A stretch of DNA of 64,000 bases from Buchnera aphidicola (Rhopalosiphum maidis) (lineage in GTDB: Bacteria; Pseudomonadota; Gammaproteobacteria; Enterobacterales; Enterobacteriaceae). A program made the translations under genes and the position numbers. The notes below the pieces were generated by a model, which ran no database searches, had not been told where the DNA came from, and was given only the letters and a program-made list of their open reading frames with translations. The stretch is from the NCBI RefSeq assembly GCF_003671935.1, contig NZ_CP032759.1, positions 434,001-498,000 of the forward strand, read 5' to 3'. This document shows positions 1 through 64,000 of the stretch, one piece after another (the first letter of the stretch is position 1; every line of letters begins with the position of its first letter).

Positions 1-129
1 CGTATAGCTATGTGTTTTTCTTTAATATGTTTATCTGGAATAAGTGTTAGTATACTTAATCCAAATTGTATTTCTAAAACTTTCCCATCTTATTTTAAAG
101 ATTTTTTAAAAATTAGTAAATTTGATTAA
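1..129 (+). CDS. aroA: 5-enolpyruvylshikimate-3-phosphate synthase, C-terminal end (partial)
   Basis: The window opens inside this gene. The 42 visible codons match the carboxy terminus of E. coli AroA: an Arg-Ile-Ala-Met-Cys-Phe-Ser-Leu stretch corresponds to the DHRMAMCFSL region that ends the active-site domain, followed by the conserved Lys-Thr-Phe-Pro-x-Tyr-Phe near the end. AroA joins shikimate 3-phosphate and phosphoenolpyruvate in the chorismate pathway, which feeds the tryptophan genes found later in the window. The 5' end lies outside. The neighbour downstream is a decayed cmk followed by rpsA, the E. coli order aroA-cmk-rpsA with intervening genes lost. Confidence 0.9.
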
Positions 130-194
130 CGTTTAAAATTATAGATAATTATATGTATTTTAATTGAAGTTTTTTTTAATTTTTTGAAAAAAAT

Positions 195-832
195 ATGAAA
201 AATAAAACTCCTCTTATTTGTAATTAATAGACGCAGTGGTGTAAGTAAAAGTTCTTTATTTAAAATCATAGCTCAAAAATTAAATTGGTCTCTTTTAGAA
301 TCTAGTAAAATATATCGATTGATAGTATTTTTTATATTAAATATTCCTATTTTAGAAGAAAAAATCATTCCTTTTTTAAAAAATTTAGATTTTTTTTCAA
401 AAAAAAAGAGTTAATAAATTTAAAAAAAATCTTCAAAAAGTGAGTAAAATTGTTTCTCAATTAACAATTTTTTTTAAAGTTAAAAACATTTTGCTTTATC
501 AACAAAAATATTTTCGTTGTTCTCCTGGATTAATAAAAGAGGAACGAAATGTGGGTACAGTAATTTTCCCTAATGCTATAATAAAATTTTTCTTAGACGC
601 AAATTTCGAACATCATGTTTATAGAAGAAAATCACAACTAAAAAAACAGATGTTATATTGATTTTAAAAAATTATCAAAACAAATAAAAATTCGTGATGA
701 ACGTGATCAAAATCGATCAATTTCTCCTTTATACCCATCAGAAAATGCTATAATATTATATTCAACAAAAATAAGTTTTGAAAAAGTTGTTAAAACTTTA
801 ACAAAGCATATTGTTAAAAAAACAAATATATA
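195..832 (+). pseudogene. cmk: cytidylate kinase pseudogene
   Basis: This stretch carries recognisable pieces of CMP kinase in the right order but in broken frames. The ATG at 195 is followed within ten codons by stops. From about 229 another frame gives a corrupted P-loop (R-S-G-V-S-K where GPSGAGK is expected), then LLES-KIYRLI resembling the E. coli LLDSGAIYR region. A stop follows near 413. From 440 to 661 the central part is readable, with the DGRDMGT motif reduced to EERNVGT and FFLDA retained, and another stop at 659. The C-terminal IRDERDQNRSISPL motif follows in the same frame up to about 830. Both the nucleotide-binding loop and the DGRD motif are damaged, so this is a true pseudogene and not a single sequencing slip. 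Its position between aroA and rpsA matches E. coli cmk. Confidence 0.9.
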
Positions 833-969
833 TTTTAAAAATAAATATAGATTTTTATTCGTAAAAATTGCACTCTTTAATATGGACTATTAAAAGATAT
901 ATAAAACAAGCTCATTTCAACACGAAGTTAAAATGAACATTTAATAAAAGTTTTTTAAATATTATTAAT
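833..969 (+). other. rpsA upstream region, no gene
   Basis: This is the region between the last recognisable cmk codons and rpsA. It is A+T-rich and holds no open frame of note. In E. coli the rpsA leader carries the site for S1 autoregulation and some of its promoters. I could not place a convincing -35/-10 pair here: TTGCAC near 867 has no well-spaced -10 hexamer. The sequence directly before the ATG (ttaaatattattaat) lacks a clear Shine-Dalgarno, which is typical for the leaderless-like, S1-dependent start of rpsA. Confidence 0.3.
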
Positions 970-2649
970 ATGAATGAATCTTTTGCTCAACTATTTGAAG
1001 AATCACTAAAAGAGATTAAAACTCGTCCAGGATCAATTATTCGAGGTATTGTTGTTTCTATAGAAAAAGAAACAGTGCTTGTTGATGCAGGTCTTAAATC
1101 TGAATCAGCAATTCCAGCTGAACAATTTAAAAATGCTCAAGGATTTTTAGATGTAAAAGTTGGAGATCAAATTGATGTTGCTTTAGATGCCATTGAAGAC
1201 GGATTTGGAGAAACACTTTTATCTCGAGAAAAAGCAAAACGACATGAAGCATGGTTAATATTAGAACAAGCTCATGAAAAATCAGAAACTGTTATTGGTA
1301 TTATTAATGGCAAGGTAAAGGGTGGATTCACTGTAGAACTAAATGATATACGTGCTTTTTTACCAGGTTCTTTAGTTGATGTTCGTCCTGTTAGAGATAC
1401 TATTCATCTTGAAGGTAAAGAATTAGAATTTAAGGTAATAAAATTAGATCAAAAAAGGAATAATGTTGTTGTTTCACGACGTGCTGTAATTGAATCTGAA
1501 AATAGTGCTGAAAGAGATCAATTATTAGAAAATTTACAAGAAGGTATAGAAATTAAAGGAATTGTTAAAAATTTAACAGATTATGGAGCTTTTGTAGATT
1601 TAGGTGGTGTAGATGGATTGTTGCATATTACTGACATGGCATGGAAAAGAGTTAAACATCCGAGTGAGATAGTTAATGTTGGTGATGAAATCAATGTTAA
1701 AATTTTAAAATTTGATAGAGAAAGAACACGCGTTTCTTTAGGATTAAAACAATTAGGTGAAGATCCATGGATAGCTATTTCTCATCGTTATCCGGAAGGA
1801 ATTAAATTAAGCGGTCGTGTGACAAACTTAACAGATTATGGTTGTTTTGTAGAAATTGAAGAAGGTGTAGAAGGTCTCGTTCATGTATCTGAAATGGATT
1901 GGACAAATAAAAACATCCATCCTTCTAAAGTAGTTTCAGTTAATAATATAGTAGATGTTATAGTTTTAGATATTGATGAAGAACGTCGTCGTATTTCCCT
2001 TGGTTTAAAACAATGTAAAGTAAATCCTTGGCAAGAATTTTCTGAAACTCACAAAAAGGGAGTTCAGGTTGCTGGAAAAATAAAATCTATTACAGATTTT
2101 GGTATTTTTATTGGTTTAAAAGGTGGTATTGATGGGTTAGTGCATTTATCTGATATTTCTTGGAAAATGTCAGGTGAAGAAGCAGTTAAAAAATATAAAA
2201 AAGGTGATGAAATATCAGCTGTAGTTTTGCAAGTAGATGCTGAACGAGAACGTATTTCATTAGGAATTAAACAATTAGAAGAAGATCCTTTTAATGTATA
2301 TGTTTCAAATCATAAAAAAGGAACTATAATTACTGGAACAGTAAAATCTTTTGATAAAAAAACTATTATAATAAAATTATCAGAAGGAATAGAGGGAAAT
2401 ATAAAATTTTCTGAATCTTCTCGTATTAATTACGAAGAAATAATAAAAAAGTTAAAAATTGATGATACTATTTTAGTAAAATTATCTAATTTTGATCGAA
2501 AAAATAGAATTATTAATCTCACTTTTCATATTGTAGATGAAAATGATAGTAAAAAAGATCTAAAAAATAAAATAAATATAAAATCAAACGATGAATCCTT
2601 TTCTAATGTAATGACTGAAGCTTTTAAAGCAGCTCAAAATACTGAATAA
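970..2649 (+). CDS. rpsA: 30S ribosomal protein S1
   Basis: S1 binds mRNA on the small ribosomal subunit and helps start translation, mainly on messages with weak Shine-Dalgarno sequences. The protein has 559 residues (E. coli 557) and shows the six tandem S1/OB-fold repeats, starting near residues 21, 105, 195, 283, 370 and 457. Repeats 3 to 5 are the clearest, each with a D-Y/F-G-x-F-V core and a G-L-L/V-H-x-S/T-D/E-M tail. Repeats 1 and 2, which bind the ribosome, are well kept ([11 protein letters not shown]). Repeat 6 is the most divergent: the Tyr/Phe-Gly-x-Phe core is replaced by a lysine- and isoleucine-rich strand. The C-terminal tail is also lysine- and asparagine-rich. It is followed 76 bases later by ihfB, the E. 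coli arrangement. Confidence 0.98.
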
Positions 2650-2725
2650 TTATTTGCAAAAGAAAATATATTTTTTATAATTTTTTTAAAATTTTTTGTA
2701 AAAATATATTAATTATAGAGGATTT

Positions 2726-3010
2726 ATGACAAAGTCAGAACTATTCGAAAGAATTGCTGAACAAAAAGCTCATATTTCAAATAAAATAATAGAACATGCT
2801 GTAAAAGAAATGCTAGAATATATGTCAATTTCGTTATCTAAAGGGAAACGAATTGAAATTCGAGGGTTTGGTAGTTTTTCTTTGCATTATAGATCTTCTC
2901 GTATAGGTCGAAATCCTAAAACTGGTAAAAAAATTAAGTTAAATGAAAAATATGTACCTTATTTTAAACCAGGAAAACAACTACGAGATCGAGCTAATTT
3001 ATATAAATAG
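2726..3010 (+). CDS. ihfB: integration host factor beta subunit
   Basis: IHF beta (also called himD) pairs with IHF alpha and bends DNA sharply at AT-rich sites. At 94 residues it equals the E. coli length. The HU/IHF signature is complete: the IEIRGFGSF segment near residue 41 and the DNA-intercalating beta-arm with R-I-G-R-N-P-K-T-G near residues 58-66, ending in [11 protein letters not shown] good ribosome-binding site (agaggattt) precedes the ATG. It lies directly downstream of rpsA, as in E. coli, and is followed by a stem-loop at 3031-3079. Whether the alpha subunit exists in this genome cannot be seen from the window. Confidence 0.97.
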
Positions 3011-3030
3011 TATATTTTCATACTTCAGTA

Positions 3031-3079
3031 ATAGAAACTAAGTTTATATATAATTTTTTATAAAAGGCTTAGTTTCTAT
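3031..3079 (+). terminator. stem-loop terminator after ihfB
   Basis: A perfect 12-base inverted repeat (ATAGAAACTAAG at 3031-3042 and its complement at 3068-3079) surrounds a 25-base AT-rich loop. The sequence that follows is A-rich and not a T run, so it is not a textbook intrinsic terminator. It lies between two genes on the same strand that belong to different units in E. coli (ihfB and tpiA), which favours a termination or mRNA 3'-end role. Confidence 0.55.
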
Positions 3080-3106
3080 AAAATTAAAAAAATTGAGTAC
3101 ATTAAT

Positions 3107-3871
3107 ATGAAAAAAAATATTATTGCAGCTAATTGGAAGTTAAATGGTAGTATAAAAACTATTTCTTATTTTTTAACTTCTTTAAAATCAAAAATTTCAT
3201 CTTTTTCAAAAAAAAGTGCAATTGTCATTGCACCTCCCACCGTATTTTTAGAAAGAGTATATAAAGAGATAAATAATACAAATGTTTATCTTGGTGCACA
3301 AAATATAGATATGAATTTAACAGGTGCATTTACTGGTGAAAATTCTGCTTTAATGATGAAAGATGTCGGTGTTAAATACATTATTCTTGGTCATTCTGAA
3401 AGACGTTTATTTCATAATGAAAATAACGAAATAATTTCAAAAAAATTTTGTTTAATAAAAAACTTAAACTTAATTCCTATTTTATGTATAGGCGAAACTG
3501 AAATAGAAAAAAAATCTAATAAGACTGAAAATATTTTAAAAAAACAATTAAATTTTATATTAAATTCTTTCGGAAAAAAAGCATTTAGAAATACAGTAAT
3601 TGCATATGAACCTATTTGGGCTATAGGTACAGGTATTTCAGCAGACCCTAAAAGTGTACAATTGATACATAAATTTATAAAAAATCATATAAAAAAATAT
3701 GATACTATTAGTGCAGAAAATTTGATTGTGCTATATGGAGGTTCAGTTAATGCATTAAATGCAGAAGATTTTCTGAAACAACCTGATATTAATGGGCTAT
3801 TGATTGGCAGCGCATCTTTAAAATGTGAAGAGTTTTTAAAAATTATAAAAATATCAGATAATGTTTTATAA
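3107..3871 (+). CDS. tpiA: triosephosphate isomerase
   Basis: This glycolytic enzyme interconverts dihydroxyacetone phosphate and glyceraldehyde 3-phosphate. The 254-residue protein (E. coli 255) has every catalytic element: AANWKLNG with the electrophilic lysine near residue 11, ILGHSERR with the catalytic histidine near 95, and AYEPIWAIGTG with the catalytic glutamate near 165. The phosphate-binding YGGSVN segment is near residue 210. The gene is convergent with glpF, with only six bases between the stop codons, so their 3' ends may overlap in transcripts. Together with pfkA, gpmA and gapA in this window it forms part of an intact glycolysis. Confidence 0.98.
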   Translation: MKKNIIAANWKLNGSIKTISYFLTSLKSKISSFSKKSAIVIAPPTVFLERVYKEINNTNVYLGAQNIDMNLTGAFTGENSALMMKDVGVKYIILGHSERRLFHNENNEIISKKFCLIKNLNLIPILCIGETEIEKKSNKTENILKKQLNFILNSFGKKAFRNTVIAYEPIWAIGTGISADPKSVQLIHKFIKNHIKKYDTISAENLIVLYGGSVNALNAEDFLKQPDINGLLIGSASLKCEEFLKIIKISDNVL

Positions 3872-3877
3872 AAAAAA

Positions 3878-4669
3878 TTATTTTTTTATAATAAAATTTA
3901 TATATATCCATCCTCCTAAATTTATACCTAGAATAGGAGCTATTGTAGGTATTAAAAAATATGGGAAAATCATGTTATCACCACCTGTAAATGCTAATTT
4001 ACCCCATCCAATTAAACTTAAAAATATTCTAGGACCTAAATCTCGAGCTGGATTTAAAGTAACATTATTATGCGCACCTAAAAATAAGTTGATTGTTGTA
4101 ACTAGTACCCCTATTAAAAAAGGATTTATAAAATTATAAGATGAAAATAAATTTTTTTTTTCATTTATTTTCATAAGTATAATAATAAAAAAAATTCCAA
4201 TAGATACTTCTAATATAAAATCGTGAATAAAATTATAATTTTCTTTGGGGAAAACACAAAAAATTGAAGCTAATTCAAGACTTTTTTTTGTTCCTCGTAC
4301 AATATTATATTTCAACTCAAACGAGTTTAATAGATTATGATAAATAAGATAAATTAAAATGGTAAAGAAAAAAGTACCAGTTATCTGAGATATAATGTAT
4401 GGTATTACCTTTTTTTTATTAAATTGAGAAGATAACCAAAGAAAAATAGTAACAGCTGGATTTAAATGTGCTCCAGATGTTGAAAAACTAAAATAAACTG
4501 ATATGAATACTCCTAGTCCCCAAATAAAACTAATTTCATAATTATTGAAATGAAAATTTGTTAATTTTGATGTAGCAGAAAAACTAATTCCTAAAAATAC
4601 TATTAAACCTGTTCCTAAAAATTCAACACAACACTGTTTTAATGTTTTTTTTTTACTACAAAGATTCAT
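3878..4669 (-). CDS. glpF: glycerol facilitator (aquaglyceroporin)
   Basis: This is an inner-membrane channel of the MIP/aquaporin family for glycerol and small polyols. The 263 residues (E. coli GlpF 281) contain about six hydrophobic segments and both pore-lining NPA half-helices: H-L-N-P-A-V at about 68-73 and T-L-N-P-A-R-D at about 204-210, the latter with the selectivity-filter arginine followed by Asp, the glycerol-channel form. Glycines GTGLIVFLG in the first helix are typical. The cytoplasmic loops are shorter and lysine-rich. No glycerol kinase neighbour is visible, so substrate use in the symbiont is unclear. The gene lies downstream of pfkA on the same strand, behind a strong stem-loop. 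Confidence 0.93.
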   Translation of the reverse strand: MNLCSKKKTLKQCCVEFLGTGLIVFLGISFSATSKLTNFHFNNYEISFIWGLGVFISVYFSFSTSGAHLNPAVTIFLWLSSQFNKKKVIPYIISQITGTFFFTILIYLIYHNLLNSFELKYNIVRGTKKSLELASIFCVFPKENYNFIHDFILEVSIGIFFIIILMKINEKKNLFSSYNFINPFLIGVLVTTINLFLGAHNNVTLNPARDLGPRIFLSLIGWGKLAFTGGDNMIFPYFLIPTIAPILGINLGGWIYINFIIKK

Positions 4670-4717
4670 TTTTTTTGATACCTATATAATTTTATTTATT
4701 TAAAAATAAAATTAAAA

Positions 4718-4745
4718 ATTTTAGAGCGCCGGAAAAACCGGCACT
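4718..4745 (-). terminator. G+C-rich intrinsic terminator of pfkA
   Basis: On the minus strand, nine bases after the pfkA stop, AGTGCCGG pairs with CCGGCGCT around a TTTTT loop (8 base pairs including one T-G wobble, 4725-4745). It is followed by CTAAAATTTTT, a usable U tract. The stem is nearly all G+C in surroundings that are almost only A+T, so it is very likely maintained by selection. Confidence 0.85.
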
Positions 4746-4754
4746 AATTTTGCA

Positions 4755-5717
4755 TTAGTATAGCTTCTTAGCTGTAATTAACCAATCTTTTTTAAAAACA
4801 CGTTTCATATTTTTTAGTGCATTCGTTATATCATTAAATACCATTTTTTCATTTTGCACTCCGACACATTTTCCTTTGTAACCTTCTATTAGTAATTCTA
4901 CTGCATATGCCCCCATTCTTGATGCTAGTATTCGATCGTATACTACTGGTGAGCCTCCTCTTTGGATATGTCCTAAAATAGTAGCTCTTGTTTCTCTATT
5001 TGTTTTTTTTTCAATATATTTAGCTAATTTTTCTACATCACAAATATATTCTGTTATTGCAACTATTGCGTGTTTCTTACCTTTTTCAATTCCTGCTTGT
5101 ATTTCAAAAACTAATTCTTCTTTTTTATAATTAATTTCTGGAAGAACAATAAATTCGCAACCACCAGCAATTGCAGCAGCTAGTGTTAAATCGCCGCAGT
5201 ATCTCCCCATAACTTCTACAATAGAAATTCTTTGGTGAGAAGAAGAAGTATCTCTTAATCTATCAATTGCTTCAACAACTGTTTCTAAAGCTGTAAAGTA
5301 ACCTATTGTATAATCAGTACCCGCTACATCATTATCTATAGTTCCTGGAATACTAATGCATGGAACTCCCATTTTTGTTAATTTTTGAGCTCCTATATAA
5401 GACCCATCTCCCCCGATTACAACAAGAGCATCAATATTTCTTTTATTTAAATTATTTATTGCAACAGTTCGTATTTCATTTTTACAGAAATCAGGAAATC
5501 TAGCAGATCCTAAAAATGTTCCACCTCTGTTAATCATATCAGAAACACTATATCTATCTAATTGTGTCATACGATTTTCGTATAAACCTAAATATCCATC
5601 ATAAATACCGAATACTTCTAATTTTTCACTCAATGCTGTTCTTACTACTCCCCTAATTGCAGCATTCATACCAGGAGCATCTCCACCACTAGTTAATACT
5701 CCAATCTTTTTAATCAT
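4755..5717 (-). CDS. pfkA: ATP-dependent 6-phosphofructokinase
   Basis: This enzyme phosphorylates fructose 6-phosphate, the committed step of glycolysis. The protein has 320 residues, exactly the E. coli PfkA length. It shows the ATP-binding [12 protein letters not shown] near residues 9-20, GGDGS near 102-106, the catalytic [16 protein letters not shown] loop near residues 124-138 with both aspartates, and MGRYCGDL in the fructose 6-phosphate/effector region near 169-176. No frameshift or key-residue loss is visible. It ends at a strong hairpin. The 276-base region upstream (5718-5993) is AT-rich and holds no other gene. Confidence 0.98.
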
Positions 5718-5993
5718 AAAAATCCCATTTTTTTAACTACTGTAAAAATTTGTTTTTTCCTATTATTTATTATTGATAAACATTTTTAGAATAATTGTAT
5801 TTTTTAATGTAAAGAAAAATATATTTTTATATATAATTGTGCATGTTGAATACTAAAATTATTAAATGTTAAAAAGGTTAAAAAACTTTTTAAAAAAATC
5901 GATTTTATTTTTTTGAAAAAAAGATTTTATCTTTAATTAAATTAGAAACAATTTTATATATATATGAATTTTTGATAGAAAAAATATTTTATT

Positions 5994-6698
5994 TTAAATA
6001 CTTTGTTTTAAGTAATACCATTTCATAGGAATACACTCTTTGTTGAATTCTAAAACAATTGGCATTGCAGTAGGAATCTCTAATTCTAAAATTTTTTTAT
6101 TATCTATTTTATTTATAAATTGAATTAATGCACGTAAAGAATTTCCATGTGCTACAACAAGAACTTTTTGTCTTTTTTTTATTTGAGGTAAAATAAATTC
6201 ATTCCAATAAGGAATTACTCTTTTTGCTGTCAATTCTAAGCTTTCACCTAATGGAATCGTATTAGTATCTATACTTGCATAACGTATATCATTTCCAGGA
6301 AATCGTTTATCTTTTAATGTAATTTGAGGAGGTATAATATCAAAACTGCGTCTCCATAAATTGACTTGTTTTTCGCCATATTTTTGAATCATTTCATCTT
6401 TATTTAATCCCTCTAATGCACCATAATGTCTTTCATTTAATCTCCAGGACTTTTTTACAGGTAACCAAGATTGATTCAATGTGTCTAAAATATATCCCAA
6501 GGTATGTATGGCTCTTTTTAGCATAGAAGTATGTGCATAATCAAAAAAAAATTTTTCTTTTTTTAATAATAATCCTGCTTTTTTAGCTTCATTTTTTCCA
6601 TTTTGACTTAATTCTATATCGTGCCATCCGGTAAATCTATTTAAGTTGTTCCATTGACTTTGACCGTGTCGAATTAAGATTAATTTATTATTTTTCAT
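5994..6698 (-). CDS. gpmA: 2,3-bisphosphoglycerate-dependent phosphoglycerate mutase
   Basis: This enzyme converts 3-phosphoglycerate to 2-phosphoglycerate in glycolysis. The protein has 234 residues (E. coli 250, shorter at the C-terminus). The phosphohistidine motif [10 protein letters not shown] is at residues 7-16; the usual E of RHGES is Q here. The motif is followed by [12 protein letters not shown], and the second catalytic histidine sits in [10 protein letters not shown] near residue 180. The central region with [14 protein letters not shown] is conserved. The lysine-rich tail ends soon after the core, so the flexible C-terminal lid is short. It lies between sucB (with a stem-loop in the gap) and pfkA on the same strand. 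Confidence 0.96.
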
Positions 6699-6768
6699 AT
6701 TTTATCTTCTATTTTTTTTATAATATACATGTACAATTATTTTATTAAAAATTAATTTTTTATAAATA

Positions 6769-6807
6769 TAAAAGTACAGTTTATAATAAGAAATTACTGT
6801 ACTTTTA
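6769..6807 (-). terminator. stem-loop terminator of sucAB
   Basis: A 12-base perfect inverted repeat (arms 6769-6780 and 6796-6807, core AAAGTACAGT) with a 15-base loop lies just downstream of the sucB stop on the minus strand. It is followed in that direction by a T-rich run. It separates the sucAB unit from gpmA. Confidence 0.65.
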
Positions 6808-6827
6808 AGATTAATTAAAAAATAAAT

Positions 6828-8018
6828 TTATACATTAATTAAAATACGATTAAAATCTTCTAATATATCTTTTATAGTTACTAAAAAACTAACAGATTCT
6901 TTTCCGTCTATTAGTCTATGATCATAAGATAGTGCTAAATACATCATGGGAAGAATTTTTACCTTTCCGTTTATAGCCATAGGACGCTCTTTGATAAGAT
7001 GCATCCCTAATATTGCGGTTTGAGGTGGATTAATAATAGGAGTAGACATTAAAGAACCAAAAACACCACCATTAGTTATGGTAAAGTTTCCCCCAACTAA
7101 TTCTTCTAATTTTATTTTATTTTCTGTGCTTTTAATAGAAAATTCTTTTATTTTTTTTTCTATGTCGGCCATACTCATCTTATCTGCATTTCTTAAAACT
7201 GGCGTTATTACTCCTCTGGGAGTAGAGATAGCAATACTAATATCAAAATTTTTATAATAAACAATATCGTCTTTATCAATAGATGCGTTTACTTCTGGAA
7301 AAATTTTTAAGGCTTCTACTGCTGCTTTTACAAAAAAAGGCATAAATCCAATACGAACACCGTGTTTTTTTTCAAAAGATTCGCCATATTTTTTACGTAA
7401 AAATATTATTGATTGCATGTTTACTTCATTAAAAGTCGTCAGCATCGCTGTATTATTTTTAGTTTCTAATAATCTTTCAGCAATTTTTTGACGTAATCGT
7501 GTCATTTTTATTCTATTTTCAATGTTTTTATTTTCTTTTTCATTAAAAAAAGATTTTTTCTTTAATTGTTCCTGGTTTTTTTTTTCAATATTTTTTTGAT
7601 TTTTTACATAATATAATTGATTAAATATTTCTTTATTTTTATTAATTTTTACTAAACGTCTTATAGAAGGTGTTAAATTATATAATTTTTCTTTAAAAGG
7701 AATATTAAAACTTCTATTTTGTATAAAAGATTGTTTGTTTTCTATTGATTTTAGTTCTTTTTTACTTTCAATATTTGTAGATTTAATGATATTTCCTAAT
7801 ATTTGGTTTGATTTAACAATTGCACCTTCTTTTTCTAAAATTTTATCTAATATTCCATTACACGGAGATGAAACTTCCAGCATGACTTTATCTGTTTCGA
7901 TATCTACTATATTATCTTCAGAAGAAATTTTTTCTCCTATTTTTTTATACCATTTTACAACTACTGCATCGTTAACAGATTCAGGAAGATCAGGAACAAG
8001 AATATTTATTCTATTCAT
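6828..8018 (-). CDS. sucB: 2-oxoglutarate dehydrogenase E2, dihydrolipoyl succinyltransferase
   Basis: E2 is the core of the 2-oxoglutarate dehydrogenase complex and moves the succinyl group from lipoate to CoA. The 396 residues (E. coli 405) begin with a lipoyl domain whose lipoyl-lysine lies in [12 protein letters not shown] near residue 44. The catalytic domain starts near residue 165 ([14 protein letters not shown]) and ends with the catalytic SYDHRLIDG near residues 366-374. Between them, only the first helix of the peripheral subunit-binding domain is recognisable (TPSIRRLVK near 115-123). The GTGxGGRxTxxDV half found in E. coli is replaced by a lysine/asparagine-rich stretch. sucA lies 11 bases upstream and is presumably co-transcribed. 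The lpd gene for E3 is not in the window. Confidence 0.97.
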
Positions 8019-8029
8019 TTTATATCCTT

Positions 8030-10801
8030 CTATTTTATTTTAAAATTTAATGCATGATTTATTATTTTTTCTTGTTCTTTTCTATGGATTGAAATATGAC
8101 CAGCTGCAGGTGATGCAGCAGATGAACGACCAACGTAATTTAAATCAGAATTTTTTGGTAAAAGAGTACGTAGAAAATTATTAATATAAAACCATGCTCC
8201 TTGATTTTTTGGTTCTTCTTGACACCAAATAAAATCTTGTACGTAAAAATAATTTTTTAATATTTTTAATATTTCATCTTTTGGAAATGGATATAATTGT
8301 TCAATTCGAATTAATGCAATATTATTAATGTTATATTCACTACGACGTTCTAAAAGATCGTAATATATTTTGCCAGAGCAAAAAATTAAACGTTTTACTT
8401 CGTTTTGTTTTCTATTTTTTTCGTTTATTACATTTTTAAAATTTTTATTTATTAAATCTTCTAAAGAAGATCTTGCCATAGTATTTCGTAAAAGTGATTT
8501 AGGAGTTAAAACAATCAATGGTTTACAAATATTGTTAAATATTTGACGTCTTAATAAATGAAATATTTGCGAAGACGTAGTAGGTATGCATATTTGTATA
8601 TTATTTTCAGCACATAGTTGAAGAAATCTTTCAAGTCTAGCAGAAGAATGTTCAGGTCCTTGTCCTTCATATCCATGAGGTAAAAAAAGAACTAAGTTGG
8701 ATTTTTGATTCCATTTTTGTTCACTCGCACTAATAAATTGATCTATTACTACTTGAGCACCGTTAGCAAAATCTCCAAATTGTGCTTCCCAAATAGTTAA
8801 ATTATTCGATGGAAATAGTGAATATCCATATTCAAAAGCTAAAACGGCTTCTTCTGATAATACAGAATCCCAAATTTCAAATTTTCCTTGATTTTTTTCT
8901 ATATTTTGCAAAGGAACGTAAATAGAACCATTCTTTTGATCATGAATAAAAGCATGACGATGAAAAAAAGTTCCTCTACTTATGTCTTCTCCTGAAAGAC
9001 GACATGAAATACCTTCTTTAAGGATTGTTGCATAAGCTAGCAATTCAGCTGTACCCCAATCAAATGATTTCTGTCCTTCAGACATATTTATTCTTTCTTG
9101 ATAAATTTTTTTAACTCTATCATGTACTTTAACTGAATTAGGAATAGTATTAATAGAATATAATAAATTTTTAACATTTAAAAAATTTAACTTTGTGTTT
9201 TCTTTTTGTTTTTTTACAAAAAATTTTTCATTTTGATTCTGAAAAGTTATATTTTTCTTTTTTGAAAAAACATTTTCTCCTTGTATCAGTTTAGCTGTAT
9301 ATTCGTTTATTATTTTTTTAACATCGTCAGATGTAATTAATTTTTCCGAAATTAATAAGTCAGAATATATTTTACTTGTAGTAGGATGATTCCGAATTTT
9401 TTTATACATAATAGGTTGTGTTACAGAAGGATCATCGACTTCATTATGTCCATTTCGTCTATAACAAACTAAATCTACAAAAACATCTTTTTTAAACTTT
9501 TTTTTAAATTTTAAAGCTAATTGAATCGCAAAAATAGAAGCTTCTATATCATCAGAATTGACATGAAACACAGGTGCTTGAATTATTTTAGCAATGTCAG
9601 TACAATGTTTACTAGAACGAAGATTTTTAGGATTAGATGTAGTAAATCCAATTTGATTATTAATAACTATATGAACAGTGCCACCAACTTTATAAGCTTC
9701 TGTTTGAGACATATTTAATGTTTCTTGAATTACACCTTGTCCAATAATAGAAGCATCACCATGTATATTAATAGATAAAACTTTGTTTTCAGAAATTTTT
9801 AATTGATCTATAGATGATCGTGCTATACCTAAAACAACTGGATTAATTATTTCTAAATGAGATGGATTATATGCTAATTTTAAATGTATTTTTTCTTTTT
9901 CATTTTGTATTTCAGCAACTCCACCCATATGATATTTTACATCTCCACTAAAATTTTTTGGTATATTAACTCCAGAAAATTCATCAAATAGTACCTTCGG
10001 ATTTTTGTTTAATACATTTATTAATACATTTAATCTACCTCTGTGAGCCATTCCTAAAACAATTTCAGATATATTATTTTTTTTTGAATATCGAATTATT
10101 TCGTGCAGAATACTAATTAATGTCTCTGCTCCTTCTAAAGAAAATCGTTTTGTACCAGAAAATTTTTTTCCTAGGTATTTTTCAAAAGTTTCTCCATAAA
10201 GAATTTCTTTTAAAAATCTTATTCTTTCTTTTTTTGAAAACAAATTTTCTTTAAAAAATAATTCTATATGTTTTGTAATCCATTTTTTTTCAAATGAACT
10301 TTCAATATACATATATTCAAATCCAATAGAATTACAATATTTTTTATTTAATTCTTTATACAAATCTATAATTTTTATTTCATATCGAGAAGAATTCTTA
10401 AAATCAACTTTTACAGTTGTTTCTAATTCATTTTCATTGAAATTGTAAAAAGAAGATTCTAAATATTTATATTCTTTTCTTTTATTTAATTCAATAGGAT
10501 TGATTAAAGATTTTTTATGACCTTTTTTTCGAAAAATATCAATAATATAATTAATTTTTTTTTCTAATATTTCTTGTTGGTAAATTTTGTTTTTTTGAAA
10601 AAAATTACTTTTATCATTGAATTTTTCTTCTTTTAAAATATCTTTTCCTTCTTTAAATAAATTTTTAAATTGATCATGCCACGTAGTATTAACAGATTTT
10701 GGATTTATTAAATAATTTTTATACATATTTTCAATATAGTTCTGATTACTACTAGATAACCAGGAGGAATTAAATAATCTTTCTAGTGTATTTTTTTTCA
10801 T
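8030..10801 (-). CDS. sucA: 2-oxoglutarate dehydrogenase E1 component
   Basis: This thiamine-diphosphate enzyme decarboxylates 2-oxoglutarate and passes the succinyl group to the lipoyl arm of SucB. The 923 residues (E. coli 933) start with the short E1o N-terminal segment [19 protein letters not shown]. The thiamine-binding core follows, with [17 protein letters not shown] near residue 245-260, [18 protein letters not shown] near 350, and [14 protein letters not shown] near 380. The C-terminal pyrimidine-binding half carries [14 protein letters not shown] and [21 protein letters not shown] (from about 700). Residues 85-170 are lysine-rich and poorly conserved. The gene heads the sucAB pair. 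Retaining this single TCA-cycle step is a known Buchnera feature, as the complex can supply succinyl-CoA from host glutamate or 2-oxoglutarate. Confidence 0.97.
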
Positions 10802-10883
10802 GTTTTTTATTAAACTTTTTATGTAGAAATTTTAAAAACAGTTAAAAATTTTATTGTATTTTTATAATTCACTTTTTTTCAAA

Positions 10884-11627
10884 TTATGCTGGATTATAAA
10901 TATCGATAAAAGTAACATCTAAATTATATTTTTTATTTAACCATATACCTAAAGATTTAATTCCATCTTTTTCTGTAGCATGATGTCCTATAGAAAAAAA
11001 ATGAATACCTAGTTCTTTAGCAAAATGCATTGTTTCTTCTGAAATTTCGCCTGTTAAAAAAGCATCTACTCCAAAATTATATGCTTGTTCTATAAAATTT
11101 TGTCCCTTTCCACTACACCAAGCTACACGAGAAATAGAAAGTGGGGCATTTTCATATATATGTATAGGTTTTTTTTTATATTTTTTTTCTATTTTTTTAG
11201 CAAAATCAAAAGCGTTTATATTTTTTTCTAATATTCCCCAGAATAAATAAGGTAAAATATAACCTTTAATACAAATATTTAATTTTTTAGCTATTTGTGC
11301 ATTATTTCCTATTTTAGGATGAATATCTAAAGGTAAGTGCCAACTGTATAAATTAATATTGTTAGAAAGTATAGTTTTTAATCTTTTTCTTTTCATGTTG
11401 TGAATATATCGAGATTCTTTTTTCCAAAAATAGCCATGGTGTACTATTATAGCATTTGCATTATAAGATAATGCTTGATCTAATAAGTCTTGACAAGCAG
11501 TAACACCTGTAACAATTTTTTTAATTGTTTTTTCCCCCTCTATTTGTAATCCATTAGGTATAACATCATTACATTCATGACTTAATAATTTTTTATTAAT
11601 AATTTTTTCTAATAAAAAATTTTCCAT
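10884..11627 (-). CDS. ybgI: Nif3/YbgI-family dinuclear-metal protein
   Basis: This conserved protein of the NIF3 (GTP cyclohydrolase I type 2-like) family has no settled cellular role. Its length of 247 residues equals E. coli YbgI. The metal-binding pattern is visible: the paired histidines of IVHHGYFW at 63-64, the Asp of LPLDIHPKIGNN near 101, and the C-terminal FFSIGHHATEKDGIK with His and Glu ligands near 213-220. In E. coli ybgI is next to phr, and here it lies four bases downstream of the phrB stop on the same strand, so that pairing is conserved. The function remains unassigned from sequence. Confidence 0.9.
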   Translation of the reverse strand: MENFLLEKIINKKLLSHECNDVIPNGLQIEGEKTIKKIVTGVTACQDLLDQALSYNANAIIVHHGYFWKKESRYIHNMKRKRLKTILSNNINLYSWHLPLDIHPKIGNNAQIAKKLNICIKGYILPYLFWGILEKNINAFDFAKKIEKKYKKKPIHIYENAPLSISRVAWCSGKGQNFIEQAYNFGVDAFLTGEISEETMHFAKELGIHFFSIGHHATEKDGIKSLGIWLNKKYNLDVTFIDIYNPA

Positions 11628-11631
11628 ATTA

Positions 11632-13073
11632 TTAAACCTTTTGTTTTTTAGAATTTAATTGAGCTTTATTGTATACTAATAATGCTTTTTCTTTACTATT
11701 TCTATAGTCTATAATTGGTTCTGGATAATTTATTTTACAGTGATTTTTTGTTGACCATTCGTACGGATTATGAATATAGTGATCTGGTATACAATTTAAT
11801 TCTGGAATATATTTACGTATAAATAAACCTGATTTATCAAATTTTTTAGATTGATTTAAGGGATTAAAAAAACGTATATATGGTGCTGAATCACTTCCTA
11901 TTGAAGCTGACCATTGCCATCCACCATTATTTAATGCAAAATCCCCGTCAATTAAATTAGACATAAAATATTTTTCCCCCTTTCTCCAATTAATTAAAAG
12001 ATTTTTTACTAAAAAACTAGACGTAATCATTCTTAATCTGTTATGCATCCAACCGGTTTGATTTAATTGTCTCATTCCCGCATCTACTATAGGAAAACCT
12101 GTATTTCCATTTTTCCAAGCGTTAAAATAATTTGTATTATTTTCCCAGTTAATTTTTTCCTCCCACGTCAATAATGATTTAGACTTACTAAGTATTGGAA
12201 AACCAATTAATAAATGATAGTAAAATTCACGCCATATTATTTCATTTAACCAATCTGAATTTAAAATAATATTTAATGGAATTCTTTTATATTGTTTTAA
12301 AACTATTTTTAAGCAATATCGTGGTGATATTATTCCTAAAGATAAATAGGGAGACAGCATACTAGTTCCATTTAAAAACGGAAAATTTCTTTTTAAAGAA
12401 TATTTTTCCATTTTATAAATACAAAAACTTTTTAATTTTTCAATAGCTTTTTTTTCTCCAATAGGAAAAGTTTTTTGATCAAAATTAACAACTAAGTTTT
12501 CTGGAAATAATTCTAGTAATGAATAATTAAGATAAATTTTTCTTTTTTTTGGAATAGGAAAACATTCTGGAACTTTTTTTGATAAATTACATATTACTTT
12601 CTTTCTAAAAAAAGAAAAAATTTTATATGTTTTGTTGTGTGTATTTTTTATACTATCAATAGAAGTTAAGATACTATCGTGAAATCCTTTTACAACAACA
12701 CCTTTTTCAGACAGTTTTTTTTTACTAGGCAATCGCGATTTCTTTCATTTATTTCATATTGATAATTATAAAACAAACTACTTATCTTTTTTTTTTCGCA
12801 GAAATAAATTAAATAATCTATTGAACTTAAAAAATTAGGACATTCGTGATAATGTAAAATAATATTTAATTTTAATAATTCTTTTTTTAAATTTATTAAA
12901 TTTTGGTAGATAAATGATATTTTTTTTGAAGAAAGAAAATGATCTTTCCATTGTTTTGGTGTTGCAATAAACAAACCAGTAACTTGATCTACGTCAAACA
13001 TACAAGCGTGATGTAAAGCAGTATTATCGTATAAACGAAGATCAGTTCGAAACCAAATTAAATTTTTTTTCAT
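11632..13073 (-). pseudogene. phrB: deoxyribodipyrimidine photolyase, frameshifted at a poly(A) tract
   Basis: The photolyase repairs cyclobutane pyrimidine dimers with light. The gene is split into two overlapping frames. 13073-12690 encodes the N-terminal antenna domain (NLIWFRTDLRLYDN, FYNYQYEINERNRD). 12732-11632 encodes the rest, including the FAD-binding WMHNRLRMITSSFLVK and NNGGWQWSAS motifs. Both parts align without a gap to E. coli PhrB (472 residues). The break is at nine consecutive A's of the coding strand (12715-12723). One more A, or two fewer, joins the frames to about 480 residues with sequence (VKKKLSEKGVVVKGFHDS) matching the family. All other visible motifs are intact, so the decay is recent, the product is rescued by slippage, or the base count is wrong. 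Typed as a pseudogene with that reservation. Confidence 0.75.
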
Positions 13074-13419
13074 AATTTTTTTAACATATTCATAGTTGTA
13101 TTAAAAATATATGTTATAATTTCTGTTTCTTTTTTTATAAAAAAATTTAAATTTTTTTATAGCATTCAATTTAAAAAAATATATGTATATTAAAGTTTTA
13201 TAAAAAATTATTAAATAATTTTTAATTAAAAATCAACAGATATAACTTATAAATAAGTTATTAGAATACATTTATTTTACTAAGATAACAAAAAAAAATT
13301 AAATTTTTAGTTTTATGTTTTTTATGTAATTTTTTAAAAAAACATATTTTTAAATAAAAAAATTTCAAATATATTCTTCTTCATAATTAAGAATTATATT
13401 TTGATAGATAGGAAAAAAT
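13074..13419 (+). other. gene-free region between divergent phrB and fldA
   Basis: The 346 bases are almost purely A+T with no credible ORF, RNA gene or repeat family. They should contain the two divergent promoters, but AT-richness prevents placing -35/-10 elements. The one ordered element is a 9-base dyad at 13242-13261. A weak Shine-Dalgarno (gatagga) lies just before the fldA start at 13420. Confidence 0.5.
13242..13261. repeat. palindromic dyad, possible operator
   Basis: ATAACTTAT is followed by two A's and then its exact complement. It lies between two divergently transcribed genes, so it is not a terminator. A transcription-factor operator is possible, but perfect AT palindromes of this size also arise by chance in such DNA. 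Confidence 0.3.
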
Positions 13420-13929
13420 ATGAAGAAAATAGGTATTTTTTTTGGAAGTGATACTGGGAATACAGAAAAAGTAGCAAAATTGATTCAAAAAAAAATTGGT
13501 AATAGTTCTATATTACATGATATTAGCAATGCTTCTAAAAAAGATATTGAACTTTTTGATTATCTAATACTAGGAGTTCCTACTTGGTATTATGGTGAAA
13601 TGCAATGTGATTGGGATGATTTTTTACCTATTTTAAAAAAAATAAATTTTTTACAGAAAACTGTAGCATTATTTGGATGTGGAGATCAAGAAGATTATGG
13701 AGAATATTTTTGTGATGCATTAGGTTTAATATATAAAGTTTTAAAAAAAAATAATGCTAAAATAATTGGAAAATGGCCTACGATTGAATATAATTTTGAA
13801 TCTTCTAAAGCTCTTTTAAATAAAGATTATTTTGTAGGATTAGCTTTAGATGAAGACCGTCAGTCGGAAAAAACCGAAAAAAGAATAAAAAAATGGATAT
13901 CAAACATTCTTCCTCAATTTCATTTATAG
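13420..13929 (+). CDS. fldA: flavodoxin I
   Basis: Flavodoxin is a small FMN electron carrier. It donates electrons to radical-SAM and other enzymes, including biotin synthase BioB, IspG and LipA, whose genes are in this window. The 169 residues (E. coli FldA 176) contain the FMN-phosphate loop [14 protein letters not shown] near residues 9-22, the [13 protein letters not shown] loop near 57-69 whose Trp stacks on the flavin, and the [17 protein letters not shown] segment near 87-103 with the second flavin-stacking Tyr. The insertion that defines long-chain flavodoxins is present. Divergent from phrB and followed by queF. Confidence 0.96.
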
Positions 13930-14020
13930 ATGATAAGATATTATCAATCAATATATTAAATTAAAAAAATAAATTTTATATACAATGCTCTTGTATATAA
14001 TTGTAAATTAAAGAAAAAAT

Positions 14021-14809
14021 ATGAGTTTTAAAATAAATAATTTTCACCATCTACAACCGATATCTAGAAAAAAACATCGAAAAAAAATTAGGTTAAATTA
14101 TATTAATCTTCCTTTTATAGGTAGAGATATTTGGACTTTATACGAATTATCTTGGTTAAATAAAAATGGATTGCCAAAAGTTGCTATTGCTAAAATAGAA
14201 ATTGATATAAACAGTATTAATATTGTTGAATCTAAAAGTTTAAAAACTTATATAAACAGTTTTAATCAAATACAATTTGATAATGATATTAATTTTATTA
14301 AAATTTTAACTGACGATCTTACTAAATGTGTATGTGGACAAGTTTCTGTTAAACTATTTAGTTTAGATGAAATTAAAAAACAAAAAATTTCAGATTTTCG
14401 GGGTACTTGCATAGATAATCAAAATATTAAAATAGAATCATATAAATATGATCCATCATTACTAATGATTGATTCTAAAAAAAAAATTACTAAAGAGAGT
14501 TTATATACTCATCTATTTAAATCCAATTGTCCTGCTACTCAACAACCTGATTGGGCATCAATGTATATCACATATATTGGATTACCAATTAATCACGATT
14601 CTTTATTACGCTATTTGATTTCTTTTCGTTCTCATAACGAATTTCATGAAGAATGTATTGAACGAATTTTTAATGATATTAATAAAATTTGTAAACCTGA
14701 AAAATTAACTGTATATGGAAGATATACTCGAAGAGGTGGAATAGATATCAATCCATGGAGAAGCAATACTATTTTTTCACCTTGTTTTATTAGATTAGCT
14801 AGACAATAA
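14021..14809 (+). CDS. queF: NADPH-dependent 7-cyano-7-deazaguanine (preQ0) reductase
   Basis: QueF reduces the nitrile of preQ0 to preQ1 in biosynthesis of the tRNA base queuosine. The 262 residues (E. coli 282) represent the bimodular type II form: an N-terminal tunnelling-fold half with the substrate/NADPH motif E-S-K-S-L-K-x-Y near residues 70-77, and a C-terminal half with the catalytic cysteine in SNCPATQQPDW (Cys170) and the HNEFHEECIE segment near 213-222 that supplies the preQ0-binding glutamate. No other queuosine gene is in the window. The gene is convergent with gapA and separated from it by a clear stem-loop. Confidence 0.94.
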   Translation: MSFKINNFHHLQPISRKKHRKKIRLNYINLPFIGRDIWTLYELSWLNKNGLPKVAIAKIEIDINSINIVESKSLKTYINSFNQIQFDNDINFIKILTDDLTKCVCGQVSVKLFSLDEIKKQKISDFRGTCIDNQNIKIESYKYDPSLLMIDSKKKITKESLYTHLFKSNCPATQQPDWASMYITYIGLPINHDSLLRYLISFRSHNEFHEECIERIFNDINKICKPEKLTVYGRYTRRGGIDINPWRSNTIFSPCFIRLARQ

Positions 14810-14820
14810 AAAATTAAAAA

Positions 14821-14866
14821 AAAATTTTTTTTAAAAAGCAGTATTAAGGTTGTACTTAATACTGCT
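14821..14866 (-). terminator. terminator between queF and gapA
   Basis: A perfect 12-base stem (AGCAGTATTAAG at 14837-14848 and its complement at 14855-14866) with a 6-base loop lies between the convergent genes. On the minus strand it runs directly into TTTTTAAAAAAAATTTTTTTT, so it is well formed for gapA. For queF the stem is usable but lacks a T run. Confidence 0.75.
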
Positions 14867-14979
14867 ATACTCAAAAAAAGTAAGATATGTCTTATATGTA
14901 AAATTATTTAATATATTTAAATATTTTTATATATAATAAAAATATACTTCTATATTTAGAAGAAATTATAGCCTAATAT

Positions 14980-15993
<1,014 letters not shown>

Positions 15994-16045
15994 TTATAAA
16001 TTATTTATAACTAATATTTACTTTTTTATAAAAAATATTTTTTTC

Positions 16046-16062
16046 ATTTCTTTAAAAGAAAT
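16046..16062 (-). terminator. possible terminator after lolE
   Basis: ATTTCTTT and its complement AAAGAAAT are separated by one base, four bases after the lolE stop on the minus strand, and followed by an A/T run with several T stretches. The usable stem is about six pairs once a loop is allowed, so the call is modest. Confidence 0.4.
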
Positions 16063-16066
16063 AATT

Positions 16067-17308
16067 TTAATATTCTCTTAATATTTCGTTGGGATTTATT
16101 TTAGATGCATAATATATGGGATACCAATTTGCAATAATTCCTATTATTAAGGTACTTATAAAAATAATAATTAAATCAAATAAATTTAATTTTAATAATA
16201 AAAAATTTTTATAATAGACATTTTGTAATAACCAACTTTCTGAAAAATTGTTTTCTAAAAACAACATAATTTTTTTAAAATTTAATACTGTTATAATACC
16301 TGTTAATAAACCTATTAAATTTCCTATAAAAATAAAACGCATTCCATAGTAGAAGAAAATTAGTTGAATAAGAATATTATTGGCACCTATACTTCGTAAA
16401 ATAGCAATTTCTTTTGTTTTTTTAGATATAGTTGTTAAAGAAATAGATATCAAACTAAAACATGAAATCAGTATTATCAAAAATAATGTCAAATATATTA
16501 TTGTTTTAATTATTTTAATATCATGATAAATATATTTATAACTGTACATCCAACTATAAAAAAAAAGAGGTATTTTTGTTTTTTCAGCTATTTTTAGAAT
16601 AATTTTATCTGCTTGAAATGGATCAGACATATACAATTCAATTTTATCAACATCGTTGTCTATTTTAAAAACTTTTTGGAAAAAAATAAAAGGTATTAAC
16701 CCAATGTTTGAGTTTGAAATTCCATTAGAATGGAATATAGATTTAATTTTAAAAGAAAAATTTTTTATTTTATTTTTTTCAAAATTTATTTTTTTATTTA
16801 AAATAATTAGAGTAATTAAATCTCCTTCTTTAAGAGAGAAATACTCTGCTAAATCAGAAGAAATAATAATTTCATTGTTACAAATTTTTTTTAATTTAGA
16901 AAAATTAAATAATTTTTTTTGAAAAGAAAAATACTTTTTTATATATTCTACATTTTTGAAACTTTTAATATTAATAAACCTTATTTGATCATTTTTTAAT
17001 AGAATACTATTCATTAAAATATATGGTTCAGAGTAAATAACTTCTGGTAGGAGTTTTAATTTTTTTGTGACATCTTTCCAATTAAGTAAAGATTGATCTG
17101 TTAGTTCAATAATCCCATGTGGTAAAGCTGACAAAATATTTTTTTTTATTAATATTTGAAAACCATTTAAAGCGCTAAAACTTAAAACTAATGTGAATAT
17201 ACTAATAGAAATTCCTATCTTAGATAAAATAGAAGTTAATAATACTGCATAATTTTTATTATTTCGATGATATAATCGTTTTGAAATTAAAAAAGATAAA
17301 AAATTCAT
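16067..17308 (-). CDS. lolE: lipoprotein-releasing ABC transporter permease LolE
   Basis: LolE is one of the two membrane subunits of LolCDE, which extracts outer-membrane-destined lipoproteins from the inner membrane. The 413 residues (E. coli 414) have the FtsX/MacB-type layout: an N-terminal transmembrane helix around 22-48 ending LSALNGFQ, a long periplasmic domain to about 265, and three C-terminal helices with KTKEIAILRSIGA (the coupling region near 305-317) and the terminal WYPIYYASKINPNEIL. LALNGF and PHGIIE after the first helix match LolE rather than LolC. It directly follows lolD with no intergenic bases and ends the lolCDE operon. Confidence 0.93.
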   Translation of the reverse strand: MNFLSFLISKRLYHRNNKNYAVLLTSILSKIGISISIFTLVLSFSALNGFQILIKKNILSALPHGIIELTDQSLLNWKDVTKKLKLLPEVIYSEPYILMNSILLKNDQIRFINIKSFKNVEYIKKYFSFQKKLFNFSKLKKICNNEIIISSDLAEYFSLKEGDLITLIILNKKINFEKNKIKNFSFKIKSIFHSNGISNSNIGLIPFIFFQKVFKIDNDVDKIELYMSDPFQADKIILKIAEKTKIPLFFYSWMYSYKYIYHDIKIIKTIIYLTLFLIILISCFSLISISLTTISKKTKEIAILRSIGANNILIQLIFFYYGMRFIFIGNLIGLLTGIITVLNFKKIMLFLENNFSESWLLQNVYYKNFLLLKLNLFDLIIIFISTLIIGIIANWYPIYYASKINPNEILREY

Positions 17309-18016
17309 TTAATGTGTCTTTTTATATTGATTCTTATTATTAAATAATTGACCATGTTTCATTTCAAATAAAATATGTTGTTTTTTTATAAAACTTAGAT
17401 TATGACTTACGATTAAAAAAGAAGTATTTAAAGTGCTATTTAACTCAAATATTAAATCAAAAATAATTTTTTCATTATTTTTATCTAAATTACTTGTTGG
17501 TTCATCTGCTATTACTAAAGAAGGTTGATTGACTAAAGCTCGAGCGATGGCTACACGTTGTCTTTCACCACCAGACAATTCAGAAGGATATTTATTTACT
17601 TTTTTTTCTAAATGAACTCTTTTTAATATTTCATATGATTTTTCTTTTGATTCTTTAGTACTTTTTTTACTGATTAATGATGGTATAGAGACGTTTTCAA
17701 GAACATTAAAATCTAAAAGTAAATGATGAAATTGAAAAATAAATCCTAATTTTAAATTTCTTAATTTAGCTATTTCGTTCGATGACATAGAACTTAATAA
17801 AATTCCATCAAATAGTATACGTCCAGAAGTAGGATTATCTAATCCACTTAATAAGTGTAAAAATGTACTTTTTCCAGAACCAGATTTTCCAGTTATAAAT
17901 ATAATATCGCCTCTGTGAACTTTTAATGATATATTACTTAATATTTTTATTTCTTCTTTTTTTTTATAAAAAGACTTTGTCAAATTAGCACATTGTAAAA
18001 TTATATTTTTATTCAT
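17309..18016 (-). CDS. lolD: lipoprotein-releasing ABC transporter ATPase LolD
   Basis: LolD powers LolCE. An in-frame ATG lies at 18052, but the family start (M-N-K-x-I-L-L-Q-C) is the ATG at 18016, giving 235 residues (E. coli 233), so I use that. It shows Walker A GKSGSGKST near residues 42-50, the Q-loop in FIFQFHHLL near 90, the signature LSGGERQRVAIARAL near 145, Walker B LVIADEPTS near 166-174 and the switch histidine in IVSHNL near 200. The start lies inside the end of lolC (8-base overlap, 18009-18016), so translation is probably coupled. Confidence 0.95.
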   Translation of the reverse strand: MNKNIILQCANLTKSFYKKKEEIKILSNISLKVHRGDIIFITGKSGSGKSTFLHLLSGLDNPTSGRILFDGILLSSMSSNEIAKLRNLKLGFIFQFHHLLLDFNVLENVSIPSLISKKSTKESKEKSYEILKRVHLEKKVNKYPSELSGGERQRVAIARALVNQPSLVIADEPTSNLDKNNEKIIFDLIFELNSTLNTSFLIVSHNLSFIKKQHILFEMKHGQLFNNKNQYKKTH

Positions 18017-19208
18017 CAGATAAGATTCTAGCTGGGGTTGATTTAATAGCATACCAAATTGGATATAATGTTGATAAAATCGTAAAAAATACAGATATAA
18101 GATTGATTATTAAAATTTGAATGGGAAGAACTTTTATAGGAATCTCAATATCGATAAAAAATATTTTAATTAAAAAATTCAAAAAATCTTTTTGAAAAAT
18201 TAATATAATACTAATTATTGTACCAACTAAATTTCCAACTACAGAAATAGTTGATCCTAAAACAACGAATATTAACATTATTTTATAACGAGATAACCCT
18301 TGAGATTGAAAAATCGAAATATTATTTTTTTTATCTAGTACATTCATGGTTAGTGATGTAACAATGTTAAAACCTGCTACTAATAAAATTAAAATAAAAA
18401 AAAATAACATAATGTATTTTTCGATTTGCATTGCTTTAAAAAACTCACCTTTTTTCATTTTCCAATCTAATATAATAAAATTTTTATTTAATTTTTTTAT
18501 TTTCTGAACATTTAGAATAAATGGATCTTTCAACCATATTCTCCAACCAGTGATATGATATTTATCATAATTCAAAAAGTTTAAAGCATTTTTTTGATTC
18601 ATTAATATTTGATATTCATCAACTTCATTATTAGTTGAAAATATACCAGTTATTGTAAATAATCTTATATTAAGATAATTTTTTAAAAGATTTCTTTTAC
18701 TAAAAGGCAAAACAATTAATTTAATTTTGTCATTTATATGAACATGCAGTTTTTTAGCTAGTTCGCTGCCTATAATTATATTATATTTTCTTGAATTAAG
18801 AGTATATGAAGAATTTTTTATACCATAATTTTCTAAAATTTTTTTATTCTTTGCTTCAATACCAATTATTTCTCCTATATTAATTTCATTTTTATTTTCG
18901 ATAATTACTTTTTTACTAACAAAATCTGTAATTTGTTCAATATTTTTTAACTTTAAAATTTCTTTAGGAAAATGTAATTTATTAACACTGCGACTTTTAC
19001 TAGTAATAATTACATGGGGAATAAAAGATAAAATGTCATTTCGAAATTTATTTTGAAATCCATTGATTATAGATATGGTAATAATAGTTGAAGATATACC
19101 GACACTTATGCCTAAAATTGATAAAATAGTAATAATTTTTTTAAAATTTGGTAAATGAGGATTCCATAGATAACGTAAACCGATAAATATATATATAGGC
19201 TTATACAT
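18009..19208 (-). CDS. lolC: lipoprotein-releasing ABC transporter permease LolC
   Basis: LolC is the LolCDE subunit that in E. coli recruits the periplasmic chaperone LolA. The 399 residues equal the E. coli length and begin MYKPIYIFIGLRYL as in LolC. A transmembrane helix at about 24-48 leads to INGFQNKFRNDIL, followed by the periplasmic domain with SYTLNSRKYNIIIGSELAKKL and ITGWRIWLKDP, then three C-terminal helices (about 268-295, 315-345, 360-385). The hook segment that binds LolA should lie near residues 165-185, where FSKRNLLKNYLNIRLF is lysine-rich and diverged from E. coli. First gene of lolCDE, divergent from mfd. Confidence 0.94.
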   Translation of the reverse strand: MYKPIYIFIGLRYLWNPHLPNFKKIITILSILGISVGISSTIITISIINGFQNKFRNDILSFIPHVIITSKSRSVNKLHFPKEILKLKNIEQITDFVSKKVIIENKNEINIGEIIGIEAKNKKILENYGIKNSSYTLNSRKYNIIIGSELAKKLHVHINDKIKLIVLPFSKRNLLKNYLNIRLFTITGIFSTNNEVDEYQILMNQKNALNFLNYDKYHITGWRIWLKDPFILNVQKIKKLNKNFIILDWKMKKGEFFKAMQIEKYIMLFFFILILLVAGFNIVTSLTMNVLDKKNNISIFQSQGLSRYKIMLIFVVLGSTISVVGNLVGTIISIILIFQKDFLNFLIKIFFIDIEIPIKVLPIQILIINLISVFFTILSTLYPIWYAIKSTPARILSDE

Positions 19209-19466
19209 TTATAATATCTTTAATAGTTAAGAACTGTTGTAGTAAATTGAATTTAAAAAAATAATTTATTTATGTTAATTTTACAATTAAAATTTTAACT
19301 TGTATATTAACATATTTAATAAACAATATTAAAAAATATATATAAACATATTTATAAATAAATTATTATTTATTTTGGTTTTATTAAAGAAAAAATATTT
19401 TTTTAATAATATGTTGAGTCTATTTTTAAGAGTTTTATAAAAATTTTCAATTAGATAAATAATAAT

Positions 19467-22400
19467 ATGATAAAAAAAAATAAAAAAATATATATATCAG
19501 ATCAACTGATTTTATCAGTAATTCCATTTGAATGTGCTTCTATTATCGAAAATCATTCAGATTTAGTTGTATTGATTACATCTAATATAAAATCCTCTTT
19601 ACAATTAGAAAAATTAACAAAATATTTTACAAATAGACAAGTAATAGTTTTTCCAGATTGGCAAATATTGCCATATGATCATCTTTCACCTGATAAAAAA
19701 ATTATCTCTTCTCGTATTTCTACATTATATAATCTTTCTAAAATAAAAAAAGGTTTGTTAATTATTGCAGTTCAAACTCTTTTACAAAAAATATGTCCTT
19801 ATAAATATCTTTACAAAGAATCTTTTTTAATTCAGAAAGATAATTTTTTTAAATTTAAAAATTTAATTTCTAAACTAGAAAAGATTGGATATTGTAAAAG
19901 AAATGAAGTGAAAGAGATTGGTGATTTTAGTATAAAAAAATCATTAATTGATATTTATCCTGTTGGTTCAATTTCACCGTATAGAATTTTTTTTGAAGAG
20001 AATAAAATTTTTAATTTAAAATTATTTAATATAAATAATCAACTAACTTTTAAAGAAAAAGAATCAATTGTTGTTATGCCAAGAAATGAGTTTCCAAAAA
20101 ATAAAGATGGATTTGATATTTTCAAGAAAAATTATAATCAATTTTTTTCTAAAAATATGGAATTTAATAAATTTTATAAAAGTATTTTTGAGAAAAAAAA
20201 ATTTTTTAGTGTTGAGTATTTACAATCGTTTTTTTTTGAAAAACCGTTATCAACACTATTTGATTATTTATCTGAAAAAACTTTAATTATTTATCAAGAT
20301 CAATATAAGAATAATTCCAATGAATTTTGGAAAAAAATTACAGAAAGATATAATTTATTGCAGAAAAAATATTTTAATATAATAATTAAACCGGAAAAAA
20401 TATGGATAACAACTAAAGAATTATCATTTTTTTTAAAAAAATATTGTTCTATTCAAATTGTACTTAGTAAGGATACAGAGAATAAAAATTCTATTAAAAA
20501 AAATTACAAAAAATTACCTGAATGTTTCATGAACGCAAATACCAGTGAAAAATTCTCTTTTTTAAAAAATTTTTCAGGAAAAATAATTTTTTCTTTAACA
20601 AAAGAGGATTGTATAAAAACCTTTTTAAAAATTTTGGCATCTGAAAACATTTATCCAAAATACATAAAAAATATTACTGATTTTAATCAAAATTTTAATT
20701 ATTTATACATTATAGGGAATTTATATAATGGATTTATAAATATAAAAAGAAATTTTTTATTCGTTCCTATAAAAAAAATTTTTCCAAATTTTAATCAAAA
20801 TAAATCTCTTATACTAATTAAAAAAAATATTCTTCAAAAAAAAAAGAATCATTTAGATAAATTAAAATTAAATGATTTAATCATACATATTGAACACGGT
20901 ATTGGACGATATCAGGGATTAACTAAAATAAAGACTGCTAGTATTGAATCTGAATATTTAGTCATTTTATATGCAGAACAAGATAAATTATATGTTCCTA
21001 TTTCTCATTTACATCTTATTTCACCTTATATTGGAATTCTAGAAAAAAACATACCACTTCATAAATTAGGTGGAGGTAGCTGGAATAAAGAAAAAACGAA
21101 AATTAATAAAACTCTTTATGATCATGCAGCAATTTTGTTAGATATTTATTCAAAAAGATTGTCTCAAAATGGATTTTCATTTCAAATAAATGAAAAAAAT
21201 TACAAACTTTTCTGTAAAGATTTTCCATTTAAAACTACATTAGATCAAAATGATGCAATCAAATCTGTATTAAACGACATGAAAAAATCTATTCCAATGG
21301 ATAGATTAATTTGTGGAGACGTAGGATTTGGTAAAACAGAAGTAGCAATGAGAGCTGCTTTCATATGTGTATCAAATTATAAACAAGTCGTTATTTTAGT
21401 ACCAACTACTTTATTAGCACAGCAACATTTTGATAATTTTAAAAAACGTTTTCATAATTGGTCTGTTAAAATTGATATTTTATCTCGATTTAGAAATGAA
21501 ACAGAACAAAAAAATATTTTAACAAAAATTAAAAATGGAGATATTAAAATATTAATAGGAACACATAAAATTTTATTAAAAAATATAAATTGGTACAATC
21601 TTGGTTTACTGATTATTGATGAAGAGCATCGATTTGGTGTAAATCATAAAGAAATCATAAAAAAAACATATTCTAACATTGATATATTAACTTTAACAGC
21701 AACACCTATACCTCGTACTTTAAATATGGCCATGACAGGTATAAAAGATTTATCTATTATATCACAGCCACCTCAAGAAAGACTAAAAATAAAAAGCTTT
21801 ATAGAAGAGTATAATCCTATTTTAGTCAAAGAAGCAATTTTACGTGAAATATCTAGAGGTGGACAAGTGTATTATATTTATAATAAAGTTCAGAATATTA
21901 ATAATATAGCGAAGAAATTATCAAATTTAGTTCCTGAAGCTCATATTAAAATCGGGCATGGTCAAATGAAAAATACTGAACTAAAAAAGATAATGAATGA
22001 ATTTTATCATCATCATTTTGATGTTTTAGTTTGTACAACTATTATTGAAAGTGGTATTGACGTACCAAAAGCTAATACTATGATTATAGAAAATTCAGAT
22101 TATTTTGGATTATCTCAACTTCATCAACTTAGAGGGAGAATTGGACGGTCAAATCATCAAGCATATTCTTTTTTTCTCGTAAATAATTTAAAAAAAATTA
22201 CATCAGAGGCAAAAAAAAGACTAAATGCTATTTCATTAATAAATAATTTTGGAGGTGGATTTACTCTATCAAATAAAGATTTAGAAATTAGAGGAATAGG
22301 TGAATTGTTAGGTAAAGAGCAAAGTGGTCACATACAGAATATTGGTTTTTCTTTGTATCTAAAATTATTAAAAAAAGCAATTGAAATTTTAAAAAATGGT

Positions 22401-22865
22401 GGAGAAAAACCTTTATTAGAAGAACTAATAAAAAAATCAGATATTGAACTTTATGTACCTTCTTTATTACCTTCTAGTTATATTTTTGATGTGAATAAAC
22501 GATTGTTTTATTATAAAAAACTTTCAAACGTTAAAAATAAAAAAGATATAGAAAAAATAAAATTCGAATTAATAGACCAATTTGGAAAATTACCTCTTCC
22601 TGCAAAAAATTTAATTTTAATCTCTAAAATTAGATTATTAACAGAAGAAATTGGTATTTTATGTATTAAATCTAATGGAAAAAGAGGAATTATAGAATTT
22701 GATAAACAAAGTACTATTAATACGGAATATTTGTTAAAATTATTCAAACAAGAACCTCATCTTTGGAAAATGGAAAACTCAATAAAATTACATTTTTTCC
22801 ATAATTTTAAAGATAATTATACACGTCTTAAATGGATTAAAGATTTATTAAAAAATATTAAATAA
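19467..22865 (+). CDS. mfd: transcription-repair coupling factor
   Basis: Mfd pushes stalled RNA polymerase off DNA and, in E. coli, recruits UvrA. The 1132 residues (E. coli 1148) cover all domains: the UvrB-like N-terminal module (about 1-335, with WQILPYDHLSPD and DIYPVGSISPYRIFF), the RNA polymerase-interacting domain (LIIHIEHGIGRYQGL near 470), the superfamily-2 motor with Walker A CGDVGFGKTEVAM near 615, DEEHRFG near 717, TATPIPRTLNMAMTG near 745 and the LRGRIGRSNHQAYSF motif near 890, and the C-terminal domain. In the UvrA-facing segment one E. coli arginine (TRGALLD) is lysine here (IKKSLID), while PYR and FF are kept. It is divergent from lolC. Confidence 0.97.
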   Translation: MIKKNKKIYISDQLILSVIPFECASIIENHSDLVVLITSNIKSSLQLEKLTKYFTNRQVIVFPDWQILPYDHLSPDKKIISSRISTLYNLSKIKKGLLIIAVQTLLQKICPYKYLYKESFLIQKDNFFKFKNLISKLEKIGYCKRNEVKEIGDFSIKKSLIDIYPVGSISPYRIFFEENKIFNLKLFNINNQLTFKEKESIVVMPRNEFPKNKDGFDIFKKNYNQFFSKNMEFNKFYKSIFEKKKFFSVEYLQSFFFEKPLSTLFDYLSEKTLIIYQDQYKNNSNEFWKKITERYNLLQKKYFNIIIKPEKIWITTKELSFFLKKYCSIQIVLSKDTENKNSIKKNYKKLPECFMNANTSEKFSFLKNFSGKIIFSLTKEDCIKTFLKILASENIYPKYIKNITDFNQNFNYLYIIGNLYNGFINIKRNFLFVPIKKIFPNFNQNKSLILIKKNILQKKKNHLDKLKLNDLIIHIEHGIGRYQGLTKIKTASIESEYLVILYAEQDKLYVPISHLHLISPYIGILEKNIPLHKLGGGSWNKEKTKINKTLYDHAAILLDIYSKRLSQNGFSFQINEKNYKLFCKDFPFKTTLDQNDAIKSVLNDMKKSIPMDRLICGDVGFGKTEVAMRAAFICVSNYKQVVILVPTTLLAQQHFDNFKKRFHNWSVKIDILSRFRNETEQKNILTKIKNGDIKILIGTHKILLKNINWYNLGLLIIDEEHRFGVNHKEIIKKTYSNIDILTLTATPIPRTLNMAMTGIKDLSIISQPPQERLKIKSFIEEYNPILVKEAILREISRGGQVYYIYNKVQNINNIAKKLSNLVPEAHIKIGHGQMKNTELKKIMNEFYHHHFDVLVCTTIIESGIDVPKANTMIIENSDYFGLSQLHQLRGRIGRSNHQAYSFFLVNNLKKITSEAKKRLNAISLINNFGGGFTLSNKDLEIRGIGELLGKEQSGHIQNIGFSLYLKLLKKAIEILKNGGEKPLLEELIKKSDIELYVPSLLPSSYIFDVNKRLFYYKKLSNVKNKKDIEKIKFELIDQFGKLPLPAKNLILISKIRLLTEEIGILCIKSNGKRGIIEFDKQSTINTEYLLKLFKQEPHLWKMENSIKLHFFHNFKDNYTRLKWIKDLLKNIK

Positions 22866-22887
22866 AAAAATTATGTAAAATATAAAT

Positions 22888-22903
22888 TTGTAATAAATTA
22901 CAA
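22888..22903 (+). terminator. weak stem-loop after mfd
   Basis: TTGTAAT and its complement ATTACAA are separated by two bases and followed by TTATTTTTAAAAATTTTTT. The stem is short and AT-rich, but its place just after the mfd stop and before the next gene on the same strand fits termination. Confidence 0.35.
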
Positions 22904-22992
22904 TTATTTTTAAAAATTTTTTATAAATAATTATATAAAAAATATTTATGTATCTCCCTTTGATTTTTATTAAAAAATATTGAGAAAAATAT

Positions 22993-23991
22993 ATGAAACA
23001 AATTTTTTATATTGCCAATGCAGAAAGTGAAAATATAGAAGTATGGAATCTACATAATAATGAAAATATGGAATTAATACAAACAGTTCAAACTAACGGT
23101 CAAGTGCAGCCAATTTCAATTATTAAAAATAAAAATTTATTATATGCTGGAGTTCGTCCTAACAATTGTATTGTTAGTTATTGGATAGACGAAAATGGTT
23201 TACTTAAAAAAAAAGGAGAAAGTATTATTCCTGGTACACCTAATTATATTTCTTTTGATAGTAGCGAAAAATTTTTGTTTTGTAGTTCATATCACTCTAA
23301 CTGTATAAGCGTAAGTCCATTAGATAAAAATGGTGTTCCTAAAAATCCAATACAAATTATTCATAATATTGAAGGTTGTCATGCTTCTAAATTCAATAGT
23401 AAATACAATGTTTTATTTGTAACTTCATTAAAAAATGATTGTATTTATTTATATAAGTTAACAGATTTCGGTATATTAAAAAGCACGGAACAAAAATTAG
23501 TTTCTTCTCAATTAAAATCAGGACCGCGTCACATTATATTTCATCCTAATCAAAATTTTGCTTATACTGTTAATGAATTGAATGGTACTGTTGATGTATG
23601 GAAAATATATCAAGAAAATACTTTATTAAAAGTAAAAAATATACAAAATGTAAATTTATCAAATTTAAAAGAAAAAAAATATTGGTCTTCTGACATTCAC
23701 TTAACTTCATGTGGTAATTTTTTATATGTATCTGATAGATTTTTGAATAGCATTTCATTATTTCATGTTAATAAAAATGATAATAAAATTAATTTTTTAA
23801 AAAAATATGATACAGAAGAACAACCACGTTCATTTTGCATTGATGAAAATAATAACTATTTAATAGTTGCTGGACAAAAATCTAATAAATTAAGTTTATA
23901 TAGAATTTGTCAAAAAAAAGGTACCTTAAAAAAGATCAGTGAATACAAGACGAGTAAAGGTCCTCTATGGATAGCTTCATTTATAATGTAA
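22993..23991 (+). CDS. pgl: 6-phosphogluconolactonase (YbhE/Pgl type)
   Basis: Pgl hydrolyses 6-phosphogluconolactone in the oxidative pentose-phosphate pathway. The 332 residues (E. coli 331) show the seven-bladed beta-propeller character of the YbhE family: repeated blades such as LLYAGVRPNNCIVSY near 53, FLFCSSYHSNCISV near 95, the GCHASKF segment near 131 and the GPRHIIFHPNQNFAY-NEL segment near 176-195, which are the conserved family blocks. The gene is convergent with bioA with 23 bases between the stops, leaving little room for a separate terminator. Confidence 0.95.
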   Translation: MKQIFYIANAESENIEVWNLHNNENMELIQTVQTNGQVQPISIIKNKNLLYAGVRPNNCIVSYWIDENGLLKKKGESIIPGTPNYISFDSSEKFLFCSSYHSNCISVSPLDKNGVPKNPIQIIHNIEGCHASKFNSKYNVLFVTSLKNDCIYLYKLTDFGILKSTEQKLVSSQLKSGPRHIIFHPNQNFAYTVNELNGTVDVWKIYQENTLLKVKNIQNVNLSNLKEKKYWSSDIHLTSCGNFLYVSDRFLNSISLFHVNKNDNKINFLKKYDTEEQPRSFCIDENNNYLIVAGQKSNKLSLYRICQKKGTLKKISEYKTSKGPLWIASFIM

Positions 23992-24014
23992 ATTAATAAA
24001 AAATATTTTATAAA

Positions 24015-25313
24015 TTAAACGCTATTTACATTGAATAATGTATCATTATCTAAAGATTTTTTAATAACATTAATAAGTTTTCTTAAACAATCCATACTGA
24101 TAATATAAGGTGGTACAATATAAATGATTTTTTTAAACGGTCGAATCCAAACACCATTTTTTACAAAAAATTTTTGTATAAGAGCCATATTCACGCAATG
24201 TGAACATTCAACTACTCCAATAGCACCTAATACACGAACATCTTTAACTCTTGGATGATGAATTAATGGTAATAAATTTTGATAAAGTTGTTTTTCAATA
24301 TTAAAAACTTGTTTTTTCCATTCATTTTTTTCTAGTATTTTTATATTAGCACTAGCTACAGCACACGCTAATGGATTACCCATGTAAGTAGGTCCATGCA
24401 TAAAACAACTTACTGTACTTCTGCTAATTGTATTTGCAATGTTTCGTGAAGTTAAAGTAGCAGCTAAAGTTATTGTACCACCCGTCATAGCTTTACCTAA
24501 ACAAAGTATGTCTGGTACAACATTAGCATGTTGAAAAGCAAAAAATTTTCCAGTACGACCGAATCCTGTTGCAATTTCATCAAAAACTAATGGAATGGAA
24601 TAATTTTTACATAATTTTTTTATTTCTTTTAAGTATGTAGGATGATAGAAATTCATTCCTCCTACACCTTGTACAATAGGTTCTAACATAACGCCAGCTA
24701 TTTGTTTTGATTTTTTTCTCATTATTTTTTTAAAAGATTGGATATCAACGGAGTTCCATTCTTTATGAAAAGAAGAAGTAGGTTTTTCTGCAAATAAATT
24801 TCTTGGTAAAAATTTATTGTATATTCTATGCATAGAATTATTGGGATCAGAGATGGACATAGCAGCAAAAGTATCACCATGATATCCATTTCTAATTGTT
24901 AGAATTTGTGTTCTTTGTTCACCTAAGGCTTCCCAATATTGTATTAACATTTTTATTGCTACTTCAACAGCTATTGACCCAGAATCAGAAAGAAAAACAC
25001 AATCTAATTTTTTTGGAGTTAATTTAACTAATTGCTTACATAGTAAAATTGCAGAAGGATGCGTAATACCTCCAAACATGACATGAGACATTTTTCTCAT
25101 TTGTTTTTTTAAAGATCTATTTAATACAGGATGATTATAACCATGTATAGTAGACCACCATGAAGACATACCATCTATTATATTTTTTCCATTTTTTAAT
25201 TTTAAATAAACACCTTTTGCTGACATTACAGAATAACATGGAAGAGGGTTGATTATAGAAGAATACGGATGCCAAATGTGCTTATGATCAAAAAATATAT
25301 CAGATTGACTCAT
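24015..25313 (-). CDS. bioA: adenosylmethionine-8-amino-7-oxononanoate aminotransferase
   Basis: BioA converts KAPA to DAPA in biotin biosynthesis, using S-adenosylmethionine as amino donor and PLP as cofactor. The 432 residues (E. coli 429) begin SDIFFDHKHIWHPYSS. They carry the class-III aminotransferase features: GMSSWWSTIHGYNHP near 50-64, LVFDEIATGFGRTGK near 242-256 with the PLP-binding Asp, and LCLGKAMTGGTITLAATL near 270-287 with the Schiff-base lysine. It is divergent from bioB, as in the E. coli bio locus. The enzyme needs KAPA, whose synthesis genes (bioF, bioC) are missing here. Confidence 0.97.
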   Translation of the reverse strand: MSQSDIFFDHKHIWHPYSSIINPLPCYSVMSAKGVYLKLKNGKNIIDGMSSWWSTIHGYNHPVLNRSLKKQMRKMSHVMFGGITHPSAILLCKQLVKLTPKKLDCVFLSDSGSIAVEVAIKMLIQYWEALGEQRTQILTIRNGYHGDTFAAMSISDPNNSMHRIYNKFLPRNLFAEKPTSSFHKEWNSVDIQSFKKIMRKKSKQIAGVMLEPIVQGVGGMNFYHPTYLKEIKKLCKNYSIPLVFDEIATGFGRTGKFFAFQHANVVPDILCLGKAMTGGTITLAATLTSRNIANTISRSTVSCFMHGPTYMGNPLACAVASANIKILEKNEWKKQVFNIEKQLYQNLLPLIHHPRVKDVRVLGAIGVVECSHCVNMALIQKFFVKNGVWIRPFKKIIYIVPPYIISMDCLRKLINVIKKSLDNDTLFNVNSV

Positions 25314-25393
25314 TATAATTTATATATAAAAATATTAAATAAGTTATTATAAACCTTTACTTAAACAAAATCATATTTTTTTTTGGAGATTAT

Positions 25394-26422
25394 ATGAATC
25401 GCAGATGGAATCTAGAAGACACAAAAAAACTTTTTTCAAAACCTTTTTTTGATCTTATATTTGAAGCTCAAAAAAAACATCGTGAATACTTTAATCCTAA
25501 TAGAATACAGATTAGTACATTACTATCAATTAAAACTGGTGCATGCCCTGAAGATTGCAAATATTGCCCACAAAGTTCAAGATATAAAACCGGTTTAAAA
25601 AAAGAACCATTATTAGAAATAGAACAAATTTTAAAAGCTGCAAAAAAAGCTAAATCTTCAGGTTCAACTCGATTTTGCATGGGTGCTGCATGGAAAAATC
25701 CTAAAGAAAAAGATATGCCATATTTAGAAAAAATTATCAAAGAAATAAAAAAAATGGGGATGGAAACCTGTATGACTTTAGGAACACTAAATAATTCTCA
25801 AGCAAAAAAATTAGCTGATGCAGGTTTGGATTTTTATAATCATAACTTAGATACATCTTCTAGTTTTTATAGCAGTATAATAACAACTCGTACATACGAA
25901 GAACGTTTAAATACTTTAAAAACAGTTCGAAATTCAGGTATGAAAATTTGTTCTGGAGGAATTATTGGTCTTGGGGAAAAAAAACAAGATCGAATGGAAC
26001 TTCTAATGGAATTATCTAATTTATCTATTCAACCAGAAAGTGTGCCAATAAACATGCTAGTAAAAATACCTGGAACACCTATGGAAAAAAATGAAAATGT
26101 AGATCCATTTGAATTTATTAGAGTTGTAGCAGCTACAAGAATTATGATGCCAAAATCTTATATTCGATTATCTGCAGGTCGTGAAAATATGAATGATCAG
26201 ACTCAAGCTATGTGTTTTATGGCAGGAGCAAATTCTATTTTTTATGGATGTAAACTACTAACTTCAAACAATCCAAAAGAAGAGAAAGATCAAAAACTTT
26301 TTCAAAAATTAGACCTTTTTCCTGATTATAAAATACAAAGTTTTAAAAAAGGTAATAAAGATAATGACAATTTAAAAACATCTAATTTAAAAAAAGAACA
26401 ATACTATAATGCAGCAATCTAA
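25394..26422 (+). CDS. bioB: biotin synthase
   Basis: BioB inserts sulfur into dethiobiotin, the last biotin step. It is a radical-SAM enzyme with 342 residues (E. coli 346). The [4Fe-4S] cysteines sit in [11 protein letters not shown] at residues 51, 55 and 58. The [2Fe-2S] cluster ligands follow the family pattern: RFCMGAAWK near 94, [13 protein letters not shown] near 185, and the RLSAGRENM arginine near 257. A strong ribosome-binding site (tttggaga) precedes the ATG. The C-terminal 30 residues are lysine- and asparagine-rich. It is divergent from bioA. In E. coli bioF and bioC follow, but here the next gene is bioD. Confidence 0.98.
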
Positions 26423-26649
26423 TAAACTAAATATAAAAGTATTTTTTAATAGATTTTTTTATTTATTTTAAAATACTTATTCTTTTAATTTGCGTAACCA
26501 ACCACTATATTCTTTTGTATTAATAAACCAATTAAATACATAGAATAAACTGTGTTGAGTTACCCAACTTAAAACTTTATAAATTTAAAGAAATTATCTT
26601 TAATAGATAATAAATATTATATATAGTTCCTAACTAATTAAAATAAATT
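26423..26649. other. bioB-bioD spacer where bioF and bioC are missing
   Basis: In the E. coli bioBFCD operon two genes occupy this position. Here only 227 bases remain and I find no convincing trace of either. On the minus strand 26479-26586 (roughly) there is a short open stretch with a Trp-rich, non-random look (SWVTQHSLFYVFNWF then EYSGWLRKLKE and a stop), slightly less A+T-rich than the flanks. It may be the end of a decayed gene of unknown identity. Confidence 0.4.
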
Positions 26650-27354
26650 ATGAAAAAAAAAATATTTATCACTGGTACTGACACAGGTATAGGAAAAACA
26701 ACTGTAAGTAGTATTTTATTAAGAAAAGCAAGCGAATTGGGATATAGAACAGCAGGATACAAACCTATATCTTCAGGAATTAAAAAACGTAAGATTATAT
26801 TTTCTAAAACGAAAAAAAAACAATATGTTTTTATAAATCAAGATGCTTTAATTTTAAAAGAAAATAGTTCTGTTTTGTTAGATTACAAAGAAGTAAATCC
26901 GATTTCGTTTTCTGGAAATCTACCTCCTCATATGATGAGTTTAATTCAGAAAAAAAATATACGAAAAAAAGATTTATCTTTAGGTTTGAATCATATTGCT
27001 CAAAAATCTAATTGGATTTTAATAGAAGGAGCAGGTGGGTGGTACACACCTCTATCTGAGATAGTATCTTTTTCAGATTGGGTCAAGGAAGAAAAGTTAG
27101 AAATTATTTTTGTTGTAGGAATAAAATTAGGTTGTATTAATCATGCTATTTTAACTGAAAAAGCAATTCTTTCAGAAAATTTAACATGTTTAGGATGGAT
27201 TGCTAATAATATTTTTCCAAAGAATCAGTATACTTCATATTATATCCAAACTTTGTTAAGTTATATTAAATCACCATTATTAGGAATAATTCCTTATTTA
27301 AAAAATAAAAATTTAATTAATATTAAAAAAATAAAAATTTTGGTTCCTGAATAA
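26650..27354 (+). CDS. bioD: dethiobiotin synthetase
   Basis: BioD closes the ureido ring of DAPA with CO2 and ATP to give dethiobiotin. The 234 residues (E. coli 225) show the P-loop GTDTGIGKTTVS at 8-19, YKPISSG near 37-43 with the catalytic lysine, NPISFSGNLPPHM near 83-95 and the EGAGGWYTPLSE loop near 123-134 that binds Mg-ATP. The TAGYKPI and KLGC segments are family hallmarks. It is convergent with glyA, and a short AT-only hairpin lies between the two. Confidence 0.96.
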   Translation: MKKKIFITGTDTGIGKTTVSSILLRKASELGYRTAGYKPISSGIKKRKIIFSKTKKKQYVFINQDALILKENSSVLLDYKEVNPISFSGNLPPHMMSLIQKKNIRKKDLSLGLNHIAQKSNWILIEGAGGWYTPLSEIVSFSDWVKEEKLEIIFVVGIKLGCINHAILTEKAILSENLTCLGWIANNIFPKNQYTSYYIQTLLSYIKSPLLGIIPYLKNKNLINIKKIKILVPE

Positions 27355-27360
27355 AATATA

Positions 27361-27387
27361 ATAATAAATATTTTCAATATTTATTAT
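27361..27387. terminator. hairpin between bioD and glyA
   Basis: A perfect 12-base inverted repeat (ATAATAAATATT and its complement) with a 3-base loop lies six bases after the bioD stop and about 50 bases beyond the glyA stop. The stem is A/T only, so it is weak, but the convergent setting supports a bidirectional terminator. Confidence 0.45.
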
Positions 27388-27435
27388 AATTAATATTATC
27401 TTTAACAAAGATGGATACAGTTAATATGTTTTGAT

Positions 27436-28689
27436 TTAAATATAAACAGGATATTCTGAACAGAGTTCTAATACTTTATTTTTTATTTTAATAATGCTAT
27501 TTTTATTTTTAATATTATTTAAAATATAAACAATCCAATCTGCTACCTGTAATATTTCGTTTTCTTTGAAACCTCGTTTTGTAACAGCAGGCGTTCCAAT
27601 ACGTATTCCTGAAGTAATAAAAGGACTTCTTAAATCATTTGGAACAGTATTTTTATTAACCGTTATATTGCATTTTCCTAAAGCAATATCAGCTTCTTGT
27701 CCTGTTATTTTTTTATTTGTTAGATCTAGTAAAAATAAATGATTAGATGTATTTCCAGAGACAATTTTATAGTTGTTTTCTAAAAAAGATTGAACCATAA
27801 TTTTAGCGTTTTTAATAACTTGTTGTTGATATAGTTTAAAACTAGGTTCTAAAGCTTCTTTAAAAGCAATGGCTTTTGCCGCAATAACATGCATAAGTGG
27901 TCCACCCTGTGCACCTGGAAAAACAGATAAATTTATTTTTTTATAAAATGCATCAGTTCCATTTTTAGATAAAATTAAACCACCACGAGGACCTGCTAAT
28001 GTCTTATGTGTTGTACTTGTTACAACATGTGCATAATCTATAGGATTAGGATAAAGATTTGCAGCTATTAAACCAGCGATATGAGCAATGTCAACAACAA
28101 AATAAGCATTAATTTCATCAGCAATATTTCGCATCTTTGACCAATTACAAATGCCAGAATATGCTGAAAATCCACCAATAATCATCTTAGGTTTATGTTT
28201 TTTTGCTAACTCTCTCATTTCTTGATAGTCAATATCTCCGTTTTTATCTACTCCATATCCGACTACATTATATATTTTTCCTGAAAAATTTACAGAAGAA
28301 CCATGTGTTAAATGACCTCCATGAGATAATTTCATTCCTAATATTGTATCACCAGGATTTAATAGTGCTGTATAAACAGCAAAATTTGCTTGGGATCCTG
28401 AATGAGGTTGAACATTAGCATAATCAGCGTTAAAGAGTTTTTTTGCTCGATTAATTGCTAGTTTTTCTACAATATCTACGTATTCACAACCCCCATAATA
28501 ACGTTTTTTAGGATAACCTTCTGCGTATTTATTAGTTAATTGTGAACCTTGTGCATACATGACATAATTACTAGTGTAATTTTCTGATGCAATTAATTCT
28601 ATGTGGTTTTCTTGTCGATTTTTTTCTTGATCAATTGCTTTCCATAATTCTGGATCATATTCAGCAAAATCTATTTTTTTATTAAACAT
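27436..28689 (-). CDS. glyA: serine hydroxymethyltransferase
   Basis: GlyA makes glycine and 5,10-methylene-tetrahydrofolate from serine with PLP. At 417 residues it equals the E. coli length. Visible hallmarks are [11 protein letters not shown] near 29-39, [11 protein letters not shown] near 96-106 (cofactor phosphate binding), [13 protein letters not shown] near 196-208 with the PLP-binding Asp, and [16 protein letters not shown] near 222-237 with the Schiff-base lysine (about 229). All active-site blocks are intact. It is the main one-carbon source for purine and fMet synthesis in this reduced genome. Confidence 0.98.
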
Positions 28690-28761
28690 TTTTGTCCTAT
28701 AACTTTAGAATAAAATAAAAAATATACAATTAAATTTCGTATAAGTATTTTTTTAATTATT

Positions 28762-30038
28762 TTATTTGTTAAAAATTTTTTTAATTTTTAATATTAATTC
28801 ACTTTTTGAAAAAAAATATTCTTTTCCCTTTTTTAAATCTTTTAATAAAAAACAATTATTGCTTATTTCATTTGTACCTATTAATATCGCAATATGAGCT
28901 AAAGAATCTACGGCATTTTTTATTTTTTTTGAAAGACTACAAGTTAAAAAATCTACAAATATTTTTAATTTAGGATATATATTTCTTATTTCTTCTGATA
29001 ATTTTATTGCATATATTTTATTTGTTTCTCCTATAAAAATAATATAAATATTAATTTCTTCTTCTTTAAAAGAAATAATATTTAATGATTTTATTAATAA
29101 AACCAAACGTTCAATACCTATTGCAAATCCTATGGCAGATGTTTTATTTCCACCTAGTTCTTCAACTAAAGAATCATATCTCCCACCAGCACAAATAGTA
29201 TTTTGGGATCCTATTTGATCTGTTTTCCATTCAAATACAGTACTATTATAATAATCTAAACCACGTACTAAATTTGGGTTATGTATATATTTTATTCCAT
29301 ATAAATCCATCATATTACATAAACTGTTAAAATGATGAATTGAAGCAGAATTAATATAGTTTTTTAATAATGGAGCTTTTTTTAGAATTTTCTGTAGAAT
29401 AGTATTTTTAGAGTCTAAAATTCTAAACGGATTAGTATATAAACGTTTTTGAGAATCTTCATCTAAAAAACTTTTATATTTTTCAAGAAATAGAACTAAT
29501 TCTTTTTGATATTTAACACGATCTAATTTGGAACCAATTGAATTAATTTCTAATTTTACATGATTATCAATAGATAAACTTTTCCATAAACGATTTATTA
29601 ATAAAATAATTTCTAAGTCAATATCTGGTGTATTCAATCCAAAAACTTCAACACCTAATTGATAAAATTGACGATATCGACCTTTTTGTGGTCTTTCATA
29701 TCTAAACATAGGACCTAAATACCAAAATCTTTTTTTTTTTTTAATAATAAATTATTTTCTATAATAGCACGTACACAACCTACAGTTCCTTCAGGACGTA
29801 AGGTTAAACTATTTCCTTTTCTATCTTTAAAAGAATACATTTCTTTTTCAACTACATCAGTTACATTTCCAATAGCTCTTTGAAAGATTTTAGTTTTTTC
29901 TAATATAGGTAGTCTAATTTCTTCATAACAATAACTATTTAATGTTTTTTTAACGATATTTTCTATTTTTTTCCAAATTTTTAATTCTTCAGGAAGATAA
30001 TCATGCATTCCTCTTACTAGATTAATTTTTTTATTCAC
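28762..30038 (-). CDS. hisS: histidyl-tRNA synthetase, frameshifted at a 13-A tract
   Basis: HisS charges tRNA-His and is needed for translation. Two frames together make one full protein. 30038-29715 gives the first 107 codons ([11 protein letters not shown], then class-II motif 2 start RPEGT). 29709 to 28762 continues from the second part of motif 2 ([24 protein letters not shown]), through the histidine-binding [14 protein letters not shown] and [12 protein letters not shown], to the C-terminal anticodon-binding domain. They meet at 13 A's of the coding strand (T's at 29730-29742). One extra A (or two fewer) restores [10 protein letters not shown] in frame and gives about 425 residues, against 424 in E. 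coli. No other defect is visible. The gene is probably functional, by slippage or because the tract length is miscalled. Confidence 0.9.
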
Positions 30039-30082
30039 TATTTTCTCTTATTATATTTCTTAAATGTATTTTTTGATAACAG

Positions 30083-31189
30083 TTAAATATTTTTTGTTTT
30101 TAATTTATCTAAATATTTTGCTTTTTTTCGAATTTGGATTTCAAGTTCTTTAATAATTTCTTCGTTTTTTAACTTGTTTTCTTGCCGAATTCCATCTTGA
30201 TATAATGCACTTTTTTTAGATCCTCCAACAACTCCTAACGTAGATATTTTAGCTTCTCCTATTCCATTAACAATACAACCAATGATAGAAACATCCATAG
30301 AAGTTGAAAGATCTTCTAAGTTTTTTTCTAATTGATTTACTACACTAATTACATCAAATTCTTGTCTAGAACAAGTTGGACATGCAATAAAATTAATACC
30401 TCTAGATCTGATTCCTAAAGTTTTTAAAATATCGTATCCCACTTTTACTTCTTCTATTGGATCTGCAGCAAGTGAAATTCTTAAAGTATCACCAATACCG
30501 CACAATAATAAAGAAGTTATTCCAATAGAAGATTTGACTATCCCATTACGTAAAGCGCCTGATTCTGTTATCCCAATATGTATTGGTTGAATTATTTTTG
30601 TTGCTAGAATTTTATTTGCTTTTACTGCTGAAAAAACATCTGATGTTTTTACACTAACTTTAAATTGATTAAAGTTTAAACTATCTAAATATTCAATATG
30701 TCTAATAGCTGATTCTACTAAAGCTTCAGGAATAGGTGATTTATATTTTTTTAATATATCATTTTCCAATGAACCTGCATTAACACCAATTCTAATAGGT
30801 ATGTTTTTATGTTTTGCACAATTAACTATTTCTGATATTCTTTTTTTATTGCCGATGTTTCCTGGATTAATTCTTAAGCAATCAGCTCCATATTCTATTG
30901 ATTTAATAGCTAGTCTATAATCAAAATGTATATCAGCAATTAATGGAACGTCTACATTGGATTTAATGATCTTGAATGATTTCGCAGCGTCTAGAGTAGG
31001 AATAGAAACTCGAACAATATCAACTCCTACTTTTTTTAATTTTATAATTTGTTTTATTGTTTCTTTTATATTTGTAGTTTGAGTATTGGTCATTGACTGT
31101 ACAGAAATAGGAGCTCCATTTCCAATAGGTACACTGCCAACGTAAATACGATTAGATTTTCTTCTTTTAATATTTTTGTATTTATTCAT
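30083..31189 (-). CDS. ispG: 4-hydroxy-3-methylbut-2-enyl diphosphate synthase (flavodoxin)
   Basis: IspG (GcpE) carries out the penultimate reductive step of the MEP isoprenoid pathway. The 368 residues (E. coli 372) form a TIM barrel with [12 protein letters not shown] near 30-41, [13 protein letters not shown] near 82-94 and LRINPGNIG near 106-114, followed by the iron-sulfur domain whose cysteines are in CPTCSRQEF near 270-278 and [10 protein letters not shown] near 305-314. It uses flavodoxin as electron donor, consistent with fldA in this window. Order hisS-ispG-rlmN matches the E. coli cluster with rodZ absent. Confidence 0.97.
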
Positions 31190-31290
31190 ATTTTTCTATA
31201 GATGTTTAATATAATTATTATAAATATAAGAGAATATTTTTTTATTTTAAATAAAATAATTAAATATTAATACTCTTTAAAAATTTAGAA

Positions 31291-32382
31291 TTAGTTTCTA
31301 ATACGATTAATTATTTCACCAGTTAATTGACCGCACGCAGCGTTAATATCTTGACCTCTATTTTTTCTAATTGTTGTATTAAATCCCTTTGTCCTTAAAA
31401 TATTTGCAAAAATATTAATTCTTTTTTTACTGCTAGATATAAAATTTGCATTTTTAAAAGAATTCCAAGGAATAAGATTTATTTTACTAGGAATTTTTTT
31501 TAAAATATTTGCTAATTCTTTGGCATTTTCGTTTGAATCGTTAATTCCACTTAACATAACATATTCAACAGTAACACCACCTCTATTTGCACGAGAAAAT
31601 TTTAAATATTGAGAAACTGAATTTAAAAAAGATTTAATATTATACTTTTTATTTATTGGCATAATTGAATTTCTAATAAAATCATTTGGTGCATGTAAAG
31701 ATATAGCTAAACTAACATCGATTTTTTTACTTAATTTATCTAATGCTGGAACAATTCCTGAAGTAGAAAGAGTAATACGACGTTTTGATAATCCAAATCC
31801 ATTTTTATCTAAAATAATTTTTATTGCAGAAACAACATTATTTAAATTTAACAAAGGTTCACCCATACCCATGAAAACTATATTAGTAATTAAACTATTA
31901 TTTTTTTTTTCCCTTAATATTTTATTCGCCTGCCAAATTTGAGAAATAATTTCAGAAACTCTTAAATTTCTGTTGAAACCTTGTTGTCCAGTAGCACAAA
32001 AATCACATCTTAGAGCACAACCAATTTGTGAAGAAACACAAAGAGTAGCACGTTTTTTTTCAGGAATATAAATAGTTTCTATTTTTTGTTTATTAATAGA
32101 TGTAATCCATTTAATAGTACCGTCATAAGATACTTTTTCTTCTGTAAAATTTGATGCAAATATACAAGATTTTTCATTTAATTTTTTTCTAATATCTTTT
32201 TTCAGATTTGACATTAAATTAAAATTACTACAATTATAATTGTAAATCCATTTCATGAGTTGTTCTGTAGAAAATTTTTTAGCTCCAATAGAAATAAGAA
32301 AAATTTCTATTTCTTTTGGATTTAAATCTAATAAGTTGATCTTATCATTAGAAATATTTTGTATATTAATACTTTTATGCAT
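31291..32382 (-). CDS. rlmN: dual-specificity 23S rRNA/tRNA adenine-C2 methyltransferase
   Basis: RlmN methylates A2503 of 23S rRNA and A37 of some tRNAs through a radical-SAM mechanism with a covalent intermediate. The 363 residues (E. coli 384) contain CALRCDFCATGQQGF with cluster cysteines 122, 126 and 129, MGMGEPLLN near 187-195, and the methyl-carrying cysteine in INAACGQL (Cys350). The GVTVEYVMLSGIND block near 270-283 is typical. The N-terminal accessory domain (INLLDLNPKEI, FSTEQLMKWIY) is kept. It is upstream of ispG on the same strand. Confidence 0.96.
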   Translation of the reverse strand: MHKSINIQNISNDKINLLDLNPKEIEIFLISIGAKKFSTEQLMKWIYNYNCSNFNLMSNLKKDIRKKLNEKSCIFASNFTEEKVSYDGTIKWITSINKQKIETIYIPEKKRATLCVSSQIGCALRCDFCATGQQGFNRNLRVSEIISQIWQANKILREKKNNSLITNIVFMGMGEPLLNLNNVVSAIKIILDKNGFGLSKRRITLSTSGIVPALDKLSKKIDVSLAISLHAPNDFIRNSIMPINKKYNIKSFLNSVSQYLKFSRANRGGVTVEYVMLSGINDSNENAKELANILKKIPSKINLIPWNSFKNANFISSSKKRINIFANILRTKGFNTTIRKNRGQDINAACGQLTGEIINRIRN

Positions 32383-32550
32383 CTAATAACCTTAAATAAT
32401 TAGTCCACAAATATTTAGATATAAAATAATTATTATATAGATAATTAGTTTAATTAAAAAAATATTAAAAATATATAAATTATGATATTATAAAAAACCA
32501 TATATTTTTTTGATAAAACTTTATCTTTTTTTTAAATTTAGGAGAATATA

Positions 32551-33327
32551 ATGCATCCAATGTTAAATATTGCCATTCGTGCAATTCGAAAAGGAGGAAA
32601 CATTATTATACAAAATTATGATACTCAAAAATTTATTAAAGAAGATATAGATAAAAAGAAAATATTTATTAAAAATATAATGTATAAAACATACAGAATA
32701 ATTAGTGAAGTAATTTACAAATCTTATCCAAATCATGTTATTTTAAATAAAAATACTGATTTTATAAAAAATGAAAAAAATACTTTATGGGTTATCAATG
32801 AATTAGATGGAAAAAATAATTTTATTAAAAACTTTCCACATTTCTGTATATCTATTGCTGTTGTTATAAAAAATAATATAGAAATTTCAGTAATATATGA
32901 TCCTATAAGAAACGATTTATTTACAGCTGTTAAAGGACAAGGTTCACAATTAAATGGTTATCGTATTCGATGTGCTAATATTAAAAGCTTAAATTATACT
33001 ACTGTAGCTGTCAATTTACCTCTTAAAAATTATGAACAATCTTTATCTTATTTAGAAATATATAAAAAGTTACTTTTCTCTGGAATTTCAATTAGATGTA
33101 CTGGTTCTACTGTACTAGATTTAGCATATGTAGCCTCTGGTAGAATAGACTGTTTATTTGATTTTAATCCCAAATCTATTAATCTTATAGCAGGAAAACT
33201 ACAAGCAAGAGAAGCAGGTTGTTTAACTAGTAATTTTACTGAAAACAGTGAAGATCATAATTTTTATACTTCAAATTTAACTAGCAGTCCTAAATTTATT
33301 AGATTAATTGCTGAAAAAATACGTTAA
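32551..33327 (+). CDS. suhB: SuhB, inositol-monophosphatase fold with lost catalytic residues
   Basis: E. coli SuhB is an inositol monophosphatase that also works with Nus factors in rRNA antitermination. The 258 residues (E. coli 267) align end to end: MHPMLNIAIRAIRKGGN, FPHFCISIAVV, IYDPIRNDLFTAVKGQG-QLNGYRIR and TGSTVLDLAYVASGRID are strongly conserved. The metal-ligand positions are not: Asp44 is Met44, Glu67 is Lys67, the first Asp of DPLDG is Asn83 (only Asp86 survives), and the Asp of WDFAAG is Asn211. Phosphatase activity is therefore unlikely, and the retained surface suggests only the RNA polymerase/Nus role remains. An excellent ribosome-binding site (aggagaat) precedes the start. 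It is convergent with topA. Confidence 0.93.
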   Translation: MHPMLNIAIRAIRKGGNIIIQNYDTQKFIKEDIDKKKIFIKNIMYKTYRIISEVIYKSYPNHVILNKNTDFIKNEKNTLWVINELDGKNNFIKNFPHFCISIAVVIKNNIEISVIYDPIRNDLFTAVKGQGSQLNGYRIRCANIKSLNYTTVAVNLPLKNYEQSLSYLEIYKKLLFSGISIRCTGSTVLDLAYVASGRIDCLFDFNPKSINLIAGKLQAREAGCLTSNFTENSEDHNFYTSNLTSSPKFIRLIAEKIR

Positions 33328-33329
33328 TC

Positions 33330-33348
33330 TTATTTTTTCAAAAAATAA
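33330..33348. terminator. hairpin between suhB and topA
   Basis: TTATTTTTT and its complement, with a single C between them, sit three bases after the suhB stop in the 31-base gap between the convergent genes. The element offers a T run in both directions. The stem is A/T only and the loop has to be opened at its expense, so this is a tentative bidirectional terminator. Confidence 0.4.
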
Positions 33349-33358
33349 TTAAGTTATG

Positions 33359-35929
33359 TTATTTGTTGAAAATACACCATTTTTGATCAATAAAAAAAGC
33401 CGACCAACCTGTAAATTTTCCTTCTTTTTTAGAAGCAACATACTGTTTTTTACTTAATTTATTAAAACAAACTATAGTTTTGTTTCCTTGGTTATCTCTT
33501 TGAGGTGCACTAGCTAAATATCGTAATTTTTCTGGCAATAAATATTCAAATTTAGCGAGTTCTTCTACAAAAGGTGATCTTGTTTCACGTGATTTAGGAA
33601 ATGTATTTGCAGCGAAAAAAATACCAGAAATCCCCTCTCTTAAGACATACCATGTATTAGATTTTGTACATAATATATCGGGAAATGGAATAGGTTTTAA
33701 TTTTGGTTCTGATATTTCACCATTAGGTAAAATTTTTCTTGTATTTTTACATTCATTATTAATACACATAAAAAACTTTCCAAATCTACCTATCTTAAAC
33801 AACATATCACTTTCACATCTTTCACATTTTATTTTTTTAAATAAATTATTTAAATTTTTTTTAAATTGACCTTTCTTAAGATCATAACCACTGCAAGTAG
33901 GATTATTTATACAAATTAAAATCTTAAGATTTTCATTAATTAAGTAAGCATCCATTATCATGTTGCATTTCTTACATTTATTTTTTAGGTTGAAACTTTT
34001 TTCTTTTTTTTCTTCTTCTTTTGTTTTATTGAAATCATTTAATTCAATTAAATTTATTGTATTTTTACAGCGTTTTTCATTAAGTTGAGAACTGTATCCT
34101 AAACAACTTAAAAAAACACCAGTAACAGCTGTTTTAATTCCCATTTTTTTATTACATACAGAACAATTAATTTCAGTGGGTACAGTAATATTTAATTCCA
34201 TACCACCTTCTTCAGGTTCTTTTTTTGCTTTTTCTAACTGTTTAGAAAAACTATCAAAAAAAGAATTTAATAAATGTTTCCAATTAATTAATTTTTCAGA
34301 AACTTGATCAAGATTTTTTTCCATACGAGCTGTAAAATCATAATCAACTAAATCAGAAAAATTTTTTTTCAATCGAGTTATAAGAATTTCTCCTATTTTT
34401 GTGGCATAAAACTTATTTTTTTTGACTTTTAAATATCCTTTTTCTTTTATTTTCGTTATTATAGTAGCGTAAGTAGAAGGTCTTCCTATACCTCTTTTTT
34501 CTAATTCACGTACTAGAGATGATTCACTAAACCGTGGAGGAGGCTTAGTAAAAATTTGATTAGGTAAAATTTTATCTAAAAGTAAAAGATCTCCTATATT
34601 TAATATAGGAAATTCAAAATTAATCTTTTTCGATTTTTTCAAAATTTTAGTCCAACTTGAAAAAAGTATTATTTTTGCACTTGAATGTAATTTAAATGTA
34701 TCAGCAATAACTGTCGTGTTAATAGATTTGTATATTTCTGATTTCATCTGAGATGCTACAAAATAATTCCAAATTAATTTATATAATTTTGCAGCATCTA
34801 TATCATGATTATCAATATTTGTAATTTGGACATCTGATGGTCGAATAGCTTCATGAGCTTCTTGAGAATATTTTTGATTTGCATATATATTTGGTTTTTC
34901 AGGTAAATAATCACTTCCATAAAAATCTTCTATGTACAATCTAACTTTTTTAATAGCATAATCGCTTAAAAAACAAGAGTCAGTTCTTATATAAGTTATG
35001 TATCCCTGCTCATATAATTTTTGTGCTAAAAACATTGTTTTTTTTACACTAAATCCTAAATCGAGATTAGAAGCTTGTTGTAAAGTAGAGGTAATTAATG
35101 GAGCTGGTGGTTTCTTTTTTAAAATTTTGTCTTTTCTATCAGTAACAAAAAAAGATAAATTTTTAATTTTTTTTATTACAGAATTTACTTCTTTTTGATT
35201 ATTTAACAAAAATTTTTTATTTTTATAATGCGTTATTTCCATAATTATTTTTTTATTTTCTCTAGATAAAAGAGAAAGACTTACTTTCCAATATTCATCT
35301 TCTATAAAATTTTTTATTTCATATTCTCTTTCTGCTATGAGTCGAACAGCTACAGATTGAACACGACCTGCAGATAATCCTCTTGATATTTTTTTCCATA
35401 ATAAAGGTGAAATCATATAGCCCACAATTCTATCCATGAATCGACGAGCCTGTTGTGCGTATACTCGATTCATATTAATTTTACTGATATTTTGAAAAGC
35501 ATTTTCAATTGATTGTTTAGTTATTTCATTAAAAACAACGCGTCGAAATTTAAAAGAATTTCCTCCAATTACTTCTTTTAAATGCCATGCTATTGCTTCA
35601 CCTTCTCTATCTAGATCAGTGGCAAGATATATATAGTTAACTTTATTTGCAATGTCTTTTAATTCAGAAATAATTTTTTCTTTACCAGGAAGAATGTGGT
35701 ATTCTGCTTTCCAATTTTTATATGGATTAATACCCATTTGTTGTACTAAGATTTTTTTTTCATTAAATTCTAAATTAGATTTTTTAATGCTTTTTTTCTT
35801 TTTAGGTTTATTACTTATTAAATCTCGTACATGACCTACACTAGATTTTACTATATATTGATTACCTAAATATTTACTTATAGTTTTTGCTTTAACGGGG
35901 GATTCAACAATAACTAAAGATTTACACAT
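33359..35929 (-). CDS. topA: DNA topoisomerase I
   Basis: TopA relaxes negative supercoils behind RNA polymerase. The 856 residues (E. coli 865) start with the TOPRIM domain (LVIVESPVKAKTISKYLG, then YLATDLDREGEAIAWHL near 102-118 with the acidic Mg ligands). The catalytic tyrosine is in GYITYIRTDS near residue 320, and SQEAHEAIRPSDV, GRPSTYATIITKI and YDFTARME follow. The C-terminal zinc region is present, with Cys4 sets in CNKKMGIKTAVTGVFLSC, CKKCNMIMDA-CINNPTC and CERCESDM-CINNEC, and a final ribbon domain with lysines. Its length and intact zinc fingers show a complete enzyme. It is convergent with suhB and upstream of sohB's unit. Confidence 0.98.
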   Translation of the reverse strand: MCKSLVIVESPVKAKTISKYLGNQYIVKSSVGHVRDLISNKPKKKKSIKKSNLEFNEKKILVQQMGINPYKNWKAEYHILPGKEKIISELKDIANKVNYIYLATDLDREGEAIAWHLKEVIGGNSFKFRRVVFNEITKQSIENAFQNISKINMNRVYAQQARRFMDRIVGYMISPLLWKKISRGLSAGRVQSVAVRLIAEREYEIKNFIEDEYWKVSLSLLSRENKKIIMEITHYKNKKFLLNNQKEVNSVIKKIKNLSFFVTDRKDKILKKKPPAPLITSTLQQASNLDLGFSVKKTMFLAQKLYEQGYITYIRTDSCFLSDYAIKKVRLYIEDFYGSDYLPEKPNIYANQKYSQEAHEAIRPSDVQITNIDNHDIDAAKLYKLIWNYFVASQMKSEIYKSINTTVIADTFKLHSSAKIILFSSWTKILKKSKKINFEFPILNIGDLLLLDKILPNQIFTKPPPRFSESSLVRELEKRGIGRPSTYATIITKIKEKGYLKVKKNKFYATKIGEILITRLKKNFSDLVDYDFTARMEKNLDQVSEKLINWKHLLNSFFDSFSKQLEKAKKEPEEGGMELNITVPTEINCSVCNKKMGIKTAVTGVFLSCLGYSSQLNEKRCKNTINLIELNDFNKTKEEEKKEKSFNLKNKCKKCNMIMDAYLINENLKILICINNPTCSGYDLKKGQFKKNLNNLFKKIKCERCESDMLFKIGRFGKFFMCINNECKNTRKILPNGEISEPKLKPIPFPDILCTKSNTWYVLREGISGIFFAANTFPKSRETRSPFVEELAKFEYLLPEKLRYLASAPQRDNQGNKTIVCFNKLSKKQYVASKKEGKFTGWSAFFIDQKWCIFNK

Positions 35930-36070
35930 AATTTTAGTCCAATGATATCAGCATCTTTTTTATTAAGATCACATTACTGTAAAAAAAATTTAAAAATTTA
36001 ATTATATTTTTAATTTTTAAGTGCATATTTAAATTTAAATAAAATATTTTTGCAAATCATTCAATTAAAC

Positions 36071-37096
36071 CTATAAATAATTTTTATAGGAAAAAATTTT
36101 GATTATAATATTTTTAATATTTTCTATAATAAAAGATGTAAAATTTTCCAATTTTTTATTATTATAAATATATTGAATATTTAATAAAGTATAATCGTCT
36201 TTCATTTTAGACATTAAAATATTATCACTTATATTAACTTCATCGACTAAATTTTTCTTAAAAGCTATTGTTCCGAACCAATGTTCTCCATTGGATACAT
36301 CTTCAATATCTAAAGCTGGTCTTTTTTTCTTTATAAAATTTTTAAACATTTCATGTGTTACGTTCAATTCTTCACAAAATTTTTTTCGTGTTAATTCTGT
36401 ATTTTTACCAAACATAGTTAATGTACGTTTATAATCTCCAGCAGTATGTAACTCAATATCAATATTATATTTTTTTAATAATTTATTAAAATTAGGCAAT
36501 TGACCTACTACACCAATTGAGCCTATTATAGCAAATGGCGCTGAAATAATATAATCTCCAACACAAGCCATCATATAACCTCCACTAGCAGCAATTTTGT
36601 CGATAGATACAATCAAACGTATTTTATTTTGACGTAATCTTTCTAATTGAGCTGCCGCTAAACCATATCCATGAATCACACCTCCTGAACTTTCTAATCT
36701 TAATAAAACTTCATCATTTTTATTCGCTACTAAAAGTATTGCAGATATTTCTTCTCTTAATCCAATAACTTCATTTGCGTGAATACCACCTTTAAAATCT
36801 AAAACAAAAAGTGTTTTTTTTCTTAAATTTGAAGTTGTTTTATTTTTTTTTTCGAACTCTTTATCTTTTTTTTTCTCTTCTTTAATCCAATTTTTTTTTT
36901 CGAACTGATTCATTCTAGATAATAAAATATTTTTTTTTATATTTTTATATTTTTCTTCTAATAAAATAATCTTAAATTTCTTTTGATTTTTTCTTTTTCT
37001 TTTTATTATTTTAAAAACTAATGGTGTTATAAAAATAACAAATAAAAAAGTAATTGTTTTTGCTAAAAATAACTCATAACTTAAAAGTAAATTCAC
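36071..37096 (-). CDS. sohB: inner-membrane peptidase SohB (S49 family)
   Basis: SohB is a membrane-anchored serine peptidase related to signal-peptide peptidase SppA. The 341 residues (E. coli 349) have an N-terminal transmembrane segment (about 10-30), a very lysine-rich linker (31-95), and the ClpP-like S49 domain with the nucleophile in KIAASGGYMMA (Ser171) and the general-base lysine in GDYKRTLTMFGKN (Lys223). The linker contains a near-exact direct repeat encoding F-E-K-K-N twice, each made with ten A's on the coding strand. Order topA-sohB-yci cluster follows E. coli (cysB and others missing). Divergent neighbours are absent, and rluB lies 52 bases upstream on the same strand. Confidence 0.93.
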   Translation of the reverse strand: MNLLLSYELFLAKTITFLFVIFITPLVFKIIKRKRKNQKKFKIILLEEKYKNIKKNILLSRMNQFEKKNWIKEEKKKDKEFEKKNKTTSNLRKKTLFVLDFKGGIHANEVIGLREEISAILLVANKNDEVLLRLESSGGVIHGYGLAAAQLERLRQNKIRLIVSIDKIAASGGYMMACVGDYIISAPFAIIGSIGVVGQLPNFNKLLKKYNIDIELHTAGDYKRTLTMFGKNTELTRKKFCEELNVTHEMFKNFIKKKRPALDIEDVSNGEHWFGTIAFKKNLVDEVNISDNILMSKMKDDYTLLNIQYIYNNKKLENFTSFIIENIKNIIIKIFSYKNYL

Positions 37097-37148
37097 AAAA
37101 TTAACCTTTTTAAAAATAAATTTAAATAATTTTTTAAAGTGTAAAATT

Positions 37149-37901
37149 TTATTTCTTTTTGAAATTAATTAGATTATATAAATTTTTTGATATTATTGAA
37201 TTTAACATTATCCACTGACCTTCTTTTAAACTTTTTGGTAAAATAATATTACCGTATCGAACCCTAATTAATTGACTTACTTGACATTTAACAGATTTTA
37301 ACATTAATCTAATTTCACGGTTTTTACCTTCACATAAAATACCCTTAAACCATTTATTTTTTCCTTCTTTTTTACTGTATAAAGGTATTATTTCTTTGAA
37401 CGAAACGTAATCATGTGCAATCTTAACTCCTTTTTTTAAAATATTTATTTTATTTTGATTAATTTCTCCAAAAATTCGAATATTATACTCTCGTTCAATT
37501 TGATTGCGCGGATGCATCAGTTTATTAGCTAACACTCCGTTATTAGTAAATAATAACAATCCTTTAGTATTAATATCTAATCTTCCTATGCTAACCCATC
37601 GGTTTAAATTTAATTTAGGGAGTTTATCAAATACAGTTAATCTTTTCTGAAAATCACTTCTAGTACAAATTTCACCTATAGGTTTATTATAAATTAAAAC
37701 TTTAGTTTTGTTGTCTTTTCCTCGTACAACTATTTTTTTATTATTAATTAAAATTTCACCAGGATTGTTTTTATTTAAATATTGACCAATTGTAGCTTTT
37801 TTCCCGTTAATACTTATATTACCGCATTTAATCATATATTCAATAAAACGACGTGAACCGTATCCTAAATTAGACAATAATTTTTGTATTTTTTCAGTCA
37901 T
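37149..37901 (-). CDS. rluB: 23S rRNA pseudouridine-2605 synthase
   Basis: RluB makes pseudouridine 2605 in 23S rRNA. The 250 residues (E. coli 291) contain an S4 RNA-binding domain (about 1-60, [13 protein letters not shown]) and the RsuA/RluB catalytic domain. The catalytic aspartate is in [17 protein letters not shown] (Asp109), followed by [15 protein letters not shown] and [13 protein letters not shown]. The long basic C-terminal tail of E. coli RluB is missing, a usual trimming in Buchnera. Its end (37149) is followed by sohB, and its ATG overlaps the last bases of yedA (37898-37901, sharing ATGA). Confidence 0.93.
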
Positions 37902-38800
37902 TTTGAAAACCTTATGACATTTTTAAAGAAATTTATAGGAATTAAAGTTAATAATATTCCTAATCCTGATGGTAAAAAAAACCATAATTCATATAATAAA
38001 ATTGTTTTTTTATAAATATATATTTCTAAAAAACTTGAAATTAATGGAAAAATCAAAAAAACAATAGAAGCATAGAATGAATTTACTCTTTTTTGCAAAT
38101 AAAAATAAGATAAAATACCGCAAATTCCACAGAAATTACCAAGATAAAAAATAGCTAAAATAGATCTAGTAGAAAAAACAGTAATATTAGGAGATTCAAT
38201 AAACCAAGATATAGTAGATAAAAAAATTCCAGACATTAAAGATGGTAATGCGTTAAATGTGATGACAGATACATTACAAGATTTTTTTTGACATTCAACG
38301 TAAATTATAGCATGACTAAGTAATGCTAAAAGTAAAGACAAGATACCTTTCCATTGAAAAAAACATTCTGATTTAAGATTTATTAATAACACGAAAAACA
38401 ATGTAATTAAAGAAATTACCATACCAATTTTTTGAATAAAGTTTATTTTTTTTTTTAGATAAATATGTGAAATTAGTAATACTAAAACAGGCATATTAGC
38501 AAAGATAATAGAAGAAATAGAAGAATTTACATAGCTACCACCATAAAGCATTAATGTAAAGGGTATGGAAAAATAAAAAATAGAAATAAAAATTTGAAAA
38601 CGTCTTTGACCATATGGAAATAAAAGAGGTGTTTTTGTTAAATAAGAAAGTATAATTAGTAAAGGAGAAGCAACTAAAAATCGTATTCCAGTTGCAAAAA
38701 AAGGTGGGATTGTTTCTACTGCAATTTTCATTGCTATCCAGGTTGTTCCCCAAGTTACGGATACTAAAAAGAATAATGTTATTACTATAATTTTATTCAT
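37898..38800 (-). CDS. yedA: EamA/DMT-family inner-membrane transporter
   Basis: This is a drug/metabolite-superfamily transporter of about ten transmembrane helices with 300 residues (E. coli YedA 306). The family pattern is clear: an N-terminal [28 protein letters not shown] segment (first EamA repeat, residues 15-42) and a second EamA repeat from about 150. The helices continue to the C-terminus, where lysine-rich loops alternate with hydrophobic stretches. I name it yedA by resemblance and by memory of Buchnera annotation. The substrate is unknown. In a genome with few transporters, any exporter or importer of amino acids or nucleosides is of interest. It overlaps rluB by four bases, so the two are probably co-translated, and is divergent from trpD. 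Confidence 0.8.
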
Positions 38801-39019
38801 TTAAAAATTCCAAGATATATAAAAATATACACTATATAACATATTAAACTAATAATAGTTATATCTTATTTTTTATAGTTTTTTTAAACAATAACAATAT
38901 GCAAGAATAAAGTTTTTAAAAATTTAAATTGAATTATTTTGATCAATAGATTATTGTGAAAAATTATTAAGATAATAAAAAATTACTAATTTTTTAATTA
39001 AAGTTTTAAAAGGTATTCA

Positions 39020-40027
39020 ATGCAAAATATTTTTAATAAAATTTATGAATCAAAATCTTTAAATCAAGAAGAAAGTTATCAAATTTTTAAATTAATTGCA
39101 TCAGGTGGGATGAACGAAATACAATTATCATCTATTTTAACAGCAATGCAAATGCATGGTGAATCAGAAGAAGAAATATTAGGTGCTATCTACGCATTTC
39201 TAGAAAAAATGAAATTCTTTCCTAGACCCAATTATATTTTTTCTGATATAGTTGGCACAGGTGGAGATAGTAAAAATACTATTAATATTTCAACTGCAAG
39301 TGCTTTTGTTGCAGCATCATGTGGATTTAAAATCATTAAACATTGCAATAAAGGGGTTTCAAGTAACTCCGGTTCTTCTGATCTTCTGAATAAATTAAAA
39401 ATTAATTTAAATACATCTTTAGAAAATTCTAAAAAAATTTTAGATAAATTAAATATTTGTTTTCTTTTTGCCCCTATATATCATAATGGTTTTAAATATG
39501 CATCTAAAGTTCGAAGTATCCTAAAAATTAAAACTATTTTTAATTTATTAGGACCATTTCTAAATCCCTCTAGTCCTCCTTTGACTGTAATCGGTGTTTA
39601 TAAAAAAAATTTAATAAATCCTATGTCTAGAATTTTAAAAAAATTAAAATACCAAAGAGGTATAGTTTTACATGGTGATAATACAGATGAAGTTACAGTA
39701 CATGGTACAACATACGTTTCTGAATTGTTAAATAATAAAATTTATTCGTATGAATTAGAACCAGAAGATTTTGGTATAAAAACTTATCCTAAATCAACAT
39801 CTGTAGAGTATTCATCAGAAGAAAACTACCATATTATCAAAAAAACAATGAAAGGTAAGGGTGAAAAGTTGCATGAAGAATTAATTGCAGTTAATGTTGC
39901 AATACTGTTAAAAAATTTTGGATATGAAGATTTAAAGGAAAATACAAAAATAGCACTAAATAAAATTCGTAGCGGAGATGTCTGCAAACATATAAAACAA
40001 GTTTCTAATATGTCGAAAGAAGATTAA
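39020..40027 (+). CDS. trpD: anthranilate phosphoribosyltransferase
   Basis: TrpD adds phosphoribose to anthranilate, the second step of the tryptophan branch. The 335 residues contain only the transferase. The glutamine amidotransferase (TrpG) part fused to E. coli TrpD (531 residues in total) is absent. The PRPP loop DIVGTGGDSKNTINIST is at residues 77-93, with KHCNKGVSSNSGSSD near 110-124 and the Mg site GDNTDEVT near 220-227. It starts the trpDCBA cluster. The 219-base gap to divergent yedA shows no leader peptide with tandem Trp codons, so attenuation is unlikely. trpE and trpG must come from elsewhere, in related Buchnera from a plasmid. Confidence 0.96.
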   Translation: MQNIFNKIYESKSLNQEESYQIFKLIASGGMNEIQLSSILTAMQMHGESEEEILGAIYAFLEKMKFFPRPNYIFSDIVGTGGDSKNTINISTASAFVAASCGFKIIKHCNKGVSSNSGSSDLLNKLKINLNTSLENSKKILDKLNICFLFAPIYHNGFKYASKVRSILKIKTIFNLLGPFLNPSSPPLTVIGVYKKNLINPMSRILKKLKYQRGIVLHGDNTDEVTVHGTTYVSELLNNKIYSYELEPEDFGIKTYPKSTSVEYSSEENYHIIKKTMKGKGEKLHEELIAVNVAILLKNFGYEDLKENTKIALNKIRSGDVCKHIKQVSNMSKED

Positions 40028-40028
40028 T

Positions 40029-41384
40029 ATGCAAGAAACTATACTGAATAAAATCATCAAAGATAAAATTACTTGGATTGAATATAGAAAAAAAAAACAA
40101 CCATTAATTACATTTCAAAATAAAATTAATAAAGAAACACGCAACTTTTACCATCATTTAAAAAGCAAACATCCCTTTTTTATATTAGAATGCAAAAAAA
40201 GTTCTCCTTCTTTAGGAATAATTAGAAAAAACTTTAATTTAATTAAAATTGCAAATATTTATAAAAAGTATGCTTCATCTATTTCAGTTCTTACAGAAGA
40301 AAAATATTTTCATGGAAATCTAGAATTTATCAATATTGTGCGAAAATGTGTATATCAACCAATTTTATGCAAAGATTTTTTTATTGATCCATACCAAGTT
40401 TATTTAGCTAGATATTATAATGCTGATGCTATTTTACTAATGTTATCTGTATTAAATGACATTCAATATATTGAACTATCTAGAATTGCGAAAAATTTAA
40501 ACATGGGAATATTAACAGAAATTAATAATACTGAAGAACTGAATCGTGCTATCAAATTAAATGCTTCTGTTATTGGAATAAACAACCGAAACTTACATGA
40601 TTTATCAATAGATTTAAATAGAACACGAAATTTATCACCTTTAATTAAAGATAGAATAATTGTTAGTGAATCAGGCATAGAAAAAAACTATCAGATAAAA
40701 GAATTAAGTAAAGTAGTTAATGGATTTTTAATAGGTTCGAGTTTAATGTGTAAAAAAAACTTAGAAACAGATATAAAATCTTTGATAATAGGCGATAATA
40801 AAGTATGTGGACTAACTCGTATTATTGATGCAAAAATTGTAGAAAATTGTGGAGCAGTTTACGGAGGATTGATTTTTGCAAAAAATTCGCTACGTAAAAT
40901 TAATAAAAAAATAGCAAAAAAAATTATTTTTAACAATAGTTTAAAGTTTGTAGGTGTTTTTCAAAATGAAGATATAAAAAAAATTGTTGATATAGCTGAA
41001 CAACTTTCTTTATATTCCGTTCAACTACATGGTTGTGAAAATCAAAAATATATTAATATTTTAAGAAAAAGACTATGTAAAGATATAAATATTTGGAAAG
41101 CTTTTTCTATTCAATCAACGTTACCAATATTAAATTTAGATAATATCGATAAATATATTTTTGATTCTGGTTCTGGAGGTAGTAATACAACTTTTAATTG
41201 GTCACTTTTAAAAGGACTAACTTTAGATAATGTAATTTTAGCAGGAGGTATTAATACAGATAATTTTCTTATTGCATCTCAATTCAATTGTTCAGGATTA
41301 GATTTTAATTCAGGAGTAGAAAAATGTCCTGGAATTAAAGATCATAAAAAAATTAATTTAATTTTTAAAAAATTAACGTTTTAA
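40029..41384 (+). CDS. trpC: bifunctional indole-3-glycerol phosphate synthase / phosphoribosylanthranilate isomerase
   Basis: This fused TrpC-TrpF enzyme performs two consecutive steps. The 451 residues (E. coli 453) split into TrpC (about 1-255), with the phosphate-binding ILECKKSSPSLGII near 53-66, PILCKDFFIDPYQ near 112-124, INNRNLHDLSID near 180 and IVSESGIE near 208, and TrpF (about 256-451), with CGLTR near 260 carrying the catalytic cysteine, VQLHGCENQ near 335 and the catalytic aspartate in KYIFDSGSGGSN near 375. Both active sites look complete. The gene begins one base after the trpD stop, so it is co-translated with it. It contains a ten-A run (40088-40097) that keeps the frame. 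Confidence 0.97.
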   Translation: MQETILNKIIKDKITWIEYRKKKQPLITFQNKINKETRNFYHHLKSKHPFFILECKKSSPSLGIIRKNFNLIKIANIYKKYASSISVLTEEKYFHGNLEFINIVRKCVYQPILCKDFFIDPYQVYLARYYNADAILLMLSVLNDIQYIELSRIAKNLNMGILTEINNTEELNRAIKLNASVIGINNRNLHDLSIDLNRTRNLSPLIKDRIIVSESGIEKNYQIKELSKVVNGFLIGSSLMCKKNLETDIKSLIIGDNKVCGLTRIIDAKIVENCGAVYGGLIFAKNSLRKINKKIAKKIIFNNSLKFVGVFQNEDIKKIVDIAEQLSLYSVQLHGCENQKYINILRKRLCKDINIWKAFSIQSTLPILNLDNIDKYIFDSGSGGSNTTFNWSLLKGLTLDNVILAGGINTDNFLIASQFNCSGLDFNSGVEKCPGIKDHKKINLIFKKLTF

Positions 41385-41421
41385 TCAATTTTTTTAAAAA
41401 AATACCGGAAATCAACGAAAA

Positions 41422-42603
41422 ATGACTTTACTAAATCCTTATTTTGGCAAATTTGGAGGTATGTATGTTCCTCAAATATTAATGCCAGCTTTATATCAAC
41501 TAGAAAAAAACTTTGTTGATGCAAAAAAAGATCCAAATTTCCAAAAAAAATTTTTTGATTATTTAAAAAATTATGCTGGAAGACCAACTCCATTAACTTT
41601 ATGTAATAATTTAACCAAAGGTACAAAAACACGTATTTATCTTAAAAGAGAAGATTTGTTACATGGAGGAGCACATAAAACAAATCAAGTATTAGGACAA
41701 GCAATGTTAGCAGTAAAAATGAAAAAAAAAGAAATAATTGCTGAAACTGGTGCTGGTCAACATGGTGTTGCTGTTTCTATTGCTTGCGCACTATTTAATT
41801 TAAAATGCAAAATTTATATGGGTTACAAAGATATAAAGAGACAAAGCCCTAATGTTTTTCGTATGAAGTTAATGGGTGCAGAAGTTATATCAGTAAGGAA
41901 TGGATCAGGAACGTTAAAAGATGCATGTAATGAAGCTTTACGTGATTGGTCTGGTAATTACCAAAAATCGCACTATATCATTGGTACAGCTGCAGGTCCA
42001 CATCCTTATCCAACAATCGTAAAAGAATTTCAAAAAATGATTGGAGAAGAAGCAAAAAAACAAATTTTAGAACAAGAAAAGAAACTTCCAGATGCGATAA
42101 TTGCTTGCGTAGGTGGAGGATCTAATGCAATTGGCATTTTTTCTGAATTTATGAATGAAAAAGTTGATTTAATTGGTGTAGAACCAGCTGGTCGGGGTAT
42201 AGAAACAGGAAAACATGGAGCACCGTTAAATCATGGTAGAACAGGTATTTATTTTGGAATGAAATCGAGTTTAATGCAAAATCAAGAAGGTCAAATAGAA
42301 AAATCTTGGTCTATTTCTGCTGGTTTAGATTTTCCATCTGTTGGCCCTGAGCATGCTTGGTTACATAGTATTAATCGTGCTCAATATGTATCCATTACTG
42401 ATATAGAAGCTTTAGAAGCATTTCAAATTTTATCTAAAAAGGAAGGTATTATTCCTGCTTTAGAGTCTTCTCATGCATTAGCTTATGCATTAAAATTAAT
42501 GTATCTTTATCCTAAAAAAGAACAAGTATTTATTGTGAATCTATCTGGACGTGGAGATAAAGATATATTTGCAGTTCGTGAAATATTAAAAAAACAGGAA
42601 TAA
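41422..42603 (+). CDS. trpB: tryptophan synthase beta chain
   Basis: TrpB condenses indole with serine to give tryptophan using PLP. The 393 residues (E. coli 397) show [18 protein letters not shown] with the PLP lysine at 86, [11 protein letters not shown] near 109-119 with the catalytic glutamate, [17 protein letters not shown] near 133-149, and the phosphate-binding [12 protein letters not shown] near 227-238. The ESSHALAY motif near 350 is intact. It lies 37 bases after trpC and is followed three bases later by trpA, its partner in the alpha2-beta2 channeling complex. Confidence 0.98.
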
Positions 42604-42606
42604 AAA

Positions 42607-43437
42607 ATGAGTCGTTATAAAAAAATATTTCAAAAATTATCTTTAATTAAAGAAGGATGTTTTGTACCTTTTGTAGTTATAGGAGACCCTTCTTTAGAAA
42701 TGTCACTAAAAATCATTGAAACACTAATTAAAAATGGAGCAGATGCTTTAGAATTAGGAATCCCTTTTTCAGATCCACTAGCAGATGGTCCTACTATTCA
42801 AAAAGCCAGTTTACGTTCATTATCTAATAATAACACTATTTTACAATGCTTCGAAGTAATTGAAAAAATACGAAAAAAATATCCAAATTTACCTATAGGA
42901 ATCTTATTATATGCTAATTTAATATATAATTACGGTATTAAAAATTTTTATTATCAATGTTTTCAATGTGGTTTAGATTCTGTATTAATAGCCGATATAC
43001 CTATAGAAGAATACAGTCCCTTTTACAAAATAGCAAATCAATACGATATAGATTCTATCTTTATATGTCCACCTGATGCAGACGATGTACTATTGTCTAA
43101 AATTTCTTTATATGCAAAGGGATACATTTATTTATTATCTCGTTTAGGAGTAACAGGAATAGAAAAAAAAACAACATCATTATCAAACGTATTTATAAAA
43201 AAAATAAAAAAACATAGTGATCTTCCACTATTACAAGGCTTTGGAATTGAAAATTCTACACAAATTCAAAATTCACTTTTATCTGGTATCAATGGTGTAA
43301 TATGTGGTTCGGCAATTATAAATATAATCGAAAAAAATTTAAAAAAAGAACAAAACATGATAAATGAAATAAAAAATTTTTCTAATAAACTAAAAAAAGC
43401 TACTAAATTTGTTAAATCTAATCTTAAAAAAATTTAA
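42607..43437 (+). CDS. trpA: tryptophan synthase alpha chain
   Basis: TrpA releases indole from indole-3-glycerol phosphate and passes it through the tunnel to TrpB. The 276 residues (E. coli 268, with a longer lysine-rich tail here) contain the catalytic glutamate in [16 protein letters not shown] (Glu49) and aspartate (Asp60), [11 protein letters not shown] near 178-188 and the phosphate-binding GFGIENSTQ near 213. The start codon follows the trpB stop by three bases, so the two are co-translated. The gene is the last biosynthetic gene of the cluster; yciC follows on the same strand after 95 bases. Confidence 0.97.
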
Positions 43438-43532
43438 ATTTGATTTGTTTTTAATAAATTTTTTAAAAAAATTATCTAAAAATAATGTGTATAATCTTTA
43501 AATTTTATACAATTTTTATAAGGAATATACAT

Positions 43533-44276
43533 ATGTCTATTACAATACGCGAATTGTGCAATGATACATATCATTTCGTGTCTAAAGAAGCAAAAATTAT
43601 TATTTTTATATCTATGTTAGCTACTTTTATGAGTATTTTAATCAACATGCTGATTAAACCCAATATGCATATTATTGCTATAATAGAAAACAAAAAATTT
43701 ATAAGTTCTCATTCAATCTTTGATTTAATTAATAACATGAGTGTATACGAAAAAAAAGAATTACTAAAATATTCAATATTTAAAATACTTGAATTTTTGA
43801 TAAATAAGACTTTTTTAGTAGGTAGTATAATTACCTTAATTAGACACTTATCTAATAATCAAAGAGAATCAATTAAGCTGTCACTGTACTCTTCATTTAA
43901 ATTATTACCAAGTTTATTTATATTAAATTTTATTACAACTTTCATTATTCAAATAGGTTTTATGTTTTTTATTTTTCCAGGTATATTTTTGTCAGTTTTA
44001 CTTGCTTTATCACCTATTATTTTATCATTTAAAAAAAATAATTTAATAGAATGTATACGTTTAAGTATATCTATTTCCTATAAAAATTTAAACGTTATTG
44101 GAATAAGCGTTCTATTTTGGATGTGTGTTAAATTTATTTTCACGACAATATTTTCTAATACCTATATAATAAGTAAAAATTTTGTTTTTTTAATATTGAA
44201 TATTAATATGAATATATTTTTTTCAATTTTAATTATATATTTATTTCGTTTCTATATGCTTTTCTTACGTTCTTAA
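43533..44276 (+). CDS. yciC: UPF0259 inner-membrane protein YciC
   Basis: YciC is a multi-spanning membrane protein of unknown function. I choose the ATG at 43533, not the in-frame ATG at 43485, because it yields 247 residues beginning MSITIRELCNDTYHF like E. coli YciC (247 residues, MSITA...), and because an aaggaa ribosome-binding site lies just upstream. About six hydrophobic segments are visible (near 25-43, 95-115, 125-165, 185-205, 215-240), with the conserved FPGIFLSVLLALSPIIL block near residues 145-160 and the C-terminal YLFRFYML. The order trpA-yciC-yciB-yciA is that of E. coli. Confidence 0.88.
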   Translation: MSITIRELCNDTYHFVSKEAKIIIFISMLATFMSILINMLIKPNMHIIAIIENKKFISSHSIFDLINNMSVYEKKELLKYSIFKILEFLINKTFLVGSIITLIRHLSNNQRESIKLSLYSSFKLLPSLFILNFITTFIIQIGFMFFIFPGIFLSVLLALSPIILSFKKNNLIECIRLSISISYKNLNVIGISVLFWMCVKFIFTTIFSNTYIISKNFVFLILNINMNIFFSILIIYLFRFYMLFLRS

Positions 44277-44304
44277 AAAATTAAATATTTTTTAGGTTTC
44301 TAAT

Positions 44305-44838
44305 ATGAAAAAAATTCTGAATTTATTGCCGATACTAACTTTCTTCATATTTTATAGATTTTATGATATTTTTATAGCATCAAAATCTTTAATTTTTACA
44401 TCAGGTTTAATTTGTTTACTTTATTGGATTATTTATAAAGAAATAGATAAAATTAATTTATTTAGTTTTATTACGATTACTGTTTTTGGTTCTTTAACAA
44501 TATTTTTTCATAATAGTCAATTTATTAAATGGAAAATAACAGTAATTTATATGATATTTTCTATAATATTATTGATTAGTCAATTTTGGATGAAAAAACC
44601 TATATTACAAAGACTTTTAGAAAAAGATATAAAAATTTCTGATTTTTATTGGAAAAAAATTAATTTTTCTTGGGCATTATTTTTTTTATTTTGTAGTATT
44701 TTAAACATTTATATAGCATTTTGGTTACCAGAAAAAACTTGGGTAAACTTTAAAGTTTTTGGTCTTTCATGTTTAATGTTTCTTTCAATTTTAATTACAA
44801 GTGTTTATATAAATTGTAAAATGTTAAAAGAAAAATAA
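44305..44838 (+). CDS. yciB: inner-membrane-spanning protein YciB (IspZ)
   Basis: YciB is a small membrane protein that E. coli studies link to cell-envelope synthesis and septation. The 177 residues (E. coli 179) show five hydrophobic helices and the family blocks LLPILTFFIFYRFYDIF at the N-terminus, the FHNSQFIKWKITVIYMIFS region near 70-90 and KKPILQRLLEKDIKI near 95-110, followed by WKKINFSWALFFLF. Its gene sits 28 bases after yciC with the same polarity, so the two are probably one transcript with yciA. Confidence 0.92.
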   Translation: MKKILNLLPILTFFIFYRFYDIFIASKSLIFTSGLICLLYWIIYKEIDKINLFSFITITVFGSLTIFFHNSQFIKWKITVIYMIFSIILLISQFWMKKPILQRLLEKDIKISDFYWKKINFSWALFFLFCSILNIYIAFWLPEKTWVNFKVFGLSCLMFLSILITSVYINCKMLKEK

Positions 44839-44880
44839 ATTGCATGTTTGTTTTAATATAATAGAGTGAAAATTTTAATA

Positions 44881-45288
44881 ATGCCAAAAAACAATAAATT
44901 ACCACAGGGAACAATAGTGTTAAAAACACTTACCATGCCTTCAGATACGAACTCTAATGGGGATATATTTGGTGGGTGGATTATGTCTCAAATGGATATA
45001 GGCGGTGCTATCCTAGCTAAGGAAATAGCAGGTGGAAGAGTAGTAACAGTGCAAATAGAAGGTATAACTTTTCTTAAGCCTATATCAGTTGGAGATGTTC
45101 TAAGTTGTTATGCAAATTGTATTAAAACAGGCAATAGTTCAATTACTGTTAATTTAGAAGTATGGATTAAAAAAATTTATTCTAAACCATTAGGTCAAAT
45201 TTATTGTGCTGCAGAAGGTATATTTGTTTATGTAGCAATTGATAAAACAGGAAAACCTCGAGAATTATTACCTATGAGTATTATTTAA
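44881..45288 (+). CDS. yciA: acyl-CoA thioesterase YciA
   Basis: YciA is a hot-dog-fold thioesterase that hydrolyses short- to medium-chain acyl-CoA. I start at ATG 44881 (135 residues, E. coli 132). A GTG five codons upstream (44866) is in frame, but its codons do not match the family. The conserved core is TMPSDTNSNGDIFGGWIMSQMD, split here as TMPSDTNSNG and DIFGGWIMSQMD near 15-37, with the catalytic aspartate near 27, and VTVQIEGITFLKPISVGD near 58-75. No signal sequence is present, so it is cytoplasmic. tonB, yciI and kch, which follow in E. coli, are gone. Confidence 0.9.
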   Translation: MPKNNKLPQGTIVLKTLTMPSDTNSNGDIFGGWIMSQMDIGGAILAKEIAGGRVVTVQIEGITFLKPISVGDVLSCYANCIKTGNSSITVNLEVWIKKIYSKPLGQIYCAAEGIFVYVAIDKTGKPRELLPMSII

Positions 45289-45597
45289 AAAAAATTTTTA
45301 AAAAATTAAAAATGTTTTTACAACTGCTATTTCTATATAAAAACAAATTTTAAATATAATTTAATAAAAAAGTTTAAATGATAAGACTCAACACTTTAAA
45401 AAATAAAATAATATGCACAACATGTATAATGCACTATTTTCTTTTTATTTAAAGTGTTGAATTCATTAATTTTACAATATATGCTTTTATTTTAAATACC
45501 AAATTATTAGTTTTATATTCCATATTTAAAAATTAAAAAACATTTAATTAAATAAAAAATACTTTTATAAAAAGGTATGAATAGGAGCTTCAAATGA
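45289..45597 (+). other. gene-free region between yciA and cls
   Basis: In E. coli this interval holds tonB, yciI and kch. Here 309 A+T-rich bases remain with no supportable gene or recognisable remnant. The only order is the perfect 13-base inverted repeat at 45388-45460. The end of the region should carry the cls promoter, and an aggagc ribosome-binding site precedes the cls ATG at 45598. Confidence 0.5.
45388..45460. repeat. perfect 13-base inverted repeat after yciA
   Basis: TCAACACTTTAAA (45388-45400) and its exact complement (45448-45460) enclose 47 bases. The loop contains ATGCAC twice (45413 and 45429). It may form the 3'-terminal hairpin of the trp-yci transcript or be a relic. No long T run follows, so it is not a standard intrinsic terminator. 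Confidence 0.5.
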
Positions 45598-47058
45598 ATG
45601 GATATTTTCTATAATTTAATAAAATGGCTAGTTGTGTTAATATACTGGTTATTAATTGCTAATATTACCTATCGTATTTTAATTAAACGTCGTAGCATAC
45701 CTTCCTCCATGTCTTGGCTTTTAACTATTTATATTATTCCTTTTATAGGAATAGCTATTTGGTTTTTCTTTGGTGAATTATATTTAGGAAAAAGACAAAA
45801 AAAAATAGCAAAAAAAATTTGGTCTATATCTAATACATATCTTAATGAACTTAAATCTTATAAATATATTTTTCAAATAAAAAATAGTGAAGTAGCTACT
45901 TCATTGTTTCAATTGTGCAAACATCGACAAGGAATTTCTGGAATTAAAAATAATAGAATAACACTTTTAACTAATACTAAAGAAACAATGAAAGTTTTAA
46001 TACGTGATATTTATTCAGCACGTAAAAATATTGAAATGGTATTTTATATCTGGAAACCAGGTGGTATTGCTGATCATGTAGCTACTGCTTTAATAGATTC
46101 TGCTAAACGCGGAGTACATTGTAGACTAATGTTGGATTCAGCAGGAAGTATAGCATTTTTTAGAAGTCCTTGGTTTGATGTTATGAAAAAATCTGGAATT
46201 GAAATCGTAGAAGCCTTAAAAGTTAGTTTAATAAGAATTTTTTTACGACGTTTAGATGTAAGACAACATAGAAAAATTATACTGATTGATAATTATATTT
46301 CTTATTCTGGTAGTATGAACATTGTAGATCCATATTTATTTAAACAGTCTTCTGGTATCGGTCAATGGATTGATTTAATGACAAGGATAGAAGGTCCTAT
46401 AGCAACAACTATGGGTATCATTTATTCATGTGATTGGGAAATAGAAACAGGTTTTAAAATTTTACCTAAATTACCAAGTAAGGAAATGTTAAAAAAAAAA
46501 TGTAATCAAAACTCTAGTATTCAAGTAATCGCATCAGGTCCAGGATTTCCTAAAAATGTTATTCATCAAGCATTGTTAACAGCTATTTATTCAGCACGAA
46601 ACGAATTAATTATGACTACTCCATATCTTGTACCTAGTGATGATTTGTTGCATGCCATTTGCACCGCTGCTCAAAGAGGTGTAAAAGTTAGCATTATTAT
46701 ACCTTTATATCACGATTCTATTTTAGTTAAATGGGCAAGTAGAGTGTTTTTTAGTGAATTATTAGAAGCAGGAGTAAAAATATACCAATTTAAAAAGGGG
46801 TTATTACATAGTAAAAGTATATTAATTGATCAACAACTCAGTTTAATTGGAACTGTAAATTTAGATATGAGAAGTTTATGGTTAAATTTTGAAATTACTT
46901 TAGTAATTGATGATAGTAAATTTAGTCGTAATTTATGTACTATACAAAAAGAATACATTGCCGATTCTCGATTATTAGATAAAAATACTTGGTCTATGCG
47001 TGCATATTGGACTCGTGTTTTAGAAAAAATTTTTTATTTTTTAAGTCCATTATTATAA
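45598..47058 (+). CDS. cls: cardiolipin synthase A
   Basis: ClsA condenses two phosphatidylglycerols to cardiolipin at the inner membrane. Its 486 residues equal E. coli ClsA. Two N-terminal hydrophobic segments (about 5-25 and 38-58) precede the two HKD phospholipase-D motifs: [11 protein letters not shown] with His224 and [12 protein letters not shown] with His404, the same numbering as E. coli. The [12 protein letters not shown] and [23 protein letters not shown] blocks are intact. A second ATG (45594) in another frame lies four bases upstream, but the ATG at 45598 gives the family N-terminus. A ten-A run in the coding sequence (46491-46500) stays in frame. It is convergent with ribA. Confidence 0.97.
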
Positions 47059-47131
47059 TTTCAAAGTTTTTTATAAAAAAGGTTCATTTTAAAAAAAACG
47101 TTTTTTTGTCAATAAATATTTAAAAATGTTT

Positions 47132-47155
47132 AGGGGTTAATTTAAAAAAACCCCT
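47132..47155. terminator. G+C-containing terminator between cls and ribA
   Basis: AGGGGTT (47132-47138) pairs with AACCCCT (47149-47155) around an AT-rich loop. The stem has four G-C pairs in otherwise A/T-only DNA and is extended by neighbouring A-T pairs. It lies between the convergent genes cls and ribA, so it probably terminates both. Confidence 0.75.
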
Positions 47156-47245
47156 GATATTTAAAAATTTTTAAAAAATATATACGTAATAATTATATAC
47201 TACATGAACTAAAAATATAAATTACATATATATTTTTAAAAAATT

Positions 47246-47836
47246 TTATTTAAATAATAAATGACCCATTTTTTCAGCTTTAGTTTTTAAATAACGAGCG
47301 TTTTTAACATTTTTTTCTACAATAATAGGGATTCTTTCTACAATTTCTATTCCAGACTCCATAAGCATGTTTATTTTAAATGGATTATTTGTTAATAAAC
47401 GAATTTTTTTTATATTTAAAATATTAAAAATATCAGCACACAATGAAAAATCTCTTTCATCTGCAGAAAAACCTAATTTTTGATTAGCTTCAACTGTATC
47501 TAAACCTTTGTCTTGCAAAGAATATGCTTTAATTTTATTGAGAAGACCAATATTCCTACCTTCTTGACGGTGGTATATTAATATACCATTTCCTTCTGAA
47601 GCAATTCTACTCATTGCCATTTCTAGTTGAATACCACAATCGCATCTTAAACTAAAAAAAGCATCTCCTGTTAAACATTCAGAGTGTATTCTAGCAAGAA
47701 TAGGAATATTTTTTTGTATATTTCCATAAACAAGAGCAATATGATTTTTTCCATTCTTTTTTTCTTCAAAACCAAATATTAAAAAATCTCCCCAAGGAGT
47801 GGGTAAAATAGCTTTTTCTATTTGAATTAATTGCAT
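47246..47836 (-). CDS. ribA: GTP cyclohydrolase II
   Basis: RibA opens the imidazole ring of GTP, the first committed step to riboflavin. At 196 residues it matches E. coli. The zinc cysteines sit in [17 protein letters not shown] at 54, 65 and 67. The GTP-binding [15 protein letters not shown] follows near 104-118, and [12 protein letters not shown] near 148-159 carries the conserved arginine-region motif. No RibB fusion is present. It is convergent with cls, and pyrF lies upstream on the same strand after a 130-base gap containing a short AT hairpin. Confidence 0.97.
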
Positions 47837-47966
47837 AACTTCTCCAATTTTTGTTTTATTTCATAATTTAAAAAGAAAATTAATTAATAATTTATATTAG
47901 AAATATGTATCTTAAAAAATATTTTTAAGAACTTACTTTATATAAATATTTATTAATATAAAAATA

Positions 47967-48719
47967 TTATTGCATAGATTCTATAATAGAATTTAACTTT
48001 TTAATCGGATTCTTTGAAGTTGTAATAGAACGTCCTATAACTATATAGTCTATTTGACATTCTTTTGCTTCTCTTGGAGTAATAATATGCTTTTGATCAA
48101 ATGAAGAATCAGTTGAAAATCTAATACCTGGAGTAACAATCTTATATTTATCTCCGTATAATAATTTCATTTTTTTTGCTTCTTTTCCTGGACAAACGAC
48201 TCCATCTAAACCACAATCATTAGATAATTTTGATAATATTAAAATATAGTCTTTTAATGATATTTTAATTCCTATTTCTTTTAAATCTTTTTCTTTTAAA
48301 CTAGTTAATACAGTTACAGCAATTAATAAAGGAGCTCTTTTAAAGGATTTTAAAGCTTTCTTTGCTGAAAGAAGCATATTTTTACCACCAGATGCATGAA
48401 CACTTAACATCCATATTCCTAAATCTGCCGCTGCTTTCGTAGCGTTAAATACAGTATTGGGAATATCATGGAATTTTAAGTCAAGAAATATATTAAATCC
48501 CAATTTATGCAATTCTTTTACAAACTGACTTCCTAAAATTGTAAACATTTCTTTACCAATTTTTAAATAAAAAATAGAAGGATCAAGAAGATCTACTAAT
48601 TTCATAGCTTCTTTCTTAGAATAAAAATCTAAAGCAATAATAATTTTTGGAATATTATAATAACTGGGATGTAACACTATTTGACCTCTATTAAAAATAA
48701 TTTTTATATATTTGTTCAC
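47967..48719 (-). CDS. pyrF: orotidine 5'-phosphate decarboxylase
   Basis: PyrF makes UMP in the pyrimidine pathway. The reading frame allows 250 residues from the ATG at 48719. The family N-terminus is short, and the true start may be nearer the conserved core KIIIALDF, for example the GTG at codon 16. I give the longest frame and flag the start as uncertain. The catalytic Lys-Asp network is in FNIFLDLKFHDIPNT near 75-89, with GLDGVVCPGKEA near 170-181 and the phosphate-binding VTPGIRF and IDYIVIGRSIT near 195 and 225. The fold and catalytic lysines are complete. Confidence 0.95.
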   Translation of the reverse strand: MNKYIKIIFNRGQIVLHPSYYNIPKIIIALDFYSKKEAMKLVDLLDPSIFYLKIGKEMFTILGSQFVKELHKLGFNIFLDLKFHDIPNTVFNATKAAADLGIWMLSVHASGGKNMLLSAKKALKSFKRAPLLIAVTVLTSLKEKDLKEIGIKISLKDYILILSKLSNDCGLDGVVCPGKEAKKMKLLYGDKYKIVTPGIRFSTDSSFDQKHIITPREAKECQIDYIVIGRSITTSKNPIKKLNSIIESMQ

Positions 48720-48796
48720 AATGTCAAAATGCTAATTACATAATGTTGAAAATATTTGTTTAAAAATAAATAACAATTAAATTTTTAATAAATTGA

Positions 48797-49753
48797 TTAT
48801 TTTTTAATAAATAAATTCGTTTGAAAACTAGCATGGTATGATGAACGTACAAAAGGTCCGCAAAATGCATTAGTAAAACCGATAGACAATGCTTCTTTTT
48901 TTATATTTTCAAACTCTGAAAGTGGTATATAACGTTGTACTGGAATGTGATTAATACTAGGTTGCAGATATTGTCCTACTGTTAAAAATGTAACACCACT
49001 TGAATAAAGATCCTTCATAACTTGAATTATTTCTACATCTTTTTCGCCTAATCCTAACATAAAACCTGATTTTGTCGGAATATTAAAAAATTTTTTCTTA
49101 AAGGATTCTAATAAAAAAAGTGATCTTTTATAATTAGCTCCAGGCCTTATTTTTTTATAAAGACGAGGAACATTTTCTATATTATGATTGAATACATCAG
49201 GTAATCCTGAATTAAAAATATTTAAAATTAGTTTTACTCTTCCTCTAAAATCAGGAACTAATATCTCAATTTTAACTTTATTTTTTTTTCTAATAGATGT
49301 AATACAATTAACAAAATGTTGAGCCCCCCCGTCGTATAAATCATCTCTGACGACTGAAGTAATAACAACGTAATTAATACCCATGTCAAATACAGTTTTT
49401 GCCAAATTGTTCGGTTCTTCTTCATTTAAGGAATTAGGTTTACCATGAGAAACAGCGCAAAATGGACAATTACGAGTACATTTTGATCCAAGAATCATAA
49501 ATGTTGCAGTTCCGTGATTAAAACATTCTGGTAAATTTGGACAGTTGGCTTCTTCGCAAACAGAATATAAATTATTTTTACGCAAAGCATTTTTTATTCC
49601 ACGAATACGAGATGTATCAACAGGTATTTTGACTTTTATCCAATTAGGTTTGTTAAGTTTTATTATTTTTTTAGAAAAATTTTTAGTAGGAATAACATTT
49701 AATGTTTTGTTTTTTTTTATAATTTTAAATAAAGAATCTTTTTTATTATTCAT
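48797..49753 (-). CDS. lipA: lipoyl synthase
   Basis: LipA inserts two sulfurs into protein-bound octanoyl groups. It is a radical-SAM enzyme. The 318 residues (E. coli 321) carry the auxiliary cluster cysteines in [13 protein letters not shown] (66, 71, 77) and the radical-SAM cysteines in [12 protein letters not shown] (92, 96, 99). The C-terminal serine motif FVRSSYHA near 303-310 that completes the auxiliary cluster is present. It serves SucB, whose lipoyl lysine is intact in this window. lipB lies 114 bases upstream on the same strand, and the pair supports lipoylation without host lipoate. Confidence 0.97.
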
Positions 49754-49867
49754 AAAACGAATTGTCTCGATTAGAAATATTTATTTATATCATAATTATT
49801 AACTTAAAAAAGCAATTATTTTATATTTTTTATTAAAAAACATAATGTTTTCTAAGCATTATTCTTA

Positions 49868-50569
49868 TTATTTAATAGAAAATTTTTTTTCAATAATTGA
49901 AACATTTAATAAATAAGATAATTTTTTAATTAAAATTACACGAATTTCTTTTAATGTTAAAAAAGAATTAAATTCTTTAACTTGTGTCATTTTTATATTA
50001 ATATCTCCACAAGGATTAATATAATTAAATGGTGTTAAATCCATGTCAACATTTAATGATAAACCATGCAATGTAAATCCTTTTTTTACTCTTAATCCTA
50101 ATGAGGATATTTTTTGATCATTTACATAAACTCCAGGAGATTTACTTTTAATATTTGCTTTAATAGAAAAATAATTCAAAGTTTCTACTATTAGAGTATG
50201 CATTATATTTATAAGATCACGAATAGTAATTTTACGACGTTTTAAATCAATTAAAAAATACAATATTTGTTGTCCGGGACCATGATATGTAATTTGACCA
50301 CCTCTATCTGTAGTAACTACTGGAATATTATTAATAGTATTATTACAGATCGTTGCATTCTTTTTTCGTAGTAAACCTTGAGTAAAAATTGGATAATGTT
50401 CTAAAAACCAAATTTCATCAAATGTATTAATATTACGTATTTCTGTAAAAAAATGCATTTTATTAAACATTTCTATCCAATTTTTCAAACCGAAATTTCG
50501 AAAAAAAATAATTTTATTATTCAATGGAAAAAAATCCAATTTTTTATTTAAAAGTATTAAATAAAACAA
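49868..50569 (-). CDS. lipB: octanoyltransferase LipB
   Basis: LipB transfers octanoate from acyl-carrier protein to the lipoyl lysines, giving the substrate of LipA. The full frame is 233 residues (E. coli 213). The family start is close to NKIIFFRNFGL, so about 15 extra residues precede it. The start may be the TTG near codon 16, and the N-terminus is uncertain. The active-site lysine is in NDQKISSLGLR (Lys153) and the thioester cysteine in INPCGD (Cys187); RGGQITYHGPGQQ near 89-101 is intact. It is upstream of lipA and downstream of ychE, all on the minus strand. Confidence 0.93.
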   Translation of the reverse strand: MFYLILLNKKLDFFPLNNKIIFFRNFGLKNWIEMFNKMHFFTEIRNINTFDEIWFLEHYPIFTQGLLRKKNATICNNTINNIPVVTTDRGGQITYHGPGQQILYFLIDLKRRKITIRDLINIMHTLIVETLNYFSIKANIKSKSPGVYVNDQKISSLGLRVKKGFTLHGLSLNVDMDLTPFNYINPCGDINIKMTQVKEFNSFLTLKEIRVILIKKLSYLLNVSIIEKKFSIK

Positions 50570-50592
50570 AAAATGTCAATTTTAATAAATAA

Positions 50593-51228
50593 TTAATGTA
50601 ATAATTCAGAAAAAATAGATTTTATTCCAATACTAAGAAATTCTATTCCTAAAGACATCAACAATAAGCCCATAATACGTGTAATAATATTAATACCTGT
50701 TTTTCCTAATATTTCTACTACACATGGAGCAGCTCGAAAACATAACCAACAAAAAAATGAAAATAAAAAAATAGCTATACTACATCCTAAAAAATTGATC
50801 CAAGTAGAATAATAAGTACTCCAAACAATCGTTGAACTAATTGCGCCTGGTCCTGCAATTAATGGCATAGCTAAGGGTACAACGCTTATGTTTTCTTGAT
50901 TTTTGTCTTCACTTGTTTTTTTGTCTTTTGTAAATTTTCCACTGATCATTGAAAAAGCAATACCAATAATTAGTATTCCTCCTGCAATACGAAATGAATT
51001 AATAGATATACCAAAAGCATTTAAAATGTTATTACCTAAAAATAGAGATATTAATAAAATTAGAAAAGCAGAAAAGTTAGCAACCAAATTAGTTTTTTGT
51101 CGTTCTAAATTAGATTGATGATTAGTCATAGTTGTAAATATGGGGATCATTCCAATGGGATTAACTAAAGCACATAAACTTACAAAAAATTTTATATATA
51201 CAGAAAAATCAAACGTTGAAATATGCAT
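50593..51228 (-). CDS. ychE: MarC-family inner-membrane protein YchE
   Basis: YchE is a six-helix membrane protein of the MarC/UPF0056 family, role unknown. The 211 residues (E. coli YchE 215) show helices near 10-32, 45-66, 70-92, 110-140, 145-167 and 180-205. Recognisable blocks are LVNPIGMIPIF near residues 19-29, SFRIAGGILIIGIAFSMI near 78-95 and VPLAMPLIAGPGAISSTIV near 113-131, the MarC signature. The choice of ychE over the paralogue yhgN rests on length and resemblance and is less certain than the family. It is on the same strand as lipB and rnb. Confidence 0.85.
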   Translation of the reverse strand: MHISTFDFSVYIKFFVSLCALVNPIGMIPIFTTMTNHQSNLERQKTNLVANFSAFLILLISLFLGNNILNAFGISINSFRIAGGILIIGIAFSMISGKFTKDKKTSEDKNQENISVVPLAMPLIAGPGAISSTIVWSTYYSTWINFLGCSIAIFLFSFFCWLCFRAAPCVVEILGKTGINIITRIMGLLLMSLGIEFLSIGIKSIFSELLH

Positions 51229-51288
51229 ATTATACTCTTAATTTATATTGAATTTTTTTTAATTGTATTAAAATAATTAAAAAAACAT

Positions 51289-53229
51289 TTAAGGATCAAG
51301 TCGTGCAATAATACTGCGTGTTTGTAATCGAATCTCTAATAAAATAACTTTTATTAAATCAGATATTTTGTAATGCAAAACACCTTTAATAAAAACTGTT
51401 CCTGTTTCTTGATTAAAAATTAATTCTTCTCGAATAGGATGTAGAAACAAAGCAGGAACAAATATATTTGCACCATTTTCTAATAATTTAGCTCTTATTC
51501 CACTTCTAGAAACATCTATAATTTCGGCTTTAAACTTTTTATTCTTAAATTCTTTTTTTTGAAAAAGTAAAACATAAAGCCAATCTGAAATATCTCTTTC
51601 TGCAATTCTATTACGACGTTTTTGTTCATTAATTCTTAACTTTATATCTTCACTAGGTTTAGTAACATTTTTATCATTATTAATGATAGATTTTAATAGA
51701 CGATGATTAATCATATCACTGTACTTTCGAATAGGAGATGTCCAAGTGGCATATTCTGAAAAACCTAATGCAAAATGAGGACTGGGAGTAATACTAAAAT
51801 CTCCGAAAGATTGATAACGTCGAATACGACTATTGATATAATTATTAGATAATATATTTAACACACGTCTAAGATTGCAAAATCCTTTTAAACTAGTTAT
51901 TTCTTTTACGGTAAATTTTAAATTATAATTTTTTAAAAAAGAAACAACATTTTCAGCATTAATAGAATCAAAACCAGCATGTGTATTATATATTCCAAAT
52001 CCAAGATTTTTTGATAAAAAATTAGCAGCAGATATATTTGCTATTATCATTGCTTCTTCAATAATTTTATGTGCAATACGTCTTTTTTCAATAATAACGT
52101 CTTCTACTATTCCAGTGTCAGAAAATTGAAATCTATATTCTATACTATCTTTAAATAAGACAGCATTCAATGTTCTCCATTTTATACGTAGTAAACATAA
52201 ACGATGTAAAAGCAATATTTGATTTTCAATTGATTTTGTTTCTGGTTTCCATGAACCAGTTTTTTCAATCCAATCTGATACATGTTCATAACATAATTTT
52301 GATTTTGATTTAATCCATGCTAAAAAAAAATTAATTTTATTACAAATATTTCCATTTTTTAAAATTTTAATACAACACGCCAATACTGGTCGACGCTCAT
52401 TAGGATTTAAAGAACACATGTCTTCTGATAAGTTTCGAGGTAACATAGGAATGTTAAAACCTGGCAAATAATTTGTAAATCCTCTTTGTGAAGCAATTAC
52501 ATCTAATCTACTTCCACTTTTTATATAAGCTGTCGGATCTGCAATAGCTACAGTTAAACAAAAATGACCATCATTATCTTCTTCAATAAAAAGAGCATCA
52601 TCAATATCTTTTGTATTAAAATTATCTATTGTAATAAAATTAAGATGTGTTAAATCCCTTCTATTAGAATTATCTTTTAAAACAAGATCATTTTTTTCTA
52701 TTATAGGTGCTTTTCTTTCAAGATTATGACGTGATAAAGTTACCCACCATGGTATAAATGGACTATTTGATTTAGCTATTTCTTTAATTAATTCAGCATA
52801 AAATATGTGATTTCCATTAAGTTTGTGTTGAATTAATTTCGCTACAGCCCAATCTCCTGTTTGAAAAACATCAACACAATTTTTATGAGGCCGACATATT
52901 ATAAGGTCTTTTAAAAAAGGATAATCAGGCAAAATAAATAATTTTTTGTCTTTTTTTTCAATTTTTCCTACAAATCGATTTAAAAAAGGTTCAATCAATC
53001 TTTCAGGTTCAACTATTTCACGATCTTTTTCTATTTTTAATAAAGCTGATATTTTATCTCCATGCATAACATTTTTCATATTTTTAGGAGGTATAAAATA
53101 ACTTTTTTGCGGATCCACTTCTAAAAATCCAAATCCTCTTTCAGTACTTTTTACTATTCCTTCAACCCGTGGTGTTTTAGCATGTAGATTTTTTTTTAAT
53201 TGCGCAAGTAATGGATTGTTTTGGAACAT
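51289..53229 (-). CDS. rnb: exoribonuclease II
   Basis: RNase II degrades RNA 3' to 5'. The 646 residues (E. coli 644) begin MFQNNPLLAQLKKNLH as in E. coli. They show two cold-shock domains, the RNB catalytic domain with FNTKDIDDALFIEED near 205-219 that holds the four acidic ligands, ADPTAYIKSGSRLD near 231-244, the proofreading-type segments, and the C-terminal S1 domain (FKAEIIDVSRSGIRAKLLENGA near 560). SPHFALGFSEYATWTSPIRKYSD near 490-512 includes the conserved arginine. Nothing is truncated. Confidence 0.97.
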   Translation of the reverse strand: MFQNNPLLAQLKKNLHAKTPRVEGIVKSTERGFGFLEVDPQKSYFIPPKNMKNVMHGDKISALLKIEKDREIVEPERLIEPFLNRFVGKIEKKDKKLFILPDYPFLKDLIICRPHKNCVDVFQTGDWAVAKLIQHKLNGNHIFYAELIKEIAKSNSPFIPWWVTLSRHNLERKAPIIEKNDLVLKDNSNRRDLTHLNFITIDNFNTKDIDDALFIEEDNDGHFCLTVAIADPTAYIKSGSRLDVIASQRGFTNYLPGFNIPMLPRNLSEDMCSLNPNERRPVLACCIKILKNGNICNKINFFLAWIKSKSKLCYEHVSDWIEKTGSWKPETKSIENQILLLHRLCLLRIKWRTLNAVLFKDSIEYRFQFSDTGIVEDVIIEKRRIAHKIIEEAMIIANISAANFLSKNLGFGIYNTHAGFDSINAENVVSFLKNYNLKFTVKEITSLKGFCNLRRVLNILSNNYINSRIRRYQSFGDFSITPSPHFALGFSEYATWTSPIRKYSDMINHRLLKSIINNDKNVTKPSEDIKLRINEQKRRNRIAERDISDWLYVLLFQKKEFKNKKFKAEIIDVSRSGIRAKLLENGANIFVPALFLHPIREELIFNQETGTVFIKGVLHYKISDLIKVILLEIRLQTRSIIARLDP

Positions 53230-53425
53230 AGTAATACTACCTAATTATTATAGTAGAAAATAAATAATTAATAATTTTAATATATAACTTATTTGTCAAA
53301 TATCATAGACAAATTTTACTAAAAATATTAATGAAAACTAATATTTTATTCATAAAAATTGATTTAAATTTAAATTTTAAATTAATAAGAAAAAAATATA
53401 TATAAAAAATTCTATTTAAATAAAA

Positions 53426-54208
53426 TTAAATCATAGAATTTATTCCGTTTAAATTGAAACCATGATCAACATTAATAATTGAACCTGTGATTCCAATAGA
53501 TAAATTGGAACATAAAAAAGCTGCAACGTTCCCTATTTCTTCACTAGTAACATGATTTTTTGTTAACGACAAAAATTTGTGTATTTTTTTTATTTTTTTA
53601 AAATTTTTAATTTGACAAGAAGATACTGTTTTAATGGGTCCAGAAGAAATAGCGTTAACTCTAATATTTTTTAAACCTAATGAATGAGCCATATATCGAA
53701 CATTTGCTTCCAAAGAAGATTTTGCTAAACCCATCATATTGTAATTAGATACTATTTTTTGCGATCCTAAATAAGATAATGTTACTAAAGAAGAAAAATT
53801 ATTTAACATATTTTTACATTCTCTTGCCATACTTAAAAAACTATATGAACTAATTTCATGACATATATTAAATGATTCTCTATTACTGCTTTCAATAAAG
53901 TCTTCACTGATTTGTTTTTTAGGACAATAAGCAATAGAATGAACCAATCCATCAAAACTACCCCAAACTTTTTTTATATTAAAAAATAATTCTTTAATAT
54001 TATCATCATTAGATACATCACAAGCAAAAATAGTATTATGATTAATTGATTTAATCAAATGTTTAATCTTATTAATTATTTTTTTATTTTGACAAACAAA
54101 AATTAATTCTGCTTGTTGTTTATACATTGATTTTGCAATACCAAATGAGATTGATTTTTCATTTAATACACCAGTTATTAAAATTTTTTTACCTTTTAAA
54201 ATGCCCAT
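53426..54208 (-). CDS. fabI: enoyl-ACP reductase (NADH)
   Basis: FabI completes each cycle of fatty-acid elongation. The 260 residues (E. coli 262) have the short-chain dehydrogenase fold. The NAD-binding start is KKILITGVLNEKSISFGIA. The catalytic triad Tyr146, Tyr156 and Lys163 is in LSYLGSQKIVSNYNMMGLAKSS, with the E. coli numbering unchanged. NAISSGPIKT near 192-201 is kept. The central helices are diverged and lysine-rich. It lies downstream of rnb on the minus strand, 196 A+T-rich bases apart. Confidence 0.97.
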   Translation of the reverse strand: MGILKGKKILITGVLNEKSISFGIAKSMYKQQAELIFVCQNKKIINKIKHLIKSINHNTIFACDVSNDDNIKELFFNIKKVWGSFDGLVHSIAYCPKKQISEDFIESSNRESFNICHEISSYSFLSMARECKNMLNNFSSLVTLSYLGSQKIVSNYNMMGLAKSSLEANVRYMAHSLGLKNIRVNAISSGPIKTVSSCQIKNFKKIKKIHKFLSLTKNHVTSEEIGNVAAFLCSNLSIGITGSIINVDHGFNLNGINSMI

Positions 54209-54273
54209 TGTAAAATTCCAAATAAATACTGTATATGTGAAAAATATCTTATATCTAAAAATAATAAGAATAT

Positions 54274-54900
54274 TTAAATTAAATTATAAATTCTTATTAC
54301 TTTTTCTAAATATTGAGAGGCTTGTATTGATGGATGTTTTTTTACATACTTAAAAAACGTTTCTATTGTCATAGAATTTATTATTTTTATTGCTTTATTT
54401 CTATTTTTAGAGAAAATTTTCAGAAATGCACTAGTTCCATTAACATATGAAACAATAGTTGCATATCTCATTATTTCCTTATTTTTTATACCTAATAAAT
54501 TTTTTTTTTGTATTAAATTTATATATGATGTTCCAATATTAATATTTATTTTAGGATTATATAATTCTTGAACAGAAGGTTGACCTTTTTTCCCATTTAA
54601 ACGATAAATTTCTAAACCTGCTGCAGAAGGTTTTATTTGCATTAACCCAATTGCATTTGATTTACTTTTAGCATAAGGATTGCCAGAAGATTCAGCATAA
54701 ATAATAGATTTAATTAATTTCTCTTCAATATTATATTTTTTTGATGCGTTCTTAATTAAAAAATTCCAGTCATGAATAGTTTTTTCTATACTTTTTTTAT
54801 TTAAAAAAGAATAATTATTTATTATGTTTTTTTTTATATTTAAATAATTATTGCATCCCATTAGTAATATAATAGAAAAAATTAATGATTCGAACTTCAC
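54274..54900 (-). CDS. emtA: membrane-bound lytic murein transglycosylase E
   Basis: EmtA (MltE) is an outer-membrane lipoprotein that cuts peptidoglycan glycan strands endolytically. The 208 residues (E. coli 203) start with a lipoprotein signal: a short charged end, a hydrophobic stretch and the lipobox L-M-G-C with Cys16. The catalytic glutamate is in IIYAESSGNPYAKSKSNAIGLMQIKPS (Glu70), split here by position 68-94, and the SLT-type N-A-x-x-G-M-Q pattern follows. TSYINLIQKKNLLGI and VSYVNGTSAFL near 125 and 150 complete the core. It is a client of the LolCDE exporter encoded in this window. Transcribed with fabI and purB neighbours on the minus strand. Confidence 0.9.
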   Translation of the reverse strand: MKFESLIFSIILLMGCNNYLNIKKNIINNYSFLNKKSIEKTIHDWNFLIKNASKKYNIEEKLIKSIIYAESSGNPYAKSKSNAIGLMQIKPSAAGLEIYRLNGKKGQPSVQELYNPKININIGTSYINLIQKKNLLGIKNKEIMRYATIVSYVNGTSAFLKIFSKNRNKAIKIINSMTIETFFKYVKKHPSIQASQYLEKVIRIYNLI

Positions 54901-54948
54901 TGAAAAAATTCCTTAGAATTGAAAGATAAACATATAAATAATATATTT

Positions 54949-56319
54949 TTACTTTATTCCATCAATAATTTGGCTGGCTGCGCCAATATAATTAGACGGA
55001 GATAATTTTTTTAAACGTTCTTTTTCTATTTTTGGAATATTTAATTTCTCAATAAATTGATGTATGTTAATTTTTTTTATTTCTTTTCCTCTAGTTAATT
55101 GTTTTAACTTTTCATACGCATTTTCAATTTTATAACGACGCATAACAGTTTGAATTGCTTCAGATAAAACTGACCAATTATTATTTAAATTTTTTAATAG
55201 TTGAGCAGTGTTAATTTTTAATTTATTTGTCCCTGACAAAACAGAATTATATGCAATAATAGAGTAAGAAAATGCTACCCCTATATTTCTTAAAACCGTA
55301 GAATCACTTAAATCACGTTGCCACCTAGAAATAGGTAACTTATTCATCATATGATTCATTAAAGCATTTGATAATCCTAAATTACCTTCAGAATTTTCAA
55401 AATCAATAGGATTAATTTTATGCGGCATTATAGAAGAACCTATTTCTTGATTTTTTGACTTTTGTTTAAAATAATTAAGGGAAATATATCCCCAAATATC
55501 ACGATTAAAATCAATTAATATATTATTAAAAAGAGACATACATCCAAAAAATTCTACAATATAATCATGTGGTTCTATCTGTGTAGTATACGGATTCCAA
55601 GAAATTCCAAATGACACTATAAATTCTTTGCTTATTGTATGCCAATCAACTTTTGGATAAGCGGCTAAATGTGCATTGTAGTTTCCAGTCGTACCATTCA
55701 TTTTTCCTAATATTTCTATTTTTTTTAACTTATGATATTGACGTTGCATACGATAGTAAAAATTAGCCATCTCTTTGCCCATAGTAGATGGAGTAGCAGG
55801 TTGACCATGAGTCATAGATAACAATGAATTATCTTTATATTTAAAAGAAGCATTCTTTAAAAATCTAAGTATTTTTTTCCATAACGGCAAAATAATTTCA
55901 TCACGAGCATTTTTTATCATTAAAGCATATGCTATATTATTAATATCTTCCGAAGTACATGAAAAATGTACAAATTCTAAAAATGGTAACAGTTTTTTTG
56001 ATTTAGATATTTTTTTTCTTAAAAAATATTCTAATGCTTTAATATCGTGATTAGTCTCTTTTTCTATATTTTTAATAGATATTGCGTCTTCTTCATTAAA
56101 TTTTTCCAAAATATTATCAAGAAATAGTATTTCTGTATTTTCTATATTTTTAATTTCTAGTATTTGATGCATATGAATTATTTTTTTTAACCATTGAATC
56201 TCTACATTAAGACGATATTTTAAAAAACTGAATTCACTAAAAATATTGCGCAAAAATTTAGTAGAATTAGAATATCGACCATCAATTGGGGAAATAGCTG
56301 TTAATTCGTTTAACTCCAT
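54949..56319 (-). CDS. purB: adenylosuccinate lyase
   Basis: PurB acts twice in purine synthesis (SAICAR to AICAR, adenylosuccinate to AMP). Its 456 residues equal the E. coli length, beginning MELNELTAISPIDGRY. The fumarase-superfamily signature is in GSSIMPHKINPIDFENSEGN near 293-312 with the catalytic serine loop, and SCTSEDINN near 120 and MTHGQPATPSTMGKEMANF near 169-187 carry the second and first histidine motifs. In E. coli hflD separates purB from mnmA. Here a 170-base gene-free stretch (56320-56489) remains. Confidence 0.97.
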   Translation of the reverse strand: MELNELTAISPIDGRYSNSTKFLRNIFSEFSFLKYRLNVEIQWLKKIIHMHQILEIKNIENTEILFLDNILEKFNEEDAISIKNIEKETNHDIKALEYFLRKKISKSKKLLPFLEFVHFSCTSEDINNIAYALMIKNARDEIILPLWKKILRFLKNASFKYKDNSLLSMTHGQPATPSTMGKEMANFYYRMQRQYHKLKKIEILGKMNGTTGNYNAHLAAYPKVDWHTISKEFIVSFGISWNPYTTQIEPHDYIVEFFGCMSLFNNILIDFNRDIWGYISLNYFKQKSKNQEIGSSIMPHKINPIDFENSEGNLGLSNALMNHMMNKLPISRWQRDLSDSTVLRNIGVAFSYSIIAYNSVLSGTNKLKINTAQLLKNLNNNWSVLSEAIQTVMRRYKIENAYEKLKQLTRGKEIKKINIHQFIEKLNIPKIEKERLKKLSPSNYIGAASQIIDGIK

Positions 56320-56489
56320 ATTTTAAATTCCTACTATCTAAAAAAAGATAAAAATATTTTTTTTTATTTTATGATTATACAGTGTTTTTCTTAAAATTGT
56401 ATTAAAAATCAACATCTCAATATACCACTAAAACAATCGTTTAATATACATTATGTTAAAAATAGATATTTCTATGCTTTAAAAATAAA

Positions 56490-57593
56490 TTATAATAATG
56501 GTAATCTTGATTTTATAATCCCCCCACCTAAACATATTTCTGACGAATAAAAAACTATGGATTGTCCAGGTGTAACTGCAATAACCGGAGAATCAAATAA
56601 AACTTTAATAAAAAAATTATTCATATATTGTATATTACAAAAAATATCAGTTTGACGATATCTAGTTTTTGCTTGACATAAAAAAGGGAAATTCATTTTA
56701 TCACAATTAATCCAATTAATTTTTTCTGCTATTAAACCTATAGACATTAATTTTTTATTAAATGAACCTTGAGCAACAATCAATGTATTATTTTTAATTT
56801 TTTTTTCAACTACATACCATGGCATGTTATATTTTCCTTTAATTCCACCAATTCCTAATCCTTTACGCTGGCCTAATGTATAACAAAACAAACCGTTATG
56901 TTGTCCAACAACTGTGCCATTAGTTGTAATAATATTACCTTTTTCTGACTTAATATAACGATGAAGAAAACTATTTATTTTTTTAGGTCCAATAAAACAA
57001 ATTCCAGTAGAATCTTTTTTCTCAGCAATTTTTAAACCAATGTTTTTGGCAATCATTCTAACTTGCTTTTTTTTTAAATTTCCAATAGGAAATAAAATAT
57101 TTTTTAGCTGTACACTTTTCAATGTATATAAAAAATAACTTTGATCTTTATTAAGATCTGTTCCTTTCAAAAGATAATATTTTTTATCTTTTTTTTTAAT
57201 TTGAGCATAATGGCCAGTGGCAATATAATTTGCTTGAAGAACCTTAATAGAATAATCAAAAAATATTTTAAATTTAATTTCTTTATTACATAATATATCA
57301 GGATTTGGAGTTTTTCCTTTTTTATGTTCACTTAAAAAATTTTCAAATACCCGTTCCCAATATTCTTTAGAAAAATTTATTTTATGCAAATAAATATTTA
57401 ATTTTTTACATACATCTTCTGCATCAGATAAATCCTGAGCAGCACTACAGTATTTTTTTTTGTCATCTTCTTCCCAATTCTTCATAAATAAACCTTCTAC
57501 TTGGTAGTTTTGTTTTTTCAAAAACCATGCAGAAACTGATGAATCTACGCCTCCAGACATTGCGACAATTACTTTTTTATTTTTTTCTATCAT
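56490..57593 (-). CDS. mnmA: tRNA-specific 2-thiouridylase
   Basis: MnmA (TrmU) adds sulfur at U34 of Lys, Glu and Gln tRNAs. The 367 residues (E. coli 368) contain the PP-loop VAMSGGVDSSVSA at 10-22, the catalytic nucleophile in TPNPDILCNKEIKF (Cys102) and the persulfide cysteine in DSTGICFIGPKKI (Cys199). YTLGQRKGLGIGG near 237-249 closes the adenylation domain. The Cys pair keeps the E. coli numbering. It is the first gene of the minus-strand cluster and is divergent from lepA; the 250-base gap between them holds no gene. Confidence 0.96.
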   Translation of the reverse strand: MIEKNKKVIVAMSGGVDSSVSAWFLKKQNYQVEGLFMKNWEEDDKKKYCSAAQDLSDAEDVCKKLNIYLHKINFSKEYWERVFENFLSEHKKGKTPNPDILCNKEIKFKIFFDYSIKVLQANYIATGHYAQIKKKDKKYYLLKGTDLNKDQSYFLYTLKSVQLKNILFPIGNLKKKQVRMIAKNIGLKIAEKKDSTGICFIGPKKINSFLHRYIKSEKGNIITTNGTVVGQHNGLFCYTLGQRKGLGIGGIKGKYNMPWYVVEKKIKNNTLIVAQGSFNKKLMSIGLIAEKINWINCDKMNFPFLCQAKTRYRQTDIFCNIQYMNNFFIKVLFDSPVIAVTPGQSIVFYSSEICLGGGIIKSRLPLL

Positions 57594-57856
57594 AAATAAT
57601 TAGATCTTGATTTTTTTAAAGGATATTAAATTTAATATTTTTTTTTGCAGTAAAAAGTTATTTTTTAATATTACAAAAAATTTTTAAATTTTTTTATATT
57701 TACAGTAATTTACATTATTAAATGTATATTATATTCAAATGAATATAAGAAATATATTAAATATTTATACTTTTAAAAAATATTAATATAAAATAAATTT
57801 TAATATATTTTTAAGTAAAAATTTTCACTAAATTAATTTTAAAAATGGTCAAAAAA

Positions 57857-59650
57857 ATGAAAAATATAAGAAACTTTTCTATTATCGCTCATATTGATCA
57901 TGGAAAATCAACTTTATCGGATCGTTTAATTCAAAAATGCGGTGGACTTTCTGAAAGAGAAATGTCTAACCAAGTTTTAGATTCTATGGATCTAGAAAAA
58001 GAAAGAGGTATTACAATCAAAGCACAAAGTGTAATGATTGATTACACAAATAAAAGTGGTAATATCTTTCATTTAAATTTTATCGATACACCTGGTCATG
58101 TAAACTTTTCTTATGAAGTTTCTAGGTCATTAGCAGCTTGCGAAGGCGCATTATTAGTTGTTGATTCAAGTCAAGGTGTAGAAGCGCAAACATTAGCAAA
58201 TTGTTCTACTGCTTTAGAAATGAACCTTTCAATAGTCCCAGTATTGAATAAAATAGATTTACCTAATTCAAATCCAGAAAAAGTAGCCAGAGAAATTGAA
58301 GATATTATCGGTATTTCTGCATTAAATGCGATTAGATGTTCAGCTAAAACTGGTCAAGGAATAGAAGAATTAATAGAATGTATCATTAATGAAATTCCAG
58401 CACCTGATGGTGATGAAAATAAACCGTTACAAGCACTTATTATTGACTCTTGGTTTGATAATTATCTAGGTGTAGTATCTTTAATAAGAATTAAAAATGG
58501 AATAGTTTCAAAAAAAGATAAAATAAAAGTAATGAGTACAGGAAAAATATATTCAGTTGATCATTTAGGTATATTTACACCAAAAAAAATAAATAAAAAT
58601 TTCTTAAAATGCGGAGAAGTAGGTTGGATTATCTGTGGAATTAAAAACATTTCTGCAGCTCCAGTGGGAGATACGTTAACAAATGCTAAAAATCCAGCAA
58701 TTAATATGCTAACAGGTTTTAAAAAAATAAAACCTCAAATTTATGCTGGTTTATTCCCTGTTACATCAGATCAATATGAAATATTTAGAGATGCTTTAGG
58801 CAAACTTAGTTTAAATGATTCTTCTTTATTTTATGAACCAGAGAATTCAACTGCTCTCGGTTTTGGATTTAGATGTGGTTTTTTAGGTTTATTACATATG
58901 GAAATTGTTCAAGCTCGTTTAGAGAGAGAGTATTCTCTTGATTTAATCTCGACCGCTCCAAATGTAATGTATCAAATAGAATTAAATAATGGGAAAAAAA
59001 TTTATTTAGATACTCCTTCAGATTTTCCTATTAATAGCGAAATAAAAAAAATAAAAGAACCTATTGTTGAATGTAATATTTTATTACCCTCTAAATTTCT
59101 TGGTCCAGTTATGAAACTGTGTATAAAAAAAAGAGGAACTGAAATTAATATGACTTATCATGAACAGCAAGTATCTTTAAAATATTATATTCCAATGAAC
59201 GAAGTTGTTTTAAATTTTTTTGATGAGTTGAAGTCAGTTTCCAGTGGATATGCTTCACTAGAATATGATTTTAAACATTTCAAAACTGTTAAAATGGTTA
59301 GAATAGATATTCTAATCAATTCAGAAAGGATAGATGCATTAACAGTAATTTCTCATTATAAAAACGCTCAACATCGTGCTCGTGAAATAGTTGATAAAAT
59401 GAGGGAATTAATACCTCGACATCAATTTGATATTAACATTCAAGCAACTATTAATAACTCTATTGTTGCTAGATCAACAATTAAACAATTAAGAAAAAAT
59501 GTACTAGCGAAATGCTATGGTGGTGATATTAGCAGAAAAAAGAAACTATTAAAAAAACAAAAAGATGGAAAGAAGAGAATGAAAAAAATAGGAAATGTTA
59601 ATTTGCCAAAAACAACGTTTCTTACAATTTTGAATATTAATAAAAATTAA
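57857..59650 (+). CDS. lepA: translation elongation factor 4 (LepA)
   Basis: LepA is a ribosome-binding GTPase of the EF-G family with a role in translation or ribosome assembly. I use the ATG at 57857, which gives 597 residues beginning [19 protein letters not shown] as in E. coli (599). The ATG four codons upstream (57845) is in frame but adds non-family residues. Motifs: P-loop AHIDHGKST near 11-19, [10 protein letters not shown] near 46-55, DTPGHVNF near 79-86, NKID near 133-136, and the LepA-specific C-terminal domain with [19 protein letters not shown] near 500-518 and [10 protein letters not shown] near 562-571. Heads the lepA-lepB-rnc-era cluster. Confidence 0.97.
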
Positions 59651-59666
59651 AATATGAGAAAAAATA

Positions 59667-60598
59667 ATGCGTAATATACTAACTATTTTTTTATTAATTA
59701 GCACTTTTTTAACCGGTATACTTTGGATAAAGTATCGAATTCCATTAATTAAAAATTATTTTTATGAAAAAAAAAAAAAAATAACATATTTTTAATAGAC
59801 AAAATAGTTTTAGAAAACAAAAAATGTTTTTTCCGGTCTTTATCATCTTTTTTCCCAATATTTTTTATTGTTTTGATAGTACGTTCGTTTATTTACGAAC
59901 CTTTTCAGATACCTTCAGGTTCGATGATGCCAACGCTTTTGATAGGAGATTTTATTTTAGTAGAAAAATTTGCATATGGGATTAAAGAACCAATTACAAA
60001 TAAAACTCTTATTCAAATAAATTCACCCCATCGTGGTGATATTGTAGTTTTTAAACATCCTAAAAATAATATTGATTATATTAAACGTGTAATAGGATTA
60101 CCGGGAGATAAAATTCAATATGATATTAATACAAAAAAATTAAAAATTTGTGTTGATTATGTTAACCAAAAAAACTGTAAAAATAAGCTTTTTATTAAAT
60201 ATTCTAAAACGGAATTAAGTAATTTTTTTCAAAAAATATATCTTTTTAATGAAAATAAAATAGGAAAAGAAAAAGTATACAATTCTATTTATTTTAAAAA
60301 AGTTCAAGAGAAAATGAGTAATTTAAAACATTATATACTAATATTAGACGGAATTAAAAGTGAAAGAAACGATTATTATCGTCAATTAGGTATGCCTAAA
60401 TTGGTATGGATAGTTCCTAAAAATAAGTATTTTATGATGGGAGATAATCGTGACAATAGCTTAGATAGTCGCTATTGGGGATTCGTACCTGAAAAAAATT
60501 TATTAGGAAAAGCTATAACAATATGGATGAGTTTTGAAAAAAAAGAAAATGAATGGCCAACAGGTATACGTATCAACAGAATCGGCAACATATATTAA
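59667..60598 (+). CDS. lepB: signal peptidase I, frameshifted at a 15-A tract
   Basis: LepB cleaves Sec and Tat signal peptides and is essential in E. coli. The ATG at 59667 opens a frame with the first transmembrane helix (MRNILTIFLLISTFLTGILW) that ends at 59795. The rest, from DKIVLENKK, the second membrane segment and VRSFIYEPFQIPSGSM onward, is in another frame up to 60598. The switch is at 15 A's (59767-59781). One extra A, or two fewer, joins the parts into about 310 residues (E. coli 324). The catalytic serine is in PSGSMMPTLL (about 86) and the lysine in DYIKRVIGLPGD (about 140). MMGDNRDNSLDSRYWG is intact. Both halves look constrained, so this is probably functional. Between lepA and rnc, as in E. 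coli. Confidence 0.88.
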
Positions 60599-60736
60599 AA
60601 ATAATAATTAATATAACAGAATGTAATCAGTATTACGATATTAATATTTGAAATATATATTAAATGTTATAAAAATTTTACTGTTTTTCCTGTTATATGT
60701 AAAAATCAATTAAAATATTATTGAAATTGGTATAAC

Positions 60737-61417
60737 ATGAACCATATCGTAGTAAATAAAATACAGCAAGTATTGGGATATACTTTCACTCATCAAGACC
60801 TGTTAAAACAGGCGTTAACCCATCGCAGTGCAAGTAGTAAACATAATGAAAGACTGGAATTTTTAGGGGATTCTATTTTAAGTTTTGTAATTGCCAATGC
60901 TTTATATCAGCATTTTCCATATATTGATGAAGGTGATATGAGTCGTATGAGAGCTACCTTGGTAAGAGGTAATACTCTAGCAGAAATAGCATATGAATTT
61001 GATTTAGGAGAATATTTACAGTTAGGTCAAGGTGAATTAAAAAGTGGAGGCTTTCGTCGCGAATCTATTCTAGCTAATACTGTAGAAGCTTTAATTGGTG
61101 GCATCTATTTAGATAGTAACATTAAAACAGTAGAAAAATTAATACTTAAATGGTACGAAAAACGTTTAGAAAAAATAAGTCCTGGAAATACGCAAAAAGA
61201 CCCTAAAACAAGATTGCAAGAATATTTACAATCTAAACATTTATCTTTACCTTCATATTTTATTGTGGAAGTATATGGTGAGGCACATAACCAACTATTT
61301 ACTATTCACTGTGAAGTTAGTACCATTCCAAAAAGTTTAATTGGTAAAGGTACAAGCAGAAGAAAAGCAGAACAAGATGCAGCAAAAAAAGCATTAATTA
61401 AATTAGGTGTAGAGTGA
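60737..61417 (+). CDS. rnc: ribonuclease III
   Basis: RNase III cuts double-stranded RNA, including rRNA precursors. Its 226 residues match the E. coli length. The signature [13 protein letters not shown] near 36-48 contains the catalytic Asp45, and [14 protein letters not shown] near 114-127 includes Glu117. The C-terminal double-stranded RNA-binding domain is from about 155 ([11 protein letters not shown] through [17 protein letters not shown]). Its stop overlaps the GTG of era by four bases (GTGA at 61414-61417). The 138-base upstream region contains a 9-base inverted repeat. In E. coli the rnc leader is a target of RNase III autoregulation. Confidence 0.97.
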
Positions 61418-62262
61418 AAAAAAGAAAACAATATTGTGGATATATAACTATTGTTGGCAGGCCTAATGTTGGCAAATCAACATTAATTAATGAAATAATT
61501 GAAAATGAAATTTCTATTATTTCAAAAAAGAAAAATACAACACAAAAAAACATTATAGGTATAAAAACAAAAGAATCACATCAATTTATTTATATAGATA
61601 CACCAGGCATATATTTTAATAAGAGGAAAAATATACAAGAAAAAAAAGATAACAATTTAAAAATGATAAAAAGTTCAATATTAACTATATTTATTGTAGA
61701 TCGTACTATTTGGAAAATAGAAGATGAAATTATTTTTAATAAAATTAAAAAAAATAAAATTCCAATTATTTGTGTTATTAACAAAATTGATATTATTCCA
61801 AATAAAAGCATTCTTTTACCACATATTAATTTTCTTTCAAGAAAAATTAATCCAATAGAAATTATACCTGTTTCGGCAAAAAAAAGAGAAAATATACTTC
61901 TTTTAGAAAAAAAAATATATCCTTATTTACCAAAAAATAATCATATTTTTCCTAAAAAATGTATTACAACAAATTCTTTATTTTTTTCAATATCTGAAAT
62001 AATTCGTCAACAATTAATGTTTTTTTTAAGAGATGAATTACCTTCAATAACAACGGTAGAAATTGAATCACTTGAAGAAAAAGTAAAAAAAATACTCTAC
62101 ATTAGAGCTATAATTTATGTGAAATATGAAAGACAAAAAAAAATTATTATTGGACAAAAAGGAGAAGGAGTTAAAAAAATCAGTATGTTATCTAGGTTTA
62201 AAATCGAAAAAAAAATGAATATGAAAGTACATCTTGTAATATGGGTCAAGAAAAAAAATTAA
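61414..62262 (+). CDS. era: GTPase Era
   Basis: Era is a GTPase that binds 16S rRNA and the 30S subunit during maturation. The GTG start overlaps the rnc stop (GTGA), as in translationally coupled pairs. The 282 residues (E. coli 301) have the P-loop [14 protein letters not shown] near 14-27, the switch region [11 protein letters not shown], the G3 motif DTPGIYF near 66-72, NKID near 126-129, and the SAKKRENI motif near 156. The C-terminal KH domain with [12 protein letters not shown] near 250-261 is complete, but the linker is shortened. A 19-base-pair stem-loop terminates the cluster just after the gene. Confidence 0.96.
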
Positions 62263-62273
62263 AAAAATTATTT

Positions 62274-62322
62274 TTTTTAAAATTAGTTAAAATACCTAAA
62301 ATGTTTTAACTAATTTTAAAAA
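62274..62322 (+). terminator. strong stem-loop terminator after era
   Basis: A perfect 19-base inverted repeat (62274-62292 and 62304-62322, core AAAATTAGTTAAAA) with an 11-base loop lies 11 bases after the era stop. It is the longest perfect stem noticed in the window. It is A/T-rich and separates the lepA-era unit from acpS, which has its own start at 62365. Confidence 0.75.
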
Positions 62323-62364
62323 TAAAATTAAAAATTTTGTTCAATTAAGAGAAAAGATACTAAT

Positions 62365-62745
62365 ATGTCTATTGTAGGTATAGGAACAGATATTATAGAA
62401 ATTTTGCGTATTAAAAATATTGTTTATAATTTTAAAGATAAATTAGCGAAAAAAATTTTATCAGTACAAGAATGGGAGAAATATATAGTAAACAAAAATC
62501 CTATAAACTTTCTTGCTAAAAGATTTGCAGTAAAAGAAGCAGCGTCTAAAGCTTTAGGAACAGGAATTAATTACGGAATAAAATTTAATCAATTAGAATT
62601 ATATAATGATATATCAGGGAAACCTAAATTACGTTTTTTAAAATGTGCTTTACAAAAATCTAGAGAGATAAAATGCAAATCTATATTTGTTAGTATAACC
62701 GATGAAAAATTATATGCGTATGCGTTAGTTATTTTAGAAAATTAA
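62365..62745 (+). CDS. acpS: holo-[acyl-carrier-protein] synthase
   Basis: AcpS attaches the 4'-phosphopantetheine arm to acyl carrier protein and so activates fatty-acid synthesis, including FabI in this window. Its 126 residues equal the E. coli length. The Mg-binding GIGTDIIEILRI contains Asp9 and RFAVKEAASKALGTG contains Glu58, both key residues. In E. coli it is preceded by pdxJ in the same operon; pdxJ is missing here. It is convergent with tadA, with 17 bases between their ends. Confidence 0.96.
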   Translation: MSIVGIGTDIIEILRIKNIVYNFKDKLAKKILSVQEWEKYIVNKNPINFLAKRFAVKEAASKALGTGINYGIKFNQLELYNDISGKPKLRFLKCALQKSREIKCKSIFVSITDEKLYAYALVILEN

Positions 62746-62762
62746 TTATCTCTAAAAAAAAT

Positions 62763-63221
62763 TTAACGTCTTTTCTTTTTAAAAAAATTACTTAATATAT
62801 TAGAACATTCATTTTTCATAATTTTTTTTTCTACTATTAATTTATTTTTTTTTTCTAAATTTGAAAAAATTTTTTTTAAAAATGGATTTTTTTTCGTATC
62901 TTTATAAGGTGAACCGAATACTAATCTTTTAACACGACTATTTAAAATAGCTCCACAGCACATCATACAAGGTTGCAATGTGACATATAATGTTGTGTTT
63001 AATAACCTATAATTTCGTATGTTTCTACTTGCTTTGCGCAAAGCCATAATTTCTGCATGAGCAGTAGAATCATTTTGAGAAATAACACTATTCCAGCCGA
63101 ATCCTATAATTGTTTCTTGAAAAACAATTACTGCGCCGATGGGTACTTCTCCAGTTTTTTCTGCATGATGTGCATACCTTAATGCAATTTTCATCCAATA
63201 ACTATCGCGACTATTTTTCAT
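62763..63221 (-). CDS. tadA: tRNA adenosine(34) deaminase
   Basis: TadA makes inosine at the wobble base of tRNA-Arg(ACG), needed to read CGN codons. The 152 residues (E. coli 167) show the zinc and catalytic residues in [11 protein letters not shown] (His55, Glu57) and [12 protein letters not shown] (Cys85, Cys88), and the N-terminal [24 protein letters not shown]. The lysine-rich tail is shorter than in E. coli. It is transcribed after smpB, with 10 bases between the two genes. Confidence 0.96.
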
Positions 63222-63231
63222 AAAATATTTT

Positions 63232-63723
63232 TTAAATATGAAACCTGACTTTTTTTAAAATTTTTGATTTTTCTTTGTTCCATTGATTTTGTTTTTCATC
63301 TTCCCTTTTATCTATTTTAGTTTTTCCTTTAGCTAATCCAAAATTTAATTTACACCAAGACTTTTCCCAAAATAAAGATAATGCAATCAATGTAGAACCT
63401 ATTTTATTTTTTTTATTAGATAAATATTGAATTTCACTCTTATGCAAAAGTAATTTTCTTTTTCTCGATGAATCACAAAATAAATGATTAGAACAGGTAT
63501 TTAGAGGTTGAATAACAGAATTGTAAAGATACATTTCATTTAAATTATCATTGTTAATATAACTTTCAGTAATATTTATTTTTCCTAATCTAATAGATTT
63601 TACTTCCCATCCCATTAATACAAGACCTGATTGAAATACTTCTTCTATAAAATAATTATAATATGCTTTTTTATTTGTACAAATAGTAGATGATTTTAAA
63701 TAACATTTTTTTTTACGAGACAT
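63232..63723 (-). CDS. smpB: SsrA-binding protein
   Basis: SmpB brings tmRNA to stalled ribosomes for trans-translation. The 163 residues (E. coli 160) keep the OB-fold core: [32 protein letters not shown] near 24-55 in short blocks ([20 protein letters not shown]), [12 protein letters not shown] near 87-98, and [23 protein letters not shown] near 112-134, with the KINI and AKGK motifs for RNA binding. The basic, partly disordered C-terminal tail is present. In E. coli it is next to ratA and rnfH; rnfH lies just upstream here, divergently transcribed. Confidence 0.96.
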
Positions 63724-63841
63724 AATTAGATGTAATCCAAAAGAAACTTATATTTAAATATTTTCTTAAAAATTTATTCATATATATTGATTTATTTTGA
63801 AAATTTTGTTAAAAAAGAATTTTTTATAATAAAAAATAAAC

Positions 63842-64000
63842 ATGAATATTATTAAAGTAACAGTTATCTATGCCTTGCCTAATATCCAATACATTAATGA
63901 AGTTAAAATTTGTTCAAATTCAACTGTAAAAGATGCTATATTAGCTTCAAATTTACTTAATAAGGTTAAAAATATTCAATTTTATAAAAAAAATGTAGGA
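63842..64000 (+). CDS. rnfH: RnfH family protein (partial, N-terminal)
   Basis: The window ends 53 codons into this gene. The visible part starts [21 protein letters not shown] and matches the beginning of E. coli RnfH (YfjF), a 96-residue ubiquitin-like-fold protein of unknown function: V-x-YALPxxQYxxxV, then [12 protein letters not shown]. It is divergent from smpB, matching the E. coli neighbourhood smpB/ratA/rnfH with ratA not visible on this side. Partial at the right edge. Confidence 0.85.

Follow-up and report, generated by a model that had tools for sequence, protein, structure and literature searches.

The gene for histidyl-tRNA synthetase (hisS) of Buchnera aphidicola (Rhopalosiphum maidis) is read in two pieces: its frame breaks at a run of 13 A's, and both halves are otherwise intact. 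This raises the question of whether the chromosome carries a frameshift in an indispensable gene and, if so, how the full-length enzyme (HisRS) is made. The window analyzed is a stretch of 64,000 nucleotides (positions 434,001 to 498,000 of contig NZ_CP032759.1) from a genome called G000 here, which consists of one contig (C1) of 642,929 bp, and it was compared with the other Buchnera genomes in a set of 36. The observations described below suggest that the hisS frameshift is probably real and that it is tolerated by means of slippage at the poly(A) tract.

Direct reading of the coding (minus) strand confirms the layout described by an earlier, sequence-only reading: 13 A's, flanked by TTATTATT and GATTTTGG, separate an N-terminal frame, which runs into a wrong-frame stop four codons past the tract and ends with the tail KKKKDFGI, from a second frame that continues the aligned protein (Table 1). 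The C-terminal ORF begins with MFRYERPQ, is in another frame than the N-terminal ORF, and its frame is open back through the tract, for 329 aa. The stop codon TAG of the first frame is 5 nt from the downstream ATG (29709). When the hisS orthologues of G001, G009 and G023 are aligned to the window, their residues 1-105 follow one frame and residues 106-417 the next, and these alignments reveal no frame break in the gene beyond the one at the A tract. Both halves are 89-90% identical to the proteins of G001 and G009.

Table 1. Positions of the split genes and their A tracts (window positions, except for the last row, which is numbered on the genome contig)
Feature	Position	Strand	Basis
13-A tract, junction of the two hisS frames	29730..29742 (29742-29730 on the coding strand)	-	sequence read
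hisS N-terminal half, 107 aa, GTG start at 30038	29715..30038	-	ORF list; TIGR00442 positions 2-96
hisS C-terminal half, 315 aa, internal ATG at 29709	28762..29709	-	ORF list; TIGR00442 positions 94-401, 338.5 bits
lepB (signal peptidase I), split like hisS	59667..60595	+	alignment to orthologues, genus survey
15-A tract at the lepB junction	59767..59781	+	tract list
murE, murF, murD, murC (locus L229)	G000:C1:533490-542434		names by pea aphid cluster order and size; murF by model

The two pieces jointly cover positions 2-401 of the 406 in the NCBIfam hisS model TIGR00442, and the C-terminal piece alone scores above the cut-off of the family (338.5 against 286.75 bits). The profile search found no second hisS in G000, the three remaining matches being weak (at most 36 bits). 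The gene is thus a single-copy hisS with one frame break in a long homopolymer and the rest intact. The tract lies in a loop, the length and lysine content of which vary among the relatives, so that the enzyme should tolerate the gain or loss of one lysine there. The run of 13 is the longest at this place among the 36 genomes, the others having at most 10 A's.

Across the genus, hisS is a single match in 34 of the 36 genomes; the remaining two, G000 and G005, have it split, which makes a split exceptional for this gene, beyond chance. In one of the 34, G026 (locus L090), a stop lies inside the match and the C-terminus is about 19 residues shorter than in most genomes. The hisS of G005 breaks at A10 in the same loop as that of G000. 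Its halves look identical, by eye, to the proteins P0123 and P0044, the contig of which is 619,772 bp long (G005 has 619,238 bp), and P0044 is also present in the Logan source. A third split is represented by P0122 and P0004, found on Logan contigs of 4,816 bp that are presumed to be one and the same; its N-terminal half ends with RKKKNFGI. In a tree of 41 C-half proteins, rooted with one non-Buchnera locus from a contig scan (none of the 80 loci listed in the scan is from Buchnera), the three split genes fall apart. Three changes are needed, and well-supported branches force all three. The splits thus seem to have arisen three times independently, with each known from a single lineage, and not once in a common ancestor.

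The part of hisS that lies out of frame shows no decay. With G023 as the outgroup, the C-half has 9 unique changes in G000 and 10 in G001, and the comparison of G000 with G009 gives 10 and 11. The dN/dS ratio is 0.16 for G000 paired with either G001 or G009 and is slightly lower, 0.12, for the intact pair G001/G009; measured to G023 it is 0.26 for G000 and 0.25 for the intact G001. In G005 the count is raised against G029 (24 vs 14) and is even against G014 (16 vs 15). The count for P0004 (19 vs 13) was not used, as it includes five X placeholders. Purifying selection is therefore seen on the out-of-frame part, with the proviso that a very recent frameshift would look alike. The C-half appears to be under no clear relaxation, and no decay is to be expected anyway if the frameshift is young.

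Two other genes give a longer record of such breaks. The glmM gene has a match in 33 of the 36 genomes and is split in 13, all of them inside a supported clade of 17 rows in the C-half tree (the C-part group was formed without G022). At its junction, nine genomes of the Aphis clade all have exactly A9, which is off by one, and none has the in-frame A10. G001, G009 and G023 have A11, which shifts the frame in the opposite direction; in G000 an extra T comes after the A11 (locus L178, G000:C1:355776-357106; other loci L192-L203); and G030, with A10, is in frame. Both parts are conserved in the split genomes, and the dN/dS of the N-part (31 codons) is 0.17 in the nine Aphis-clade genomes and 0.36 in eight in-frame genomes. 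The lepB gene is likewise split in 13 of the 36 genomes, where the open frames are short; in the remaining 23 they reach at least 313. Its parts meet at A9-A12 in 12 other Buchnera genomes and at A15 in the window. The dN/dS of the lepB N-part is 0.36 both in the nine Aphis-clade genomes and in five in-frame genomes (G030 was not used), of which only the Aphis-clade value is relied on. To judge from these distributions, frame breaks last in this Buchnera lineage.

The most serious challenge to a real frameshift is an assembly or base-calling error, in which the chromosome would have an in-frame number of A's and the hisS tract would be miscounted. PacBio-based assembly is prone to undercalling homopolymers. 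The published assembly was made from PacBio reads with Canu and polished with Arrow and Pilon, according to the available text of PMC6451198, which gives SRP164762 as the public reads of the project; in another Buchnera project poly-A-rich regions were hard to sequence and had low coverage (PMC3890641). There are 36 tracts of at least 11 A's in G000, and the tract list places six of them at gene junctions (miaA, bioH, rimM, glmM, hisS and lepB). Among the clearly genic tracts of at least 12 A's, three of four are out of frame (miaA A12, hisS A13 and lepB A15; one A12 is in frame), a count without two longer tracts, A16 and A18, each close to the end of a further gene. The same list has thirteen tracts (twelve A11 and one A12) in frame inside long open frames, which speaks against a general miscount. 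A suspicious case is thrS (locus L121, around genome position 4,390, minus strand), which is in one piece in 35 of the 36 genomes and lacks one base in G000 alone, at A4/T3 and away from any long run (BLAST against G001, G009 and G023); a protein search found nearest proteins that are 89% identical. Slippage hardly explains a break outside a long run, and some indels in the assembly may thus be errors. The thrS break is either an error or a break beyond repair by slippage. The number of split genes, on the other hand, gives no sign of an excess of frameshifts in the G000 assembly: 4 of 187 genes in a 200-kb sample and 2 of 58 in the window are split in G000 against G001, and the reverse count for the same regions is 5 of 183 and 2 of 57. 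This comparison, in which genes are named by size and sequence, largely misses genes that, like glmM, are broken in the two genomes alike. A separate contig of 1,194 bp encodes an identical 107-aa N-terminal half of hisS with the same tail KKKKDFGI and hence must share the broken frame. It would have 13 A's provided that its DNA is the same as the window's in all other respects; the contig may share the reads of the assembly or stem from RNA. Splits of hisS are also found in the two other lineages, the sequences of which were taken from JGI and Logan. An assembly error alone is less likely than a real frameshift and is, on balance, a rather unlikely explanation. The sequence-only reading had left the choice between a miscall and slippage open. 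The identical N-half contig, the two other split lineages, the C-half without clear relaxation and the clade-wide splits now tilt it towards a real frameshift, and thrS keeps the artefact alive.

If the 13 A's are real, the enzyme might be supplied in ways other than slippage. Buchnera cells hold many genome copies, a host holds many such cells, and long A tracts mutate fast; the consensus of 13 A's could conceal a standing minority of in-frame chromosomes that supplies HisRS. Single-base indel polymorphisms are described within two Buchnera samples (PMC3164680). The out-of-frame A9 shared by the glmM genes of nine Aphis-clade genomes fits poorly with such a mixture, as a mixed tract should drift, and the explanation is quite improbable. 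The enzyme might also be made as two polypeptides that assemble, the ribosome stopping at the TAG and restarting at the ATG at 29709. The short distance between the two codons would favor coupled restart, and gene calls place the start of P0004 and P0044, two other C-half proteins, at this Met too. This geometry is not conserved, however, because the N frame of G005 (a 127-aa protein) runs past that ATG by about 50 nt; moreover, the split would lose the RFWYLGP stretch, which presumably lies ahead of motif 2. A two-piece enzyme is accordingly very improbable. Finally, hisS might be dead and the activity imported from the host or provided by another enzyme. No evidence that supports this was found, and both the lack of a second hisS-like gene above 36 bits in G000 and the C-half without decay count against it, so that it is scarcely credible.

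The slippage explanation can be described as follows. The only hisS of G000 would carry a one-nucleotide frameshift in an A13 tract that codes for a lysine-rich, length-variable loop of the enzyme. RNA polymerase would stutter on the A13 template, and a fraction of the mRNAs would gain one A, or lose two, and thereby return to frame. The pool of hisS transcripts would then be mixed, with an in-frame fraction sufficient for full-length HisRS still to be made. Slippage of the ribosome by -1 at the same run of A's may contribute. Some HisRS output would be lost through the frameshift, which might be kept by drift or because it holds expression down.

The literature agrees with the sequence-only reading that poly(A) frameshifts are rescued by slippage in insect endosymbionts. 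Rescue by transcriptional slippage is known in Buchnera (PMC5009743, PMC3164680, PMC3017870, each in its available text) and also in Blochmannia; the review PMC5009743 gives 12-50% corrected transcripts for frameshifted endosymbiont genes, and PMC3164680 reports correction for the Buchnera of R. padi, the symbiont of a congener. In PMC5574713 homopolymeric runs account for 151 of 157 insertions during Buchnera transcription, which become more frequent as the runs get longer. The same paper, which the sequence-only reading had omitted, counts against rescue, as its available text states that transcriptome-wide no Buchnera transcription error restored a frame. For similar Buchnera genes PMC7245037 assumes ribosomal frameshifting, as far as its available text goes.

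Split genes are not confined to hisS, glmM and lepB. The murF gene, which is said to be one of the slippage-rescued Buchnera genes of Tamas et al. 2008, has a match in 35 genomes and is in two pieces in 29 of them. In G000 the genes taken for murC, murD, murE and murF have one break each, near A10, A7/T8, A9 and A10, respectively, and both halves of each are kept; in G009 murD is intact, unlike murC, murE and murF. The presence of these genes as two halves bears on a published puzzle. According to the available text of PMC9116674, cell walls are labelled in the Buchnera of R. maidis, frameshifted genes were removed from the gene sets, murF, murC and/or murE are listed as missing in Aphidini, and other adaptations are proposed for cell walls without those genes. 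Slippage rescue of the split mur genes would be a simple explanation for the cell walls of R. maidis Buchnera.

Other breaks lie elsewhere in the genome. The miaA (A12), bioH (A11) and rimM (A11) genes are split at A tracts (G000:C1 174957, 196622 and 344263), and genes that resemble queC (A7) and recB (A8) and one of the size of carB (A10), all named by size or sequence, are split relative to G001 at about G000:C1 250390, 279500 and 281075. In the window, a photolyase-like gene (11635-13073, named by eye) is split near A9 in comparison with a 480-aa ORF of G009, and a cmk-like gene (395-870, also named by eye) has an eroded look and changes frame when compared with G023. Whether the breaks share a direction was considered as a sign of rescue. 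The six usable breaks of G000 (carB-, recB- and queC-like, lepB, hisS and photolyase-like) are all one base short, and so are the four mur breaks; the miaA and bioH frames change in the other direction, and glmM was left out of the count because the query itself is out of frame. This sign was dropped, since all nine junctions in seven broken genes of G001 also lack one base. The common direction looks like a deletion bias and lends no support to rescue.

These breaks have a bearing on gene counts. Each of six Aphidinae Buchnera genomes has 8-18 homopolymeric frameshifts, and 529-559 protein genes are listed for six Aphidinae Buchnera (available text of PMC3164680); 602 are predicted for the symbiont of R. 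maidis (available text of PMC6451198). The difference fits split genes having been counted twice, which is only suggestive, as the annotation methods differ. Should slippage rescue prove general, reduced genomes would contain many working genes among their 'pseudogenes', and gene counts would need correcting.

It is also conceivable, as a tentative and rather doubtful proposal, that out-of-frame poly(A) tracts in essential Buchnera genes have been selected as a standing, leaky expression switch. The murF, glmM, lepB and hisS genes would each lose their frame in more than one lineage and keep that state thereafter, and the rate of RNA polymerase slippage would set the enzyme dose. The supply of charged histidine tRNA would, if such a switch exists, be tied to transcriptional stutter at hisS.

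The literature search found no report of a frameshift in Buchnera hisS. It likewise found none for Buchnera glmM, the matching frameshift in the available text being one in Caulobacter. As far as searched, three findings are new: the gene affected (hisS), its splitting three times in the same loop, and the states of glmM and lepB that extend over a clade.

Three known systems can be compared with the split hisS. The dnaX gene of E. coli is expressed by programmed -1 ribosomal frameshifting. As in dnaX, a -1 slip of tRNA-Lys on the A run of hisS is conceivable and would yield the same protein. Unlike dnaX, hisS shows by eye no Shine-Dalgarno-like stimulator upstream of the tract, nor is the RNA downstream of it exceptionally stable: the fold of 95 nt has an energy of -18.3 kcal/mol and a z score of -1.37, and 20 of 200 shuffles are as good. 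A programmed frameshift of the dnaX type is therefore not supported at hisS.

In Blochmannia ancient frameshifts are maintained (Wernegreen et al. 2010, cited in PMC3017870), and the available text of PMC3017870 names dnaX, dnaG and pth as essential frameshifted genes and reports no unusual acceleration in the four genes tested. The glmM and lepB genes of Buchnera resemble these in that out-of-frame tracts are conserved across species without decay of the gene, whereas hisS differs in having three apparently separate splits instead of one shared event.

The closest likeness is to the slippage-rescued genes of Buchnera itself. These share with hisS the genus, a lone indel within a long run of A's in a gene that is intact elsewhere, and recurrence in several lineages, as is seen for murF. 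The difference lies in the kind of gene and in the kind of evidence: the cell-wall genes might be dispensable, and hisS, read here in DNA, encodes an aminoacyl-tRNA synthetase, for which we know of no bypass. Because such an enzyme is indispensable, a genuine frameshift in hisS would be a sharper test of slippage rescue than the cell-wall genes.
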